This document shows positions 1 through 64,000 of a stretch of 64,000 bases of DNA, piece after piece. Source of the stretch: Hyphomicrobiales bacterium (GTDB lineage Bacteria > Pseudomonadota > Alphaproteobacteria > Rhizobiales > Xanthobacteraceae). The notes below the pieces were generated by a model. That model did no database searches, was not told the DNA's origin, and saw only the letters and a list, made by a program, of their open reading frames with translations. Location of the stretch: contig WHTP01000012.1 in NCBI GenBank assembly GCA_009377695.1, forward strand, positions 1 through 64,000, given 5' to 3'. Position numbers and translations under genes: made by a program. How positions within the stretch are numbered: the first letter of the stretch is position 1; the number at the start of each line of letters is the position of its first letter.

Positions 1-516
1 CATGAGGGCAGCATCGCCCCGATAAACTCCCGACATCGCCAGATCACTCACAGCGGTTGGGGCGGCGTAATAAGCTGCGCAGTGTTGAGCGGATCCTCGA
101 CCATTGCCCCCCACCAAATGTTTTCGCACGGCCAGGGTCGAAAGCGGTCGCTGCGGTCAAGCTGATTGAGTCCTGACCCTAGCCCAGCCAACAGCTGTCC
201 TCCGCGGCACCGAAGGCGCACCTTTCGTCGGAACGCTTGAGCGTTTGGCTCTCGGTGCGCGCCTGCCTCAAATATAGTTCCATTTTAACCATGGTCTTGC
301 TGACGGCCCCTAGGTAAAGCGACTGTCGCGAGGAGCGCTGAACCTTGCACGCTGCGAACATGCACTGCGGAAACGGGCGCAATTAGTGTCTCTCGCTGCC
401 AGTTAATCATTAAAGTTCACCGAAATTTTGGAATTCAATTGCGCGATCATAGCTAAATCCTATCGATGGTGCCGCTGGCTTAACGAAATATAAACCGTGG
501 CAGTGAGGCACCGTCG
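1..516. other. non-coding leader region upstream of the glycosyltransferase
   Basis: I see no convincing gene here. The last ~120 bases are AT-rich compared with the rest (TTAA, ATTAAAGTT and ATATAAA stretches between about 400 and 495) and probably hold the promoter of the glycosyltransferase gene. A GAGG Shine-Dalgarno lies about 8 bases before its ATG. The ATTAAAGTT string also occurs upstream of the intact deacetylase (about 5147), which could mean shared control, but one 9-mer is weak evidence. Confidence 0.4.
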
Positions 517-2913
517 ATGTCGGTCTTTCTCCCGAAGGTCTGCGCACGTGCGCGGACCGAGGTCGTCGTGAGTTCGGTCCTAGTCACCCTCACGATGGCC
601 GCCTTCATTCTCTTCTTCGTAGAAAATTACACCAACAGCCAAAACGTTCTGAGCCGATTCATACCAGGCACCGGGGCCGAACGCGTCTTCTACAACCTCA
701 TCTTTGCCGTGTTCATGTTTGGGAGTTTTACGTATCAGGCTTCCCGGCTGTCTTTCTTCTGGAACTTGCGCAAAAGGGCTCGCATCGCCCAGGAGAATCT
801 CCAGAATTTTAAGCAAGCCGGGCCGGGCGCGGCGCCGGCAGTCGAGATCCTCGTCCCCAGCTATCGAGAGGAGGTCCACGTCATCTGGCAAACGCTGATG
901 TCGGCGGCCCTCACGGACTATCCGCACCGCAGAATCGTTCTGTTGCTGGATAACCCGCCGAATCCTGCAGATGTCGCAGAGCGCGACCTTCTCCTTGCTT
1001 CCAGAGCGCAAGTTGATCTCATCAACGACATGCTCGCGCCGATCGCGACGCGCTTCTCGGAGATGGTGGGCAGCCTTCGCAGAGACGACGCGAAGGGCCT
1101 CCTGGACTTGACGGCGGCTGTTGAAACGATCGCGGGTTTGCATGCCGAGGCGGCGGAATGGCTGGACAACATTGCCGTTCGTGTAGAAAGCGGTGCGTTC
1201 AGCTGTCCCGATGATCACACGCGCAAGTTTTTTGTCGAAAGTATTTTGCGCGAGCCGGCCAACGAGCATCGCCGCCGCGCGGCAGAGCTCCGTCACACTC
1301 CAAAAGACGCTCATCAAATTGGAGCGGAGGTCGAGTACCTTTCGACCAGGTTCAAGGCGGACGTTGCGCTCTTCGAGCGCAAGCAGTTTGCAAACCTCTC
1401 CCATGCGCCGACCAAAGCCGCCAATCTGAACTCCTACTTGTCCATCATGGGGAGGCGACTTGTCGTCAAGTCCGGACCGAAAGGGCTTGAACTCTTCGAT
1501 CAGGCCAAGGGTGGCGACCTCCTCCAGTCTGAGCTGCTAGAGCCGCCGGACGCCAAGTACGTCGTGATCCTGGACGCCGACAGTTTCCTGCTGCGCGATT
1601 ACGTGACTCACATGGTCGCGGCGATGGAGGGGCCTGGAAATGAGCGTGCCGCGGTTATGCAAACGCCATACACCGCGATTCCGGACACGCCGCACATCCT
1701 CGAGCGAACGGCCGGCGCAACCACGGACATCTACTACTACGTGACAGAGGGAATGGGATTCGCGCGCTCGGGCTTCTGGGTTGGCGCAAGCGCGACCATT
1801 CGAAAACAAGCGCTGCTGGACATCGTCACGTACCACCAGGAGCGCGGATACGTTCTCCCGGTCTACATTCAGGATACGACGGTCATCGAGGATACCGGTG
1901 CGACGATTGACCTGATACGCAGAAGCTGGAGCGTCGAAAACTATCCGGCGCGTCTGTCATACAGCTCGACTCCCTCGGATTTTGGGGCGCTGGTCGTGCA
2001 GCGTCGTCGCTGGGCCAATGGCGGGCTGATCATCCTCCCCAATCTGCTCGCACACTTGCTCAAGCGGTGGCCGACACCGAGGCATCTGTTCGAAGCCGCG
2101 CTGCGTATCCACTATCTCATCATGCCGGCGTGCATTTCGATTTCGATGCTGCTCATGCTGGTTTATCCTTTCGACTTCAAGCGCGTGAGCAGCTGGATCT
2201 ACGTCACGCTGCCACCCTATCTGTATCTTGTTTGTCGAGATCTCAAACATACCGGTTATCGGCGATCCGATATTCTTCGTGCTTACGCACTCTTCCTCGT
2301 CTTGCTCCCGGTTGTCTTGACGGGCGTAAAGAACTCGATTCTGCAACTGCTGTTCGGGATTAAAGCGCAGTTCGGCCGTACCCCAAAGATCGAGCACAGG
2401 ACGGCAATTCCGCTGACCTGCACGGCCGCCATCCTGGCACTGTTCGGCTGGTCCGTATCGATTTTTCATGCGGACGTCGTTCGCGGTGATGGCTTCCATG
2501 CCGTCTTTGCGCTCTCGAACGTGCTGGCTCTCGGCTACGGCCTGGTAGCGATGATCGGCCTGAAAGAAATCGCCCAGGATTTCGCCCATGCGACGTCGGC
2601 GACAGCTGTCGCCCTTTGGCGAAAGCTGGTTCCCAATTACGGCAGAAGACGACCCGAGCCGATCGTTGTTTCCGGAGGAGCGCTGCTGCAATTCGTGCCT
2701 GCAGAGCAGGCACCTCCATTGCAGGCAACCGGTCCGTCGGAATCGGGGGGACTCGTCACCGTCCTCAGGCACAACGCCAACACGTTGCGGCGAAGCACAT
2801 CGCTCGGATCCATCGGATTGCCAAGTGTTGCGAACGTGCCGTTGCAGCCCTCCGACGAAGCCTCGGTTCAAAAAGACAGCAGGCAAGGACGCGGCCGCTG
2901 GTACGCGGGATGA
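517..2913 (+). CDS. membrane processive GT2 glycosyltransferase (cellulose/chitin/hyaluronan synthase-like)
   Basis: A 798-residue membrane glycosyltransferase expected to polymerise a sugar nucleotide and extrude the product through the inner membrane. Two N-terminal membrane segments (about residues 15-35 and 60-80) precede the GT-A domain. Visible motifs are LLLDN (near 143), the DXD motif ILDADS (D353/D355), the acceptor-base IED (E458/D459) and QRRRW (Q495-W499), the signature of processive GT2 enzymes. Several hydrophobic segments follow (about 530-700) with a polar tail. About 200 residues, partly helical and charged, separate the first Asp motif from DXD, longer than in NodC or hyaluronan synthases. 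Three NodB-like deacetylase genes follow on the same strand, so an amino-sugar polymer such as poly-GlcNAc is likely. Substrate identity is inference; the fold assignment is firm. Confidence 0.85.
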   Translation: MSVFLPKVCARARTEVVVSSVLVTLTMAAFILFFVENYTNSQNVLSRFIPGTGAERVFYNLIFAVFMFGSFTYQASRLSFFWNLRKRARIAQENLQNFKQAGPGAAPAVEILVPSYREEVHVIWQTLMSAALTDYPHRRIVLLLDNPPNPADVAERDLLLASRAQVDLINDMLAPIATRFSEMVGSLRRDDAKGLLDLTAAVETIAGLHAEAAEWLDNIAVRVESGAFSCPDDHTRKFFVESILREPANEHRRRAAELRHTPKDAHQIGAEVEYLSTRFKADVALFERKQFANLSHAPTKAANLNSYLSIMGRRLVVKSGPKGLELFDQAKGGDLLQSELLEPPDAKYVVILDADSFLLRDYVTHMVAAMEGPGNERAAVMQTPYTAIPDTPHILERTAGATTDIYYYVTEGMGFARSGFWVGASATIRKQALLDIVTYHQERGYVLPVYIQDTTVIEDTGATIDLIRRSWSVENYPARLSYSSTPSDFGALVVQRRRWANGGLIILPNLLAHLLKRWPTPRHLFEAALRIHYLIMPACISISMLLMLVYPFDFKRVSSWIYVTLPPYLYLVCRDLKHTGYRRSDILRAYALFLVLLPVVLTGVKNSILQLLFGIKAQFGRTPKIEHRTAIPLTCTAAILALFGWSVSIFHADVVRGDGFHAVFALSNVLALGYGLVAMIGLKEIAQDFAHATSATAVALWRKLVPNYGRRRPEPIVVSGGALLQFVPAEQAPPLQATGPSESGGLVTVLRHNANTLRRSTSLGSIGLPSVANVPLQPSDEASVQKDSRQGRGRWYAG

Positions 2914-2966
2914 CCAGCGGAATGATCAAACGTCAATGTTGTTTCGAAGTTAGAGGAGTTACGCTC

Positions 2967-3770
2967 ATGACAAAACGCACAGGTGCTACGCTTGCGCTGA
3001 TCTCGGCGGCGTTCTTGCTAACGATATCGTCTGTGTCCGCCGAATGCCCCGACAACCCCGAGGCGCTCGGGACGAGCCGGATATTGACGGCGAATCCTCG
3101 TACGTTTCCGATGGTAGGCCGCGCGCAATATCGGGAATCGCTTCGCTTGAACAAGCGGGAAGTCGTTCTGACCTTCGACAATGGACCTTCATATCCCTAT
3201 ACCGAGACAATATTGAAGACGCTCGCTGCCGAGTGCATCAAAGCAACTTTCTTCGCCTTGGGAAGTAATGTTGCCGAAGACCCGGAACAGCTTCGGCGAA
3301 TTGCGCAAGATGGCCACACCATCGGCACCCAGGCGTACAATCATGTTTCGCTCACCAGCCTTCCTGTCGCCGACGCTAAGAAGGAAATCGACAAAGGTCT
3401 CGCCGCCCTCAGCGCTGCGCTCCAAATCGACCAGAGGGCGACGCGGTTCTTCCGTGCTCCCATGCTTCAGCTCTCACCTCAGATTGCTCGCTATGTCGTG
3501 TCCCGTGGAATGATGGTGTGGGGCATCGATGTTGACTCGCGTGATTGGAACGATGCATCGGAGGAGCAAATTGTCGCGCAGACGATGAAGGGACTTGAGC
3601 GGTTCGGTGGGGGAATCGTCGCCATGCAAGACGTCCAACCCGCGACTGCTCGTGCCTTGCCGCTGCTAATTGCGGAACTGAAGCGCCAAAAATATCGCAT
3701 TGTTCACGTTGTTCCCACTCAATCGCAGGCACGCGTGGACTCGAAATTTGCACCCTCACGCAACAATTGA
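2967..3770 (+). CDS. degenerate NodB-type polysaccharide deacetylase paralogue (probable pseudoenzyme)
   Basis: 267 residues with a signal peptide ending near SVSA (residue 25), so periplasmic or exported. The start is ATG 2967 with GAGGAG eight bases upstream. The NodB fold is clear, but the active-site motifs are altered: TFDDGP is TFDNGP (D71 kept, metal Asp replaced by N72), the first His of H-x3-H is Q122 (H126 kept), RxPY is RAPM, and the catalytic His of the last motif is Q221 (AMQD). SRDW near 191-194 remains. All changes are conservative amide replacements, so the gene is not decaying at random. It follows the glycosyltransferase by 53 bases and probably shares its transcript. A sugar-binding or regulatory role, or use of a different metal site, is possible. 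Confidence 0.82.
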   Translation: MTKRTGATLALISAAFLLTISSVSAECPDNPEALGTSRILTANPRTFPMVGRAQYRESLRLNKREVVLTFDNGPSYPYTETILKTLAAECIKATFFALGSNVAEDPEQLRRIAQDGHTIGTQAYNHVSLTSLPVADAKKEIDKGLAALSAALQIDQRATRFFRAPMLQLSPQIARYVVSRGMMVWGIDVDSRDWNDASEEQIVAQTMKGLERFGGGIVAMQDVQPATARALPLLIAELKRQKYRIVHVVPTQSQARVDSKFAPSRNN

Positions 3771-3860
3771 GCGCGGGCCGAGGGGACCGATGACGCGAGA
3801 TGAATGCAATTGGGTATGATGCCGTTAACGGCGTCTGATGTAGAGCATGCGATTGGCCGC

Positions 3861-3936
3861 TAGTGTGGCGGTTCAGAAGTCCGCATCATTCTCGCGGCGA
3901 GTCCGACATGCGGACTTCTGAACCTAAGCCACACTG
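3861..3936. repeat. type A hairpin repeat, copy A1
   Basis: An inverted repeat whose arms contain GGTTCAGAAGTCCGCAT and its complement, bounded by TAGTGTGGC and GCCACACT. The loop holds CTCGCGGCGAGTCCG. The same element occurs at 6112, 16787, 19604 and 19693. Here it is followed after a 15-base spacer by a type B element. Confidence 0.85.
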
Positions 3937-3950
3937 GAATCAATGAGTTG

Positions 3951-4025
3951 CTAGTGTCCTTCGATTCCGAAGTTCGTATAAGAGGCCGCTGCGAAATGGT
4001 ACGAACTTCGGAATCGGGACACTAG
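3951..4025. repeat. type B hairpin repeat, copy B1
   Basis: An inverted repeat from CTAGTGTCC to GGACACTAG with inner arms CGATTCCGAAGTTCGTA and TACGAACTTCGGAATCG. Similar copies lie at 16877, 19766 and 35400. The A-spacer-B order seen here recurs at 16787-16949. Confidence 0.85.
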
Positions 4026-4060
4026 GGTGGCGGTTCAGAAGTCCGCAACGTTCTTGCGGC
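4025..4060. repeat. truncated type A half-element
   Basis: GGGTGGCGGTTCAGAAGTCC followed by GCAACGTTCTTGCGGC matches the left arm and loop of the type A element, but the right arm is missing. It abuts the type B copy directly and lies just upstream of the next gene's ribosome binding site. Confidence 0.7.
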
Positions 4061-4089
4061 CGTACGTGCAGCAACTGAGGTCGTGAATC

Positions 4090-5085
4090 ATGGCTACTAT
4101 CACTGTGAAGTCGTGCTTGCGCTTTGCCGCCGTTCTGATGGGCGGCCTCAGCAGCGTGACGCAGAGCTTCGCGCAAAGCTCCTGCATGTTGCCCCAGGCC
4201 TTTAATGACCCGCACGCGGTCATGCACGATGACCGTTCGCTTTTCTGGGTACGTCCCCTGCAGGTTGATGCGGATGGGTCACCGAACGCCTACCATCGTG
4301 ATGATCCGTACGGAAAACGAGGCTTGGCGATCGAATACATCGGCAATGGAATGACGATATATAAGAATGGCCAACCGATGACGTTTGAGCTGGATGAAAA
4401 GGATAATACGGAATGGCTTTCAATCTATCGCAAGATCGCCGCCAACGGCTGGAAGGCTCCTGCCGGCTATTCCGTTGATATCTATGGCTTTGCACGCAAC
4501 GATCGCGGCGCGGTTTGTATGACGGAACGCGGCCGCCTCATTTCGTCGACCAGCCTTATGTTTGATGCCAACATGCACCCTTGCAATCAGCGCAGGTACG
4601 TCGATGCTCGGAAATTTCCGGGATTTGTCGTACCCAATCGCACGTCGGATGAGCGTGTTGTTGAGAATGCGGACCCCCAAGTTGCTCCTCCCTTCTCCGA
4701 GCGAGGAGTTGGGCGCGGGGACCTCTCGGTTGTCTACAATCCGGACACCGGCTTGTGGAAAGGAGCCATGCTCTACGATACGGGACCGCGTCATCTCTTG
4801 GGCGAAGGCTCGCTCCGGCTTGTCATGAATCTCCGGGGCCTTCAGCAGGTTCCCAAGACCGCCATCAAGCTCAATTCGCTCGGGATCGTTGAGACATTCA
4901 GCGTGACCTTCCCGGGAAGCGCGGCAGATTTGGGTCCGAGTTCAACGTGGACCCCCGAGAAAGTCGAACGTGCCGCCGCCGAAAGATTCAAGGCGTGGGG
5001 TGGGGGATCCTTGACCGGCGCATTGCAGAGAATGTTCGCCTGCGCACAGCAGTACAAAAGTCAGATCCGTGCGTCCGCCCGTTAG
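4090..5085 (+). CDS. secreted protein of unknown function in the polysaccharide locus
   Basis: 331 residues. The start is ATG 4090 with GAGG about nine bases upstream. A signal peptide is plausible: a short charged N-terminus, a hydrophobic stretch and an SFAQS cleavage-like site near residue 29. The mature part has four or more cysteines, several aromatic-rich stretches and no membrane segment. I recognise no family or catalytic motif. Its position between two deacetylase paralogues on the same strand suggests a periplasmic or cell-surface role in handling the same polymer, which is an inference from context. The upstream 300 bases consist mainly of hairpin repeats, so its promoter, if separate from the upstream genes, was not identified. 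Confidence 0.75.
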   Translation: MATITVKSCLRFAAVLMGGLSSVTQSFAQSSCMLPQAFNDPHAVMHDDRSLFWVRPLQVDADGSPNAYHRDDPYGKRGLAIEYIGNGMTIYKNGQPMTFELDEKDNTEWLSIYRKIAANGWKAPAGYSVDIYGFARNDRGAVCMTERGRLISSTSLMFDANMHPCNQRRYVDARKFPGFVVPNRTSDERVVENADPQVAPPFSERGVGRGDLSVVYNPDTGLWKGAMLYDTGPRHLLGEGSLRLVMNLRGLQQVPKTAIKLNSLGIVETFSVTFPGSAADLGPSSTWTPEKVERAAAERFKAWGGGSLTGALQRMFACAQQYKSQIRASAR

Positions 5086-5222
5086 GTGCTGTAACCTGAG
5101 GCTGTTCTCGCGGCGTCGCGGGCAATACTTAACTAAATCGGCGGCTATTAAAGTTAAGACTCAAGAGTTTAGCTTAACCATTCATTCACTCTAGATGGAA
5201 CGCCTAAAGTACCGCACATAAA

Positions 5223-5245
5223 CGTCTAGAAAGACAATCTAGACG
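5223..5245. promoter_or_regulatory. 8-bp perfect inverted repeat at the ribosome binding region of the intact deacetylase
   Basis: CGTCTAGA, a seven-base loop AAGACAA, then TCTAGACG. The right arm touches the CGGGAG Shine-Dalgarno, and the GTG start is 12 bases downstream. This could be a translational hairpin or an operator; neither is proven. The 100 bases before it are AT-rich and probably contain the promoter. Confidence 0.5.
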
Positions 5246-5256
5246 GGAGCGGTCAC

Positions 5257-6051
5257 GTGAAGAGCACCATACGTTTGGCGACCGCGCTCATCGGCGTCTC
5301 GCTCTTTGCAACGTCAGGCGCGTTGGCTGCGCCAAGCTGCGCACATAATCCAAATGCTCTCGGTACCAGCCGCACCATAACAGTATCGCCGGCTGAATTT
5401 CCTTTGGTTGGGAAGGAGCAATATCTTGAGACGCTCCCTTTGCGAGATCGTGAAGTTGTCCTCACGTTTGACGACGGGCCGATCCCCGCGACAACGCCTC
5501 GGATCTTGGAGACTCTCGCCGCGGAGTGTGTAAAGGCGACCTTCTTCATGCTTGGAATGAATGTTGCGGAGGCGCCTAATCTTGCGCGCCGCGCATACGA
5601 TGAGGGCCATACGATCGGAACTCATACCTTCAGTCACCCGACAATCGCCAAGGTTTCGTCGGCTAAGGCGAAACAAGATATCAACTTGGGCATTGAGGCG
5701 CTGACAGAAGGACTTGGACGCACTCGTCGCCTCGCGCCGTTTTTCCGGCCCCCATATCTCTCGATTACAAAGGATATTGAACGATACCTCCTGTCCCGCG
5801 GTCAGATGGTCTGGAGTATTGATGCGGACTCGCTGGACTGGACCTTCACGACTGCTGACAAAATGGTGGAACGCAGCATCGCGGAGCTGGAGCGGGTCGG
5901 CAAAGGCATTCTACTGCTGCACGATATCAAGCCGGTCACTGTTCGAGCGCTTCCCAATTTACTTGCGCAGCTCAAGCTGAAAGGCTTCAGCGTCGTTCAC
6001 GTCGTGCCGGCACCGCTGATCCAATCGACAAGCATTGCGCCCGTGCATTGA
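5257..6051 (+). CDS. NodB-type polysaccharide deacetylase, active-site intact
   Basis: 264 residues; GTG start at 5257 with a GGGAG Shine-Dalgarno. A signal peptide ends near ALAA (residue 25). All NodB-homology motifs are present: TFDDGP (D72 base, D73 metal), HTFSH (H123, H127 metal), RPPY (R164-Y167), DSLDW (around 191-195) and LLLHD (H222). It should remove N-acetyl groups from a GlcNAc-type polymer or oligosaccharide in the periplasm. It shares the N-terminal NPxALGTSR and FPxVGxxQY segments with the two degenerate paralogues on either side, so the three arose by duplication. A separate AT-rich upstream region suggests its own promoter. Confidence 0.9.
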   Translation: MKSTIRLATALIGVSLFATSGALAAPSCAHNPNALGTSRTITVSPAEFPLVGKEQYLETLPLRDREVVLTFDDGPIPATTPRILETLAAECVKATFFMLGMNVAEAPNLARRAYDEGHTIGTHTFSHPTIAKVSSAKAKQDINLGIEALTEGLGRTRRLAPFFRPPYLSITKDIERYLLSRGQMVWSIDADSLDWTFTTADKMVERSIAELERVGKGILLLHDIKPVTVRALPNLLAQLKLKGFSVVHVVPAPLIQSTSIAPVH

Positions 6052-6090
6052 GCGCACGCAAGCCTTCGCTGGCGGTTCAATGAGGCGACA

Positions 6091-6112
6091 AAATCGACCA
6101 GAGGGCGACGCG
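6091..6112. repeat. 22-bp fragment identical to part of the first deacetylase gene
   Basis: The 22 bases at 6091-6112 are identical to 3424-3445 inside the first paralogue (codons for IDQRATR and flanks). Flanking sequence does not match, and the fragment ends where the type A repeat begins. It is probably a remnant of a duplicated or recombined deacetylase gene. Confidence 0.6.
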
Positions 6113-6184
6113 TGTGGCTTTGGTTCAGAAGTCCGCATGTCGGATTCGCCGCGAGAATGATGCGGACTTCTGAACCGCCACACT
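6112..6184. repeat. type A hairpin repeat, copy A2 (reverse orientation)
   Basis: GTGTGGCTTTGGTTCAGAAG through CTTCTGAACCGCCACAC. It is the reverse complement of copy A1, including the loop CGGATTCGCCGCGAGAATGA. It lies between the intact deacetylase and the third paralogue. Confidence 0.85.
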
Positions 6185-6305
6185 GAGCCTGCGCGTTAAG
6201 CTTGGGGTGCTGTTGATATTCGGAACAAGCCTCAAGGATTTAGGATGTGAGGCCCGTTCAGCGGGGGAGACGACGTTGGTATCTGAGAGTTAGCGAGATA
6301 CGACA

Positions 6306-7130
6306 ATGATGACACGAACCGCCACGACGCTTGCGCTGATCATGACGGTCGTATTCGGGCCGGTATCGATTGCTGCCGCTGCCGAATGCCCCGTTAATCC
6401 TCGAGCACTGGGGACGAGTCGAACACTTACGGTTAATCCCCGAGCTTTTCCGATGGTCGGACGCGCGCAGTACGGGAAGACGCTTCGTCTTAACAGGCGT
6501 GAAGTCGTGCTCACCTTCGACAACGGTCCGTCGTTTCCCTACACTGAAGTTATCTTGAGGACGCTTGCTGAGGAATGCGTCAAAGCTACGTTTTTTGCCC
6601 TGGGAAGCAATGTCGTGGAGGATCCGGAGCAAATTCAACGGATTGCGCAAGAAGGCCACAGCATCGGCACACAGACCTTCAATCACGTGTCGCTCGCTAA
6701 ACTTCCGTTCGCCGCGGCAAGAAAGGAAATCGACGAGGGAATTAAAGCTGTTGACAATGCGCTCCAGGGAGCCAAACGGGGGCCGTTTTTTCGAGCACCT
6801 ATGCTGCAACTCTCACCTCAGGTGACTCGTTACATCGCCTCGTTAGGAATGATGGTCTGGAGTAATGACGTGGACTCGCGAGATTGGAGCGGGTCTTCCG
6901 AGGAGCAGATTGTTGCGCGGATCATGAGCGGGCTTGAGAAAGCTGGAAGAGGTATTGTGGTTATGCAGGACATTCAACCGGCTACCGCTCGCGCCTTGCC
7001 GCTGCTGCTTGAGCAACTTAAGCGCCGTAAGTTCCGCATCGTTCACGTTGTTGCAAATCACCCCCCGGCAAAGTCCAGTACGACCCCGGCAAAGCCCCGT
7101 CGGAAAAGTGTTCGTTCGCGTCGCAATTGA
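6306..7130 (+). CDS. second degenerate NodB-type deacetylase paralogue (probable pseudoenzyme)
   Basis: 274 residues with a signal peptide ending near AAAA (residue 26). The start is ATG 6306; a second ATG follows at 6309 and the ribosome binding site is weak. Its altered residues are the same as in the first degenerate copy: TFDNGP (N73), TQTFNH (Q123, H127 kept), RAPM, SRDW and VMQD (Q221 for the catalytic His). The sequence is closer to the first copy than to the intact one, with shared FRAPMLQLSP and QPATARALPLL. A Lys/Arg/Pro-rich tail (about residues 254-274) is absent from the others and could bind acidic polymer or the envelope. Parallel conservation suggests a selected non-catalytic function. 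Confidence 0.82.
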   Translation: MMTRTATTLALIMTVVFGPVSIAAAAECPVNPRALGTSRTLTVNPRAFPMVGRAQYGKTLRLNRREVVLTFDNGPSFPYTEVILRTLAEECVKATFFALGSNVVEDPEQIQRIAQEGHSIGTQTFNHVSLAKLPFAAARKEIDEGIKAVDNALQGAKRGPFFRAPMLQLSPQVTRYIASLGMMVWSNDVDSRDWSGSSEEQIVARIMSGLEKAGRGIVVMQDIQPATARALPLLLEQLKRRKFRIVHVVANHPPAKSSTTPAKPRRKSVRSRRN

Positions 7131-7193
7131 GCGCATTCCGCTAAGCTGAACTGATTACTGGTTTCCCGTGCTGCGCGGCGTCCGCAGCGACGA

Positions 7194-8990
7194 CTACGGC
7201 ACGTATCGTCCGCCGATGACCGGCGCGCTGACGCCGTGTCCGGGCAGATCCCAAACGCCGGCGCCGCCGGGATTCTTGTCGGCGCCGATATTGGCGTCGA
7301 TCAGGTAAGGCTTGCCGCTGGCAATAGCGGCGCGCACCGCGTCAGCGAGATCGCCGGGGCGATCGACGCTCACGCCGTCGATGCCGGCCGAGCGCGCCAT
7401 CGCAGCAAAATCAGGATTGTAGGGCGCGCCGGTCATCGGATGCTTGAAGTCAGTGGCAAGCTCGCGGCCGCCGAGATAGCCGCGCTGCAATCCGCGGATC
7501 GAGGCATAGGCGTAGTTGTTCCACACCACCCAGACGACGGGGAGCTGGTACTCGACAGCGGTGCCAAGCACACTCGCGTGCATGAAGAAGGCGCCGTCGC
7601 CGACCACGGCGACACAGGGCCGATCTGGCGCCGCAAGCTTGGCGCCAAGCACGCCGGCGACGCCGAAACCCATCGGCCCGAAGCCCATCGAGCCGATCAG
7701 CGAATCCGGACGCTTCGGCTTGCAGAATTGCAGCAGCCAGTTGTGATGCACACCGATATCGCTGACCAGGATCGCGTCCTCGGGCAGCACGCGGTCGATC
7801 TCGTAGGCGGCGCGCTGCGGGTTGATCGGCGTCGCATCGTCCTTGAAGCCCGGTGCGATCAGCGCGTCCCATTCCTTGCGGTAGCCGTCGATCGCCGTGA
7901 CCCAGCCCTTACGCGCGCTCGCTTGCGCATCGATGTTCTTCCGGCTGCTGAGCTCGGCCAGCACCTGACGCAGGAAGGTACGCACGTCCGCCATCAACCC
8001 GAGCGCGACCGGATAGTTGCGCCCGATCTCCTCGGGATCGATGTCAACGTGGATCAGCTTCGTGGGGGGGATGGTGAAGGAGTAGCCGGGAATCCAGGAA
8101 CTTGAGGTGCGGTCGTCGAAGCGAACGCCCAGCGCCAAGAGCACGTCAGCTTGCCGTGCCGCATGGTTGGCTTGATAGACGCCACCGCGTGACACGAGAC
8201 CGAGTGCGAGCGGATGGTCGCTCGGAATCGCGCCGAGGCCACTAGCTGACGCCGCGACCGGAATTTGCAGTCGCTCCGCGAGCGCAAGCAGTTCGGTTGC
8301 CGCGCCGCCGTAACGCACGCCTTGCCCGACCAGAATCACTGGCCGCCTGGCGCCAAGCAGCATGTCGACCGCCTTGGTCACGCCTTCCGGATCGGCGCCG
8401 CAGCGAGATGAAATGTTGGCGTTCCATTCCTCCGGATTCGGCGTCTCTTCGGCGGCGGCTTCCTTGAAGATGTCGAACGGCACGTCGAGCACCACCGGTC
8501 CCGGCCGTCCGGTGACCATCGTCTTCCAGGCCTGCCGCACCGCCAGCGCCACCATGTCGCCGCGCGTCGGCTGGAACACCTTCTTACACATGGTGCGCAC
8601 GGTCGATGGAAAGTCGGCCTGATAGTGCCGGTAGAGCTCCTGGAACGCGCCGCGGTTGAACTGGCCGGTCGGCACGTTGCCGGTGATCGCCATGAACGGC
8701 ACGGAATCGAGATAGGCATTGGCGAGCGCGATCGGCAGGTTGACCGAGCCGGGGCCGCAGGAGGTGAAAGTCGCGACCGGTCTGCCCGCGACCCGGTAAT
8801 AGACATCGGCCATGAAGCCCGCGACCGTCTCATGGTGCGTCGAGATGGTCTTGATGTCGCTCGAACGCTCGAACAGCGCATCGAGCAACCCGATATTGCC
8901 GTGTCCGCACAGGCCGAAAACGTACGGCACCTTCTCGCGCACGAGATAGTCGACGATGATCTGGCCGCCATTGAGGGTGTTGGTGGTCAT
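7194..8990 (-). CDS. thiamine diphosphate-dependent enzyme of the acetolactate synthase family
   Basis: 598 residues, the usual length of IlvB/POX-type ThDP enzymes. The three domains are visible: the N-terminal pyrimidine-binding domain with the catalytic glutamate in THHETVAGFMAD (about residue 54), the central domain with VGQGVRYGG and HVDIDPEEIG, and the C-terminal diphosphate-binding domain with GDGAFF followed about 26 residues later by NNYAY. No small regulatory ilvN-like gene is adjacent, so a branched-chain biosynthetic role is less likely than a decarboxylase, carboligase or 2-hydroxyacyl-type reaction. A hydroxyacid dehydrogenase gene lies upstream on the same strand, separated by a fold-back element. 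The substrate is not predictable from sequence alone. Confidence 0.85.
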   Translation of the reverse strand: MTTNTLNGGQIIVDYLVREKVPYVFGLCGHGNIGLLDALFERSSDIKTISTHHETVAGFMADVYYRVAGRPVATFTSCGPGSVNLPIALANAYLDSVPFMAITGNVPTGQFNRGAFQELYRHYQADFPSTVRTMCKKVFQPTRGDMVALAVRQAWKTMVTGRPGPVVLDVPFDIFKEAAAEETPNPEEWNANISSRCGADPEGVTKAVDMLLGARRPVILVGQGVRYGGAATELLALAERLQIPVAASASGLGAIPSDHPLALGLVSRGGVYQANHAARQADVLLALGVRFDDRTSSSWIPGYSFTIPPTKLIHVDIDPEEIGRNYPVALGLMADVRTFLRQVLAELSSRKNIDAQASARKGWVTAIDGYRKEWDALIAPGFKDDATPINPQRAAYEIDRVLPEDAILVSDIGVHHNWLLQFCKPKRPDSLIGSMGFGPMGFGVAGVLGAKLAAPDRPCVAVVGDGAFFMHASVLGTAVEYQLPVVWVVWNNYAYASIRGLQRGYLGGRELATDFKHPMTGAPYNPDFAAMARSAGIDGVSVDRPGDLADAVRAAIASGKPYLIDANIGADKNPGGAGVWDLPGHGVSAPVIGGRYVP

Positions 8991-9018
8991 TGGCCGTTCC
9001 TGATGACGCTGACCCGGT

Positions 9019-9213
9019 CCGTCACCCTGAGGTGCGAGTCGTTAGCGCGTTTACGCGCGTCTTCGACGCGCTATGGCGAGCCTCGAAGGGCGACGGCCGG
9101 GGCCGTGCATCCTTCGAGGCCCGCCACCCAAGTCGGCTGTAGCCGACCTGGGCACCTTAGACTGCCGATGTCGGGTAAACCCGACATCGGCGGCGGGCAC
9201 CTCAGGATGACGG
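9019..9213. repeat. 195-bp fold-back intergenic element
   Basis: The ends are inverted (CCGTCACCCTGAGGTGC against GCACCTCAGGATGACGG, one mismatch). Nested hairpins include CCGATGTCGGGT-AA-ACCCGACATCGG (9165-9190) and GTCGGCT-GT-AGCCGAC (9132-9147). It has no coding potential I would trust. It sits between two co-oriented genes and could affect read-through or mRNA stability. Confidence 0.75.
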
Positions 9214-9236
9214 ATTAAAAGGAGCGTGCGCAAGAC

Positions 9237-10199
9237 CTACGACGTCATCACCCGCACCGGCTTTCCGTCGATGAACCCGCGGATGTCCTCGACCACGCCG
9301 GCGAAGTAATTCTGGTAATTCCGAAGCGCCACGTAGCCGAGATGCGGCGTGATCACGACATTGTCCATCTTGCGCAACGGATGATCCTTCGGCAACGGCT
9401 CGACGTCGAACACATCGAGGCCGGCGCCGCCGATCTTCTTCTCCCGGAGTGCAGCCAACATGGCGGCCTCGTCCACGATCGGTCCGCGTGAGGTATTGAT
9501 CAGGTAGGCTGTCGGCTTCATCAGCGCGAATTCGGCGGGGCCGACGAGCCCGCGCGAGCGCTGCGACAGCACGACATGAATTGAAATGAAGTCCGACTGC
9601 CGGAACAGGTCTTCCTTGCTGGCATAATCGACCCCGGCCTCTTTGCACTTTTCGGGCGTGAGATTCTGGCTCCAGGCGATGACCTTCATGCCGAAGGCCT
9701 TGCCGATCGTGGCGGTGCGGGTACCGAGCTTACCGAGGCCGAGGATGCCGAGCGTCATACCGTCGAGCTCGGGGCCGATCGTGCTCTGCCAGATCTCGCC
9801 GGCCTTGAGCCGCGCGTTCTCGTAGCCGATGTGCCGGGTCAGCTCGAGCATCAGGCCGATGGCGATTCCGGAGGTCGGGCTGCCGAACGAGCCGGTGCCG
9901 CAGACCGTGACGCCGCGCTCGGCGGCCGCCGCCATGTCGATCGAGGCATTGCGCATGCCGGTGGTGATCAGGAGCTTGAGATCGGGCAGCTTCTCGATGA
10001 CCGCGCGCGGGAAGGCGGTACGCTCGCGCATGGCGCAGACGATCTGGAAGCCTTGCAGCACCTTGACCACGTTGTCGGCGCCGCCCAGGTGCTCGTTGAA
10101 CACCTTGATGTCGAGGTCGCCCGAGATTTTCGACCAGTCCGCGACCTTGAGCGCGACATTCTGGTAGTCGTCGAGGATTGCACAGCGATACTTAGCCAT
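9237..10199 (-). CDS. D-2-hydroxyacid dehydrogenase (NAD-dependent)
   Basis: 320 residues from the ATG at 10199 (MAKYRC). Longer upstream reading is possible, but the family normally begins here. It reduces a 2-oxoacid or oxidises a D-2-hydroxyacid with NAD(P)H. Visible features are the Rossmann motif GLGKLG (about residue 153), the catalytic arginine in NTSRGP, the glutamate in DVFDVEP and the histidine in ITPHLGY. This order matches phosphoglycerate dehydrogenase/formate dehydrogenase-type proteins. There is no ACT domain, so it is not a classical regulated SerA. The ThDP enzyme gene downstream on the same strand suggests a common 2-oxoacid or hydroxyacid pathway. Confidence 0.88.
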   Translation of the reverse strand: MAKYRCAILDDYQNVALKVADWSKISGDLDIKVFNEHLGGADNVVKVLQGFQIVCAMRERTAFPRAVIEKLPDLKLLITTGMRNASIDMAAAAERGVTVCGTGSFGSPTSGIAIGLMLELTRHIGYENARLKAGEIWQSTIGPELDGMTLGILGLGKLGTRTATIGKAFGMKVIAWSQNLTPEKCKEAGVDYASKEDLFRQSDFISIHVVLSQRSRGLVGPAEFALMKPTAYLINTSRGPIVDEAAMLAALREKKIGGAGLDVFDVEPLPKDHPLRKMDNVVITPHLGYVALRNYQNYFAGVVEDIRGFIDGKPVRVMTS

Positions 10200-10387
10200 G
10201 TGGTCTTGATCCTTATCGAGGTTTCGAGCAGGCGGGTCGTTAGGCATCGCCCGGCGTGCGTGCGTGCGAGAAGAAAGGTGGGCAGGGGCAGTCCGGTTGG
10301 CAAGAATCTGCCATAACAAACGCGAAACCGGCCGGGGCCGCAATGGGGCCTCCGGCCGCAAACGATTTCGGACGTTCTGGGTAGGTC

Positions 10388-10588
10388 TCAACCCTTGATG
10401 CGGGCGAGGCCCTGCATCATGGGGGCGTCGGCAGGAGCCGCGGCGTTTTTGGCGCGCCACTTCGGGCCAGGTCCGCGCATGTAGTGCAGCTCAGGGCGGT
10501 ACGGGTCCACCATCGAACGGAATAGACGGGCGAACTCGCCGAAGCCGCTGCGGCGCCGCAATCCAGGAACCTTCTTGTTCGTACCCAT
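10388..10588 (-). CDS. small basic hypothetical protein
   Basis: 66 residues starting at ATG 10588 (MGTNKK), supported by AGGAGA six to eight bases upstream. The protein is Arg/Lys-rich, has no membrane segment or signal peptide, and has a conserved-looking middle (FARLFRSMVDPYRPELHYMRGP). I do not recognise a family. It is on the same strand as the upstream part of the hydroxyacid dehydrogenase gene but is 188 bases from it. Confidence 0.6.
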   Translation of the reverse strand: MGTNKKVPGLRRRSGFGEFARLFRSMVDPYRPELHYMRGPGPKWRAKNAAAPADAPMMQGLARIKG

Positions 10589-10945
10589 CGCCGTCTCCTG
10601 TCGGCTGGCCTGCGGGCAGCGCGACCTGCATGCCACTTGGTCGCGCCATGACGCGACTTGGTTCGGACAGACTCAGCCCGAATTCATTAAAAACTGGTAG
10701 GTATTTGCTGATATTTTGGCGCGATTTACGATTAGCGTTGCCGAGAAGTTACGGTGACGCTCGAACCGTAGATGCGGGTCCCCTCTTTCCCTCCGATACC
10801 GCGAGCTAAGCGAGTGGGAAGGGCGAGATTTCGACCGCTCTTAGGCCGTGCGGCGGTCTTGCCGTGATCGATTCGGGCAGGTAAATCAGCCGCAATTCCC
10901 CTACACCGGCGCTAGGACGGACGCGCCCGAAACACGAGGCGCTCC
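10589..10945. other. intergenic region between the small basic gene and ettA
   Basis: 357 bases between divergent genes. It contains an AT-rich stretch (about 10680-10735) suitable for promoters in both directions and a GAGG near 10936 before the ettA start. I see no other gene. Confidence 0.4.
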
Positions 10946-12598
<1,653 letters not shown>

Positions 12599-12618
12599 CC
12601 TCCTGGCAAGATTCTCCG

Positions 12619-13419
12619 ATGGCTGACACTGCACCCTATCGCGGGGCGACCGAGGACTGGTCCGCGAAGCAGTACCTCAAGTTCGAGGACGAGCGCACGC
12701 GGCCGCCGCGCGATCTCTTGGCGCAGGTGCCGCTTAGCGGTCCGAAGCGCGTGGTCGACCTGGGTTGCGGGCCAGGAAACTCGACCGAGCTGTTGATGGA
12801 GCGGTTTCCAAGCGCGGAGATGATCGGCGTCGATTCATCGCCTGACATGCTGCAGCAGGCGCGCGAGCGGGTGCCAAACTGCACCTTTGTTAAAGGCGAT
12901 CTCGAAACTTGGATGCCGCAGGAGCGCACTGATCTCTTGTTCGGCAACGCCGTGTTTCAGTGGCTGCCGGACCATCCCAAGGTGCTGGCGCGTCTTCTCA
13001 CGGCATTGCCGCCGGGTGGCGTACTGGCGGTGCAGATGCCGGACAACACCAGGGAGCCGGCGCTGCAGTTGATGGAGGAGGTCGGCGCCAGCGGTCCCTG
13101 GGCCAACGCGATCGCCAAGTCTGGCGCTGCGCGGAACGACCTGTTGCGGCCCGAGGAGTTCTACGATCTGCTGCGGCCGCTTTGCAGCCATCTCGACATC
13201 TGGCACACGCATTACAACCACATCATGCCGAACCACGCCGGCGTGGTCGAATGGTTCAAGGGATCGTCGCTACGGCCGTTCTATTCGGCGCTCGACGGCA
13301 CGATGCGCGAGCAATTCCTCGCCGCTTATTCCGACGCGATCACGCGCGCGTATTCGGTGCGTTATGACGGCAAGGTGATCCTGAAATTTCCACGGCTATT
13401 CATTCTGGCGGTTCGTTAG
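12619..13419 (+). CDS. tam: trans-aconitate 2-methyltransferase
   Basis: 266 residues from ATG 12619. It is a class I SAM-dependent methyltransferase expected to methylate trans-aconitate, an inhibitory by-product of the citric acid cycle. The SAM-binding motif VVDLGCGPGNST (about residues 38-49), the acidic GVDSSPDM and the NAVFQWLPDHP motif typical of Tam are all visible. It starts 20 bases after ettA and may be co-transcribed. A GC-rich fold-back element follows the stop and could end the transcript. Confidence 0.9.
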   Translation: MADTAPYRGATEDWSAKQYLKFEDERTRPPRDLLAQVPLSGPKRVVDLGCGPGNSTELLMERFPSAEMIGVDSSPDMLQQARERVPNCTFVKGDLETWMPQERTDLLFGNAVFQWLPDHPKVLARLLTALPPGGVLAVQMPDNTREPALQLMEEVGASGPWANAIAKSGAARNDLLRPEEFYDLLRPLCSHLDIWHTHYNHIMPNHAGVVEWFKGSSLRPFYSALDGTMREQFLAAYSDAITRAYSVRYDGKVILKFPRLFILAVR

Positions 13420-13477
13420 TTCTACTGCGTCAGAAGTGCCGCGCGGCGACGCCGTAAGTCATGGCGGTCATATTTGC

Positions 13478-13636
13478 GCCCCTCTCCCCTTGAGGGAGAG
13501 GGGCATGGAAACTTTCCAACGAGTCACGATAGGGTGAGGGGGCTTCTTCGTCAGAAGGCTTCTTACGAAGATACCCCCCTCACCCAAGAACGCTCGTGGG
13601 TTCTTTCTTTAGCCCTCTCCCTCGAGGGGAGAGGGC
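13478..13636. repeat. fold-back element with GCCCCTCTCCC arms
   Basis: A perfect hairpin GCCCCTCTCCC-CTTGA-GGGAGAGGGGC (13478-13504) is mirrored about 130 bases later by GCCCTCTCCC-TCGA-GGGGAGAGGGC. Between them GTGAGGGGG pairs with CCCCCCTCAC. The whole unit can fold into a branched structure. It lies between the tam stop and a convergent gene and could act as a bidirectional terminator. Confidence 0.7.
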
Positions 13637-13676
13637 AAAAGCTGCAAGCTCCGAGTTTTCTGACACAGTACAAGTA

Positions 13677-13748
13677 GAGCATGATCCCGAAAGAGCCTGC
13701 CCCGGACTTGATCCGGGGTGCGAACCGGCTTCGGATGAGATCATGCTC
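13677..13748. repeat. GAGCATGATC...GATCATGCTC repeat with nested hairpin
   Basis: The 10-bp ends are perfect inverted copies (13677-13686 and 13739-13748). Inside is CCCCGGA-CTTGA-TCCGGGG (13700-13718). The outer type resembles a repeat I know as common in Bradyrhizobium-like genomes; the nested hairpin looks inserted into it. Confidence 0.65.
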
Positions 13749-13753
13749 AAACG

Positions 13754-14359
13754 TTAGGAGCCGACGGACTCGTTGTCATTCGCTGTGGATCGTTTCACCC
13801 GAACCTTGCTTGCCACCGGCCCGGTGTCGCCCATGTCGTCGATATAGTACACCTTGTGCCCCCGCCTGAGGTCCTCGAAATTTCCTGACAGCATCGCGTT
13901 GCGGTGGAAGTAGAGCAGGGTGCCCTCCTTCGTGAGCAAGAACCCGAACTCGCCGCCAGGGTCGATCTCGGCGATCTGCCCCAGCGCCTGGTTCGGCGCA
14001 TCGTGATGGGCGACCTTGGTGCGGCCGTCGCGTTGCTCCTTGAGGTCGAGCAGGCGCCGCTCGGCAATGCGAAACGCTTCGTTGATGGCATTGTGCAGAT
14101 CCGGCCGTTGAAATTTCCGCATCAGGTGATCAGGCTCGTGGCTGACCGCAATATCCTTGCGGCCTGGGATGCCGAGTTCGATATGAACAACCGGGGGGAT
14201 GGTCCCGTTATTGTTGTTGGCCCGCTGGTCGACGCGGACCCGGCACGAGGTCAGGCGGTCATAAACTTTCTCGAGGTCCGCGACCCGCGCACGGATTTGC
14301 GCTTCGGCCCAATCGGATCGTTCGATGTTGTGAAAGGCGACTTCGAGAGGTACCTGCAT
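13754..14359 (-). CDS. HPF/RaiA-type ribosome-associated protein with C-terminal cold-shock-like domain
   Basis: 201 residues from ATG 14359, chosen because GGAAGGA lies about eight bases upstream; longer starts exist at 14380 and 14431. The N-terminal ~100 residues (VPLEVAFHNIERSD, then RVRVDQ) match the S30EA/hibernation promoting factor fold, which binds the 30S subunit. The C-terminal ~75 residues (GQIAEIDPGGEFGFLLTKEG, YFHRNAML, GHKVYY) look like a cold-shock beta barrel with an FGF/YFH RNA-binding face. It may link ribosome silencing or RNA binding to stress. The combination is not the usual long-form HPF, which ends in a different dimerisation domain. Confidence 0.8.
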   Translation of the reverse strand: MQVPLEVAFHNIERSDWAEAQIRARVADLEKVYDRLTSCRVRVDQRANNNNGTIPPVVHIELGIPGRKDIAVSHEPDHLMRKFQRPDLHNAINEAFRIAERRLLDLKEQRDGRTKVAHHDAPNQALGQIAEIDPGGEFGFLLTKEGTLLYFHRNAMLSGNFEDLRRGHKVYYIDDMGDTGPVASKVRVKRSTANDNESVGS

Positions 14360-14472
14360 TTGACGTTTCCTTCCGGACATTTCCGACTTTCGGCACAATT
14401 CTCGCTTTAAGCTAACGCGCTGAATTCCCAATTCGTTGCAGTGTTCCGGGGCGCAGAACCAACAGGAAACTC

Positions 14473-15723
14473 ATGAGATTCCAGGGATTTGGATTTGCGG
14501 TCGCCTGCGCATGCGCAGCCGTTCTAGTCTTGGCTGAGCCCGCCCGCGCGGCGCCCGATGCGGCGTTCAGCCGCTGGCTGGAGAGCCTCTGGCCGGAGGC
14601 ACAGGCCAAGGGCGTTTCCCGCAAGACCTTCACGGCTGCGATCCACGGGCTTGAGCCCGACCTGTCACTTCCCGACCTCGACCTGCCGAGCCGCAAGGGC
14701 CGGGGGCAACCCGAGCAGGCGGAGTTCGTCCAGACGCCGGCGGACTACGTCCGTGAATCCTCGATCGCCAGGCTTGCAACTCGCGGCAAGAAACTTGCGG
14801 CTGAGCATCGCGCGACGCTCGCCGCGATCGAGCAACGCTATGGCGTGCCGCCGAACGTCGTCCTCGCGATCTGGGGACGCGAGACCGCCTATGGCGGGCA
14901 CAAGCTGCCGCACAACGCAATCCGCGTGCTCGCGACGCAAGGCTATTACGGCCGGCGCAAGGATATGTTCCGGGAGGAGCTGCTCCACGCGTTCAAGGTC
15001 CTTGAGGAGGGGCACGTCTCGCTCGCGAACATGCGCAGCTCCTGGGGCGGCGCGATGGGGCTCACGCAGTTCCTGCCGTCGGAATTCTTCAAACACGCGA
15101 TCGACTTCAACGGCGATGGCCACCGCGACATCTGGGGCTCGATACCGGATGCGCTCGCGTCCGCGGCGCAGCAGCTCGTGAACAAAGGATGGAAGCGCGG
15201 CCAGCGCTGGGCTTACGAGGTGCGCACGCCGGCGAACGTCGACTGCACAACCGGCGTGCCGGAGTTCAAGCAGACCGTCGGCGAATGGCTGCAGCGTGGC
15301 TTCACGCCGACGCATGGCCGCCGGCCGACCCAGAACGACATCAATGAGCCGGCCTCGTTGCTACAGCCGGAAGGGACGTATGGCCCTGCGTTCCTCACGC
15401 TCAACAACTACTTCGTGATCAAGGACTACAATTTCTCCGACCTCTACGTGCTGTTCGTCGGGCACCTGAGTGACCGCATCAGTGATCCGCGGCCGTTCGA
15501 GACGCCATGGAGCAAGAACACGCAGCTCCGCAGCACGCAGGTCGAGGCCATGCAGAACACCCTGACCAAGCTCGGGCTCTACAAGGACAAGATCGACGGC
15601 AAGGCCGGGATGCTCACGCGTTCGGCGCTCGGGCACTATCAGAAAGCCAACCGCCTGAAGGTTGATTGCTGGCCGACCGCGGCAGTGCTCGAGCACATGC
15701 GGTCGAAAAGTGGTCGGAACTGA
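14473..15723 (+). CDS. lytic murein transglycosylase (MltB/SltB type) with peptidoglycan-binding domain
   Basis: 416 residues with a signal peptide ending near ARAAP (about residue 27), so periplasmic. It cleaves the glycan strand of peptidoglycan to form 1,6-anhydroMurNAc ends. The catalytic glutamate is in WGRETAYG (about residue 137), followed by GAMGLTQFLPS and the DFNGDGHRDIW segment typical of MltB. The C-terminus (about 350-410) is a PG_binding_1 domain (LRSTQVEAMQ, LGLYKDKIDGKAGMLTRSAL). No lipobox cysteine is seen, so it is probably soluble. Confidence 0.9.
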   Translation: MRFQGFGFAVACACAAVLVLAEPARAAPDAAFSRWLESLWPEAQAKGVSRKTFTAAIHGLEPDLSLPDLDLPSRKGRGQPEQAEFVQTPADYVRESSIARLATRGKKLAAEHRATLAAIEQRYGVPPNVVLAIWGRETAYGGHKLPHNAIRVLATQGYYGRRKDMFREELLHAFKVLEEGHVSLANMRSSWGGAMGLTQFLPSEFFKHAIDFNGDGHRDIWGSIPDALASAAQQLVNKGWKRGQRWAYEVRTPANVDCTTGVPEFKQTVGEWLQRGFTPTHGRRPTQNDINEPASLLQPEGTYGPAFLTLNNYFVIKDYNFSDLYVLFVGHLSDRISDPRPFETPWSKNTQLRSTQVEAMQNTLTKLGLYKDKIDGKAGMLTRSALGHYQKANRLKVDCWPTAAVLEHMRSKSGRN

Positions 15724-15812
15724 TCCGCAACAGGGCGCAGCGCCGCAACAAAACCCGGCGGTGCTGGCGCCCCGCCGGGTTCACAACATTCGGGATTGCG
15801 GCGTTGGCTCGA

Positions 15813-16151
15813 TCAATAGCCCGGGCAGACTTGCACCGGCTGGCCGGTGTAGCCAACGACGCGGCCATACGGGTCGTAGACCGGCTGCGATGCCCAGTAG
15901 CAGCCAGCGTATTGCACCGGCTGACGGTAGCCGTCGTAGACCACATAGCCACGCGGACGCGAGGCGAGGATGGCGCTGCCGATAATTGCACCACCGAGGA
16001 TGCCTGCGGCAATGCCCGGACCCCAGCCCCAGCCGCCGCGGTGGTGATGGTGGTGCCAGTGGCGACGTTGTGCGGCGGCGTCAGTAACCGAAACAGCCAG
16101 CGTGCCGGCGATGGCGGCGGCGCCGACCAAGACAGTCAGTGTCTTTCGCAT
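15813..16151 (-). CDS. small Gly/His-rich envelope protein
   Basis: 112 residues from ATG 16151 with AGGAGA upstream. A signal peptide ends near DAAAQ (about residue 28). A His run (RRHWHHHHHR) and a Gly/Trp stretch follow, then a hydrophobic glycine-zipper-like segment (GIAAGILGGAIIGSAIL). The C-terminal domain has two cysteines and the tyrosine-rich motif YDPYGRVVGYTGQPVQVC. This type is common in Rhizobiales, but I know no defined function. The His run may bind metal, which is an inference. Confidence 0.75.
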   Translation of the reverse strand: MRKTLTVLVGAAAIAGTLAVSVTDAAAQRRHWHHHHHRGGWGWGPGIAAGILGGAIIGSAILASRPRGYVVYDGYRQPVQYAGCYWASQPVYDPYGRVVGYTGQPVQVCPGY

Positions 16152-16378
16152 TGATGGTCTCCTGCGAGGCGGTCGGCTTGAACCGAGCGCGATCTGAGAT
16201 GAGGTGGAAACGTCCCAAAACGCCCCCATGCGCTTGTACGTCTGGAAACAAGGCGCTTTCAATTTGTCGGAATTTTGTTGATTTTTAAGGTGTTTATGAA
16301 CAGTAGCTTAACGAGGAACCGGCACGCCGAGTGGGCAAGGCGCAGCCGAGCGAAGCGCGAACGGGGAGCAAGCAAGCC

Positions 16379-16789
16379 ATGAAAATCGACGGCCAGTGCC
16401 ACTGCGGCGCCATTACCTACGAGGCGGAGGTCGACCCCGAGCATACCACGATCTGTCACTGCGCCGATTGTCAGACATTGTCTGGAACGGTGTTCCGCAC
16501 GTCGATCCGCGCCGACGGCGACAAGTTCAGGATGCTCAAGGGTGAACCGAAGGTCTACGTGAAGACCGGTGACAGCGGCGCGAAGCGGGCCCAGGCGTTC
16601 TGCGCGAATTGCGGCTCACCGATCTATGCGACCGCTGCCGAGGGCGACGGACCGAAAATCTACAACATTCGCGCCGGTACGGTGCGCCAACGCGACCAGT
16701 TCGTGCCGAAGCTGCAGATCTGGTGCCGCTCTGAGCAGCAATGGCTCCCCCGACTGGGTTCGATCCGCAAGCTTGAGAAACAGTCTTAG
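16379..16789 (+). CDS. GFA family (glutathione-dependent formaldehyde-activating-like) zinc protein
   Basis: 136 residues from ATG 16379 with GGGGAG upstream. GFA proteins bind zinc through cysteines; GQCHCGAITY, CHCADC and FCANCGSPIY are all present in the expected order. The family is named after a formaldehyde-activating enzyme, but most members have unknown substrates. The TAG stop codon lies inside the CTTAGTGTGG start of the adjacent type A repeat, so the last codons may have been redefined when the repeat arrived. Confidence 0.85.
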   Translation: MKIDGQCHCGAITYEAEVDPEHTTICHCADCQTLSGTVFRTSIRADGDKFRMLKGEPKVYVKTGDSGAKRAQAFCANCGSPIYATAAEGDGPKIYNIRAGTVRQRDQFVPKLQIWCRSEQQWLPRLGSIRKLEKQS

Positions 16790-16863
16790 TGTGGCGGTTC
16801 AGAAGTCCGCATCATCCTCGCGGCGAATCCGAAATGCGGACTTCTGAACCAAAGCCACACTAG
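16787..16863. repeat. type A hairpin repeat, copy A3
   Basis: TAGTGTGGCGGTTCAGAAGT through CTTCTGAACCAAAGCCACAC and TAG. The arms and loop match copy A1 apart from a few substitutions. It overlaps the last codon of the GFA gene and is followed by a type B copy. Confidence 0.85.
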
Positions 16864-16876
16864 ATTCAAAAAGTTG

Positions 16877-16949
16877 CTAGTGTCCTTCGATTCCGAAGTT
16901 CGTAAAATAACCCGCCGCAAGACATACGAACTTCGGAATCGGGACACTG
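16877..16949. repeat. type B hairpin repeat, copy B2
   Basis: CTAGTGTCCTTCGATTCCGA to TCGGAATCGGGACACT. The stem matches copy B1 while the loop differs. The spacer between A3 and B2 (GATTCAAAAAGTTG) resembles that between A1 and B1, so the pair appears to move or amplify as a unit. Confidence 0.85.
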
Positions 16950-17028
16950 GCCCGCAACGGTTTCGCCGATGACAGGGGGCGGGAACTGGGCGACAATCCC
17001 GACAAATATTGATCCGGGAGGATTTCGC

Positions 17029-17997
17029 ATGCATCGCTTGACCCTCGCTGCCGCGCTGCTGCTGCCGATGTTTGGTGCTGCCGTTGCACAAGATTATCCC
17101 ACGCGACCGATCACATTGATCGTGCCGTTCCCGGCCGGCGGGCCAACCGACACGATTGCGCGCGTCACCGCGCAGTCGATGTCGAAGCCGCTCGGCCAGC
17201 AGATCATCATCGAGAACGTCAGCGGTGCCGGCGGCACGCTCGGCGCAGGCCGCGCCTCGCGCGCGGCACCCGACGGCTACACGCTGCTGCTTCATCACAT
17301 TGGCCTTGCGACCGCGGATGCGCTCTACCGCAAGCTCCCCTATGCCACCAAAAAGGCATTCGCACCGATCGGCCTCGTGACCGACGCGCCGATGGTGTTC
17401 ATCGGCCGCTCCGACCTTGCGCCGAGCACTCTCGGTGAGCTTGTCGCCTATGCCAAGAAGCAGGGCGAGAAGCTGACGTTCGGGACCTCGGGCGTCGGCT
17501 CGTCGTCGCAGCTCTGCGCCATGCTGTTTACGACCGCGATCCAGACCAAGCTCACCCAGGTGCCGTACAAGGGCGGCGGTCCGCTGATGAACGATCTGAT
17601 CGGCGGGCAGGTGGATATCGGCTGCGAGCAAGCGACGACCGGCACGCCGCCGATCCGGTCGAAACGCGTCAAGGGCTATGCCGTGACCACCATGTCGCGG
17701 TTGCAATCGCTGCCCGACCTGCCGACCGCCAACGAGGCTGGCTTGAAGGGCTTCGCGCTTGGCGTCTGGCATGGCCTCTATGCCCCCGCGGGCACGCCGA
17801 CGCCGGTGATTCAGAAGCTTGCCGGCGCGTTGCAGGTAGCGCTCAAGGATCCCGATCTCATCAAGCGCTTCGAGAGCATCAGCACCGAACCGATCGCGCC
17901 GGAACTTGCGACGCCCGAGGCGCTTCAGAAGCATCTGTCCGCCGAGGTCGATCGCTGGGCACCGATCATCAAGGCATCGGGCGAGCACGCCGACTAA
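17029..17997 (+). CDS. Bug/TctC family periplasmic solute-binding protein
   Basis: 322 residues from ATG 17029 with GGGAGGA upstream. A signal peptide ends at AVAQ (about residue 21). Family hallmarks are DYPTRPI, IVPFPAGGPTDTIAR, VSGAGGTLGAG and APDGYTLL. Such receptors bind carboxylates or other small organic acids and feed TctA/TctB transporters, but no tctA or tctB gene is in the window. It is followed 19 bases later by a VOC protein gene, which suggests uptake and breakdown of one compound. Confidence 0.9.
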   Translation: MHRLTLAAALLLPMFGAAVAQDYPTRPITLIVPFPAGGPTDTIARVTAQSMSKPLGQQIIIENVSGAGGTLGAGRASRAAPDGYTLLLHHIGLATADALYRKLPYATKKAFAPIGLVTDAPMVFIGRSDLAPSTLGELVAYAKKQGEKLTFGTSGVGSSSQLCAMLFTTAIQTKLTQVPYKGGGPLMNDLIGGQVDIGCEQATTGTPPIRSKRVKGYAVTTMSRLQSLPDLPTANEAGLKGFALGVWHGLYAPAGTPTPVIQKLAGALQVALKDPDLIKRFESISTEPIAPELATPEALQKHLSAEVDRWAPIIKASGEHAD

Positions 17998-18016
17998 TCA
18001 GAGGGAGAGACAGCGA

Positions 18017-18400
18017 ATGGCCACTTACACCTGGGACCACGTCCATCTGAAAACGCCCGATCCGGAAGGAATGGCGCAATGGTTTGAAAAGATGCTTGGC
18101 GCCGAGGTCATCCGGACGATGCAGCAGGGCAAGCCGCGCATCGACGTCAAGATCGGCGGCGCCAATGTCTTCATCGCTGAAAGCGATGGACACAATCCGC
18201 CACCCGAAATTCCTTATCGCGGGCTCGAGCATTTCGGCCTGTTAGTTAGCGGCATCGATGCGGTGGCCGCCGATCTCAAGGCCAAGGGCTGCGAGTTCAC
18301 CAAGGAGCCGACCACGGTGCGCGCGGGCGTGCGCATCTGCTTCATCCGCGGGCCACAGGGAATATCGATCGAGCTGCTCGACCGGAATCATAAGGGCTAG
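18017..18400 (+). CDS. VOC (glyoxalase/dioxygenase) superfamily protein
   Basis: 127 residues from ATG 18017 with GAGGGAGAG upstream. The vicinal oxygen chelate fold is suggested by the first beta strand with WDHVHLKTPD (metal His), the mid-chain LEHFGLLVSG with a second His, and the terminal GPQGISIELL with the metal Glu. It could be a dioxygenase, isomerase or resistance protein. It is probably translated from the same mRNA as the upstream Bug receptor, and its substrate may be that receptor's ligand or a product of it. Confidence 0.85.
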   Translation: MATYTWDHVHLKTPDPEGMAQWFEKMLGAEVIRTMQQGKPRIDVKIGGANVFIAESDGHNPPPEIPYRGLEHFGLLVSGIDAVAADLKAKGCEFTKEPTTVRAGVRICFIRGPQGISIELLDRNHKG

Positions 18401-18416
18401 AGAGGTGCGTATCGCT

Positions 18417-18587
18417 CGTGTTCCGGGCATCGCAGCACAAGCGAAGTGCAGTGCTGCGATGCAGACCGGGGACCCCGGTCACACCAAAAGCAACCGGGGT
18501 CCCGGATCAGCGGTGCACCACACGCAGTCAGGCCTGCGCAGAACTGCGTAACTGTCTGTGCGTGTTCTGCGCCGCGTCCGGAACACG
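18417..18587. repeat. 171-bp fold-back intergenic element
   Basis: The ends are CGTGTTCCGG (18417) and CCGGAACACG (18578). Nested perfect hairpins are GCATCGCAGCAC against GTGCTGCGATGC and GACCGGGG-A-CCCCGGTC (18464-18480). It lies between the convergent stops of the VOC gene and the next Bug receptor, so termination in both directions is plausible. Confidence 0.75.
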
Positions 18588-18598
18588 CGTGAATTGCT

Positions 18599-19573
18599 TC
18601 AGTTGAACTTCAACTTCGCTGCCTTGGCGAGCGCGATGTTGGTTGCGACCTCGCGCTTTATCATGTCGTCGAACTGCGCCGGCGTCATCTTCAACGGTTC
18701 GATCCCCTGCGGCTTGAACTTTGCCTGGACGGCTGGCTGCGCCAACGCCTTCTGCGTTTCGGCATAGAGTCGCTCGATGATCGCGCGCGGCGTCTTCGAC
18801 GGCACGAACAGGCCCATCCAGTAATTGTAGTCGGAATCCTTCAGCCCGGCCTCGAGCGTGGTCGGCACATCCGGCAGCGCCGTCGAACGCCCCGCGGAAC
18901 TCACCGCCAGCGCGACGAGCTTGCCGTCGCGGATCAGTGGCAGCGCCGCCGAAATTCCCATGCATGTGAAGTCGACCCGGCCCGCCATGACCTCCGTCAA
19001 GGCTTCCGGTCCGCCCTTGAACGGCACATGGGTGGCGTCGTAGCCGCCGGCGATCCGCAACCGCTCGGCCGCCCAGTGGGTGGCGCTGCCGACCCCGGCT
19101 GAGCCGTAGGTGAACTGGCCGCTTTTCTTCGCGGCGGCAACGAGATCGTTCACGGTCTTGAAGCCGCGCGACGGGTGCACCACCGTCACATTGGGGATGG
19201 TGCCGAACGGAATAACGGCGGAGAAATCGCGCACCGGGTCGTAGCTGAGATTGGGGTAAGCCGCGGGCGCCGCCGAATGCGCGGCGGCCTGGATCAGCAG
19301 CGTGTGGCCGTCAGGATCGGCCTTGACGACGGAGGCCGTGCCCAGCGTGCCGCCGGCGCCGCCGCGGTTTTCGATCACGATCGTCTGGCCGAGCTGTCGC
19401 GATAGCGGGTCCATCACGATGCGCCCGACGATGTCGAGGGAGCTGCCCGCCGCGAACGGAACCATGGCCCTGATTTGCCGTGACGGATAGCTCTGGGCCG
19501 CCGCCAGTCGCGGCAGCGCGGGTGCCGCAAGCGCGGCAGCGGACATGGTCAAAAAGGTGCGGCGCGTGGCCAT
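18599..19573 (-). CDS. Bug/TctC family periplasmic solute-binding protein (Tat-type signal)
   Basis: 324 residues. The N-terminus TRRTFLTMSAAALAAPAL is a twin-arginine-like signal ending near AAAQ (about residue 27). The mature part has SYPSRQIRAMVPFAAGSSLD, GGAGGTLGTA and DPDGHTLL, diagnostic for the family. No transporter subunits or obvious catabolic partner adjoin it on this strand; the next gene upstream belongs to the carboxymuconolactone decarboxylase family. Hairpin repeats lie in the upstream region. Confidence 0.9.
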   Translation of the reverse strand: MATRRTFLTMSAAALAAPALPRLAAAQSYPSRQIRAMVPFAAGSSLDIVGRIVMDPLSRQLGQTIVIENRGGAGGTLGTASVVKADPDGHTLLIQAAAHSAAPAAYPNLSYDPVRDFSAVIPFGTIPNVTVVHPSRGFKTVNDLVAAAKKSGQFTYGSAGVGSATHWAAERLRIAGGYDATHVPFKGGPEALTEVMAGRVDFTCMGISAALPLIRDGKLVALAVSSAGRSTALPDVPTTLEAGLKDSDYNYWMGLFVPSKTPRAIIERLYAETQKALAQPAVQAKFKPQGIEPLKMTPAQFDDMIKREVATNIALAKAAKLKFN

Positions 19574-19603
19574 GGTCGTTCTCTCCCTGGTGTTTGTTGT
19601 TCT

Positions 19604-19677
19604 CTAGTGTGGCGGCTCAGAAGTTCGCATATCTGGCGGCCAGGTCGTGACGAACGTCTGAACTGAAGCCCATACTA
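19604..19677. repeat. degenerate type A hairpin repeat, copy A4
   Basis: CTAGTGTGGCGGCTCAGAAG to CTGAACTGAAGCCCATACTAG. The arms have several mismatches and the loop is altered, so this looks like an older copy. It is directly followed by a second, better preserved type A copy in the opposite orientation. Confidence 0.65.
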
Positions 19678-19692
19678 GCAACTCATTGAATC

Positions 19693-19769
19693 CAGTGTGG
19701 CTTTGATTCAGAAGTCCGCATGCCGGACTCGCCGCGAGCATGATGCGGCCTTCTGAACCGCCACACTAG
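19693..19769. repeat. type A hairpin repeat, copy A5 (reverse orientation)
   Basis: CAGTGTGGCTTTGATTCAGA to TTCTGAACCGCCACACTAG. The loop CGGACTCGCCGCGAGCATGA matches copy A2. It shares its terminal CTAG with the following type B element. Confidence 0.8.
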
Positions 19770-19840
19770 GCCCCTTTGAATCCGAAGTTCGCTAACGAAC
19801 GTGCCGCAAAATCAAATGAACTTCGGATTCGGCACACTAG
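19766..19840. repeat. type B hairpin repeat, copy B3
   Basis: TAGGCCCCTTTGAATCCGAA to TTCGGATTCGGCACACTAG. The inner arms read GAATCCGAAGTTC and GAACTTCGGATTC, so the substitutions against copies B1 and B2 are compensated in both arms. Confidence 0.75.
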
Positions 19841-19927
19841 TCTATCGCGGGCGTCGAGCCGCGACATCGGACATCATGTCCTATGCCCGGCCGTACCAGC
19901 GGCCGACTGCGCCAAGCCGGACGCGGG

Positions 19928-20458
19928 CTATGCTGGCGCCGGGATCGGCACCTCGTGCACCTTCATCGCCATCGCGACCGAGGTGTAGTAGCCGATCAGC
20001 ACCAGCACCTCGGCGATGCCGGGACGGCCGATCACCTTTTCGATCTCGGCGAATTCCGCGTCCGGTACTTTGCGGCTCGCGATCATGGCGGTGGCGAAGC
20101 GGTGCACTGCCTTCTCGTGCGGGTCGGTCAGCGGCGGCTCGGAGCCGGCGAGCAGCGCATCGATGACCGCCTGCGAGAGCCCGACCTCCTTGCCGAGCTT
20201 CACATGCGCGGCCTTCACGTAATCGCCCTGCCAGTGCAGCGCGATCATGATGATCACCATCTCGACCTCTCGTGTCGACAGCGACGAACACTTGTTGAGG
20301 AAGGTGCCGATCTGCTCCATGCCGCTGGCAATGGTTGGTGAATGAATCCAGACCCGATAGGGCCCAAGGATGCGGCCGCGGCCGGCAACCAGTTGCTCGA
20401 AGATATTCTTCTGCTCGGCGGTGAGCTGGTCGGGCGCGAGGTCGAGAAGGCGGCTCAT
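19928..20458 (-). CDS. carboxymuconolactone decarboxylase/AhpD-like family protein
   Basis: 176 residues from ATG 20458 (MSRLLDL). The all-helical fold is suggested by STREVEMVIIMIALHW, YVKAAHVKLGKEVGLS and the C-terminal VLIGYYTSVAMAM. The CxxC redox pair of true AhpD is absent, so a peroxidase-reductase role is unlikely. The remaining histidine (KAAH) is in the usual proton-relay position. The function could be a decarboxylase or isomerase; context does not settle it. Confidence 0.8.
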   Translation of the reverse strand: MSRLLDLAPDQLTAEQKNIFEQLVAGRGRILGPYRVWIHSPTIASGMEQIGTFLNKCSSLSTREVEMVIIMIALHWQGDYVKAAHVKLGKEVGLSQAVIDALLAGSEPPLTDPHEKAVHRFATAMIASRKVPDAEFAEIEKVIGRPGIAEVLVLIGYYTSVAMAMKVHEVPIPAPA

Positions 20459-20516
20459 GGGGCGTATCGTTCCCTGGTTGCGTTGGTGTGATGGCGGAGC
20501 GTAGCGCGAAACGTTG

Positions 20517-21074
20517 CTATCGCACATCCCGCCAGGCCATCCAAAAATCCAGACAGGTGTAATACAGCGTGGGATAGCCAACCTTGAGTCCCTGTGGCGA
20601 GACAACCAAGCCATCGGCACCGAGCGTGCGGTTGGCGTTGCGCATCCAGCGCGCTACGCGGGTCAGCGGCAGCCGCGCTTCCGTCACGGGATCGATGGCG
20701 ACCACCAGCACCGTCTGGCGCTGCATCCGCCAGGTCGAAATGCCCTTGATCGCATGCCACGGGATCGGCTCCGCTGCCACACGCACATCACGCAGACCCG
20801 AGGGCGATATCGTGACCACCGGTCCGCGCTGGGCAATCAGCCGCCAGATCGCGACCGCCGCGCAGAAGCTGAAGAACACGATGCCGGAATAGCCGGCCGA
20901 CACCGTGGCCGGATCGCTCGGCATCTCCGGAAACAGGCGGAACGCGAGCATCGCCGCAATTCCCGTCGACATCGCACTGAACACCAGCAGCGTGAACAAC
21001 CGGGACGGCGAGGCATGGAATTCGATGGTGCGGGATGTGTCGGTTGTCGCGTCTTTTGTCGTGTCGGCGGTCAT
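20517..21074 (-). CDS. STM3941-like small membrane protein
   Basis: 185 residues with two hydrophobic segments (about 26-46 and 62-80) followed by a soluble domain with a PH-like pattern (VVTISPSGLRD, IPWHAIKGISTW, VVAIDP). This layout matches the STM3941 family, whose function is unknown. It ends 58 bases upstream of the carboxymuconolactone decarboxylase-family start on the same strand and may share its transcript. Confidence 0.65.
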   Translation of the reverse strand: MTADTTKDATTDTSRTIEFHASPSRLFTLLVFSAMSTGIAAMLAFRLFPEMPSDPATVSAGYSGIVFFSFCAAVAIWRLIAQRGPVVTISPSGLRDVRVAAEPIPWHAIKGISTWRMQRQTVLVVAIDPVTEARLPLTRVARWMRNANRTLGADGLVVSPQGLKVGYPTLYYTCLDFWMAWRDVR

Positions 21075-21195
21075 CGTGGTCGTGCGCTACCGGTGGGGGC
21101 ATCGCCGGCGTATGGAGCGATACGGTCTTAGTTGCTACAGTGCGGGCAACGATACAAGCGGCTGTGACAGCGCAGCGCAACCGGGGGCGACCACT

Positions 21196-22134
21196 ATGCT
21201 GACACGACGGACATTTATTGGCACGACGCTTGTTGGCACGACGGTTGGCGCCGGCGCGGTCCTTGCTGCGGGCATGTCTCCGGTGATCGCACAGCGCAAG
21301 CGCACGATTGTCGATGCGCAAATCCACCTTTGGACGGCGGAAAGCGAAGACTGGAAATGGGTGCCCGGCGCCAAGCCGCAACTGCCAGAACCGTTCACGA
21401 TCGAGAAGGCGGTGCCGCTGATGGATGAAGCCGGGGTCGATCGTGCGGTGGTGGTGCCACCGTCGTGGCCGGGCGACCGCAATGACTACGCGATCGAGGC
21501 CGCCAAGCGCTATCCCAACCGCTTCGCTGTCATGGGTCGCATTCCGCTACAGAATCCGAAGTCGGCTGCGCTGCTGCCGAAGTGGAAGGAGCAACCCGGC
21601 ATGCTCGGCGTGCGCGTGACGTTCATCACGCCGACAATGATGGGCTGGCTCAAGGACGGCACTGCCGACTGGTTCTGGCCTGAGGCCGAGAAGAACGGCC
21701 TTCCGGTCATGTTCCTCGCCAGCATGCAGGGGCCTTACTTCCAGCGCGTCGCCGAGCGCCATCCGCAGCTCACGCTCATCGTCGACCACATGGGCGTCAC
21801 GTCCGGCGTCGTCCGCGCCGGACAAACGGCCGAAGCGATTGGGCATACGCTGTCGCTGGCGAAATTCCCGAATGTCTCGGTGAAGCTGTCGTCAGCGCCG
21901 CTGATGTCGAAAGAGGCCTATCCATTCAAAGACATGACGCCGCATATCCGGGCGCTGTTTGACGCGTATGGGCCGCGCCGATGCTACTGGGGCACCGACC
22001 TCACCAATTCGTTCGACAAGGCGACCTATCATCGGCGCATCACCCATTTCACCGAGACGCTTGATTTCCTGTCCGAGGATGACAAGGACTGGGTAATGGG
22101 TCGCGGCATCCTCGAACGGCTCAAATGGACCTAA
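21196..22134 (+). CDS. amidohydrolase family protein (Amidohydro_2), Tat-exported
   Basis: 312 residues from ATG 21196. The N-terminus LTRRTFIGTTLVGTT is a twin-arginine signal with a cleavage-like site near VIAQ (residue 33), so a periplasmic lactonase or hydrolase is likely. The TIM-barrel family features are VDAQIHLW at the first strand, VVVPPSWPGDRN, DHMGV (conserved His) and WGTDLTNS (catalytic Asp). The first metal-ligand position of HxH is Gln here (QIH), a variant I recall in some lactonase-type members. The substrate is unknown. Confidence 0.82.
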   Translation: MLTRRTFIGTTLVGTTVGAGAVLAAGMSPVIAQRKRTIVDAQIHLWTAESEDWKWVPGAKPQLPEPFTIEKAVPLMDEAGVDRAVVVPPSWPGDRNDYAIEAAKRYPNRFAVMGRIPLQNPKSAALLPKWKEQPGMLGVRVTFITPTMMGWLKDGTADWFWPEAEKNGLPVMFLASMQGPYFQRVAERHPQLTLIVDHMGVTSGVVRAGQTAEAIGHTLSLAKFPNVSVKLSSAPLMSKEAYPFKDMTPHIRALFDAYGPRRCYWGTDLTNSFDKATYHRRITHFTETLDFLSEDDKDWVMGRGILERLKWT

Positions 22135-22238
22135 AATCGGAGGATTTGCCGTTGCGAAAAAATGATTGACGTCGCTGCATAATGCCGCATTCGCGTGCTA
22201 CAGACAGGCGGGCAGGGCAATCCCGCCGAGGAGTAGGT

Positions 22239-22529
22239 ATGGCCGACGACGTAAAGAACGACAAGCCGAGTGCGGAACTGCGGAAATTGCAGCAAGCCGA
22301 GGACGGCAAGAAGGCCATGCTGGATTATGAAGCCGAAGCCGCCGCCCTGCGGGCCAAGACCGAGAAGCTGAGGGCGCTACGGCTCGCGCGCGACGCCGCC
22401 GCGCCGCCTGCCGCGGCCAAGACGAAAGCGTCCGCGGGCAAAAAGAAGACTGCCAAGGCCACAAAGGCGAAGGCGCGGCCCTTGTCGGACTGGCTCGACG
22501 ACCAGAAGAAGGACGGAATGCGCGACTGA
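22239..22529 (+). CDS. small Lys/Ala-rich hypothetical protein
   Basis: 96 residues from ATG 22239 with GAGGAG six bases upstream. The N-terminal half is charged and probably a coiled coil (ELRKLQQAEDGKKAMLDYEA through RAKTEKLRALR). The C-terminal half is rich in Lys, Ala and Pro (AKTKASAGKKKTAKATKAKA), like histone H1-type tails, and could bind nucleic acid. No enzymatic motif is present and no partner is evident. Confidence 0.7.
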   Translation: MADDVKNDKPSAELRKLQQAEDGKKAMLDYEAEAAALRAKTEKLRALRLARDAAAPPAAAKTKASAGKKKTAKATKAKARPLSDWLDDQKKDGMRD

Positions 22530-22544
22530 GTGCAGCCGCGAGCG

Positions 22545-22633
22545 TCGCGATTCCGAAGGTCGTACGACTTCGCAGCGACTTCATGTCGGCACCGCCGCGA
22601 GAATGATGCGGACTTCTGAACCGCTACACGAGT
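22545..22633. repeat. remnants of type A and type B hairpin elements
   Basis: CGATTCCGAAGGTCGTACGA resembles the left arm of a type B element, and GCCGCGAGAATGATGCGGAC followed by TTCTGAACCGCTACACGAG is the right half of a reversed type A element. The missing arms suggest a recombined or deleted pair. Confidence 0.6.
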
Positions 22634-22690
22634 CTCGCGTCCCCTGTCGGCCGTGCTTGCTTCCGCCGCGCCGCGCGGTGACAATCGGCC

Positions 22691-23380
22691 ATGCCCGTTC
22701 TCATCGTCCTTGGTTCGCTTCTGCTTTTCGCGGTGGTGTTCGGACCGCAATGGTGGGTGCGCCACGTGCTGGCGAAGCACGCCGACGAGCGGCCGGATTT
22801 CCCCGGCACCGGTGCGGAATTGGCCCGCCATCTGCTCAACGAAGCAGGACTGCAACAGGTGAAGGTCGAACAGACCGACCTTGGCGATCATTACGACCCT
22901 GACGATCTCGCCGTACGTCTCACGCCGCCGCATTACGACGGCCGCTCGATTGCCGCGGTGGCGGTGGCGGCGCATGAGGTTTCGCACGCGGTCCAGCACG
23001 CACGCGGCGAGCCCGCCTTCAAGCGGCGCTATCATCTGGTCAAGAACCTCGCCTGGATCGATCGGCTCGCGAGCGCCATCCTGTTGCTGGCGCCGATCGT
23101 GTTTGCCTTCGTGCATGTGCCGGCCCTGCTGATCTTGCAGCTTCTGGCAGGTCTTGCGCTGCTCGCGATCCGCGTTGCGGTCCATGTGACGACGCTGCCG
23201 GTCGAGTTCGATGCGAGCTTCGGCAAGGCGCTGCCGGTGCTGATGCGTGGGCGCTACCTCGCCGCCGGCGATCTCCCTGCCGCTCGTAAGGTACTTAAGG
23301 CGGCGGCTTACACCTACGTGGCGGCCGCGCTCGCGACCTTGCTCGACATTGCGCGTTGGTTCCGGATGCTGCGGTTCTGA
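22691..23380 (+). CDS. membrane zinc metallopeptidase, YugP-like
   Basis: 229 residues. It begins with a membrane segment (VLIVLGSLLLFAVVF), and two further hydrophobic segments lie at about 121-160. The zinc-binding HExxH is HEVSH (about residues 97-101), in the family context VAVAAHEVSHAVQHARGE. LPVEFDASFGKAL near residue 177 is also typical. The family is widespread and predicted to be a membrane protease. No partner is visible; the next gene is the porin 284 bases downstream. Confidence 0.9.
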   Translation: MPVLIVLGSLLLFAVVFGPQWWVRHVLAKHADERPDFPGTGAELARHLLNEAGLQQVKVEQTDLGDHYDPDDLAVRLTPPHYDGRSIAAVAVAAHEVSHAVQHARGEPAFKRRYHLVKNLAWIDRLASAILLLAPIVFAFVHVPALLILQLLAGLALLAIRVAVHVTTLPVEFDASFGKALPVLMRGRYLAAGDLPAARKVLKAAAYTYVAAALATLLDIARWFRMLRF

Positions 23381-23664
23381 AAGCGGCGCATCAACCTCCG
23401 CGAGCATGCAGCATTTGTTTATTCATTCGAAATCGTGCTGTCGCCTTTCTGCAACGTCACATGCCTTTCGTATGAGCGTCACTGGCGGCGACGGCCAGTC
23501 GGATACGGTCCCGGCGCGACAGGGGGGTGTTGAGGTCGATCGGCTGCATCCGAAGAGATGCGTGTTCGAAGTCGATCGCTGACCGGGATTGAAAGTGGCC
23601 CTCCAAAAGTCGCTTGCATGCCGGCACAGACGGCACCCACCGATAACAACTATTGGAGAGTAAA

Positions 23665-25113
23665 ATGAAGGTGGTGAAAAGTCTTCTCCTCGGCTCGGCG
23701 GCCGCTCTGGTCGCGGTCGCCGGGGCGCAGGCTGCCGATCTTCCCGTCAAGGCCAAGCCGGTCCAGTACGTGAAGATTTGTACGCTCTATGGCGACGGGT
23801 TCTATTACATCCCTGGGTCCGACACATGCCTCAAGTTTTCGGGCTACGTGCGGGCCGACTACGGCTACAACGTCAGGGGCGCCCGTACTCCGAACTACTC
23901 GGGCGCGGGCGGCGCGCAAGACCGCACGGTCGCCAACTACTCGACCCGGCACCGCGGCAGCTTCTCGACCGACAGCCGGACGCAGACGGCCTACGGCGTG
24001 CTGCGGACGTTCACGCAGATGCATATGCAGAACGAGAACGGCGGCGACTCCTTCACCCTCGCGCGTGCGTTCATCCAATGGGGCGGATTTACGTTCGGTC
24101 ATACTGTATCGTTTACCGATCACGAAGGCAGCCTCGGCGATCTTGGTACCCTCCATTCGCCGCAGAACGACAGCAATACCAATGTCTCGGCCAACGGCGT
24201 CAACCAGATCGCCTATACGTGGCAGGTCGGGAACGGTGTCACGCTGAATGTCGGCGCTGACGAGCGTCGCGTGAAGCCGCTTGTGGATCTGTCGCTGACG
24301 TCGGTGGCGGCGGGTGTCAATCCGTCCTCGGCCCGCGCCGGCGACAACCACCCAAGTCCTTGGGTATCCCTGCGGATCAACCAAGCCTGGGGTAAGGCAA
24401 GCATCGCCGTCGTCGCCAATCACAACCAGGCATCCTACTATACGGACACCCTCTTGCCTGGCTGCGCCGGAGGCAATACCGGCACCACTCTGTGCGGCTA
24501 TCCAAGCGACGAATGGGGCTTCGCCGTCATTTCCGGCGCCATGATCAAGCTCGACGCACTGAGCCCCGGTAGCCGTATCGGTTTCTATGCCAACTACGGC
24601 GTCGGTGCGACCGGCTATTCGGGCGGCGTCAACCTGTCGAGCCCCGGCCTGTACGGCGGCGGCAACCAGATCGCATTCGGCGTCCTCACCGACGCCGTCT
24701 ACGTGAACGGTTCGGGCCTCGAGCAGACGACCGCGTGGACGGTCGGCGGCGGCTTCGAGTACTTCTGGACGCGCAACTTCTCGAGCGTGGTCTACGGGTC
24801 CTACACCGATGTCAGCTACAGCGATACCGTGGTCAACAATCGTTGGTTCTGCGGTGGCTCTGCGATCCTGGTTTCGCAGGCGACGACTTGCGATCCCAGT
24901 TTCCGGTACTGGACCGTGGGTACAGTCCAAAACTGGTACCCGCTGCGCGGACTGCGGCTGGCCGTTGACGTGATGTATACCGGCATCGACTCGGCGATGG
25001 ATGGTTCGACCATCACCCTGACCAGCACGCAGGGCGCTCGTCCCTCTGGCACCTACCTTGCCAAGAACCAGGGCATTGCGTCGGCCGTGTTCCGCGCGCA
25101 GCGCACATGGTAG
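23665..25113 (+). CDS. outer-membrane porin, Rhizobiales Porin_2 type
   Basis: 482 residues from ATG 23665 with GGAGAG upstream. A signal peptide ends at AQAAD (about residue 23). The N-terminal signature ADLPVKAKPVQYVKIC, GSDTCLKFSGYVRADYGYN and a C-terminal aromatic-rich strand ending in FRAQRTW are typical of Brucella Omp2b-like porins. Alternating beta-strand patterns and several Gly/Tyr-rich loops are visible. It forms a trimeric outer-membrane channel for small hydrophilic solutes. Its 284-base upstream region probably carries a strong promoter, and a clear terminator follows. Confidence 0.95.
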   Translation: MKVVKSLLLGSAAALVAVAGAQAADLPVKAKPVQYVKICTLYGDGFYYIPGSDTCLKFSGYVRADYGYNVRGARTPNYSGAGGAQDRTVANYSTRHRGSFSTDSRTQTAYGVLRTFTQMHMQNENGGDSFTLARAFIQWGGFTFGHTVSFTDHEGSLGDLGTLHSPQNDSNTNVSANGVNQIAYTWQVGNGVTLNVGADERRVKPLVDLSLTSVAAGVNPSSARAGDNHPSPWVSLRINQAWGKASIAVVANHNQASYYTDTLLPGCAGGNTGTTLCGYPSDEWGFAVISGAMIKLDALSPGSRIGFYANYGVGATGYSGGVNLSSPGLYGGGNQIAFGVLTDAVYVNGSGLEQTTAWTVGGGFEYFWTRNFSSVVYGSYTDVSYSDTVVNNRWFCGGSAILVSQATTCDPSFRYWTVGTVQNWYPLRGLRLAVDVMYTGIDSAMDGSTITLTSTQGARPSGTYLAKNQGIASAVFRAQRTW

Positions 25114-25209
25114 GCGCGAACTGAGCCTTACACAGCTCTCACCCGCGGCTAGCTGAACCTCGGCCGCGGGCAACCTCTGCAACGGGATGCGCCCCGAGCC
25201 GCAGACATT

Positions 25210-25238
25210 GAGCCCCGCAGCGATGCGGGGCTCTTTGC
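25210..25238 (+). terminator. rho-independent terminator after the porin gene
   Basis: A perfect 9-bp stem GAGCCCCGC-AGCGAT-GCGGGGCTC is followed by TTTGCG. A second hairpin, CCCGCGGC...GCCGCGGG, lies at 25142-25170 between the stop codon and this terminator. Confidence 0.8.
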
Positions 25239-25487
25239 GTGAGAGCGGCAGCCAACGTCGCAAGTCTGTGAGCGAGGTTCTATCGGACAATTCAGGCGGC
25301 ACGAACGGAAGGCGCAGCGTGCGCAGCGTGCCGCCTTTTTATGCGTTCGGCGCCTGCATTGGTGGGTTCCCATACCGCTCAAGAATGCGGCGCTGCCCCG
25401 CCAAGGCTGCATCCTGCTTAATCGGCTCTGGCCCGGTCCTTGCCGTTGCTAAAGCGCCGGGTCCACTCAGGCCAAGTAAGAAAAGCT

Positions 25488-25952
25488 ATGTCAAATTTGA
25501 CCAACTTCCCCGGGATGCCGCGTGTGCGTGAAGCGGCGTCCCACCCCCAGCGTAACGGGGCCGTACCGGGCTTCCGTCGCCTGCCTGCGGTGCATGCCCT
25601 CACCATGTTGACGATCGCCGCTTTTGCGGCGCTGGCGGTCGTCGGAGTCAGCCTCGCGAGCGAATATCACTCCAATCCATGGCTGCTGTCGTGGATTCCT
25701 TCTTATTGCTGCGTCACCAACGACTGCTGTTGGGAGGTCGCCGAGAAGGACCTCGCGTCACTGCCGGATGACAAGTGGCAGGTGAAAGCGACCGGCCAGG
25801 TGCGGGAGCGCACCAACTGGTCGCCGGACGGCAAGTTCTATCGGTGCGCCTGCGACTACGACACCGCTGCCGGCATCTGGATCAGGCACATCGGCGCCAA
25901 CACGCGCTGCCTGTTCGTGCCGATGCGTTCGGCGAGTCTGAAGACCGGCTGA
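25488..25952 (+). CDS. cysteine-rich membrane-anchored or secreted hypothetical protein
   Basis: 154 residues from ATG 25488 (MSNLTN); later in-frame starts are possible. A hydrophobic segment (about 39-57, MLTIAAFAALAVVGVSLAS) acts as signal or anchor. The mature part is small with eight cysteines: SYCCVTNDCCWEV, FYRCACDYD and NTRCLFVP, so disulfides or a metal site are likely. I do not recognise the family. There is no operon partner within 300 bases downstream. Confidence 0.65.
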   Translation: MSNLTNFPGMPRVREAASHPQRNGAVPGFRRLPAVHALTMLTIAAFAALAVVGVSLASEYHSNPWLLSWIPSYCCVTNDCCWEVAEKDLASLPDDKWQVKATGQVRERTNWSPDGKFYRCACDYDTAAGIWIRHIGANTRCLFVPMRSASLKTG

Positions 25953-26261
25953 GCAGCAGGCGGCCGACGCGCGCCATGAGGTGAAGAGTAGCAACAGCGA
26001 ACTGGTTATCCGCATCGCGCGTGCGTGGTGCCGCGCTGCATGATGGCTACGGCGTGCGTGCAGGTGAGACCCTGCGGTTCAACGCACCGTTCGTGCCTGG
26101 CGCCACATCGAAATGCGTGCCGGTGAGCTGAGCGGAGGCAACCCAAAACGCGCTTGTGCCAGCGGTTGCCCAGCTTGACTGCGGCGCCTAGACTCCCGGC
26201 AACCGCTTATGCTGCCGGCCGCCAAACGTATTGCGCGCGTGCGCAGCCAGAGGCCGTTCCA
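25953..26261. other. intergenic region without recognised features
   Basis: 309 bases between co-oriented genes. I see no convincing gene, repeat or promoter. An AGAGG Shine-Dalgarno near 26250 belongs to the next gene. Confidence 0.4.
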
Positions 26262-26657
26262 ATGCCTGACGAAATGACGCATGCCACCATGACCTCGCCG
26301 GCCAATCCGGCAACGATCGAATCCTATCACGCCCACGTCTATTACGATCCGGCGTCGACCCGCGATCGCGCCGAGCGGCTGCGCGAACGCATCGCGACCG
26401 CGTTCCCGCAAGCGAGGCTTGGCCGCTGGCACGACAAGCTCGTGGGCCCGCATCCGCAATCGATGTATCAGGTTGCGTTCCCGACCGACATGTTGGCGGC
26501 GTTCGTGCCGTGGCTGATGCTCAATCGCGACGGGCTGACCATCCTGCTGCATCCGGAAACCGGCAACGCCTATCGCGACCATACCGCGCATGCGGCCTGG
26601 TTCGGGGCCGTGCTGCCGTTGCGGCTGGATGCCTTCAAGAACGGTGACGCCGACTGA
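26262..26657 (+). CDS. DOPA 4,5-dioxygenase family protein
   Basis: 131 residues from ATG 26262, chosen for the AGAGG eight bases upstream. The family motifs are YHAHVYYDP near the N-terminus (metal His), GPHPQSMYQVAF in the middle and LLHPETGN at the end. Homologues cleave or bind catechol-type substrates, though most bacterial members are uncharacterised. A small membrane protein gene follows after 15 bases. Confidence 0.85.
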   Translation: MPDEMTHATMTSPANPATIESYHAHVYYDPASTRDRAERLRERIATAFPQARLGRWHDKLVGPHPQSMYQVAFPTDMLAAFVPWLMLNRDGLTILLHPETGNAYRDHTAHAAWFGAVLPLRLDAFKNGDAD

Positions 26658-26672
26658 CGGACCGGAGACTCC

Positions 26673-26873
26673 ATGACTTGGCTGTCCAACGTTCCCCAGT
26701 GGGGAGTGATTTTCCTGCTGGCGATCCGCTCCGCGCGCGTCATCTACGCCGATCTCAGGGATAGCCACGCGCGAAAGACGCATGGCGTGCTTGGTGTCGT
26801 GCTGACCGAAGCCGCCTACGTTGGCTTGCTGGCGGAGCTGCTGTGGTGGGGTGGCTTCTGGACCTTTCAATAG
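26673..26873 (+). CDS. small membrane protein
   Basis: 66 residues; ATG 26673 with CGGAGA upstream. Two hydrophobic stretches (PQWGVIFLLAI and VVLTEAAYVGLLAELLWWGG) separated by a charged loop suggest a two-helix inner-membrane protein. It lies 15 bases after the dioxygenase-family gene and is probably co-transcribed with it. The family is not recognised. Confidence 0.6.
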   Translation: MTWLSNVPQWGVIFLLAIRSARVIYADLRDSHARKTHGVLGVVLTEAAYVGLLAELLWWGGFWTFQ

Positions 26874-26948
26874 GAACCACGCAAAGACCCCGCATTGCGC
26901 TGCGCTCCGGCCTGGCTACGATGCCCAAAGTCCGGGGAGAACCAGAAA

Positions 26949-27887
26949 ATGCTGGAGAAAGCTAAAGCGGCGGGCGTCGACCCGCAGCACGTCGTCGTCA
27001 CCGAACCGGTGCGGGGCTCAGACATCCCTGTTCAACTCATATATGTCGAGTTGATCGACGGCGTCTACGCGCCGATCGGGCTGCGCACCCCGCCGGGGCA
27101 GGGGCCGTTTCCGCTGGTGCTGTTCGCGTCCGGCAATGGCGGCGGCGGCATGGCTGTCGTGCGCGACTTCACCCAAAACGTGAGCTGGACGCAGGAGGAG
27201 TTTCTCAAGGCCGGCTATGCCGTTGCGTGGATACGTTACCGCGCCGAGGTCGATTACGCCTACGATAAGATTGGCAAATTGGTTGAGGACAAGCGCCAGC
27301 GGCGGCAGCTTCTCAATCGCGGGCCGCTCGAATACGAGGACGTGATCTCGATCGTCGAATACGTCAAGACGCTGCCGGCTATTGATCCCAAGCGGATCGG
27401 CTACATGGGCATGAGCCACGGCGGCGAGATGGCCTTCAAGATCGCGTCCGAATACCAAGGCGTGGGCGCCATGATCGCGTGCGAGCCGGCGGCGCATGAA
27501 TTCCTGCGGCTGCGCCCGGACAACACGGCGCGCATCAATCCCGAGACCGGGCTGCTCGACGTCGAGCGCATGCTGATGCGCGAGCCGGAGAAGGTGCGTC
27601 CTCGCATCACCGAGGAGGTGGCGCGCTCGCGCATGGAGCCGATCGCAACGCCGATCTTCGTGCAGGGCCGCAACTCGGACGAGCTGCAGGGCATCTTCCG
27701 CGTCTGCTACGACCTCCTGGTCGAGCTCGGCAAGGATGCGCGCTGGGCGACCTACGAGCACGACCTGCATGGTTTCGTCTATGTGCGGCGGAACGAGGCC
27801 GGCGTCTACGCGCCCGATGCTGTGCAGCGGCAGGCGGTCGCGGATTCAATCGCGTTCTTCGACAGCTATCTGAAGGGAAGTCAGTGA
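26949..27887 (+). CDS. alpha/beta hydrolase (dienelactone hydrolase/prolyl oligopeptidase-like)
   Basis: 312 residues from ATG 26949 with GGGGAG upstream. No signal peptide, so cytoplasmic. The nucleophile elbow is GMSHGGEM (about residue 156), preceded by the oxyanion segment LFASGNGGGG. A later acidic residue (FVQGRNSDEL) and the histidine in YEHDLHGFVY (about 277) complete the triad. It should hydrolyse an ester, lactone or similar bond. The next gene, an aminotransferase, starts at or immediately beyond its stop, so the two form an operon. Confidence 0.85.
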   Translation: MLEKAKAAGVDPQHVVVTEPVRGSDIPVQLIYVELIDGVYAPIGLRTPPGQGPFPLVLFASGNGGGGMAVVRDFTQNVSWTQEEFLKAGYAVAWIRYRAEVDYAYDKIGKLVEDKRQRRQLLNRGPLEYEDVISIVEYVKTLPAIDPKRIGYMGMSHGGEMAFKIASEYQGVGAMIACEPAAHEFLRLRPDNTARINPETGLLDVERMLMREPEKVRPRITEEVARSRMEPIATPIFVQGRNSDELQGIFRVCYDLLVELGKDARWATYEHDLHGFVYVRRNEAGVYAPDAVQRQAVADSIAFFDSYLKGSQ

Positions 27888-27889
27888 GC

Positions 27890-29134
27890 ATGGCGTCCAC
27901 GACATTCGACTACGCGCCGCTGTTCAAGCCAGGCCTGCCGGCGCCGGCGGTGAGGTGGACCGGCTTGGCCAAATACAATTTCATCGGCGGTAACAACGAC
28001 GCCGCTCAGGTGCCGGTGGACGGCTTGATCGCTGCGTCGACTGCCGTGCTCAAGCGTGAGGGCCATGCGCTTGCGACCTACGGCCTCGCCCACGGCCCGC
28101 AAGGCTATCGGCCGCTGCGCGACTTCCTCGCGCAAAAGCTCAAGCGCGATGCCGCCATCGCATGCAGCGCGGATGACATTCTGATCACGTCAGGGTCTTT
28201 GCAGGTGATCGATCTCGTCAACGGCGTCTTCCTTACGCGTGGCGACACCGCGATCATCGAGCAGGAGTGCTATCAGGGCTCGATCAACCGGCTGACCAGG
28301 CTTGGCGTCAACACCGTTGGCATCCCGCTCGACAGTGACGGCATGCGGATGGACCTCTTGTCGAACGCGCTCGATGACCTCAAGCAGCGCGGCGGCCGCG
28401 CAAAATATATCTACACCATCCCGACCGTGCAGAATCCGACCGGCAGCATCATGCCGGAGGTGCGCCGTGCCGAACTGCTCAAGCTGTCGGCAGCGCATAG
28501 CGTGCCCGTGTTCGAAGACGACTGCTACGCCGATCTGATCTGGGACGGCAAGCGGCCGCCCGCGATCTACGCCATGAGTCAGAGCGGCAGCGTCGTGCAT
28601 ATCGGCTCGTTCTCGAAATCGATCGCGCCGGCGTTGCGCGTCGGCTACATCGTCGCGGGCTGGGATGTGCTCTCGCGCGCGCTGGCGATCAAGACCGATG
28701 CCGGTTCCGGCGCGCTCGAGCAAATGGTGCTCGCCGAATACTGCGCACCGCATTTCGCGTCGCATATCAGCGAGCTGTCGCGCGGGCTGCGTGTGAAGCT
28801 CGATGCGCTGATGGATGCGCTCAACGAGCAGTTCGGGACATCGGCGGAGTTCGAAGAGCCTCCTGGCGGGATCTTCCTGTGGGTGAAACTGCCCGACACC
28901 GTCGATATCGTGAAGCTCTACCAAGCGGCGCTGAAGGCCGGCGTCGCGATCAATCCAGGGCCGGATTGGTCGGTGAACAAGGAGCGCAGCCGCAGTCGAA
29001 TGCGGCTCTGCTTCGGAAGCCCGACCCTCGACGAAATCCGCGAGGGCGTCGCCGTGCTGGCCGAGGTGTGCCGGACCGAATTCGGCGTGCCCACGCGAAG
29101 CGCCAACGTGACCCGCGCGGCCGCCCGGTCGTAA
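27890..29134 (+). CDS. PLP-dependent aminotransferase, class I/II (MocR/KAT-like, no wHTH)
   Basis: 414 residues from ATG 27890, with GGGAAG nine bases upstream; a GTG at 27884 overlapping the previous stop is less well spaced. Fold type I features are TYGLAHGPQGYRPLRDFL near the N-terminus, NPTGSIMP, FEDDCYADLIWDG with the PLP-stacking region, and the Schiff-base lysine in SFSKSIAPALRVGY (about residue 244). The arginine for the carboxylate is in SRSRMRLCFG. It resembles aminoadipate/kynurenine-type transaminases. Its coupling to a hydrolase suggests degradation of an amide or amino-acid derivative. Confidence 0.88.
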   Translation: MASTTFDYAPLFKPGLPAPAVRWTGLAKYNFIGGNNDAAQVPVDGLIAASTAVLKREGHALATYGLAHGPQGYRPLRDFLAQKLKRDAAIACSADDILITSGSLQVIDLVNGVFLTRGDTAIIEQECYQGSINRLTRLGVNTVGIPLDSDGMRMDLLSNALDDLKQRGGRAKYIYTIPTVQNPTGSIMPEVRRAELLKLSAAHSVPVFEDDCYADLIWDGKRPPAIYAMSQSGSVVHIGSFSKSIAPALRVGYIVAGWDVLSRALAIKTDAGSGALEQMVLAEYCAPHFASHISELSRGLRVKLDALMDALNEQFGTSAEFEEPPGGIFLWVKLPDTVDIVKLYQAALKAGVAINPGPDWSVNKERSRSRMRLCFGSPTLDEIREGVAVLAEVCRTEFGVPTRSANVTRAAARS

Positions 29135-29251
29135 GGCCGGATCGCTTTGAATCAAAGGCGCGTGAACGCTCGCTTTCGATGAACGAAGAGGGCTGCTCCG
29201 GTGTTTATCCGTATGGCGGCCGGGTCACGGCCACGCAAGCAGGAGATATCC

Positions 29252-29533
29252 ATGCGCATCGTACTGATCGGCCTGGCGGTTCTCACGGTCATCCTGCCGG
29301 CAAACGTCGAGTTGGCGAGCGCCCAGCCGAGGCCCTGGTGCCTGCAGTCAGGGCGCGGTGGACCAGGTGGCGGCCTGCCCGATTGCACCTACTACACGCT
29401 GCAGCAGTGCCTCGCATCCAGAGGCGGCGGCACTGATGGTTGCATGCAAAATCCGGCGATCGGTTGGGACCGGATCGAAGGCAAGCGCTATGCGCAGCCG
29501 CCTCGGAGCGGTGCGCGCGTCCGCGGCTATTGA
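29252..29533 (+). CDS. DUF3551 family secreted protein
   Basis: 93 residues from ATG 29252 with AGGAGA six bases upstream. A signal peptide ends near ASAQ (about residue 24). The mature part has the DUF3551 pattern: PWCLQ, then LPDCTYYTLQQCLAS and GGGTDGCMQNP, with four cysteines likely forming two disulfides. The family is abundant in Bradyrhizobium and relatives and has no known function. Confidence 0.85.
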   Translation: MRIVLIGLAVLTVILPANVELASAQPRPWCLQSGRGGPGGGLPDCTYYTLQQCLASRGGGTDGCMQNPAIGWDRIEGKRYAQPPRSGARVRGY

Positions 29534-29560
29534 GCGATCGCGCCAAAAACGGGCGAAGCG

Positions 29561-30022
29561 TCATGCGATCTTGCCGTTGGACTTGCTCACAAGCGCTTCG
29601 ACCCACGGAAACGCGACAAGCAGCACCAGCGCAATCGCCACGCCGATGACGACGACATCCCAGCGCCCGAGACCGCAGGCGATGCCGAGCGCGGCCGTCA
29701 CCCACACGGTCGCGGCCGTGGTCAGGCCCTCGACCATGCGCGCCTTGGCGTCGCGCAGGATCACACCGGCACCAATGAAGCTGATGCCCGCCATCACGCC
29801 CTGAATGATGCCTTGCACCACGCGGCTGAGCGCGTCGGGGTTCTCGGTCATCCCATCGACCTGAATGGTTGCGACGGTCGCCGCGGCCGCGCCGAGTGCG
29901 ACCAGGCCAAGCGTCCGCATGCCGATCGGCTTGTTGGTGAGGTCGCGATTGATGCCGATGGCGGCGCCTGCCAATGCGGCGGCGCCGAGCCGAACGCCGA
30001 CGTCGAGAATAGGAAGGTCCAT
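29561..30022 (-). CDS. MgtC/SapB family membrane protein
   Basis: 153 residues from ATG 30022 with AGGGA upstream. Four to five hydrophobic segments and the signature LAGAAIGINRDLTNKPIGMR and GVMAGISFIGAGVILR are diagnostic. MgtC proteins modulate F-type ATPase activity or envelope magnesium physiology; this short version lacks the soluble C-terminal domain of the virulence-type proteins and corresponds to the SapB/YhiD-like form. It faces the DUF3551 gene (convergent stops 27 bases apart). Confidence 0.9.
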   Translation of the reverse strand: MDLPILDVGVRLGAAALAGAAIGINRDLTNKPIGMRTLGLVALGAAAATVATIQVDGMTENPDALSRVVQGIIQGVMAGISFIGAGVILRDAKARMVEGLTTAATVWVTAALGIACGLGRWDVVVIGVAIALVLLVAFPWVEALVSKSNGKIA

Positions 30023-30187
30023 GGGAATATCCCTGGTTACAACAATTTGCACCGGGATAACGCGCGAGGGGCCCAAATCGACGCACGGGTCCGCAAGCCG
30101 CAGGCTCCGTAGACGGCATGGCGAACGGTGTGTGGCCTGGGATAAGATCAGTTCAACCGCGCCCGCTGACTGCCGACAGGAGACATC

Positions 30188-30403
30188 ATGGCTCGACGAC
30201 CGAACGATACGCGGGATGCCGCCGAGGCGGCTTTCAAGAAGGCGACGACGAAGACGCCGGAGCCGATGCCGTCGTCGATACCAGGTGCAAAGGAGATGGT
30301 GGCGCTGCGCCTCGACCGCGACGTCCTGGACTTCTTTCAGAAGGACGGGCCGGGCTGGCAGGACCGTATCAATGCGGCGCTGCGTAACGCAGCGGGATTG
30401 TGA
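30188..30403 (+). CDS. BrnA-like antitoxin, orphan
   Basis: 71 residues; ATG 30188 preceded by ACAGGAGAC. The C-terminal MVALRLDRDVLDFFQKDGPG and WQDRINAALR match the BrnA family, a ribbon-helix-helix DNA-binding antitoxin. BrnA normally follows a brnT toxin gene in the same operon, but the upstream gene here is mgtC on the other strand and no BrnT-like gene is in the next 500 bases. The protein may act as a solitary repressor or a remnant of a lost toxin-antitoxin pair. Confidence 0.8.
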   Translation: MARRPNDTRDAAEAAFKKATTKTPEPMPSSIPGAKEMVALRLDRDVLDFFQKDGPGWQDRINAALRNAAGL

Positions 30404-30479
30404 GGGCTTTGAGATCCGGCATCGAGCAGTAAGCGCGTGTGACACATGCACACGCGCTTATGCTCAACGACCCTTGCCG

Positions 30480-30797
30480 TTACCGCACACCGCGTGAGCG
30501 CCTCCCGTAGCGGCGCGACCTCTTGGTGCTCCGCCGGTGCGCTCGCTGATGGTACGCCCGCGGCTGCTCGCGATAGCCGGGTTGGACGCCATAGGCGGGT
30601 TGGACGCCGAGCAGTCCCTCGACGCCACCGATGATGCCGCCAACCGGGGCGCCGACGACGGCACCGACCGGACCGGCGATCCGCCACCCTTCACTCGCAC
30701 CATGCGCGACGCCGCCCGGAATGCCCTGAGCCTGCGCCGCGAGTGGCGCTGCGATGGATGCCACGATCACGCTTGCAAATAATAGTTTCAGCCTCAC
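30480..30797 (-). CDS. small secreted glycine-zipper protein
   Basis: 105 residues; GTG start at 30797 with GGGGA upstream. A signal peptide ends near AQAQ (about residue 24). It is followed by a Gly/Ala/Val-rich zipper (GGVAHGASEGWRIAGPVGAV and GAPVGGIIGGVEG) and a basic Arg/Tyr-rich tail (SRRYGRRSRGVR). Such proteins can insert into or associate with the envelope. Family not recognised. Confidence 0.65.
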   Translation of the reverse strand: MRLKLLFASVIVASIAAPLAAQAQGIPGGVAHGASEGWRIAGPVGAVVGAPVGGIIGGVEGLLGVQPAYGVQPGYREQPRAYHQRAHRRSTKRSRRYGRRSRGVR

Positions 30798-30998
30798 GCC
30801 TGATCCCCTTTTTTGACAGAGAAGATGTCAGACACCAGCGGAACGCGGCGCTTCCGCGGCGATCATGTGGCAGCGTGGCATTTAGTGGCCGTTGCACGCG
30901 CTTTCATCGCGAGTGCAGCAAAATCGTCACACAATGGAACCTGCCTAAGCTCGATGTACTGGTAGCCACGCACGTTTGGCTCGCACCAGCGGTAGGAC

Positions 30999-31820
30999 TT
31001 ACTTCGGCTTGACGGTCGGATAGATGTTCGCGCCGTAGTATTCGCGGATCTCGGCAATCTGGTCGGGACCGGGCGGCGCATATTGCAGCCGCTTGCTGGT
31101 GAACGTGCCGCCCATGATGCGGTCAAGCTTTACCGCCATCTCACCCATCTTCACCAGCGTGGTGATGCCGTTGAGGATCGGCGCGCCCGATGGCGTCGTG
31201 TAGACGCCGGCATGCGCGAGCAGCGCCATCACCACGCCGCCGGCCGCGATCACCACCTCGGCTCCGGCATCGGTGTTGGCCTTCGCGGCAGATTGGAATT
31301 GGCCGATGAGATCGCGCTGCACGTCCTTGTTCTCGAAACCTTCGTCGAGGTTGAGGATACGGTCGGTTTTCATCCGGTTGACGGCGGCGAGGCGATCCTT
31401 GAGGCCGTAGTGCACGACGTTCTCGACGATACGCGGCGTGAACTTCTCGTTGATGGTCACGAGCGAGAAATTCGCACCCATCATGCAGGCGACATGCAGG
31501 CTCGTCTCGCACAGGCCAAGCACCGGGAAATTCGCGATCTCGCGGCACTCGCGCAGGCCCGGGTCGGCGATGTTGCCGATCAGGAAGGCGTCGAAGCCCT
31601 GCGCCACCGCGGTGTGTACGTTCTCCATCACCTCGCCGGTCTCGAGGAATTCGAGATAGCGGTATTGATCGGCGAAGCCGCCGATCTTGGTGATGCCGTG
31701 GATCTCGATCTCGGTATCGGGGTCTTTGACCTGGTCGAGGATTTGCCGCAGGTATTTGGGATAGGATTTCCACTTCGTCTCGAAGCGGCTCATGCTTTGG
31801 TACCAGATCTTCATCGCCAT
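30999..31820 (-). CDS. Asp/Glu/hydantoin racemase-like protein lacking both catalytic cysteines
   Basis: 273 residues. The ATG at 31820 is supported by GGGGAG upstream; a second ATG lies at 31814. The fold is that of the Asp/Glu racemase superfamily, but the position of the first catalytic Cys (ACFDDPG in hydantoin racemases) reads GNIADPG and the second (LGCAGM) reads AAGGVV. A cysteine occurs instead in GLCETSLH. It probably does not racemise by the two-cysteine mechanism; a decarboxylase or binding role is possible. The divergent neighbour is a Bug receptor gene, hinting at a common substrate. Confidence 0.8.
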   Translation of the reverse strand: MAMKIWYQSMSRFETKWKSYPKYLRQILDQVKDPDTEIEIHGITKIGGFADQYRYLEFLETGEVMENVHTAVAQGFDAFLIGNIADPGLRECREIANFPVLGLCETSLHVACMMGANFSLVTINEKFTPRIVENVVHYGLKDRLAAVNRMKTDRILNLDEGFENKDVQRDLIGQFQSAAKANTDAGAEVVIAAGGVVMALLAHAGVYTTPSGAPILNGITTLVKMGEMAVKLDRIMGGTFTSKRLQYAPPGPDQIAEIREYYGANIYPTVKPK

Positions 31821-32013
31821 CGAAGGCTCCCCTGCGTCGTCTCACCACGGTTCGTGCCGCCCGTGATGACGGCAGGATCGTCCGCCGTCAACGGGAAGGG
31901 TAGGATCGAGCAGCGGGCTCGCTCCGACACTTATGATTATGGTACGTTCAAACAGCGAGTTCGCGGCATCGCGATGCGCTGCCAACAAGAACGAGAAACA
32001 AGGAGGGGGAGGG

Positions 32014-32998
32014 ATGCTCGCAGGGCAAAGATTGCGGAGCCTCGTGGTCGCAGCGCTCGCTGCCGCCATGTCAACGAGCGCATCGATTGGCCCGGCTACA
32101 GCGCAGGACGGTTCGTATCCCTCGCGCCCGATCCGGTTGATCGTGCCGTTCGCGGCCGGCGGCGGGACCGACACGATATCGCGCATCTTCAGCCAGGTGC
32201 TGTCGGAGCAACTCAAGGGCACGGTTGTGGTGGAGAATGTCGGCGGTGCCGGCGGATCGATCGGCACCGGGCAGGGCGCGAAGGCCGCACCTGACGGCTA
32301 CACGCTGGTCACCGCGACACCGTCGATCGCGATCAACCCGCATATCCAGAAGAGCGTCCCCTATAACGTGCTGCGCGACTTCGCGCCGGTCGTGCAGATC
32401 ACCACCAGCCCGGTCGTGCTTGTGGTCAACAACGACGTCCCCATCAAGTCGGTCGCCGATCTCGTCGCGCTTGCGCGCGCGAAGCCGGGCGCCGTGAATT
32501 ACGGCTCGGCCGGCATCGGCTCGTTCAATTTCCTCGCCACCGAATTGTTCAAGTCGCTCGCGGGTGTCAACCTCACCCACATCCCTTATCGCGGCACCGG
32601 GCCGGCGCTGATCGACCTGATGGCCGGCCGCACCCAGGTGCAGTTCGAGAACGCGCCGGCGGTGCTTGGCCAGATCAGAAACGGCAAGCTCAAGGCCATT
32701 GCCGTCGGCACCACGCGGCGGTCGGCCATCCTTCCAGATCTGCCGACAATTGCAGAAACTGTGCCGGGATATGAATCGAGCTCATGGCTCGGCCTCCTTG
32801 CGCCCGCCGCGACCGATCGTCGAGCGATTGAATGCCGCCATCAACAAGGGGCTTGGCGACGAGGCGATCCGCAAGCGGCTCGATGCGCTCGGCGTCGAGC
32901 GCGTCGGCGGTACGCCGGATGCGTTCGCCGCTTATCTGCGCGCCAAGGTCGCCGAGACCGACACGATTGCCAAGGCCGCGGGGCTGCGGCCGGAGTAG
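32014..32998 (+). pseudogene. Bug/TctC family solute-binding protein, frameshifted
   Basis: Starts at ATG 32014 behind AGGAGGGG with a signal peptide ending near ATAQ. Family motifs are intact up to about residue 266 (RPIRLIVPFAAGGGTDTISR, GGAGGSIGTG, APDGYTLV). The reading frame shifts near 32813: the continuation (RPIVERLNAAINKGLGDEAI through AKAAGLRPE) is in the +1 frame and ends at 32998. A two-base deletion or one-base insertion in the run CGACCGATC explains it. The rest of the gene is unmarked by stops, so the event is recent or a sequencing error. Confidence 0.8.
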
Positions 32999-33044
32999 GC
33001 ACGTTGACGCGGGGGCGGGTGTTGCGCCGCACGGCTGCGCTATA

Positions 33045-33123
33045 CTAGTGGAGTGGATTTGACATTCGCTACCCCGTTGACCGCAGACTCCCAAAGCGAA
33101 TGTCAAATCCAAAACTCCACTAG
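33045..33123. repeat. type C hairpin repeat
   Basis: CTAGTGGAGTGGATTTGACA to TTGGATTTGACA's complement (TGTCAAATCC) and CTCCACTAG. The inner arms are GGATTTGACATTCGCT and AGCGAATGTCAAATCC. The termini match type A and B elements but the stem sequence is different. Confidence 0.8.
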
Positions 33124-33136
33124 CAGCTTATATTTG

Positions 33137-33212
33137 CTAGTGGTCCTTTGATTCTAACGTTCGCAAAGTTGCCCGCTGAGAAGGGATGCGAATGTTAGAA
33201 TCGGACCACTAG
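33137..33212. repeat. type D hairpin repeat
   Basis: CTAGTGGTCCTTTGATTCTA to TAGAATCGGACCACTAG. Inner arms GATTCTAACGTTCGCA and GCGAATGTTAGAATC. It lies 13 bases after the type C element, reproducing the paired layout of A and B. Confidence 0.8.
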
Positions 33213-33248
33213 CGCCACGGCACACACAAGCCGCAACGGGAGGACGTG

Positions 33249-34238
33249 ATGCGCAGGACCACGAGGTACGGGGCGATCGCATTGCTGCTAAGCTTGATCG
33301 CCGGCTCGGCGATGGTCGCGGTGACGAACGCCAGTGCGCAAACACAGCCGCAGACCCTCAAGGTCGCGGTCGCGCAGCGCGGCTTCTGGAATTCGTCCTT
33401 CGTCGAATTCGCTCTGCGCCAGGGCTTCTTCAAACAGGAGGGGCTCGAGATCGAAATCCTCTACACCGAAGGCGGCGCCTCGACGCTGCTGCCGGTCGTG
33501 TCCGGCTCGATCGACATCGCGATGACCAACGGAACGCTCGGCGTGATCGCCGCCTTCGCCAAGGGCATGCCGGTGAAGATCATCTCGGCGGAGGCGACCG
33601 GGGCGCCCGACGCGTTCTGGTATGCGCGCGCGGAGAGCGACATCAAATCGATCCGGGACACCAACGGCAAGACGGTCGCGTTCTCCTCGCCCGGCTCCTC
33701 GACCAATCTCATCATCCTGCAACTCGTCAACCAGGAGAAGGCGACGCCCAAGCTGGTCCCGACCGGCGGCGCGCCGGGAACGCTGACGCAGGTGATGAGC
33801 GGCCAGATCGACGTCGGCTGGTCGGTGCCGCCGTTCGTGCTGCAGCAGGTCGCCGACGGCAAGGCACGGATCATCGCGCGCGGCAGTGACGTCGAGGCGA
33901 TCCGCAACCAGACCATCCGCGTCAACGTCGCCAATGCCAATGCGCTCAAGCAGAAGCGCGATGCCTTCGTGCGCTACATCCGCGCACTCTCGCGCGCGAT
34001 CGACTGGGCCTACACAGGCGATGCTGCGATTGACGCCTATGCCGAGATCGCCAAGGTGCCGCGCGCGCTCGCGCAGCGCACCCGCGATGAGTTTTATCCG
34101 AAAGCGTCGCTGCAGCTTCGCGAGGTCAAGGGGCTCGACCTCACGCTCAAGCAGGCGGCGGCGTTCAAATACATCAGCGCGCCAATGACGGCGGCAGACG
34201 TGCAGGCGAAGTTGATCGAGATTCTTGCACCGAAATGA
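33249..34238 (+). CDS. NMT1-type ABC transporter substrate-binding protein
   Basis: 329 residues from ATG 33249 with GGGAGG five bases upstream. A signal peptide ends near ASAQ (about residue 31). The family pattern LKVAVAQRGFWNSSFVEFAL, GFFKQEGLEIEILYTEGG and SGSIDIAMTNGTLG is that of nitrate/sulfonate/taurine/thiamine-precursor receptors. It lacks an adjacent permease or ATPase, so it may use a transporter encoded elsewhere, possibly the one at the end of this window. A hairpin terminator follows. Confidence 0.88.
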   Translation: MRRTTRYGAIALLLSLIAGSAMVAVTNASAQTQPQTLKVAVAQRGFWNSSFVEFALRQGFFKQEGLEIEILYTEGGASTLLPVVSGSIDIAMTNGTLGVIAAFAKGMPVKIISAEATGAPDAFWYARAESDIKSIRDTNGKTVAFSSPGSSTNLIILQLVNQEKATPKLVPTGGAPGTLTQVMSGQIDVGWSVPPFVLQQVADGKARIIARGSDVEAIRNQTIRVNVANANALKQKRDAFVRYIRALSRAIDWAYTGDAAIDAYAEIAKVPRALAQRTRDEFYPKASLQLREVKGLDLTLKQAAAFKYISAPMTAADVQAKLIEILAPK

Positions 34239-34371
34239 TGTTGAGCACTAGGTTCGGGACCCATAAGGCGATGACGACGGTGCTGTGAGTCTTCGTCCCG
34301 GCGATGCTCCTTCCGATACTGACCAAAGGTGTCGGATGACGCTCCGAGCGTTTCGGTGGTCTTTCGAGTAC

Positions 34372-34402
34372 CCGGGACCGTTCGACGGTCCCGGTGTTGT
34401 CT
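34372..34402. terminator. hairpin between convergent genes
   Basis: CCGGGACCG-TTCGA-CGGTCCCGG, a perfect 9-bp stem, then TGTTGTCT. It lies between the binding-protein gene and the convergent PhyH gene. The T-tract is poor, so its efficiency is uncertain. Confidence 0.55.
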
Positions 34403-34404
34403 AA

Positions 34405-35196
34405 TTATAGCGTTAGCCCACAAGCCTGACGGATGGCGACCTGAACCGGCGAGGGGGGCAACGCCGGGTCAAATTCACCCCTCGGCAGCAGCGGTGGTTG
34501 TGCCATGAAGCGCGGCCGCTCCCCTCGGTGAGGTTGCGCGGCATGAACGAGGAATGGGTGGCACAGATAGACGGTGCCTGCCGCACCAGTTGCCAGTTCA
34601 ACCTCGCAATCTTCTGTAGAAGCGTAACCATTGGCAGAGATCTGCCTGAGCGTCGCACCCGCGTCGCCATAGGGCAGTAACTCGCTCGCAATGGTGGCAT
34701 GCGAACCTTTCCGTATCTTCGTGGGCGCATCATCAGGGCCAACATCCGAGAACAGGAAGAGCATCAGCAATGCGCGTCCGCTGCTCTTCACATTGGCACG
34801 CCACTCCATGAAATCCGGATTGTCGGAGCCAAAACTCATGTCCACATGCCAGCCATCATCACCAGGGGATTCCGGCGAGGGAAAGCGGATCGGAAGGGTT
34901 CCGAGGCCTTTGGGCGCAAGCCAGCGGCGATCACCGACGAGTTGATCGTAGGCTTTGTGCAGGAGCGGCGTGTTGGCGGCTTCAATGAATGGGGGCGAAG
35001 CCTTGGACCCCACCCGAACAACTGGTTGAATCCAGTTTTCGGGTTCGTCTGGCGACAGACCAATATCCGCCCACAGCTCGTCCCTGCATTGCTTTGCAAC
35101 GTGGTTGCTGAAGGCGTTTTCGATTTTGACGAAACCGTCGTCGATGAAGCTCTGGACCTGATGGGAGGTCAGGCCGATGTGCTCGGCTTTGGGCAT
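34405..35196 (-). CDS. phytanoyl-CoA dioxygenase (PhyH) family Fe(II)/2-oxoglutarate oxygenase
   Basis: 263 residues. The double-stranded beta-helix fold is indicated by the HxD iron motif in GWHVDMSFG (about residues 115-118), the distal His in HPFLVHAAQPHRG and the 2-oxoglutarate-binding Arg in GERPRFMAQPP. It should hydroxylate a small hydrophobic or amino-acid-like substrate using Fe(II), oxygen and 2-oxoglutarate. No cofactor partner is needed. No neighbouring gene on this strand indicates the pathway. Confidence 0.85.
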   Translation of the reverse strand: MPKAEHIGLTSHQVQSFIDDGFVKIENAFSNHVAKQCRDELWADIGLSPDEPENWIQPVVRVGSKASPPFIEAANTPLLHKAYDQLVGDRRWLAPKGLGTLPIRFPSPESPGDDGWHVDMSFGSDNPDFMEWRANVKSSGRALLMLFLFSDVGPDDAPTKIRKGSHATIASELLPYGDAGATLRQISANGYASTEDCEVELATGAAGTVYLCHPFLVHAAQPHRGERPRFMAQPPLLPRGEFDPALPPSPVQVAIRQACGLTL

Positions 35197-35669
35197 TACA
35201 CATTCTCCGTTCGGCCATCGCGTCAGCGCAGCCGTTTTGATCTGATTGGCGCGGATGCGCCGGAACGACTTGGGCCGCTCAGATCAGGGGAAAGAATGTG
35301 GACATGAACATCATGATGGGAACGTATACTGAGGCGGAGAGCGCAATCAAGATACGCAGGACATAGAACATCCCGAACAAGGTCCGTCGTATGAATGGCA
35401 GTATCCTTCGATTTCGAAGTTCGAGGGCGCCGCAAAACGTTAGGAACTTCGGAATCGGGAACACCGGCGGTACCCGCCGCAACAGTTGCGCACGGTGAAA
35501 CCAGTTTGCGCAATTTCCGGAAAGTCATCCGACATCCGATTGTCTACCTGAGGGTTGTCGCACCGACACAGGAGCGACAGCGGCGTCGGGGCGCGGCGTT
35601 TTATTAAAAACGTTCGCGTGCAGAGGCCGCACTTGGAAACACATTGCAACAGATAAAAGGAACCCTCCC
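35197..35669. other. intergenic region with a type B repeat and a possible membrane-peptide fragment
   Basis: 473 bases. On the minus strand a 30-codon stretch (35371-35279, MFYVLRILIALS to FMSTFFPLI) encodes a strongly hydrophobic peptide that would continue upstream into the repeat. It may be the remnant of a small membrane protein. The type B element lies at 35400-35465. A Shine-Dalgarno AAGG at about 35657 serves the next gene. Nothing else is recognised. Confidence 0.4.
35400..35465. repeat. degenerate type B hairpin repeat, copy B4
   Basis: AGTATCCTTCGATTTCGAAG to CTTCGGAATCGGGAACACC. The GAAGTTCG core and its complement are preserved but the loop is shortened and one end is altered. 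Confidence 0.65.
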
Positions 35670-35972
35670 ATGAGACTCCCTCTCGCCATTGCCACGCTTG
35701 CGCTTGCTGTCACCACCGCGCTGCCGGCATTTGCCGCCACGCCGACCGCCCCGCTCTTGGCTTCGCTGCAGAATGCCGCGGCGACTCCGGTCGAGGCCGT
35801 GCAGCATCGGCGGGCGACGCGCCAACGCCAGACCCGTACGCGCGCCTATCGCAACGGCTACAACGCCTACGCTGCGGCTCCCTACAGCCGCCGCGTCAGC
35901 TCATGGGGCCACTGCGTCAGCGGCCTCGATCGCGGCGCCCGCAGCGCCTTCCCGGCTTGGGATCTCTGCTGA
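35670..35972 (+). CDS. small secreted hypothetical protein
   Basis: 100 residues; ATG 35670 preceded by AAGG. A signal peptide ends at AFAA (about residue 23). The mature part is Ala-rich, then basic (HRRATRQRQTRTRAYRN), with two cysteines near the C-terminus (HCVSGL and WDLC end). Family not recognised; short Arg/Tyr/Ala-rich envelope proteins of this kind are common in Bradyrhizobium-like genomes. Confidence 0.65.
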   Translation: MRLPLAIATLALAVTTALPAFAATPTAPLLASLQNAAATPVEAVQHRRATRQRQTRTRAYRNGYNAYAAAPYSRRVSSWGHCVSGLDRGARSAFPAWDLC

Positions 35973-36119
35973 GTTGGATTTGTGCTGAATCGGACAAGCT
36001 CGTGCGCGGATATCTGATATGTCAACGCGAGCTTGGGCCAAAAAGGTCGGCACAAAAGCCTGGGCCGTGTCGCTCGCAGGATGGTCCTTCCCCATCCTGC
36101 GAGCTTTTCGTCGAGCCTG

Positions 36120-37028
36120 TCACGCATGCAGGTTCTTCTCGCTCTCCCAGAAATCCTGATCTTCGATTTGGATCGTCACGTGGGCAAGCTTGAATTCATG
36201 CATCATGCGCTCGCGCGCTTCGCTCAGGATGCGGCGGCATTGGCCCATGTCCCGCACGACGACGTGGCCCGTCATGCAATCGAAGCCTGAGGTGATCGTC
36301 CAGACGTGCAGGTCGTGCACGGCGACGACGCCGTCGATGCTCATCAGCCGGCTCTTGAGCAACTCGAGATCAACCGCCGCCGGCGTGCCCTCGAGCAGGA
36401 TGTGGGTCGCCTGTTTGAGCAGGTTCCACGTCCGCGGGACGATGAAGAGCCCGATGCCGGCCGCGACGATCGGATCGGCGAGGGTCCAGCCCGTGAGCAT
36501 TACGATCAGCGCCGCGATGATGACGCCGAGCGAGCCCAGCATGTCGCTGAACACTTCGAAATAGGCGCCTTTGACGTTGAGGCTTTCGTCCGCGCCGCTC
36601 GCGAGCAGCCGCATACTCGCGAAATTGGCAGCGAGGCCGATGACGGCGACGGCGAGCATCACGCCGGTGCGAATCTCGGGCGGCGACAGGACGCGCTGAT
36701 AGGCCTCGTAGAGGATGTAGCCGGACAACAGCAGCAGCACGACCGCGTTCAACAGTGCCGAGAGAATTTCCGCGCGCAGGTAGCCGTAGGTCTTCCGCGG
36801 CGTCGCGGGCCGTGCCGCGAACCGGATCGCGAACAGCGCGAGCGCCAGCCCGCCGGCATCGGTCAGCATGTGCGCGGCGTCGGCGATGAGCGCCAGGCTG
36901 CCGGCCCAGAGGCCGCCGATCACTTCCACGACCGTGATGGCGCAGGTCAGGCCGAGCGCCATGGCGAGCCGCTTCGCATGGCGCTGGCCCATCGACGGTT
37001 CAAGTCCGTGCGCGTGTCCGCCGTGCAT
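36120..37028 (-). CDS. cation diffusion facilitator (CzcD/ZitB-like) metal exporter
   Basis: 302 residues, six transmembrane segments and a cytoplasmic C-terminal metal-binding domain (VHDLHVWTITSG), typical of Zn/Cd/Co exporters driven by the proton gradient. Transmembrane segment 2 carries HMLTD (metal site). Segment 5 has EVFSD, where ZitB and YiiP have HxxxD. ExxxD in this position could change metal preference. A His-rich N-terminus (MHGGHAHG) may capture metal. No ArsR/MerR regulator gene adjoins. Confidence 0.9.
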   Translation of the reverse strand: MHGGHAHGLEPSMGQRHAKRLAMALGLTCAITVVEVIGGLWAGSLALIADAAHMLTDAGGLALALFAIRFAARPATPRKTYGYLRAEILSALLNAVVLLLLSGYILYEAYQRVLSPPEIRTGVMLAVAVIGLAANFASMRLLASGADESLNVKGAYFEVFSDMLGSLGVIIAALIVMLTGWTLADPIVAAGIGLFIVPRTWNLLKQATHILLEGTPAAVDLELLKSRLMSIDGVVAVHDLHVWTITSGFDCMTGHVVVRDMGQCRRILSEARERMMHEFKLAHVTIQIEDQDFWESEKNLHA

Positions 37029-37273
37029 GCGGGCCTCGTGGTTGGCGCGTCATTCGACCTATCATCTTCGCATATGGCAATGCTCTGACGTCTGCGCTAG
37101 CGATCGAATCGACGGTCGCGTGCATGCTCTTCGATATCTCGGTCTCATGGCGAGCGTCCCGCGCGAACGATAGCGCCGTTCGGGCCGCAGCACTCAGGGC
37201 GAATGAACGAGGCGTCATCCGCCGAAGTCGGGAGGGTTACGCCTTCGGCGGACTGCCCTGCGGCTCGAGTGAC

Positions 37274-37474
37274 TCAACGGGACGTGAGCCAGAGCGCGAG
37301 CGAGAGCACGACGCTGATCAGGATGCTGGTCGTGACCGGAATGTAGAGCGTGCCGTATTCGCCGCTGATGGTGATGTCGCCCGGCAGGTGTCCCAGGCCG
37401 AGGCGCGACAGCCATGGCCAGAGCAGGCCCGCCGCCACCAGCACCAGACCGAGAATAACAAGGAACCGTGCCAT
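37274..37474 (-). CDS. DUF2905 small membrane protein
   Basis: 66 residues. The first membrane segment (FLVILGLVLVAAGLLWPW), the GHLPGDI motif with a conserved beta hairpin (GEYGTLYIPV) and a second membrane segment (SILISVVLSLALWL) define the DUF2905 family. Function unknown. The upstream region carries the right half of a type A repeat. Confidence 0.88.
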   Translation of the reverse strand: MARFLVILGLVLVAAGLLWPWLSRLGLGHLPGDITISGEYGTLYIPVTTSILISVVLSLALWLTSR

Positions 37475-37535
37475 TGCCGCACTCCTTGCTGGATATATCG
37501 GTAGCCGATGCGGCGCAAGGAAGCGGGCGATCGCA

Positions 37536-37565
37536 AGCCGGACTTCTGAACCACCACGCTAGTAA
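37536..37565. repeat. right half of a type A element
   Basis: CCGGACTTCTGAACCACCAC followed by GCTAGT matches the right arm of type A. The left arm is absent. Confidence 0.55.
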
Positions 37566-37771
37566 ACGTTTACAACTGTATCGATTTCATCAAGCCCAGT
37601 TCAATAAAGATCGTTGGTTCGATCGCATCGAATGGCACGCCGCCGGAAGCCGCCGGCCAAAGGACGGCGCGCGTGATGCGGCGGTCAAATACCAAAAATT
37701 GTCCGAGATCGAACTTGCTGCAAAGGCCGCCTCCGATAAACTCGTTGCGAGGGACAGGATGGGGGGCATGG

Positions 37772-37990
37772 GTGGCAATCTATCGTTTACTGGAGAAGTC
37801 CGGCTTCGGGCCGGACGAGATCGCGCGCATGACCGCGGCGCATGAACTCACGTTGAAAGAGCTCAAGCTCGTCGATCGTTCCGATCCGTTCACCGACACG
37901 ATCGCCAGACACATCATCGAAGTCGCGCAGACCGGCGAAAAAGATCCCGAGCGCATCTGTGCGCTCGCGCTCGATCTGCTACGCGCATAA
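37772..37990 (+). CDS. small hypothetical protein
   Basis: 72 residues from GTG 37772 (VAIYRLLEKSGFGPDEIARM) with GGGGGG upstream. The sequence is helical with a conserved-looking core (DPFTDTIARHIIEVAQTGEK and DPERICALALDLL). I recall similar small proteins in Bradyrhizobium-like genomes without a function. The ~195 bases before it have protein-like codon use in another frame (YQKLSEIELAAKAASDKL) and may be a broken upstream gene. Confidence 0.55.
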   Translation: MAIYRLLEKSGFGPDEIARMTAAHELTLKELKLVDRSDPFTDTIARHIIEVAQTGEKDPERICALALDLLRA

Positions 37991-38103
37991 GCCACGCACT
38001 GCCGTCATCCATGCCCCCTGGTCCGCGTCGTCCTGATCGCGAGGCGGCGGGAGGACCTACGATACCTGGGCGGTGGTTGCGATAGGCCCTGCATGTGATC
38101 GTG

Positions 38104-38130
38104 ATCGACGATGAGTTATTCATCGTCGAT
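38104..38130. promoter_or_regulatory. 11-bp perfect inverted repeat between convergent genes
   Basis: ATCGACGATGA-GTTAT-TCATCGTCGAT. The position, between the convergent stops at 37990 and 38272, favours a terminator, but there is no T-tract; a protein-binding site is the alternative. It does not match the CTAGTG hairpin families. Confidence 0.45.
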
Positions 38131-38271
38131 GTCGACGAGCCGCCGACGACCAGCGTTGGCAAGCGCGCCCTGGCCAACATTTCGCCGTTGATATCCCGGC
38201 ACCAAGCAGTGACAGACGTGGCCGGACGGATGTCTAATGATTCAGACGGCGCGCCGCTGCCTATGCCACGA

Positions 38272-39102
38272 TCAATCGTAGTAGGCCGGCGCATATTTGC
38301 GCAGCGGTACTTCGCTTGTCTCATGGCCGATCCAAAGCTGGGCTTTGGCCTCCTTGAGAACAGCGCGCATGCGTTCGAGCGCGGCGAGCGATTGCGGAAC
38401 ATTAAAATTCCGCTTGGGCACGCGGCCGCCATCCCAGTTGGCCTTGGTGTGCACGGAATCGCCAGTCAGCATCACGGCGCCGGTCTTCGGCAATCGCACC
38501 AGCAAATTTTGATGCCCGGGCGAATGGCCGTGGGTTGCGATCATCACCACGCTGCGGTCGTTGAACAGATCGTGGTCGCCGTCGGGTGTGATGGCTTTCA
38601 TGCCGGGCTTGAATGGCGAGACGCCGAGCGGCGGCTTCCATTCATACTCCGCCTTCTGCACGACCAAGGTCGACTGCGGAAACAAATTGAGATTGCCGAC
38701 ATGGTCCCCATGCGAATGCGAGAGCGCCACATAGTTGATTTCGGATGGCTTGAGGCCAAGCTCGGCAAGCTGGCTTTGCAAGGTCTTCTTGACGCTCCAT
38801 ACCCCGGCGCGGCTCTTCTGGCCATTGGGCATGTCGATGATGTGGTCGCCCACGCCGGTGTCGAACAAGACCCAACCGCGAGCGTGCTTGATCAGGTAGC
38901 AGGTGACGGTGAGAGCGCCTGGGCCGGATGCGCCCGGCGTAAAGCTCGACGCATCGTTCAGTGCGATGTCGCCGCAATAGAGGACATACATTCGTTCGAT
39001 GCCCGGCTTGGTCTGTTGTGCGGACGCAGGCTGCGCCAAACTCATGAATGCGGATGCGATGAATGCCCAGGTCGCAGCGTAAGCGAAGGATCGCTTCTTC
39101 AT
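38272..39102 (-). CDS. secreted MBL-fold hydrolase, N-acyl-homoserine lactonase-like
   Basis: 276 residues from ATG 39102 with GGGAGGGA upstream. A signal peptide ends near ASAQ (about residue 29), so periplasmic. The metallo-beta-lactamase motif is SHSHGDHVGN (about residue 122), followed by HGHSPGH, GDSVH (bridging Asp) and the last ligand in WIGHET. The arrangement is that of AHL lactonases of the AttM/AiiB group, which open lactone rings; other lactone or ester substrates are possible. It is transcribed divergently from the Rieske oxygenase, sharing a 164-base control region. Confidence 0.85.
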   Translation of the reverse strand: MKKRSFAYAATWAFIASAFMSLAQPASAQQTKPGIERMYVLYCGDIALNDASSFTPGASGPGALTVTCYLIKHARGWVLFDTGVGDHIIDMPNGQKSRAGVWSVKKTLQSQLAELGLKPSEINYVALSHSHGDHVGNLNLFPQSTLVVQKAEYEWKPPLGVSPFKPGMKAITPDGDHDLFNDRSVVMIATHGHSPGHQNLLVRLPKTGAVMLTGDSVHTKANWDGGRVPKRNFNVPQSLAALERMRAVLKEAKAQLWIGHETSEVPLRKYAPAYYD

Positions 39103-39266
39103 GGCCGTCCCTCCCGTGTTCTTTTTGAGTGCGCGCAGAGCGCCCCTAAATTTGAACATACTGCCAAATCGCGTACCGTCCAACTTTCCTACAGTGCGGG
39201 CGTGGGGTCGCGGGACCACTGAAGCTGTTCTAAAATGAATCGGGCTGGAACGCACAGAGGTGACGC

Positions 39267-40526
39267 TTGCTTACGTCCGAAAGAAACGAATTGCTGACAC
39301 GCGTCGGCGCGGGGACGCCGATGGGCAACCTGCTGCGCCGCTACTGGATGCCGATCGGCGGTGCGAGTGAATTCGACACCATGTCGATCAAGCCGATTCG
39401 CTTGATGGGCGAGAATCTGGTGCTCTACAAGGATGCGAGCGGCCGGTTTGGACTGGTCGACCGGCATTGCCCGCATCGTCGCGCCGACATGACCAACGGC
39501 TGGGTCGAGCACGGTGGTATCCGCTGCAGCTATCACGGCTGGCTGATGGACCACACCGGTGCTTGCGTCGAGCAACCTTACGAAGGGATAGCGCACCCGC
39601 GCCCAGCGAAAGACAATTGCCGCATCAAGGCCTATCTGGTGCGCGAGGTCGCTGGCCTGCTGTGGGCCTATATGGGACCGCAGCCGGTGCCCGAACTGCC
39701 GGTGTGGGAGCCATTCACCTGGGAGAATGGCTTTCGCGAGATCGTACTCGCGGACGTGCCGTGCAACTGGTTTCAGTGCCAGGAGAACTCCTGCGATCCC
39801 GTGCATTTCGAGTGGATGCACGACAACATGAGCAATCGGCTCCGCGGCAGCAGCGAAAACGCGGCGCCGAAACATCTCAAGCTCAAGTTCGAAGCCTTCG
39901 AGCATGGCTTTGTTTATCGGCGCGTGCGCGAGGGGCAGTCCGAGGACAGCCGCTATTGGACGGTCGGCCGCGTGGCGCTGTGGCCGAACGGCTTCTATCT
40001 CGGCAGCCATTTCGAATGGCGCGTGCCGATTGACGACGAAAACACGCTCAGCGTTGCCTGGTTCTTCGTGCGCGTGCCGAAGGGACGGGAGCCGTATGTG
40101 CAGGGCGCGGTCCCGACCTGGGTCAGCCCAATCAGGGACGCGCAGGGCCGCTGGATTACAAGCCACGTCATCAACCAGGACATCGTGGCCTGGGTCGGAC
40201 AGGGCGCCATCGCCGATCGGACGAAGGAGAGCCTCCGTAGCAGCGATGTGGGAATTTCGATGATGCGCCAGCGTTTCTTCGCCGAAATGGAAGCGGTGGC
40301 GGCGGGGCGCGATCCGCTCGGCGTGATCCGTGATCCGCATGCTGCGGCATGCGTCGCGTTGCCGAATATCGCACGCGAGCTGAATACCGAAGGCATCACG
40401 CTTGCGGAACTTGGGAATTATCCCTTGCTGAAGCAGCGCTTCGTGAACGGATTCCAATTCCACTACGGCCAACCGGCTGATGTGCGGCAGGCCTTCGAGC
40501 AGGCCATGGGGATCGCGCGGAATTAG
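39267..40526 (+). CDS. Rieske aromatic-ring-hydroxylating oxygenase, large subunit (phthalate dioxygenase-like)
   Basis: 419 residues; TTG start at 39267 with AGAGG six bases upstream. The Rieske [2Fe-2S] motif is RHCPHR followed by RCSYHGW (about residues 69 and 88). The mononuclear iron ligands are in NSCDPVHFEWMHDNM. The layout matches the single-component-alpha phthalate/vanillate-type oxygenases that need a separate reductase, which is not in the window. It would add oxygen to or demethylate an aromatic or heterocyclic compound. The divergent lactonase-like gene may act on the same route. Confidence 0.88.
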   Translation: MLTSERNELLTRVGAGTPMGNLLRRYWMPIGGASEFDTMSIKPIRLMGENLVLYKDASGRFGLVDRHCPHRRADMTNGWVEHGGIRCSYHGWLMDHTGACVEQPYEGIAHPRPAKDNCRIKAYLVREVAGLLWAYMGPQPVPELPVWEPFTWENGFREIVLADVPCNWFQCQENSCDPVHFEWMHDNMSNRLRGSSENAAPKHLKLKFEAFEHGFVYRRVREGQSEDSRYWTVGRVALWPNGFYLGSHFEWRVPIDDENTLSVAWFFVRVPKGREPYVQGAVPTWVSPIRDAQGRWITSHVINQDIVAWVGQGAIADRTKESLRSSDVGISMMRQRFFAEMEAVAAGRDPLGVIRDPHAAACVALPNIARELNTEGITLAELGNYPLLKQRFVNGFQFHYGQPADVRQAFEQAMGIARN

Positions 40527-40564
40527 CGTTGATTCAATCACCGCAGCAGTCTGGTGCGACATCT

Positions 40565-41035
40565 TTACACGATCGGCAATTCCGTCCGGTAAGCGACCTG
40601 CTTCAACGCAAAGCTTGATCTGATGTTTGCGATGCCGGGCACGCGAGTCAGGTGCAGGATCAAGAACCGTTCATACGCATCGAGATCGGCGACAACGACG
40701 CGCAACAGGTAATCGGCTTCTCCGGTCATGAGATAACATTCCATCACCTCCGGGCGCCTGAGGATCTGCGTTTCAAACGTCGCTAACGCGCCCTCGACCT
40801 GCCGTTCCAATGTCACGCTGACGAATACGCTGACCGGCAGCCCGACCGACTTCTGATCGACCACCGTCGCGTAGCGCGAGATGATGCCGGCGTCCTCAAG
40901 CGCCTTCACGCGTCGTGCGCACGGCGAGGCGGAGAGGCCAACCCGGTCCGCCAGGTCCACATTCGGAATGCGGGCGTCCGCCTGGAGGACCTTGAGGATT
41001 TCGCGATCGATTTTGTCCAAGTGCTGGATTGGCAT
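40565..41035 (-). CDS. Lrp/AsnC family transcriptional regulator
   Basis: 156 residues. An N-terminal winged helix-turn-helix (LDKIDREILKVLQADARI then NVDLADRVGLSASPCARRVK) is followed by the RAM/ACT-like effector domain (MECYLMTGEADYLLRVVV). It is transcribed divergently from the E1-like decarboxylase gene across 129 bases and very likely controls it. Lrp-type regulators of such single-target pairs usually sense the amino or keto acid involved. A TATAAG box for this gene lies near 41063 on the minus strand. Confidence 0.92.
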   Translation of the reverse strand: MPIQHLDKIDREILKVLQADARIPNVDLADRVGLSASPCARRVKALEDAGIISRYATVVDQKSVGLPVSVFVSVTLERQVEGALATFETQILRRPEVMECYLMTGEADYLLRVVVADLDAYERFLILHLTRVPGIANIRSSFALKQVAYRTELPIV

Positions 41036-41164
41036 TTTTCACCAATTGACCCACAATGGCTTATAGAATCCACCAAATTTGACTGATTTCAAGGCGTAAT
41101 CGCCAGAATTCGGCGCCCGCGTGCTGCTAATCCAGCACTGGGATATCGGCTTGCGGAAGTCGCC

Positions 41165-43495
41165 ATGGACGCAATCGCGCGAAGGCCTGTTTTGGTGCCG
41201 AACGACGGCTCCAGCGCCGCGACCATCGCGACGCTGAGGTCCCTTGAAAGAAAGATTCTGTGGCTATCGGCGTGGATGATTCACCACGCGAACCACATCC
41301 GGCCGAGCCGCGACGGACTGAAAGTTGGCGGGCATCAGGCGTCGTGTGCCTCCGTCGTCAGCCTGATGACAGTGCTCTTCATGCATATCTTGCGGCCGCA
41401 GGATCGCATTGCGGTCAAGCCCCACGCCGCGCCGGTCTTTCATGCCATCCAATACCTGCTTGGCCGCCAGAACCTGCAGAAGCTCATCGGTTTCCGCGCG
41501 TTGGGCGGAGCGCAGGCCTATCCATCGCGAACGAAGGACAAAGACGGTGTTGATTTCTCGACCGGCTCCGTGGGTCTTGGCGTTGCCGCCACACTCTTTG
41601 CGTCCATCGTTCAGGACTATTTGCTCGCCCACGATCTTGTCGACAGCGGCCATCCGCCAGGCCGGCTGATCGCTCTGATGGGCGATGCGGAGCTTGACGA
41701 AGGCAACGTCTTCGAAGCGCTGCTTGAAGGCTGGAAACACGAGGTTCGCAATCTTTGGTGGATCATCGACTACAACCGCCAAAGTCTCGATGGTACTGTG
41801 AACGACAACCTCTTCCAGAAGATCACGGCCTTCTTCGAGAATGTCGGCTGGAAAGTGACTAATCTCAAATACGGCAAGTTGCTTGAGCGGGCGTTCGAAG
41901 GTCCTGCCGGGGGAGCGCTCAAGCACTGGATCGATGCATGTCCCAACCAGCTCTATTCTGCGCTGACGTTCAAGGGTGCCAGCGCGTGGCGAGAGCGTCT
42001 CAAACGCGACCTGAAGGGAAGCCGCGGGCTGTCTGAATTCCTCGACAGCTACGACGATGCTTCGCTCCACCGCTTGATGACGAATCTCGGCGGCCATGAC
42101 CTTGAAGCTCTCGTCGAGACGTTCGAGAACGTGACAGACGAGCGTCCCCATTGTTTTATCGCGTATACGATCAAAGGGTGGGGTCTGCCGCTGGCCGGCC
42201 ATCGCGACAATCATGCCGGGCTGATGACGCCCTCGCAGATGGACGAGTTCCGCAAATCCAACAACGTCCCGAAGGAACGCGAGTGGGAGCCGCTGGCCGG
42301 CATCGAAGACAGAAAAGCAGTCGAAGCATTTATTGCGAACGTGCCCTGGAAGCAGAAGCCGCTCGAGACCGACAAGCGGCCGCTCGTCCTCAAAGCGCGA
42401 CTGGATGTTCCCGCGAGCAAACAAATCTCGACCCAGGCCGCCTTCGGTAATGCGCTCAATGCGATCGCCGGCGAGAGCAGCGAACTGGCCAGGCGAATCG
42501 TAACGACGTCGCCGGATGTCGCCGTGTCGACCAACCTGTCCGCATGGATCAACAAGCGCGGAGTCTTTCACCGCGCACCAAGGAGCGACGTCTTTCAGGA
42601 TGAAAAGATCGCATCGCCGCTCAAGTGGTTCCTGGGACCGAAGGGCCAACATATCGAGCTTGGTATCGCCGAGAACAACTTCTTTCTGATGCTGGCCGCC
42701 GCGGGCCTGTCTGAAAATCTGTTCGGCAGCAGGTTGCTGCCGGTCGGGACGGTCTACGACACCTTCGTCAGCCGCGGGCTCGACGCGTTCGTCTACGCAG
42801 CTTACCAGGATGCGCGCTTCATGGTCGCGGGGACGCCATCAGGCATTGCGCTCGCCCCGGAAGGCGGCGCCCACCAGTCGCTGATCACGCCGCTCATCGG
42901 CATGTCGCTCCCAAACGTGGTCAGTTTCGAGCCTGCGTTTGCCGATGAGCTCGCTGTCATCATGCAGTGGGGATTTTCACACATGCAGCGCGCAGCGGGG
43001 AGCGCGGTCTACCTGCGGTTATCGACCCGAAGCATTGCGCAACCGCAACGCGCCATGACGCCTGCATTGACCGACTTGATCACCAGCGGTGCCTATTGGC
43101 TGAAAGCTCCGACGCCTGCAGCGGCGGCGATCATTGCGTACACGGGCGCGGTGGCACCTGAAGCGATCGCCGCGCACGCGCGCTTGTGCGAACGCCAACC
43201 CGGAGCGGGGCTTCTTGCCATCACGTCGCTTGATTGCCTTCACGCCGACTGGCTCGAACGAGGGGATGCCTCTCACGTCGCAACTCTGTTGAGCGCGGCT
43301 CCGCGGGCCAACATTGTCTCCGTGATCGATGGGCACCCGGCGTCGATGTCCTGGCTCGGCGCCGTGCGCGGCCAGCGCATCCGTCCGCTTGGGGTCAGTG
43401 CGTTCGGCGAATCGGCCGATATCCAGGATCTCTTCGGCCGCCACCGCATCGATGCGGATGCAATTGTCGAGGCAGCCAATCGCTTGGCGTCTTAA
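41165..43495 (+). CDS. homodimeric pyruvate dehydrogenase E1-like / transketolase-family ThDP enzyme
   Basis: 776 residues. The ThDP-binding motif is MGDAELDEGN (about residue 174) followed by WWIIDYNRQSLDG. The two transketolase domains match the AceE-type E1 that decarboxylates 2-oxoacids, but the protein is about 110 residues shorter than AceE and no E2 or lipoyl gene adjoins. The Lrp-regulator plus E1-like gene pair resembles mdeR-mdeB of Pseudomonas, where MdeB acts on 2-oxobutyrate from methionine; the mdeA gene is not seen here. An amino-acid-derived 2-oxoacid is therefore a reasonable guess. Confidence 0.85.
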   Translation: MDAIARRPVLVPNDGSSAATIATLRSLERKILWLSAWMIHHANHIRPSRDGLKVGGHQASCASVVSLMTVLFMHILRPQDRIAVKPHAAPVFHAIQYLLGRQNLQKLIGFRALGGAQAYPSRTKDKDGVDFSTGSVGLGVAATLFASIVQDYLLAHDLVDSGHPPGRLIALMGDAELDEGNVFEALLEGWKHEVRNLWWIIDYNRQSLDGTVNDNLFQKITAFFENVGWKVTNLKYGKLLERAFEGPAGGALKHWIDACPNQLYSALTFKGASAWRERLKRDLKGSRGLSEFLDSYDDASLHRLMTNLGGHDLEALVETFENVTDERPHCFIAYTIKGWGLPLAGHRDNHAGLMTPSQMDEFRKSNNVPKEREWEPLAGIEDRKAVEAFIANVPWKQKPLETDKRPLVLKARLDVPASKQISTQAAFGNALNAIAGESSELARRIVTTSPDVAVSTNLSAWINKRGVFHRAPRSDVFQDEKIASPLKWFLGPKGQHIELGIAENNFFLMLAAAGLSENLFGSRLLPVGTVYDTFVSRGLDAFVYAAYQDARFMVAGTPSGIALAPEGGAHQSLITPLIGMSLPNVVSFEPAFADELAVIMQWGFSHMQRAAGSAVYLRLSTRSIAQPQRAMTPALTDLITSGAYWLKAPTPAAAAIIAYTGAVAPEAIAAHARLCERQPGAGLLAITSLDCLHADWLERGDASHVATLLSAAPRANIVSVIDGHPASMSWLGAVRGQRIRPLGVSAFGESADIQDLFGRHRIDADAIVEAANRLAS

Positions 43496-43528
43496 TTGAC
43501 GGTGACCACGGCGTGTGATGGTCCGAGA

Positions 43529-46500
43529 TTAGTCAGCCCCCGCAGTCGCAGGCTCCTTATGCCCAACCGGCATGGCTGTGGGCTTGGGTGCCGGCTTGGG
43601 CGCGGGCTTAGGTGTCGGTGCCGGATCTGACCCGGTCTCCGGCGCGAGGACAGTGCTTCCATGCTGCGCCGCTTCGCCATGCTGCTTCAATGGACGATTG
43701 CCGGTCATTTGTCGCAGCAGGACGTAGAACACCGGCGTGAGGAAGATGCCGAACAACGTGACGCCAATCATGCCTGCGAACACCGCGACTCCCATGGCGT
43801 GACGCATCTCGGCGCCGGCACCGCTCGAATAGACCAGCGGCACGACACCCATCACGAAGGCGAGCGATGTCATCAGGATTGGTCGTAAGCGCAGGCGGCT
43901 GGCCTCGATCGCGGCTTGCACCGGCGTGCGCCCGGCGAATTCCAGTTCGCGGGCGAACTCGACGATCAGGATCGCGTTCTTCGCCGACAGTCCGACCAGC
44001 ACGATGAGGCCGATCTGCGTGAAGATGTTGTTGTCGCCACCGGAGAGCCAGACGCCGGTCATCGCCGCAAGCAGGCCCATCGGCACGATCAGGATGATCG
44101 ATATCGGCAAGGTCAGGCTTTCATAGAGCGCAGCGAGGACCAGGAACACGAGCAGAATGGCGAGCGGATAGACCAGCATGGCCGAACCGCCGGCGAGGAT
44201 CTCCTGGTAGGTCAAATCGGTCCACTCGAAGCTGAAGCCGCGCGGCAAGGTCTCGGCGGCGATCCGCTCGACGGCCGCCTGCGCCTCTCCGGACGAGAAG
44301 CCCGGCGCTGGTCCTCCATTGATGTCGGCCGCGAGGAAACCGTTGTAGCGCATGGCGCGCTCCGGTCCCGAGACGGAATTGACCCTGAGCAGCGCGGCCA
44401 GCGGCACCATCTCGCCGGAAGCCGACCGCACTTTGAGCGCGCCGACGTCGTCGGCACGAGCGCGAAACGGCGCATCGGCCTGCACCCGCACCGAATAGGT
44501 GCGGCCAAACTTGTTGAAGTCGTTCACATAGAGCGAGCCGAGATAGATCTGCAGCGTGTCGAAAACATCGGTTACCGCCACGCCGAGCTGTCGGGCCTTG
44601 GTCCGATCGATGTCGGCATAGAGCTGCGGCACGTTCACCTTGTAGCCGGTGAACAGTCCAGTCAGCTCCGGCGTTGCCGCGGCCTTGGCCATGAAGGCCT
44701 TGGTCGCTTCGTCGAGCGCGCCGTAGCCGAGGCCGGCGCGATCCTCGATCTGGAGCTTGAAGCCGCCGACGGTACCGAGGCCGAGCACCGGCGGCGGCGG
44801 GAATACGGCGATGAACGCCTCCTGGACGGCGGCGAACTTCTGGTTCAATTGACCAGCGATGGCGCCGCCGCTGAGCTCGGCCGTCTTGCGTTCGGCGAAC
44901 GGTTTCAACATCGCGAACACGATGCCGGCGTTTGAGCTGTTGGTGAAGCCATTGATCGACAGGCCGGGGAAGGCGACCGCAGCCTCGACGCCCGGCTGCG
45001 CGAGCACGATGTCCGTCATCCGCCGGATGACATCTTCGGTGCGATCAAGCGTCGCTGCGTCGGGCAGTTGGGCGAAGCCGATGAGGTATTGTTTGTCCTG
45101 GGCTGGCACGAAGCCACCCGGCACGATCTTGAACAGGCCGAAGGTCGCACCGATCAGGATGAGATAGATGCCCATCATCAGTGCCTTGCGAGAGAGAACG
45201 CGCCGCACGCCACCGCCATAGGCCTCCGATCCGCGACGGAAAACGAAATTGAAGCCGCGGAACAGCCAGCCAAACGTACGATCCATGAAGCGGGTCAACG
45301 GATCGGGCGCCGCCCCGTGACCCTTGAGCAGCAGAGCGGACAGCGCCGGCGAAAGCGTCAGCGAATTGATGGCAGAAATGATCGTGGAGATGGCGATGGT
45401 GAGCGCGAACTGCCGATAGAACTGCCCGGTCAAGCCGCTGACGAAGGCTAACGGTACGAACACCGCGACGAGAGCGAGTGCGATCGCAATGATCGGGCCC
45501 GATACTTCGCGCATGGCCTGATAGGTGGCATCGCGCGGTGACAGGCCGGCCTCGATGTTACGTTCGACGTTCTCCACCACGACGATGGCGTCATCGACGA
45601 CGATACCGATCGCCAGCACCAGTCCGAACAGGCTCAACGCATTGATTGAAAAGCCGAACACGTACATCACCGCGAACGTGCCGATGATGGACACCGGAAC
45701 GGCTAGCAATGGGATGATCGACGCCCGCCACGTCTGCAGGAACAGGATCACCACCAGCACGACCAGGGCGATGGCTTCCAGCAGCGTGTGCACTACCGCC
45801 TCGATCGAGGCGCGGACGAATTGCGTCGTGTCATAGGCGATCTGGAAATCCACACCCTCGGGCATGGTCTGCTTGATCTCGGCCATGACCGCGCGCACGT
45901 CTTGCGCAATCTGCAGCGCGTTCGAGCCGGGTGACTGGAACACGCCGATGCCGACCGCAGACTTGTTGTCCAAAAGCGAGCGCAATGAATATTCGGATGC
46001 GCCGAGCTCCAGCCGCGCAATGTCGCGCAGCCGCGTAACCTCGCCATTGAGACCGGTCTTGACGACGATCTCGCCGAACTCTTCCTCGCTTTGCAACCGG
46101 CCCTGGGCATTGATGGAGAGCTGCAGATCGACGCCCTCAGCGTTGGGTGAGGCGCCGACCACGCCGGCAGCGGCCTGCACATTCTGCGCGCGGATTTCGC
46201 GCACCACGTCGCTCGCCGACAGGCCGTGCTCCGCCACCTTCTGCGGGTCGAGCCAGACTCGCATCGAATAGTCGCCGGCACCCCAGATCACGACCTGGCC
46301 GACGCCGTTAACGCGCGCCAGCCGGTCCTTGACGTTCAGCACACCGTAGTTGCGCAGATACGTCATGTCATAGCGGTCGTTCGGGGAGACGAGATGAACG
46401 ACGATGGTGAGGTCGGTGCTGCTCTTGACGGTCGTGACGCCGAGACGGCGCACCTCTTCCGGCAGCCTGGGCTCTGCTTGTGAGACCCGGTTCTGCACCA

Positions 46501-46822
46501 ACTGCTGGGCCTTGTCCGGGTCGGTGCCGAGCTTGAACGTGACCGTGAGCGTCATCAAGCCGTCGGTGGTGGCCTGGCTGCTCATATAGAGCATGTCTTC
46601 AACGCCGTTGATCGCTTCCTCGATCGGCGTTGCCACGGTCTCGGCGATGACCTTCGGATTGGCGCCCGGATATTGCGCGCGCACCACGACCGACGGCGGC
46701 ACGACCTCAGGATATTCCGAGATCGGCATGACGCGCAGCGCCAGCAGGCCTCCCAGCAGAATTAGCACCGACAGGACGCCGGCAAAGATCGGGCGGTCGA
46801 TGAAAAATTTGGATACGTTCAT
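43529..46822 (-). CDS. RND multidrug efflux permease (HAE1 family)
   Basis: 1097 residues with the 12-helix RND layout: one membrane segment at the N-terminus, large periplasmic porter loop, then helices 2-6, repeated. The proton-relay aspartates in IGIVVDDAIVVVENVER (about residue 407) are present. The start MNVSKFFIDRPIFAGVLSVL and GGLLALRVMPISEYPEVVPP are typical of AcrB/MexF/BepE. A Pro/Lys/Ala-rich C-terminal tail of about 45 residues is unusual. It follows the adaptor gene by 32 bases in one operon; an outer-membrane factor gene is absent, so a shared TolC-type channel is needed. Confidence 0.95.
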   Translation of the reverse strand: MNVSKFFIDRPIFAGVLSVLILLGGLLALRVMPISEYPEVVPPSVVVRAQYPGANPKVIAETVATPIEEAINGVEDMLYMSSQATTDGLMTLTVTFKLGTDPDKAQQLVQNRVSQAEPRLPEEVRRLGVTTVKSSTDLTIVVHLVSPNDRYDMTYLRNYGVLNVKDRLARVNGVGQVVIWGAGDYSMRVWLDPQKVAEHGLSASDVVREIRAQNVQAAAGVVGASPNAEGVDLQLSINAQGRLQSEEEFGEIVVKTGLNGEVTRLRDIARLELGASEYSLRSLLDNKSAVGIGVFQSPGSNALQIAQDVRAVMAEIKQTMPEGVDFQIAYDTTQFVRASIEAVVHTLLEAIALVVLVVILFLQTWRASIIPLLAVPVSIIGTFAVMYVFGFSINALSLFGLVLAIGIVVDDAIVVVENVERNIEAGLSPRDATYQAMREVSGPIIAIALALVAVFVPLAFVSGLTGQFYRQFALTIAISTIISAINSLTLSPALSALLLKGHGAAPDPLTRFMDRTFGWLFRGFNFVFRRGSEAYGGGVRRVLSRKALMMGIYLILIGATFGLFKIVPGGFVPAQDKQYLIGFAQLPDAATLDRTEDVIRRMTDIVLAQPGVEAAVAFPGLSINGFTNSSNAGIVFAMLKPFAERKTAELSGGAIAGQLNQKFAAVQEAFIAVFPPPPVLGLGTVGGFKLQIEDRAGLGYGALDEATKAFMAKAAATPELTGLFTGYKVNVPQLYADIDRTKARQLGVAVTDVFDTLQIYLGSLYVNDFNKFGRTYSVRVQADAPFRARADDVGALKVRSASGEMVPLAALLRVNSVSGPERAMRYNGFLAADINGGPAPGFSSGEAQAAVERIAAETLPRGFSFEWTDLTYQEILAGGSAMLVYPLAILLVFLVLAALYESLTLPISIILIVPMGLLAAMTGVWLSGGDNNIFTQIGLIVLVGLSAKNAILIVEFARELEFAGRTPVQAAIEASRLRLRPILMTSLAFVMGVVPLVYSSGAGAEMRHAMGVAVFAGMIGVTLFGIFLTPVFYVLLRQMTGNRPLKQHGEAAQHGSTVLAPETGSDPAPTPKPAPKPAPKPTAMPVGHKEPATAGAD

Positions 46823-46854
46823 GGAAGGCGCCCTTTATAGATGCCGATTCCTGA

Positions 46855-48066
46855 TCAGCGCCGGGCCATGCCGGCAGGTGCCCGCCGTTCAGCCATTGCG
46901 ACAAGTTCGGGTGCGACGAGCGCGCCCGGACGAACGCGCTGCAACCCGTTCACGATGATGCGCTCGCCCGGCTGCAGTCCCTTCGTCACGATCCGCAGAC
47001 CATCGACGAATGCCCCGAGCGTCACTTCGCGGTACGCGGCTTTTTTGTCGTCGCCAACAACCATGACGAATTTCTTGTTCTGGTCGGTGCCGATCGCGCG
47101 CTCGTTGACCATCAGCGCAGGCTCGCTTTTGGTTTGGCCCATCCGCAGGCGGGCAAACTGACCCGGCATCAGGCTGCCGTCGGGATTGTCGAATACTGCG
47201 CGCACGCGCACCGTGCCGCTTCTGGCGTCAACCTGATTGTCGATCAGCTGCAGGTGGCCCTCGAAGGTGGTGCCGTTGCTTGTGCCGGTCACCATCTGTA
47301 CGGGAATGCGATCGATTTGCGCCTCGGCCGCCGTCGATGCCAATGCTTTCAGCGCCCGCATCACCACGTCTTCGTTTGCGTTGAAGCTCGCATAAATGGG
47401 ATCGACCGATACCAACGTCGTCAGCACCGGCGCAGCGGAACCCGCCGACACGAGATTGCCGATCGTGATTTCGAGCTTGCCCACGCGGCCCGATACGGGC
47501 GCGCGAACCTCCGTGTAATTCAGGTTGAGCTGCGCCGATCGCAATGCGGCCTGGGCAGCCTGCAGGTTGCCCTCGGCCTCGCGATACGCGCCGACGCGCT
47601 GGTCAATGCTCGCCTGGGTGATCGCGCCCGAATTCGATTGCTGCAATTGCCGAGCGCGGTCCTGCTCTTTCTTCGCCAGTGTCAGGCGAGCTTCTGCGGA
47701 CACCACTTGCGCGTTGGCACGCTCGACTTCGGCGGCGTAAGGGTCGGGATCAATCGTGATCAGGAGATCGCCAGCCTTCACCAGCGCACCCTCCCGGAAG
47801 TGGACCGTGTGCACGGCACCGGCGACGCGCGGCCGAATCTCGACGCGCTCAACCGCTTCCAGACGACCGGAAAATTCATCCCACAGGGTGATGTCGCGCC
47901 GTTCGACAACAGCGACGGAGACCGGTGTTGCCGCCGGCTGAATATTCGACGGGGTGCTCGACTGTGGGCTGCTATCCGGCATGAACAGCGCGACTGCGCC
48001 TAGGGCTGCAGCCGCAACAACGACCCCCGCTCCCAGCATGGGGCGGCGCAAAGACCGACGGTTCAT
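46855..48066 (-). CDS. RND efflux periplasmic adaptor (membrane fusion protein)
   Basis: 403 residues. An N-terminal membrane segment (VVVAAAALGAVALF) anchors it; the barrel-sandwich (ISL-type) domain (VRPRVAGAVHTVHFREGALV then AGDLLITID), an alpha-hairpin of heptads (ANAQVVSAEARL to LNYTEVRAPVSGRVG) and the beta-barrel domain are all visible. It pairs with the permease directly downstream. Promoter and operator lie in the 123 bases before its start, facing the TetR gene. Confidence 0.93.
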   Translation of the reverse strand: MNRRSLRRPMLGAGVVVAAAALGAVALFMPDSSPQSSTPSNIQPAATPVSVAVVERRDITLWDEFSGRLEAVERVEIRPRVAGAVHTVHFREGALVKAGDLLITIDPDPYAAEVERANAQVVSAEARLTLAKKEQDRARQLQQSNSGAITQASIDQRVGAYREAEGNLQAAQAALRSAQLNLNYTEVRAPVSGRVGKLEITIGNLVSAGSAAPVLTTLVSVDPIYASFNANEDVVMRALKALASTAAEAQIDRIPVQMVTGTSNGTTFEGHLQLIDNQVDARSGTVRVRAVFDNPDGSLMPGQFARLRMGQTKSEPALMVNERAIGTDQNKKFVMVVGDDKKAAYREVTLGAFVDGLRIVTKGLQPGERIIVNGLQRVRPGALVAPELVAMAERRAPAGMARR

Positions 48067-48098
48067 ATTGACATGCTCCCGAAATTCTGTAGTGTTCG

Positions 48099-48130
48099 CT
48101 ACATATGTAGGACTGGACGGGAGCTGTCAA
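48099..48130 (-). promoter_or_regulatory. promoter and candidate TetR operator of the RND operon
   Basis: On the minus strand TTGACA (48130-48125) and CATATG (48107-48102) are 17 bases apart. The -10 lies inside a perfect 12-bp palindrome CTACATATGTAG (48099-48110). A repressor bound there would block the efflux operon. A second, imperfect dyad TCATC-TCAA-GATGA lies at 48160-48173 in front of the tetR start. Confidence 0.55.
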
Positions 48131-48189
48131 GCGACTTATATAGCGATCAGTAAAAAACGTCATCTCAAGATGATGTGAGGGCAAAACCC

Positions 48190-48798
48190 GTGGCAATGGG
48201 ACGTCCCCGAGAGTTCGACGTGGACCAGGCGCTCGACCGGGCGTTGGACGTGTTCTGGCGCAATGGCTACGAGGGGACGTCGATCTCGGACCTGACGGCG
48301 GCGATGCGAATCAATCCGCCGAGTCTCTATGCCGCCTTCGGCAATAAGGCAGGATTGTACCGCAAGGCGCTTGATCGTTACGTCGAGCGACGCACGAATT
48401 TCTGGAACGAGGCGCTGGACGCGCCGACCGCCCGCGGCATGGTCGAACATCTGCTGCGGGAGAGCGCCGATTTCCTGACCGAAGAGTGCAACCCTCCCGG
48501 TTGCATGCTCGTGCGCGGTGCGCTGTCGTGCAGCGAGGCCGAGGAGGCCCTGCAGCGCGAGCTGACCGAACGCCGCACCGTCGGCGAAGTGAAACTGCGG
48601 GAGCGGCTTGAGCGTGCGAAGGCCGAACGAGCGATGCCTGAGGATTTGGACCCGGCCGACTACGCGCGCTACATCATGGTCGTTCTTCAAGGCATGTCAG
48701 TCAGCGCCGCCGGCGGCGCGACGCGGAAAGACCTGCACAAGGTCGCCGATATGGCGCTCCGCGCGTGGCCTGCTGAGGCCGGCGTCCCAGTTCGATAG
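48190..48798 (+). CDS. TetR family transcriptional regulator
   Basis: About 202 residues. The GTG at 48190 has GAGG nine bases upstream; ATG 48196 and GTG 48175 are alternatives. The helix-turn-helix is RALDVFWRNGYEGTSISDLT then INPPSLYAAFGNKAGLYRKA, followed by the ligand-binding helices with a CNPPGCM segment. It is divergent from the RND efflux pair and most likely represses it until an efflux substrate binds. Confidence 0.9.
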   Translation: MAMGRPREFDVDQALDRALDVFWRNGYEGTSISDLTAAMRINPPSLYAAFGNKAGLYRKALDRYVERRTNFWNEALDAPTARGMVEHLLRESADFLTEECNPPGCMLVRGALSCSEAEEALQRELTERRTVGEVKLRERLERAKAERAMPEDLDPADYARYIMVVLQGMSVSAAGGATRKDLHKVADMALRAWPAEAGVPVR

Positions 48799-48917
48799 CG
48801 CTGACAGTCGCGCTTGAGCCCGAAGCCTAATGTCGTTAGTCTGCCGGGAAGCGATTTTCTTGCGGCGTGTATTCCCATTGTGAGCCTTCCCCTCAGCACC
48901 TGTCATTGGCGTGGTTT

Positions 48918-49322
48918 ATGGCTGACGATCACCAGAAGAAGAAGGATGATGAGCTGGTTGCGGAACGCCGTCGCCTGCTCAAACAGGCGATGGCCGGCGG
49001 TATTGTGGGCGTTGCGCTCTTGCCAGAGCGTTGGTTGCGGCCGGTAATTGATTCCGTCATCGTGCCGGCACACGCGCAGACCTCGCCGGGCCAGACAAGC
49101 ACCACGACGGCCGGGCCGGGCACAAGCACGACGAGCACGACACCGCCTCCGTTTACCAGCACCAGCACGACACCGCCTCCATTCACCACCACGCCGCCCA
49201 CGACGACGGCCGGACCGGGCACAAGCACGACACCGCCTCCATTCACCACCACGCCGCCCACGACGACGGGCGGACCGGGCACAAGCACGACACCGCCGCC
49301 GTTCACCACGACGCCACCTTGA
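48918..49322 (+). CDS. exported Thr/Pro-repeat (mucin-like) protein, candidate modification substrate
   Basis: 134 residues from ATG 48918. A charged N-terminus ends in a twin-arginine-like RRRLLKQAMAGG, a hydrophobic stretch and RWLRPVIDSVIVPAHAQTS, a Tat-type export segment with AHA-Q as probable cleavage site. I recall similar KPV(I/V)xSVxLPAHAQTS ends in small exported proteins. The C-terminal ~75 residues are tandem repeats of a Thr/Pro/Gly unit (GPGTSTTPPPFTTTPPTTT), with no Lys, Cys or charged residue, like O-glycosylated linkers. The gene begins the cluster with the nucleotidyltransferase, PqqD-like and kinase-glycosyltransferase genes, 16 bases before the next start. It is the obvious candidate substrate, by inference. 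Confidence 0.75.
   Translation: MADDHQKKKDDELVAERRRLLKQAMAGGIVGVALLPERWLRPVIDSVIVPAHAQTSPGQTSTTTAGPGTSTTSTTPPPFTSTSTTPPPFTTTPPTTTAGPGTSTTPPPFTTTPPTTTGGPGTSTTPPPFTTTPP
49090..49320 (+). repeat. tandem Thr/Pro-coding minisatellite
   Basis: A roughly 60-bp unit (ACAAGCACGACACCGCCTCC then ATTCACCACCACGCCGCCCA) repeats about three times, the last two copies nearly identical, after a shorter partial copy. It encodes GPGTSTTPPPFTTTPPTTT-type repeats. Near identity of the units indicates recent expansion or homogenisation, so copy number may vary between strains. Confidence 0.8.
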
Positions 49323-49338
49323 CTATGATCTGGGAGCA

Positions 49339-50568
49339 ATGGAACGCATTGATCCCAGAACCAGCTCGACACGGCGCCTGAAGCTCCTGGACGGCACCAT
49401 GCAACGGTGCATGAAGCCTTCCGTTGCCGAGCCGACCAGCGCCTACGACATGCTACGAGCTTTGCTTCCCCTTGCGGTCTCGCATGTCCGTGAGCGCGAT
49501 GCAGGCGCGATCGACAGAATTATAGGCTACTGGTGCGTCAACGATCGCGCGTGGAGCTTTTTGGCGGATGAAGCAGAATTTCACGGTGTTACGCCATTGT
49601 TGGCGCCGATGATCATCGCTCGATTCGAAGCTGCGCGAGCTGCGATCCCTGACGACGCACGACGGATCTTCGTGGCCTTGGCAAAACGCCACCAACGCGC
49701 ATCGGTTGCGCGGGAAGCCTGCATCGACCGATTGCTTGCGGCATTCGATGCTGCCAATGTCCCACTGCTGCTGCTGAAGGGCGCAGCGCTGGCGCACATT
49801 CTCTATTCCGCGCCACACCTACGAGCTGCTCTCGATGTCGATGTCCTGATTGATCCTGCTGACGAGGCATGCGCTCGGCAGATCATCCGCATGCTGGGCT
49901 ATTCGTTCCTGCAGGAGCATGAGCCTGGCTTTGCCAGGCAGCACCATCATCTGCCGACAGCCATCACAGAACGGGACGGATTTACAATCGCGTTGGAAAT
50001 TCACCGCGATGCGATGTCTCCGGACCAGCCACACAGCATCACCTTACGAACAATGACGCAACCGCCGCAGATCGTCCATCGTGGCGCCGGGCCATCTGGC
50101 CTTGCATTCGGTCACATCGACATGCTGCATCATTTGGCACGCCATGCGTTCGAGCCCGCATCTCACGTCCGGCTGATCCATTTATACGATCTACTGCTCT
50201 ATCGAACGATATTTCGTGAAGCGATCGATTGGTGCGCTCTTCACAAGCGCCATCCGCATGTCTCGGTCGTCCTGCAACTGGTCGATCAGGTCTTTTCTCG
50301 TGGCGACGACATTGCGAGCCATCCCCGGGACGTTCCGGCCGGGATCGGACTCGGAATGCTGCCGCTGGTGCAGATCGCTGCTGCCGATATCGGGCTGGTC
50401 GCCAAGATGGGAAAGCTGCTCAACCCGCCAGCGTGGTGGCTTCACGGATACTATGGAGTGCCTCCCGGGCGCTCGTTATTATCGTGTCGCGCCGTGCGAC
50501 ATCCGGGGACAGTCGTGCGATGGCTGGGGCGCAGGCTGATGGCACGTGCAACCGCGCGCGCTAACTGA
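49339..50568 (+). CDS. nucleotidyltransferase-family protein (NTP_transf_5-like)
   Basis: 409 residues from ATG 49339 with GGGAG upstream. The nucleotidyltransferase motif is LLLLKGAALAHIL followed by the Asp pair in LRAALDVDVLIDPAD (about residues 163-172), as in the uncharacterised nucleotidyltransferase family often found beside PqqD and HprK-like genes. H-rich segments (RQHHHLP, MLHHLARH) follow. It may transfer a nucleotide or a phospho group to a protein or sugar. The gene is 16 bases after the repeat-protein gene and 44 bases before the PqqD-like gene, consistent with an operon. Confidence 0.75.
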   Translation: MERIDPRTSSTRRLKLLDGTMQRCMKPSVAEPTSAYDMLRALLPLAVSHVRERDAGAIDRIIGYWCVNDRAWSFLADEAEFHGVTPLLAPMIIARFEAARAAIPDDARRIFVALAKRHQRASVAREACIDRLLAAFDAANVPLLLLKGAALAHILYSAPHLRAALDVDVLIDPADEACARQIIRMLGYSFLQEHEPGFARQHHHLPTAITERDGFTIALEIHRDAMSPDQPHSITLRTMTQPPQIVHRGAGPSGLAFGHIDMLHHLARHAFEPASHVRLIHLYDLLLYRTIFREAIDWCALHKRHPHVSVVLQLVDQVFSRGDDIASHPRDVPAGIGLGMLPLVQIAAADIGLVAKMGKLLNPPAWWLHGYYGVPPGRSLLSCRAVRHPGTVVRWLGRRLMARATARAN

Positions 50569-50612
50569 TATCCGTGCCAACAAGCGATCACGGCGGCGCG
50601 ACGGAGGGGGTC

Positions 50613-50891
50613 TTGAAGGGAACAGATCATCGCGTTCTGGCGCCGGCTGCGGGCGTCTTCATCGAAGTGATTGAAGGCGAGTGCCTCGCTTGTCATCCGG
50701 AGCATACACGCGCTTTTTATCTCAATCCAAGCGCGGCCCTGATCTGGGGGTTGTGCGACGGCATCCGATCCACGGACGTTATCTGCCAAATGATCCAGCA
50801 GGGATATCCGGAGGCGCCGACGAGCCTTTGTGATGACGTGGGGGAAACGCTTGTGCGACTTGAGGAGTGCGGGCTTCTTGTCGCCAAGTGA
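50613..50891 (+). CDS. PqqD-like peptide-binding protein
   Basis: About 92 residues from TTG 50613, favoured by GGAGG five bases upstream; a GTG at 50574 gives 105 residues. The PqqD fold is indicated by RAFYLNPSAALIWGLCDG and a C-terminal LVRLEECGLLVAK helix. PqqD-type domains (RRE) bind leader peptides for modification enzymes. Here it could present the Tat-type repeat protein or another peptide to the downstream kinase-glycosyltransferase. Its stop lies one base before the next gene's ATG. Confidence 0.8.
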   Translation: MKGTDHRVLAPAAGVFIEVIEGECLACHPEHTRAFYLNPSAALIWGLCDGIRSTDVICQMIQQGYPEAPTSLCDDVGETLVRLEECGLLVAK

Positions 50892-50892
50892 A

Positions 50893-53800
50893 ATGCAACG
50901 CGCCGTCGTCACTGTCGGTACAAGCCGCGTATCGGTGATCTATCCACGGCTGCTTGGCGAGTATCTCGACGCCCTCGTGGTCAAAAGTGAAGACGATGCG
51001 GTCGTCGTCGCAGATTCTCGCAGTTGGGTCACGCTGGCGGACGACGTAACGCCGGGGCGGTTCTGCGTGATGGCGAGCAACGGCCGCGGCGCCTCGGCCT
51101 TGGACGTGGGAGACGCGCTGGCCGCCTTCTGGGAGCACGTGACCTACCTCCTGATCGATCAACTGACCGATGCGATCGCGTTGCACGCCGCGGCGGTGCG
51201 CTATGGCGACAACCTCGTGCTGCTGCCGGGACCAAGCGGCGCCGGAAAAACGCAGCTGGCGCTTTGGTATCGCGCGCGGGGATTTGCACTCGCAACAGAC
51301 GAGCTCGTGTCAATCGCGGCCATGCACGATGGCGCCGGTCGCTTATGCGTGGGCATGCTTGCCCGGCCGTTCTTTCTGAAAAGCACATTTCGCTCAGCCG
51401 AACTGTTGCCGGCGAGTGGCTCAAAGATTCGGCAGGTGTCGGCTGGCGGCAAGATGCTTTTGATCGATGAGATGTCACCAAGACCCGCGCAACCTCTCGT
51501 CAACGGGTTCATCGTGTTTCCGCGCTATCAAGCGGGGGCATCGCTCCAGATGAGCGCGCTCACCCCGGCGCGAGCCGGCCTGCAGTTGCTCGGACAATGC
51601 GTCAACGTTCGCAATCTTCCGGGAGGAGGCCTAGCGCTCGCTGCCGCGGCCGCCCGCCGCCTTCCGGCGATCTCGCTTCGTTATGGAGATACCGAACAGC
51701 TCGACGGCGCGCTCGACGTGCTGACCCGTCAGATCCTGGCTGCAGTCCCGAGTACCGACGATCTCGCCGCCCTTTGCGGCGGCTTCAATGCGCGTGCGGC
51801 TGCCTCACGCACTCTCGATGTCAATGATGCGCCAAGTGCGCAAGGTCCGACTGTTCCATCCCGACATCAGCCAGCAAGCAAGCGCCGCCTAACGGTCGGG
51901 ATGGCGACCTACGACGAATACGACGGCGTTTACTTCACGGTACAATCGATCCGGTTGCATCATCCGGAACTCGCCGGTGCGATCGAGTTTATCGTCGTCG
52001 ACAACAATCCCGGCGGGCCTTGCTCCGAAGCCCTGAAGAGTTTGGGAGACTGGATTGACGGTTATCGATACATTGCGGTTGGTGAACGGCAGGGAACGGC
52101 TGTTCGTGACGCGGTGTTTGAACATGCGAGCTGCGACATCGTGCTCTGCATGGATCCCCACGTGCTCATCGTCCCAGGTGCCTTGAGCCGGCTTATCGAT
52201 TACTTTCAGGCGACGCCGGACAGCCGCGACCTCGTGCAGGGACCGCTGCTGTATGACGACCTGCGCTCGATATCCACGCACTTTGAACCGCAGTGGCGTG
52301 CCGGTATGTATGGCACGTGGGCATCCGACCCGCGCGGCAGTGATCCCAATTCGCCACCCTTCGACATTCCGATGCAGGGCTTGGGTCTGTTCGCCTGCCG
52401 GCGCGAGGCCTGGCTTGGCTTCAACCGGTCCTTCCGCGGCTTTGGTGGAGAAGAGGGATACATCCATGAGAAATTCCGCAGGCGCGGCGGCCGCACCCTC
52501 TGCCTGCCGTTCCTACGTTGGCTCCATCGCTTCGCCCGGCCGCTTGGGCCGCCGTATGTGAACCGATGGGAGGACCGCATCCGAAATTACTTCATCGGGT
52601 TGACCGAACTCGGGTTTGAAACGACCGAGATGGAGGCCCATTTCGCTGAGGTGTTGGGCGCGGACGTTGTGAAGCCCATTCTGGCAAACATCCGCGCGAC
52701 GATGCCGACACACGTTCCAGCGCCCGCTGGTAATGCGATCAGATCGGACGTTATACGGCCGTCCGAGGAAGTCTATAGCCCTCATAATTTTTCATTCGGC
52801 GATCAGTGGGCGACGATCAATTTCTATCTCAATATGTCTGTGATGAAGCGCCAGCGCATCAGGCTGGCGTCAGTCCTGAATGGCGTGAGCCTTCACCGTT
52901 TGCACAAGGAAATCTTGGATGTCCTTGATAGCCCAGGCGAGATCGAACTGACGCTCGCTGAGCCGACGGTCGGCGTTGATGGCTACAATGTGTGGAATGC
53001 TCCGTATTTCCCCACCAAGAATCGATGGGACGCCAGCAGACGACACAAATACGTCTGTATGCAGTTCGATGGCCAGTCCTTCGGCCAGGTCAAAAACCCC
53101 ACCTTGGAAGAAGAACGTTTGATCCGGCGTTTCTTGCAAGACCGCTGTCATGGCCTTGCGCCGATGATTTTGGGCAAGCACTTGAGCGTGCAAGAATGCG
53201 TGGATATTGCCACCGACAGTGCGCTGTTTGTTGGCGTCGATTCAGGGATGTCGCATCTGTGCCATTCGGTTGGCGTTCCGATTTTCCTGCTGGAGTATAG
53301 CCTTCCCACTGTCACCGCGCATAACGGCAAGACGCATATTCTGTGCAAGGGCTATGATGATTTTGCAAGCCGCTTTGACCGTTACGTAAATTACCTTCAC
53401 GCCGCCGGCCTACCTGACGCCTTGGACATCGGCAAACCCGGTCAGGAACTCGCCGCGGCTCCCACGCCATCGGTCTTGCCTGCAGGCGCAATCGGTCAAG
53501 CTCAAAATAAATCCTTCTGCCGGTCGCTCGCCGCTCGAGACATCCCAACTGCCACTGATGTTTGTTGCGGTCAGCATGCGATCAGACAAGTCCTGTCGCT
53601 GTTCACCCCTCGTGCGGTTGTCGGTCATTCCAAGGCCAGAATAGGGGGCGAGTGCGACGGTGGCTACGTCATGATCGACGATCTGCAAGACGTTCAAGTC
53701 TGCTACTCGTTCGGCATTGGATTTGATGTCAGTTGGGATGTCGATATGGCGCAACGCGGCGCGACGGTCTTTCAGTACGATCATACGGTGGCGGCGCCGC

Positions 53801-54294
53801 GTCAGCCGCATGCAGCGTTCTGTTTCCGTCAGATAGGAATTGCTCCGGCCGACGGCGACAATATGAGGACGCTTCAGTCGCTGCTGAACGAGAACAAGCA
53901 TTCTTCCGACAAGGAGATGATCCTCAAGATCGACGTGGAGGGTGCGGAGTGGGACGTGTTCGACCATGCGCCGTCCCATGTGCTCGGTCATTTCAAGCAG
54001 ATTGTTTGCGAGTTTCACGGCCTTGCGGAACTGCGAGATCGGCGCTGGTGCGAGCGCGCCACGCGCGTACTGGTCAAGCTTGCAAATACCCATGCACCGG
54101 TGCATGTGCATGGCAATAATTTCGGGTCTTTCAATATCGTTGACGGCGTCCCGGTGCCGGACGTCCTCGAAGTCACTTATGTGCGACGCTCAAGCTATTC
54201 CTTGGAGCCCAGTGCCGAATCCTTTCCGACAGTGCTCGACCGGCCGAATAACCCAAGTGCTTCCGACGTATACCTTGGAAGGTTCGCGTTTTAG
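50893..54294 (+). CDS. four-domain fusion: HprK-like kinase, GT2 glycosyltransferase, GT9-like region, FkbM-like methyltransferase
   Basis: 1133 residues from ATG 50893, one base after the PqqD stop; GTG 50830 or TTG 50878 are other starts. Domain 1 (about 1-290) resembles HPr-kinase-related kinase A: P-loop GPSGAGKT (113-120), then ATDELVS (D136). Domain 2 (about 332-560) is GT2: LTVGMATYDEYDGVYFTVQS, FIVVDNNPGG, CMDPHV, GFGGEEGY. Domain 3 (about 640-860) resembles GT9 heptosyltransferases: FVGVDSGMSHLCHSVGVPIF. Domain 4 (about 910-1133) is FkbM-like: GGECDGGYVM, MILKIDVEGAEWDVFDH, VCEFHG. The four suggest phosphorylation, two sugar transfers and methylation on one acceptor. I know of no described protein with this order. 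There is no frame break, so it is not an artefact of a missing stop. Confidence 0.8.
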   Translation: MQRAVVTVGTSRVSVIYPRLLGEYLDALVVKSEDDAVVVADSRSWVTLADDVTPGRFCVMASNGRGASALDVGDALAAFWEHVTYLLIDQLTDAIALHAAAVRYGDNLVLLPGPSGAGKTQLALWYRARGFALATDELVSIAAMHDGAGRLCVGMLARPFFLKSTFRSAELLPASGSKIRQVSAGGKMLLIDEMSPRPAQPLVNGFIVFPRYQAGASLQMSALTPARAGLQLLGQCVNVRNLPGGGLALAAAAARRLPAISLRYGDTEQLDGALDVLTRQILAAVPSTDDLAALCGGFNARAAASRTLDVNDAPSAQGPTVPSRHQPASKRRLTVGMATYDEYDGVYFTVQSIRLHHPELAGAIEFIVVDNNPGGPCSEALKSLGDWIDGYRYIAVGERQGTAVRDAVFEHASCDIVLCMDPHVLIVPGALSRLIDYFQATPDSRDLVQGPLLYDDLRSISTHFEPQWRAGMYGTWASDPRGSDPNSPPFDIPMQGLGLFACRREAWLGFNRSFRGFGGEEGYIHEKFRRRGGRTLCLPFLRWLHRFARPLGPPYVNRWEDRIRNYFIGLTELGFETTEMEAHFAEVLGADVVKPILANIRATMPTHVPAPAGNAIRSDVIRPSEEVYSPHNFSFGDQWATINFYLNMSVMKRQRIRLASVLNGVSLHRLHKEILDVLDSPGEIELTLAEPTVGVDGYNVWNAPYFPTKNRWDASRRHKYVCMQFDGQSFGQVKNPTLEEERLIRRFLQDRCHGLAPMILGKHLSVQECVDIATDSALFVGVDSGMSHLCHSVGVPIFLLEYSLPTVTAHNGKTHILCKGYDDFASRFDRYVNYLHAAGLPDALDIGKPGQELAAAPTPSVLPAGAIGQAQNKSFCRSLAARDIPTATDVCCGQHAIRQVLSLFTPRAVVGHSKARIGGECDGGYVMIDDLQDVQVCYSFGIGFDVSWDVDMAQRGATVFQYDHTVAAPRQPHAAFCFRQIGIAPADGDNMRTLQSLLNENKHSSDKEMILKIDVEGAEWDVFDHAPSHVLGHFKQIVCEFHGLAELRDRRWCERATRVLVKLANTHAPVHVHGNNFGSFNIVDGVPVPDVLEVTYVRRSSYSLEPSAESFPTVLDRPNNPSASDVYLGRFAF

Positions 54295-54361
54295 GGCGAC
54301 CGCGGCATGACGATCATCGCCGGCCGCTGCGGCCATGCGCTCGCCAACACAGCTCGATTCA

Positions 54362-55987
54362 CTACGCGTGGCGTTGCGACAGCCAATGCGTTACCACGGG
54401 CTGACCCTGGACCTGGAATCGGCGGATCGAAGCCTCGATAACCTTGTCGGCATTGGTGACCCGGTCGTGCTGGCGAAGATGCTCCATCCATGAGTCCACG
54501 AGATAGGCCTCGACAAAGCGCCCGGGCTCGGCTGCATCTTCATAGACGTCCCAATCATAGGCGCCGTCCCGGCGCCGGATGCTGGCGATGCTCGTGATGG
54601 CATTCAAGAATTCGGAACGATCAGCGAGAGGAACCCGGTATTCGATGGTGATCAAGACGGGACCGCGGTCGCCTTCCAACTCCGGCGACAGCACCGGTAC
54701 TGGCCAATGCATGGACGGCGTCAGGTCGACACCTGCTCCGGTCTGGAGCTTCCAGCGGCTGAGCAGCGGAATGGCGACGATCATGGCCGCAGCCGCCAGA
54801 TAATGCGCCAGCGGTAGCCCAGTCAGTGAAGCGACCTGGCCCCACAAGACACTTCCGATCGCCAGCGCCCCGAACAGAACCGTCACGAACACTGCGAGCC
54901 CGCGCCCGCGCACCCATTCCGGCAGTGCGACCTGCGCCGATACGTTGATCGTCGCGAGTACCGCGATCCAGGACATTCCTGCGATTGCGCTTGCCGCGAT
55001 TGCCGCCGCGGGCTGTTGCGACAACCCATAAAGTATCATCGCCACGGCTGTGCCGATCGTTCCCGCCACCACCACTCCATCTGCACCAAGCCGGCGCTTG
55101 AGGCTTGGGAGAAGGAAAGCGCCACAGACGGCAGCGGCGCCGATGATGCCAAGGAGAATCCCATAGAGTGCCGGTCCGCCCTTGACCTGGTCGCGCGCGA
55201 CCAGCGGCAGCAAGGCCCAATAGGCGCTGGCGATTGCAAAGAACGACGATCCGCGGATGAGCGTGGCGCGCAGATGCGGATTGAATCGGGCATGGCGCAG
55301 GCCAGCGCGAATGGCGCTGAAGAATCGCTCCGGCGGTAGATGCGGCTCGGGCGCCGCCGGCGGGTGCCACCAGATCAGGGCCACGATGACCCCGGCTGTG
55401 GCGAGGGCATTGATCCAGAACGGAGCCGCAAGACTCCAGCCGCCGATAATGAGCCCGGCCAGCGCCGGGCCGACCGCGCGACTGACGTTGAAGCCGACGC
55501 TGTTGAGCGCGACCGCGGGCTGCAGATCCTGCCTCGGTACGAGCTGCGGAACGATCGATTGCCACGTGGGCGCGATCAGTGCCGCACAGGCGCCAAGCAG
55601 AAAAGTCAGCACCAGGAGGCTCGTCGGCGTGACGCGCTCCAGCCATACCAGCACGCCGAACAGCGCGGCGAGAAGCGTGGTGGCGACCTGGGTGCCGATG
55701 AGCAATCTGCGCCTGTCGACAATGTCGGCGAGTGCGCCCGCGGGCAGGGCGAAGATGAACATCGGGAGCGCGGCAGCGACCTGAACCAGCGCGACGATCA
55801 GCGGGTCAGGATTAAGGTTGGTCATCAACCAGGCGGCGGCCGCGCTTTGCATCCATGTCCCGATGTTCGAGACGACGGTTGCAATCCAGAGCACGGTGAA
55901 CGCCGGGTGCCGGAACGGGCTCAGCGACGACGCATCCGCGCGCAACCGCGAGGGCTTGCTGTCGCTTGAGGTGCGATCCGTCGACAT
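54362..55987 (-). CDS. MFS exporter, EntS-like family, with C-terminal monooxygenase-like domain
   Basis: 541 residues from ATG 55987 with AGGGC upstream. Twelve hydrophobic segments lie in the first ~415 residues (WIATVVSNIGTWMQS, GALADIVDRRRLLIG as the A-motif loop). The last ~100 residues (VLITIEYRVPLADRSEFLNA and YDWDVYEDAAEPGRFVEAYL) resemble an antibiotic-biosynthesis-monooxygenase/EthD-like ferredoxin fold, a known extension in this MFS branch. Such exporters move siderophores, drugs or metabolites. Convergent with the kinase-glycosyltransferase gene; not obviously part of that cluster. Confidence 0.88.
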   Translation of the reverse strand: MSTDRTSSDSKPSRLRADASSLSPFRHPAFTVLWIATVVSNIGTWMQSAAAAWLMTNLNPDPLIVALVQVAAALPMFIFALPAGALADIVDRRRLLIGTQVATTLLAALFGVLVWLERVTPTSLLVLTFLLGACAALIAPTWQSIVPQLVPRQDLQPAVALNSVGFNVSRAVGPALAGLIIGGWSLAAPFWINALATAGVIVALIWWHPPAAPEPHLPPERFFSAIRAGLRHARFNPHLRATLIRGSSFFAIASAYWALLPLVARDQVKGGPALYGILLGIIGAAAVCGAFLLPSLKRRLGADGVVVAGTIGTAVAMILYGLSQQPAAAIAASAIAGMSWIAVLATINVSAQVALPEWVRGRGLAVFVTVLFGALAIGSVLWGQVASLTGLPLAHYLAAAAMIVAIPLLSRWKLQTGAGVDLTPSMHWPVPVLSPELEGDRGPVLITIEYRVPLADRSEFLNAITSIASIRRRDGAYDWDVYEDAAEPGRFVEAYLVDSWMEHLRQHDRVTNADKVIEASIRRFQVQGQPVVTHWLSQRHA

Positions 55988-56108
55988 GCAAGCCCTCACT
56001 GGTCAATCGGCCCCTCGGTGACCGCGTCCTTGAGCGTCGAACATGGGGTCGTCGCATCGATGCCGGACCATAAGCGCCGCCGAATGTCCTGGCGAGGCCT
56101 GTCGGAAA

Positions 56109-56682
56109 TCAGCGCAGCTTGGCGGCGATCTGCGCGACGTGCCGGCCCTGGTAGCGAGCGCCTTCGAGCTCGATTGCCGACGGCTGGCGGCTGCCGGCGC
56201 CGCCGGCAATGGTCGACGCGCCGTACGGCGAGTTGCCCATCACTTCGGTGACGCCCATCTGGCCCTGAAAGGCATAGGGCAGACCGACGATGACCATGCC
56301 GAGATGCAAGAGCACCGGATGGAAGGTCAGGATGGTAGACTCCTGGCCACCGTGTTGCGTGGCTGACGACGTGAACACCGATCCGACCTTGCCGACAAGC
56401 TTGCCTTGCATCCACAGGCCTCCGGCTTAGTCGAGAAAGTTCTTCATCTGGGCGGTCATGTTGCCGAAGCGCGTACCGGTGCCGAAAATGACCGCGTCAT
56501 AATCGGCAAGCTCGTTCACGGTGGCGATCGGGGCACCTGGTCGAGCTTGTAGCCGGACTTGCGCGCGATCTCTTCGGGGACCAACTCCGGCACGCGCTTG
56601 ATGACGGCTTCGGCGCCGGCCTGTGCCATCGTCTCGATGTGCCCATGGGACGAGTAGTAGAGAACGAGAACCTTGGTCATGA
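56109..56682 (-). pseudogene. wrbA: wrbA-like NAD(P)H:quinone oxidoreductase, inactivated
   Basis: Reading the minus strand from ATG 56682 gives [20 protein letters not shown], a flavodoxin-fold start. Compared with WrbA there is an internal deletion of about 8-10 residues after MAQA, a one-base deletion at GACCAGGTGCCCC (56543-56555) that shifts frame, and a CAA-to-TAA change in FLD-stop-AGGLW. The remainder ([20 protein letters not shown] to [17 protein letters not shown]) is in frame to 56109. The three lesions are independent, so the gene is a genuine pseudogene. The 3' half is still open from 56411 and could be mis-annotated as a short gene. It sits in a pirin/LysR locus that fits a quinone-response operon. 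Confidence 0.88.
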
Positions 56683-56713
56683 CCGTTTCTCCGGTGCGGG
56701 TTGGCGGATCGGG

Positions 56714-57415
56714 TTAGCGCAGGTCGAACAACAGGATTTCGCTATCGTCCGCGCGTGCGGTGAGCGCGAGCGTCGCAATGTTCTCCGCCCCGGCGCCATC
56801 GCCCGTGCGTAGCTCCTGTCCATTCATGTCGATCGTGCCGCGCACGACTTGCACCCAGGCCTTGCGGCCGTCGGCAATCGCGTGCGTCACCGTTGCGTCC
56901 TTGTTCAGGACCGATGCGAAGATGTCGGCGTCCTGGTGCACCGTCACCGAGCCGTCGCGTCCATTGCACGACGCGACGAGACGCAAGCGCCCGCGCTTAT
57001 CCTCATCGCTGAACCGTTTCTGCTCGTAACCAGGCTCGATGCCATCCTGCGCCGGAAGGAGCCAAATCTGCAGGAAGTGCACGGGCTCGCCAGCCGAGTG
57101 ATTGAACTCGCTGTGGCGAATGCCGGTGCCGGCGGACATGCGCTGCACGTCGCCCGGCCGGATCACCGAGCCGGTGCCGATGCTGTCTTTGTGTTCTAGG
57201 GCGCCGTCGACGACATAAGAGATGATCTCCATGTCGCGATGGCCGTGGGTGCCGAAGCCCGCGCCGGGGCGGACGCGGTCCTCATTGATGACCCGCAGCG
57301 TGCCGAAACCCATGTGGCCGGCGTCGTAATAGTCGCCGAAGGAAAACGTGTGGCGGCTGTCCAGCCAGCCGAGATTGGTGGTATCGCGGTCTTCCGAGCG
57401 TCTGATTGCGACCAT
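56714..57415 (-). CDS. pirin family protein (YhhW-like bicupin)
   Basis: 233 residues from ATG 57415 with GGAGC upstream. The pirin motifs are [15 protein letters not shown], the metal ligands in [10 protein letters not shown] (His-x-His) and [12 protein letters not shown], and the core GVIRPGDV-like block, all in the N-terminal cupin. The E. coli homologue YhhW has quercetinase activity, and such genes often respond to electrophiles or quinones. It is transcribed toward the wrbA pseudogene and divergently from the LysR gene. Confidence 0.92.
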
Positions 57416-57460
57416 TTGGCGAGCTCCAAAATTAGTGCCTTTTGCACCCGCGTAAATGAG

Positions 57461-57491
57461 TTGTCTGTGAAATAACGACAATCTGTGAAAT
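57461..57491. promoter_or_regulatory. LysR-type T-N11-A dyad and direct repeat in the pirin/lysR intergenic region
   Basis: TTGTC-N11-GACAA (57461-57481) is a perfect 5+5 dyad with 11-base spacing, the classical LTTR box. The 10-mer TCTGTGAAAT is repeated at 57464 and 57482, 18 bases apart, on the same face of the helix within two turns. The site lies 37-67 bases before the lysR start and 46-76 bases before the pirin start. Confidence 0.65.
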
Positions 57492-57527
57492 TATGGCGAC
57501 CGTGTCCCCAAATCGAGGACAATCGCT

Positions 57528-58436
57528 ATGGACAAGCTTCAGAGCATTCGGGCCTTCACCAAGGTCGTGCAGCACGGCAGCTTTGCCGCGGCGGCCCGCG
57601 ACATGCGGCTCTCGCGTTCGGCGGTCAGCAAATACGTGATCGACCTGGAGCAGGATCTTGGGACGCAGCTTCTTGTCCGCACCACTCGCAGCGCAAGTCC
57701 TACCGAGAATGGACACCTCTATTTCGAGCGCTGTGTATCGATCCTCTCCGATCTCGAGGAAGCCGATCTCGCGGTGGCGCGCCTGCAGGCGGAGCCGCGC
57801 GGCGTCTTGCGCGTGAACGCGCCGATGTCGTTTGGAACGCTGCATCTTGGGCGCGCGATCGCGGATTTCATGGCGAGGTATCCGGACCTGCACATCCAGC
57901 TTGTGCTCAGCGACCAGCAGATCGATCCGGTGCAGGAGGGTTTCGATGTCACGTTACGCATTGCCGACTTGCCGTCATCGAGCTTGGTCGCGCGCAAGAT
58001 CGCGCCGGCGAAACGGGTGGTCTGCGGGAGCCCCGCTTACTTCAGGCAGCATGGCATTCCGCAGCATCCCAATGACCTGCGCGCACATGCGTGCTTGACT
58101 TACGGCCATCTCGCGACCGGCAATCAGTGGCGGCTCATCGGACCCGACGGCGATCACTGGATCCAGATTTCGTGGACGCTGTGTGCTGATAACGGCGAGG
58201 TTCTACGCGACGCGGCGGTGAAGGGCAGGGGCATTGCGCTTCTGCCGACGTTCATCGCAGGAGCCGACCTCCAGCAGGGACGTTTGACGACGGTGCTGAC
58301 CGACTATCGTGCGCCGGAGATCTCGCTCTATGCGATCTATCCCGAGACCAGACACCTGTCGGTCAAAGTGCGCGTGTTCATCGATTTCCTGGTCGAACGG
58401 TTCGGCGACCGACCATATTGGGATCTGGTCGAGTAG
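57528..58436 (+). CDS. LysR family transcriptional regulator (CrgA-like subgroup)
   Basis: 302 residues from ATG 57528 with GAGGA upstream. An N-terminal winged HTH (FTKVVQHGSFAAAARDMRLS, SAVSKYVIDLEQDLGTQLL) precedes the inducer-binding domain (LRVNAPMSFGTLHLGRAIAD). The subgroup usually controls divergent redox or quinone-detoxification genes, matching the pirin and wrbA neighbours. It probably represses or activates the pirin-wrbA unit through the dyad between them. Confidence 0.92.
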   Translation: MDKLQSIRAFTKVVQHGSFAAAARDMRLSRSAVSKYVIDLEQDLGTQLLVRTTRSASPTENGHLYFERCVSILSDLEEADLAVARLQAEPRGVLRVNAPMSFGTLHLGRAIADFMARYPDLHIQLVLSDQQIDPVQEGFDVTLRIADLPSSSLVARKIAPAKRVVCGSPAYFRQHGIPQHPNDLRAHACLTYGHLATGNQWRLIGPDGDHWIQISWTLCADNGEVLRDAAVKGRGIALLPTFIAGADLQQGRLTTVLTDYRAPEISLYAIYPETRHLSVKVRVFIDFLVERFGDRPYWDLVE

Positions 58437-58757
58437 CGTCAACCGCGGCGCGCACCTGGCGAATCCCGCGCGCGCGCGGTCTTTGCGGCCGGCGGGTCGA
58501 TTGATCCCCATCAGTGCGGGAAATGCCTTGAGTTGATCGCCTGAAACGCAAGTGTGGTTGTCGCAATTCATCAGCGATATTTTCGGTTTGACTGGAAGTA
58601 TTTTCTATTTACAACGGTAAGAGCCAATCAAATCGGAAGATTATTCTACTATCCGCGAAAGTGCCGTGAGAAGAAAAGTGGGCTGTGTCGTCACGAATAG
58701 AGACGGTTCTTGTCCTGGTCGCTCAGCGGTCGTTCGCTCGGTCTCCGTGAGAGCACA
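58437..58757. other. leader region of the cysD operon
   Basis: 321 bases. The region after 58560 is AT-rich with a candidate promoter at 58588-58615; the remainder up to the cysD start is a leader of about 140 bases. I see no clear riboswitch or gene. Confidence 0.45.
58588..58615 (+). promoter_or_regulatory. candidate sigma-70 promoter of cysD
   Basis: TTGACT (58588-58593), a 16-base spacer, then TACAAC (58610-58615). Both boxes are near consensus for an alphaproteobacterial housekeeping promoter. A CysB-like activator site was not identified. Confidence 0.5.
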
Positions 58758-59552
58758 ATGAACCGTCTCGACGATCTCGAATCCCAAAGCGTCTTCATTT
58801 TTCGCGAAGCCTATGCGCGGCTCAAGAACATCGCGCTGTTGTGGTCGCTCGGCAAAGACTCCAACGTGATGATCTGGCTGGCACGAAAGGCATTTTTTGG
58901 TCGCATGCCGTTTCCGGTGATGCACGTCGATACCGGCAAGAAATTTCCCGAGATGTACGCATTCCGCGAGCGCTACAGCCGCGAATGGGCGCTCAACCTT
59001 CTGGTCGAACAATGTCCGCCCCTGGACGCCGTCGATCCGACACTCCCGCCAGCGGCGAGATCGGCCGCGCGCAAGACGGAAGGACTCAAGCTCGCGCTGG
59101 CGAAGCATGGCTTTGACGGCCTGATCGCCGGCATCCGCCGCGACGAAGAGCCGACCCGCGCCAAGGAGCGGGTGTTCTCGTTGCGGGGTACCGAAGGCGG
59201 ATGGGATGTCCGTGACCAGCCGCCCGAATTCTGGAACCACTTCAATGCGTCGCCGCCGCGCGGTGCACATGTCCGCGTGCATCCGATCCTGCATTGGACC
59301 GAAGCGGACATCTGGTCTTACACGCGGCGCGAGGGAATTCCGATCATCCCGCTATACCTCGCGCAGAACGGTAAGCGTTATCGCTCGCTCGGCGATGCCG
59401 ATATCACGTCGCCTGTAGCGTCCAACGCGACCACCATCGATCAGATCGTCGAAGAACTCGACGTCACCCGCGTCGCGGAGCGCTCGGGGCGCGCCATGGA
59501 CCATGAGTCCGAAGACGCGTTCGAGCGGCTGCGCGTATCCGGGTATCTGTGA
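58758..59552 (+). CDS. cysD: sulfate adenylyltransferase small subunit
   Basis: 264 residues from ATG 58758 ([10 protein letters not shown]). CysD adenylates sulfate to APS with ATP; energy comes from GTP hydrolysis by CysN. The PP-loop SLGKDSNVM (about residues 30-38) and the C-terminal RVSGYL match the family, though at 264 residues it is shorter than typical (about 300). The CysN-like fusion gene starts 25 bases after the stop, forming a two-gene operon. Confidence 0.95.
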
Positions 59553-59577
59553 ACGCCGAACATTAAAGGTCAAGACG

Positions 59578-61590
59578 ATGAACATTGCATTACCCGACGC
59601 TCGCCGAAAGAATTCGACATCTGCTCGAAGCCTGGTTCGGATCGTGATCGTGGGCCATGTGGACCATGGCAAGTCCACGCTGATCGGACGTCTTTTGCAC
59701 GAGACTGGAAGCCTGCCGGATGGAAAGCTCGATAGCCTCAAGGCGATCAGCGCCAGGCGGGGCGTGTCGTTCGAATGGTCGTTTCTCCTCGATGCGCTTC
59801 AAACGGAACGCGACCAGGGCATCACCATCGATACCAGTCAAATCCGATTCCGCACATCATCGCGCGATATCGTGCTGATCGACGCGCCCGGCCATACCGA
59901 GTTCCTTCGCAACATGATCACCGGCGCGTCGCAGGCCGATGCGGCGATCCTGATTGTTGATGCAAACGAAGGCATTCGCGAGCAGACACGGCGCCACGGC
60001 TATCTCTTGCATCTCCTCGGCATCCGGCAGCTGGCGGTGGTCATCAACAAAATGGATCGGGTCGATTTCAGTCCTGCGCGCTTTCAGGAAATCCGCGGAG
60101 AAATCGAAGCGCTGGGGCTGAAACCGGCGGCTGTCATTCCGATATCCGCCCGCAACGGAGACGGCGTCGCGCGGCGCACTGCGCCAATCGCCTGGCACGA
60201 TGGCCCAACGGTGCTGGAAGCGCTGGACGGCTTCGTGCCAGCAACCAGCCTCGATGAACTGCCGCTTCGGTTGCCGGTGCAAGCGGTCTACCGGATGGAA
60301 TACCGGGTCATCGCCGGGCGGATCGAGAGCGGCCAACTGTCGGTTGGCGATGACATCGTCGTCATGCCGGGCAACAAAGTGGCGCGCGTCAAGTCGATTG
60401 AAGCCTGGCCTGCGCCCCAGGGACTCCCGCCGGTGCGAAGCGCGGGGGCCGGTCAGTCGATCGGGATCACGCTCGATCGTGAGTTGTTTGTGGACAGAGG
60501 CGACCTGATCGCTTCGCAATCGATTCCTCCGGGAACCGGTCGCACACTGCGTGCACGCATTTTCTGGCTGCACCCGACCTCGCTCGGGATTGGGACCCGC
60601 GTGATAGTGCGGAGCGGTACGGCCGAAACCGTGGGGGTGGTGCGCGCGGTCAACAACGCCGTTGATCCCGCCAATCTCAACATCGTCGCCCATGACGTCC
60701 TTGCGCCGAACCATGTCGCCGATGTCGAGATTGCGCTCGCGCGGCCGCTCGCCGCCGATCCCCATACCGATAATCCGGCGACTGGCCGCATCGTCATCGA
60801 GCTCTCAGATCGCATAGCCGGAGGCGGGCTCGTCCTCGGCCTGAACCCGACAGAACGCGAGCCGGCGGGCGCGCATGCGGACCTCGCCGCCGAGGCAGCG
60901 TATCTTGCCGAGATTTATCGCCCGTTGTCCCCGGCCGAGCGGCTGGCGCGACTGCGCCGAGATCTTGGCGGAAGGGTCGTGTTCACGACGAGCTTCGGGC
61001 TTGAAGATCAGGCTATCACGCACCTGCTCTGCGAGCAGAATATTGACGTCGAGCTGATCACGCTCGACACGGGCCGGTTGTTCAACGAAACCTATTCACT
61101 GTGGGCTGAAACCGAACGGCGCTACGGCCGCCGCATTCGCGCGCTCTATCCCAGCCGGCGCAATCTCGAGGCGCTGATTGCGGAGCAGGGCATCAACGGC
61201 TTCTTTGAGTCGAAGTCGGCGCGTTTGGCTTGCTGCCATGTCCGCAAGATCGAGCCGCTGGAGCGTGCGCTCTCAGGCGCGCATGCATGGATCACGGGCC
61301 TTCGCGCAGAGCAATCGGCATTCCGGAAAGACTTGGCCTTGGTGACAGCGGAGCGTGATCGCGGATTGATCAAAATCAATCCGTTGTTCGATCAAACGCG
61401 CAAGCAGATTCTTGAGCTTGTCTCGAAGCATGCCGTTCCTGTGAATACGCTCCATAGCAAGGGATTTGCATCGATCGGTTGCGCACCATGTACGCGCGCG
61501 ATCTCTTCCGGAGAACCCGAGCGGGCAGGCCGCTGGTGGTGGGAAGAGCAAGGCAGCCAGGAATGTGGATTGCACACGAGGCGCCGTTGA
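59578..61590 (+). CDS. cysN: CysN-CysH fusion: sulfate adenylyltransferase GTPase subunit joined to APS reductase
   Basis: 670 residues from ATG 59578. The first ~420 residues are CysN: GTPase motifs GHVDHGKST (about 26-34), [13 protein letters not shown] and the beta-barrel domains after it. Residues about 440-670 are Cys[11 protein letters not shown], the cysteines ACCHVRK and IGCAPCTR expected of the [4Fe-4S] cluster, and the catalytic QECGLH near the C-terminus. CysN is usually fused to the APS kinase CysC (NodQ). Fusion to the reductase would pass APS straight to sulfite formation. No linker stop or frameshift is seen. The separate APS kinase gene is not in the window, consistent with direct APS reduction. 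Confidence 0.88.
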
Positions 61591-61718
61591 TGATCGGGAG
61601 CGAAGACGTGCCCGGAAAATAGATGCAAGGCGCGCAAGGTCGTGTCGCGCCGTGAAGCAATCGGGCCGTATTGCTTGTCGGCTCACGACTTGGCTTTATC
61701 CCGAGCGGCGTTAGGCGC

Positions 61719-62582
61719 CTACGCCATCCCGTCGGTCGCCGCGCTCGTCTTTTGCCAGAACACGAAACGGCGCTGAATCCACACGACGCTGCCAAAGGTC
61801 GCGAGACCGAGCAGGCTGAGATAAATGATGAGCGAGAACACGCGCGGCGTGTCGAGCTGCGATGCCGCGACGCGGATCAGTTCACCGAAGCCTTTACCGC
61901 CGCCGAGAAATTCGCCGGTGATCGCTCCGGCCATGACGCCGACGGACGCGATCTTGAGGCCGGTGAAGAAATGCGGCAGGCCCGTCGGTAGCTTCATCTT
62001 CATCAGCGTCTGCAAGCGGCTCGCGCCCATGGTGCGGAACAGCATGCGAGCATTCTCGTCGGCGGCGTGCAGGCCGGCGGCGGTGCCGACAATGATTGGG
62101 AAGGTCGCGATGAAGGTCGCGAGCGCGACCTTCGACGCGATGCCGAATCCCAACCATGCGATGAACAGCGGCGCAAAGGCGATCTTCGGCATGGTGTCGA
62201 TCGCCACCAGATAGGGCATGACGGCGCGTTCGCCGAAGACGGTCTCGCCCACCAGCACGCCGAGCGAAAAGCCGATCAGGATCGCCAGCGCGAACGAGTA
62301 GATCACCTCCGTGACGGTGACCCGAAGCGCGGTCAGCATATAGTCGCCGGAAAACAGGTTCTGCCCGACAAAGACGATGTCGCGTGCGGTCTCGCCTGGC
62401 GACGGCAGGATGATGGGCGAGACAAGCTGCAAGGACCATGCAAGCTGCCAGATCGCGAGAAAGGCCAGGAAAAGACCAGCCATCGCGACCGAACGCGGGA
62501 TGCGGTCAATCAGCGAGACGTGCTCGCTCCAGACGGTATCGGGCGTGGTGGTGTGCGGGTCGGTATCAGTGGTCTGGCTCAC
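61719..62582 (-). CDS. ABC transporter permease (nitrate/sulfonate/taurine class)
   Basis: 287 residues with six hydrophobic segments. The EAA loop (AAGLHAADENARMLFRTMGA) and the motifs GFSLGVLVGE and GEFLGGGKGFGELI are typical of SsuC/TauC/NrtB. Its start overlaps the stop of the ATP-binding subunit gene (ATGA, 62579-62582), which indicates translational coupling. Substrate cannot be read from the permease; the binding protein at the window end would decide. Confidence 0.92.
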   Translation of the reverse strand: MSQTTDTDPHTTTPDTVWSEHVSLIDRIPRSVAMAGLFLAFLAIWQLAWSLQLVSPIILPSPGETARDIVFVGQNLFSGDYMLTALRVTVTEVIYSFALAILIGFSLGVLVGETVFGERAVMPYLVAIDTMPKIAFAPLFIAWLGFGIASKVALATFIATFPIIVGTAAGLHAADENARMLFRTMGASRLQTLMKMKLPTGLPHFFTGLKIASVGVMAGAITGEFLGGGKGFGELIRVAASQLDTPRVFSLIIYLSLLGLATFGSVVWIQRRFVFWQKTSAATDGMA

Positions 62583-63388
62583 AGGAAGGCTCCCCTGTCG
62601 AGGCGGCCGCGGATGCGGTCGACCAGTGCGCCGAAGCGGGGCGTGGTGATCATGTCGAGCGTGCGTGGCCGCGGCAGGTCGATGTCTACCGCTTCGATGA
62701 AGCGGCCGGGCCGCGGCGACATCACATAGACCACGTCCGACAGGATGACGGCCTCGGAGATCGAATGCGTGACAAGAAAAGTCGTGGCGTTGTGCGCCAT
62801 GCAGATCTTCTGCAGCTCCATATTCATGTAGTCTCGCGTCAGTTCGTCGAGCGCACTGAACGGCTCATCGAGCAGCAGCACGGCCGGCTTGGTGATCAGC
62901 ATGCGGCAGATGGCGGCGCGTTGCGCCATGCCGCCGGACAGCTCGTTCGGGAACACGTCGCCAAAGCCGGTCAACCCGACAAGGTCGAGCAGCGTCCGCG
63001 CCTCATCGTGCTTCGCGCGCGCGGCGCCTCGGCCGTCGCGGATCTCGATCGGGAGCACAATGTTCTCGATCGTGGTGCGCCAGGGAAAGAGCGTCGCCTG
63101 CTGGAACATCATGCCGATGTCACGGCGCGGACCAATGACAGCCTTGCCCGACAGCATCACGCTGCCGGCAGACGGCGGCAGCAGGCCCGCCATGATCTTG
63201 AGCAGTGTCGACTTGCCGCAGCCGCTCGCTCCGATCACCGACGCAAAGCCGCCTTCATGCAGCGTGAGATCGATGCGGTCGAGCGCGTGCACGCCGCGGC
63301 GGGGAAAGGTCTTGTTGACGCCGCGCAGTTCATACACCGGCCGGGCGTCCAGTCCAGCCGGGATCAGGCGCGATACTGTTGCGATCAT
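62579..63388 (-). CDS. ABC transporter ATP-binding protein (nitrate/sulfonate/taurine class)
   Basis: 269 residues from ATG 63388 (MIATVSRL). Walker A GASGCGKST (about residue 53), Q-loop FQQATLFPW, signature LSGGMAQRAAIC and Walker B LLLDEPFSALDELTRD are all present, as is the switch His in VTHSISEA. It overlaps the binding-protein gene at ATGA (63385-63388) and the permease gene at ATGA, so the three form one operon. Confidence 0.94.
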   Translation of the reverse strand: MIATVSRLIPAGLDARPVYELRGVNKTFPRRGVHALDRIDLTLHEGGFASVIGASGCGKSTLLKIMAGLLPPSAGSVMLSGKAVIGPRRDIGMMFQQATLFPWRTTIENIVLPIEIRDGRGAARAKHDEARTLLDLVGLTGFGDVFPNELSGGMAQRAAICRMLITKPAVLLLDEPFSALDELTRDYMNMELQKICMAHNATTFLVTHSISEAVILSDVVYVMSPRPGRFIEAVDIDLPRPRTLDMITTPRFGALVDRIRGRLDRGAFL

Positions 63389-64000
63389 TTCGACCTGTTC
63401 CAGGCCTCGATGAACTTGTTGGTGTAGGCGGCTTCGAGATTCGGTAACGGCTTCTTGAGGTCGCCCGACGCCAACAGGCTCTTCTGCCACGCCTGCCAAT
63501 GGGCGGGGTCCTGATAGCCCCATCCCTTTGAGAGATCCTTCGGCGTCGCCTTGCCGCGCACCGCCTCGAACAGCGCGTTGGCAAATGCCTGGTTCTCACC
63601 CTCCATGCGATTGCCGGCCGCGAGATGTTTCATCACGGTCGCGCGGTTCTTGTCGTCCATCGCGAATTTCGTCCCGCGCACCAGCGCGCGGCCGAAGCCT
63701 TCAACGATGTCCGGATTCTTCGCGATGTAATCGCCCATGGCCGCGAAGCCGTTGCCGAAATAAGTCAGGAACTTCTCCGGCGTGATGTCGCGCACGAAGA
63801 TGCCGCGCTGATTGAGGATGGCGGCGTCGCTGGTTGCGGCCACGTAGGCCTCGATGTCGCCGCGCAGGAAGCCGGCGGCGGCCGGGCCGCCGTCACCCAC
63901 CGGAATGAAGGTGTAGTCGCGCGGCTCCGTCATTTTAAGATCGTTCAAGATTGCGCGCGCGAAGCCGACTTCGGCGCCGTCGCGGGTGCCGACGCCGATG
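63385..64000 (-). CDS. NMT1-type ABC transporter substrate-binding protein (5' end outside window)
   Basis: Partial: at least 205 residues are encoded, reading to the window edge in frame without a start. Visible parts are NGFAAMGDYIAKNPDIVEGF, LVRGTKFAMDDK and the tail EAAYTNKFIEAWNRSK. This is the C-terminal lobe of nitrate/taurine-type receptors. A stretch before it (TRDGAEVGFARAI) reads through the edge. The gene ends in the ATGA shared with the ATPase gene. The ligand could be a sulfonate, given the cysD operon nearby, but this is only proximity. Confidence 0.85.
   Translation of the reverse strand, partial: IGVGTRDGAEVGFARAILNDLKMTEPRDYTFIPVGDGGPAAAGFLRGDIEAYVAATSDAAILNQRGIFVRDITPEKFLTYFGNGFAAMGDYIAKNPDIVEGFGRALVRGTKFAMDDKNRATVMKHLAAGNRMEGENQAFANALFEAVRGKATPKDLSKGWGYQDPAHWQAWQKSLLASGDLKKPLPNLEAAYTNKFIEAWNRSK

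Follow-up and report, generated by a model that had tools for sequence, protein, structure and literature searches.

The gene set closest to the one described here is known in NCBIfam as the HPr-rel-A system, in which an HprK-related kinase A (TIGR04352) and a PqqD family peptide chaperone (TIGR04353) occur with a nucleotidyltransferase. The kinase model matched 93 of 398 sampled Pseudomonadota genomes at E≤1e-12, 60 of them above its cut-off. The cassette is named but is without a function in open-licence PMC, where no paper on HPr-rel-A or HprK-related kinase was found (absence from print is not implied); the small Tat-like protein described below offers it a concrete candidate substrate. 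A search there for PqqD with twin-arginine and HPr kinase also gave no paper, and wider searches led to lasso or unrelated papers. Similar enzyme types are found in the clusters of phosphoglycosylated lasso peptides, such as paeninodin and pseudomycoidin, where, in the accessible parts of the reports, an HprK-type kinase, a nucleotidyltransferase and a PqqD-type leader binder work on a ribosomal peptide. In pseudomycoidin, the same parts describe phosphorylation by the kinase PsmK and addition of hexoses to the phosphoSer by the nucleotidyltransferase PsmN, the target being one C-terminal Ser (PMC9266682, PMC8498205).

The locus studied here lies in a 64-kb stretch of DNA (the window) and comprises four co-directional, tightly packed open reading frames (ORFs) on the + strand, from 48918 to 54294. 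They encode a Thr/Pro-repeat protein of 134 aa, predicted to be exported and the candidate substrate (48918..49322), an NTP_transf_5 nucleotidyltransferase-like protein (NTase; 49339..50568), a PqqD-like protein (50613..50891) and a four-domain fusion of 1133 aa (50893..54294). All four are where the first-pass annotation had placed them, on the + strand. Of the gaps it gave, those of 16 and 1 bases stand, and that of 44 bases before PqqD holds only with the TTG start at 50613, becoming 5 bases with the GTG start at 50574.

With the HPr-rel-A locus of Sphingomonas (L139), the window has in common a PqqD, an HprK-like kinase, a nucleotidyltransferase and a small Tat-like protein upstream. Two of these, the NTP_transf_5 gene and the small Tat-like protein, are cassette features recognised in this analysis, not part of the official definition, and both are present in the window. 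Unlike in HPr-rel-A, the window kinase and PqqD score below the curated cut-offs of TIGR04352 and TIGR04353, the kinase shares one polypeptide with GT2, GT9-like and methyltransferase domains, and the repeat protein has a Thr/Pro-repeat core. The locus had been put forward as a candidate new system, which was an overstatement, since the parent cassette already has NCBIfam names for its kinase and its PqqD; the window cluster is a new form of that cassette. Unlike lasso clusters, the window has a Tat-type leader and a long, repetitive core. With one tblastn query each, the lasso B2 protease gave a best E of 0.27 in the window and the Asn-synthetase-type cyclase no match at E≤1, although both queries succeed in another locus, L203 (32-33% identity). 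A lasso peptide cluster was therefore set aside. Matches to the SynChlorMet cassette are weak, at 20.9 bits for the window PqqD to ScmD and 23.2 bits for the L139 kinase to ScmC, far below the cut-offs of 100 and 125.

The leader of the repeat protein (48918..49076) is of the twin-arginine type, with RRRLLK, then two hydrophobic stretches flanking PERWLRP, and AHA at its end. Tat substrates are marked by an RR motif, a hydrophobic stretch and an AxA site. All three are present here, as judged by motif rules on the leader sequence rather than by a signal-peptide predictor, and TatC is encoded in the window's own genome. The Tat-like leader proposed earlier is thus found, and the export itself is a prediction. 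The core (49077..49319) has 35 Thr in 81 residues, and positions 49159-49315 of its DNA are 2.6 tandem copies of a 60-bp unit with 94% matches, in agreement with the earlier description of a Thr-rich repeat. In having Thr/Pro-rich acceptor-like repeats, the window resembles mucin-type O-glycosylation by GalNAc-T2.

The fusion begins with an HprK-like kinase domain (about residues 1-310; 50893..51822). It matches TIGR04352 at E 2.3e-15 and 56.5 bits, or 58.6 bits in a whole-genome search, both below the curated cut-off of 200. Its motifs include a P-loop (GPSGAGKT at residue 113), the His of LHAAAV, and TDE, and its profile matches HPr kinase 1ko7 (7.8e-5) with His, P-loop and Asp aligned. Judged from this alignment, the P-loop, conserved His and active-site Asp of the HPr kinase family are retained. 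In structural comparison, the kinase part of the predicted model aligns with ATP-PEPCK, and HPr kinase is not among the 50 matches listed in that comparison. The GT2 glycosyltransferase domain (about residues 328-609; 51874..52719) matches PF00535 (E 1.2e-10, 42 bits, cut-off 23.3 exceeded) and is 54-65% identical to the GT2 of seven related fusions (L042-L048). The fold matches of its model include RmlT, GalNAc-T2 and TarS/TarP. The alignment with GalNAc-T2 (Z 13.8, rmsd 3.3, 149 residues) is tied with those of many GT-A enzymes and comes from a low-confidence model; the likeness is one of model alignment and does not establish family membership. The GT9-like segment (residues 741-797; 53113..53283) is a weak match to PF01075 (2.7e-4, 20.8 bits against a cut-off of 22); the model there has pLDDT below 50 and is uninformative, and a PDB sequence search with this part gave nothing meaningful.

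At the C terminus lies an FkbM-type methyltransferase domain (about residues 894-1133; 53572..54291). Its FkbM matches are below cut-off in both Pfam (PF05050, 19.2 against 22.7 bits) and NCBIfam (TIGR01444, 25.8 against 37.7 bits), and nine homologues are 34-48% identical to it across the aligned portion. The model of the last ~240 residues has pLDDT of about 90. In a separate comparison of the C-terminal model, all 50 structural matches listed fall on this part and are nearly all methyltransferases or spermidine synthases, the best having Z 10.3 and rmsd 3.3 over 164 residues. Because this confident model aligns nearly only with methyltransferase-type folds, a class I SAM methyltransferase (Rossmann-type) fold is supported for the predicted structure. 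The fusion noted at first pass is confirmed, with the methyltransferase domain supported by the model and the GT9-like part a weak match. Among the listed matches in other genomes (101 and 397 genomes in overlapping sets, with few candidate places scored in each), none spans all four domains, and tblastn of kinase-GT2 against plasmids gave no match.

The NTase matches PF14907 at E 1.2e-26 and 94.3 bits (cut-off 31.2 exceeded) and has, by eye, KG and DVD motifs, which align with those of the L040 NTase and which we take to be typical of NTP_transf_5 nucleotidyltransferases. The PqqD-like protein exceeds the cut-off of PF05402 (2.7e-12, 47.3 bits; cut-off 23.4). TIGR04353 (cut-off 35 bits), which detects the PqqD of L139 (60.1 bits) and L102 (40.0 bits), gave no match to it at E≤0.1. 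PDB sequence searches with the NTase and with PqqD found nothing meaningful.

The proposed association of the repeat protein with the fusion survived a co-occurrence check, the supporting case being the related genome G270 (locus L042), which has an NTase, two PqqD, a kinase and a kinase-GT2 fusion together with four paralogous peptides. The window leader is 37-45% identical to the leaders of these peptides and shares 18 invariant columns with them, including RR, LK, W, P and PAHA. As in precursor families, the G270 leaders are closely similar and the cores divergent. Of 297 genomes, only G270 and the window's own matched the leader at E≤1e-3; a search for further leaders of precisely the W-[KR]-P type in 385 class genomes matched the own genome alone at E≤1e-4, and not G270. 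In Bryobacterales (L040), a 152-aa ORF combines a PqqD-like domain, a Tat-like segment (by eye) and a Thr/Pro tail, and adjoins an NTase and a GT2-kinase fusion. The first leader profile found no match in L040 or L041, and the L040 ORF scores -8.5 with the second-generation profile.

Tat-like small proteins beside related kinases were surveyed with a leader profile and a null set, as a loose regular expression matched many out-of-frame ORFs. With one locus left out at a time, a peptide scored above all 1309 null ORFs in 11 of 12 held-out loci; the window leader was the top match at its own locus (11.8 bits against 6.7 for the best null). Among loci outside profile building, a match above null was seen in 5 of 17. 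With a fixed profile, a peptide outscored the best null ORF at 26 of the 40 Pseudomonadota loci examined, the other 14 having none above null, and at 4 of 5 plasmid loci; in 19 of the 26, it is encoded on the same strand as the kinase, at most 1 kb upstream. A simpler cassette, L143 of Rhizobium gallicum, has a peptide of 85 aa. A small Tat-like protein thus often goes with such kinase loci. Chance neighbourhood is made unlikely by the G270 locus and the null comparisons. In the null set, the second-generation profile gives 21.8 bits to an ordinary Tat-type ORF as well; the leaders therefore look like general Tat signals and, by sequence, may contain nothing specific to PqqD.

Computation shows how the genes are ordered, which domains they carry, that the leader is Tat-like, that the kinase keeps its motifs, and that related kinase loci repeatedly adjoin a Tat-like small protein. 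The peptide as substrate, the sequence and chemistry of the reactions, the binding of the leader by PqqD and the export are our inference. The gene set would make a leader-guided, Tat-exported modified protein, a scheme to which we give roughly even chances. The PqqD-like protein would bind the repeat protein by its leader and deliver it to the fused enzyme, whose HprK-like domain would use ATP to place phosphate on hydroxyl side chains of the Thr-rich core; the NTP_transf_5 protein with the GT2 (and GT9-like) domains would add sugars onto the phosphate or straight onto Thr. PsmK/PsmN, as far as the accessible text describes them, are a chemical precedent for these two steps. The FkbM-type domain would perhaps cap the glycan by methylation. 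Tat is able to transport finished cargo. Modification would be cytoplasmic, ahead of export, and the finished protein would be exported by Tat and cut at AHA, so that a mucin-like phosphoglycopeptide would end up outside the cell. That related gene sets often carry an exported-type protein suggests a little-studied route of decorating proteins before export. More tentatively, and with somewhat less than even confidence, the HprK-like kinase, PqqD and NTP_transf_5 protein may constitute a widespread, unrecognised class that phosphoglycosylates small proteins, the Tat signal doubling as recognition leader and the modified protein being Tat-exported. The window would be an elaborate example of it, in which a single assembly-line protein unites kinase, glycosyltransferase domains and methyltransferase and works on a bacterial mucin-like repeat. 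If true, this would join Tat export and leader-guided peptide modification as fields and show how bacteria could make phosphoglycosylated mucin-like proteins.

The modification may instead be confined to a single site, although we consider this unlikely. As in phosphoglycosylated lasso peptides, one Ser/Thr would be the target of the kinase and NTP_transf_5 protein; the phosphate would then carry one capped glycan built by the GT2, GT9-like and methyltransferase domains, and the repeats would serve as a stalk rather than as the modified surface. The single C-terminal Ser modified by PsmK/PsmN favors this reading (PMC9266682, PMC8498205), as do lasso clusters of Butyrivibrio that also join a kinase, a nucleotidyltransferase and a GT2 (PMC7533575), both within the accessible parts of these sources. 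Many cassette peptides have Thr-poor cores, so dense Thr modification cannot be a general rule. Against the main scheme, too, the core in L118, from the window's own genus, is Thr-poor although the cluster has a glycosyltransferase. However, the window protein ends in FTTTPP and so lacks the C-terminal Ser that lasso peptides use, the two lasso queries found no homologue in the window, and a window-type GT2 goes along with a Thr-rich core: the mean Thr fraction is 0.28 in three loci with such a GT2 against 0.067 in 48 others (permutation p 0.0004, post hoc).

An equally doubtful reading makes a glycan or lipid of the cell surface the target of the fused enzyme and the repeat protein an unrelated or structural neighbor. 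The GT2 fold matches do include the wall teichoic acid transferases RmlT, TarS and TarP, and the kinase-GT2 fusions of L043-L048, where no PqqD, no NTase (with window queries) and no leader peptide were found, adjoin outer-membrane-protein-like genes. But these six fusions have lost the conserved kinase His (L043-L047) or have a damaged P-loop (L047 and L048), whereas the kinases of the window, L040/L041 and peptide-linked L042 keep both intact, and the peptide pairing recurs across kinase loci. That PqqD and the kinase provide quality control of Tat export, as a leader chaperone with regulatory phosphorylation of a protein whose core stays undecorated, is improbable: it accords with leaders that resemble general Tat signals and are alike while the cores are very diverse, but leaves the nucleotidyltransferase, glycosyltransferase domains and methyltransferase of the cluster unexplained.

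The match at L182, one of the 26 positive loci of the survey, looks spurious. The window's own genome has a second cluster, which may be broken, because its kinase match is spread over two frames.

The 48918-54294 stretch of the window (plus strand) is filled by four co-directional genes, in agreement with the tight grouping and single orientation described in the first-pass annotation. Gene 1 encodes a 134-aa protein with a charged N-terminus, RRRLLK, PERWLRP between two hydrophobic stretches, and AHA. This Tat-like leader precedes a core in which 35 of 81 residues are Thr (composition count), and the core-coding DNA contains a 60-bp tandem repeat. TatC is encoded in the same genome. In Pfam scans, gene 2 is a nucleotidyltransferase (NTP_transf_5) and gene 3 is PqqD-like. 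Gene 4 is a single 1133-aa ORF comprising, by Pfam and NCBIfam, an HprK-like kinase, a GT2 domain, a GT9 segment and a FkbM domain. The kinase-GT-GT-methyltransferase fusion proposed earlier stands as a single ORF with kinase and GT2, but the GT9 and FkbM matches are below cut-off. The neighbourhood is ordinary: directly upstream (43529-48798) are genes for an RND efflux pump and adaptor, together with a divergently oriented gene for a TetR regulator (TetR_N, 4.3e-10), and an MFS gene is also nearby (pump and MFS identified by eye).

The kinase domain keeps the HPr-kinase P-loop, the preceding His and the following Asp. A predicted model of fusion residues 1-609 has modest confidence (mean pLDDT 64.9). 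Its residues 1-310 match ATP-PEPCK (Z 13.8, rmsd 4.9, 280 residues), a fold related to that of HPr kinase. Residues 328-609 match GT-A glycosyltransferases, with RmlT (Z 14.7, rmsd 4.1, 190 residues) and GalNAc-T2 (Z 13.8, rmsd 3.3, 149 residues) tied within 1, and TarS/TarP at Z 13.5 and below. The C-terminal ~240 residues, modeled with pLDDT about 90, are predicted to form a class I methyltransferase fold; the GT9 part was not resolved in the model.

The leader peptide is part of the cassette, that is, of the grouping of HprK-like kinase, PqqD and nucleotidyltransferase. A search of 297 genomes with the window leader gave matches at E<=1 in 177, and at E<=1e-3 only in the source genome and one relative, G270. 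All four matches in G270 lie in one 10-kb stretch (locus L042), which also encodes a nucleotidyltransferase, a pair of PqqD-like domains, and a kinase as well as a kinase-GT2 fusion; the proposal survived the suggested check, co-occurrence of repeat protein and fusion. The G270 peptides have closely similar leaders but differing cores. Between two of them, a short ORF (15770-16042) resembles the start of the kinase only, which suggests duplication of peptide-kinase pairs. The source genome has a second cluster (L087, contig C84, 6115-10761) with a PqqD-kinase ORF, a nucleotidyltransferase, a glycosyltransferase of weak similarity to SunS, and a leader peptide whose Gly-Pro-Thr/Gly-Ala-Thr repeats are collagen-like. 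The kinase match in this cluster is divided between two frames, through mutation or sequencing error. At L118, from the genus of the window, a leader peptide (7637-8071) that carries KR in place of RR and ends in a Peptidase_S74 chaperone domain accompanies a kinase, a PqqD-like ORF, a glycosyltransferase and a nucleotidyltransferase.

How widespread the pairing is was assessed with a profile of 16 leaders from 12 loci, picked by eye, and a null set of ORFs from 17 arbitrary stretches, one per genome (172,661 bases). When each locus was left out in turn, 11 of the 12 gave their own peptide as best match, with a score higher than any of the 1309 null ORFs; L108 failed. Among 17 loci outside the profile, matches above null were found in L105, L107, L109, L110 and L111, the first two being from the same genus as L106, and among five plasmid loci chosen by kinase similarity, one per genus, from 11 records, in four (Sphingomonas, Vibrio, Parasedimentitalea and Rhizobium, not Methylosinus). 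In 40 Pseudomonadota loci fetched before the peptides were seen, 26 scored higher than any of 1449 null ORFs (maximum 7.3 bits). A couple of chance matches are expected here, as the loci together are roughly twice as long as the null set, which came from other genomes; one of the 26 (L182, 7.8 bits) was judged spurious. In 19 of the 26 the peptide lies on the kinase strand, upstream and at most 1 kb away. The pairing is not universal, as 14 of the 40 had no match above null. A second profile (51 leaders) recovered L108, L176, L199 and L206. Because one member of the null set, an ordinary Tat-type ORF of 515 aa, reached 21.8 bits with it as well, the cassette leaders are, judged by sequence, Tat signals in kind. 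In a Pfam scan of 10 peptides only that of L118 reached a curated cut-off (Peptidase_S74); none of six did so in NCBIfam.

By two queries, one B2 protease and one Asn synthetase, neither of which found a homologue in the window, the gene set is not a lasso cluster. NCBI names the kinase and PqqD of the parent cassette as an HPr-rel-A system. The window has a similar layout, but its kinase and PqqD fall under both curated cut-offs, and it is therefore not filed as a member. The literature searched gave no function for the parent cassette. We rate the window as a variant of a named but, in that literature, uncharacterised cassette. By eye, a lasso-type B2 protease gene (L113) and an Asn-synthetase gene (L114) lie beside the same kinase type, each with a sulfotransferase-like gene. 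An Asn-synthetase-type match was found in eight of the 40 Pseudomonadota loci; seven (L175, L178, L179, L180, L188, L194 and L211) have it near the cassette with no B2 match, and L203 has a B2 match and no leader peptide. L113, L114 and L203 resemble lasso peptide clusters, in that a B2 protease and/or an Asn-synthetase accompanies this kinase type, and an Asn-synthetase homologue adjoins some leader-peptide cassettes. Since lasso-type genes adjoin it, this type of kinase has ties to ribosomal peptides beyond a single setting.

Among 397 genomes of the order, the kinase-GT2 part is matched in seven others with 40-49% identity (E<=1e-20); none of the matches listed covers all four fusion domains. 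At the related fusion loci L043-L048, window queries found no PqqD or nucleotidyltransferase beside the fusion, and the leader profile no peptide. The kinases of L043-L047 lack the conserved His, and those of L047 and L048 have a damaged P-loop; in this state GT2 can persist without a working kinase. It may have a second life there, on another acceptor. By eye, the adjoining gene in L043, L044, L045 and L047 resembles an outer-membrane protein; in Pfam, L045 gave a barrel match and L043 and L047, the other two tested, none.

A contig search with residues 1-609 found two Bryobacterales loci with GT2 preceding the kinase. In one, L040, a 152-aa ORF between the nucleotidyltransferase and the GT2-kinase fusion carries a PqqD-like domain (by eye), then TRRQVF...AHAQ, Tat-like by eye, and the tail NPPPATTASATTPGPTN. 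Neither profile recognised it (second profile, -8.5; first, no match). The joint ORF suggests that PqqD and peptide may work together.

The Thr fraction of the core is 0.44 in the window, 0.26 in L087, 0.22 in L040 and 0.19 (mean) in L042, and averages 0.06 in the remaining loci; L118, at 0.05, runs contrary to the trend. In a post hoc permutation over 51 loci, some of them close relatives and all with a recognised peptide, p was 0.0004 for the three whose GT2 is of the window type, and 0.0001 for the five with any glycosyltransferase noted, the remaining loci not having been scanned for every kind.

Tat exports finished proteins and would suit a protein already modified. Since all enzymes of the cluster would draw on cytoplasmic donors, modification in the cytoplasm followed by export is the economical reading. 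According to two reviews, PsmK is the kinase for the C-terminal Ser of pseudomycoidin, onto which the nucleotidyltransferase PsmN puts one or two hexoses, with the reservation that a host glycosyltransferase could take part (PMC9266682, PMC8498205); according to another, PqqD-type B1 proteins bind the leader (PMC7533575). The repeat protein is a candidate substrate, with putative sites, sugars, step order, binding and export. L119 lends itself well to a test of Ser phosphorylation: there, a Tat-leader protein (5020-5337), accompanied by an HprK-like kinase and PqqD, ends in long, SR-protein-like Arg-Ser repeats (RSKSRSRSK).
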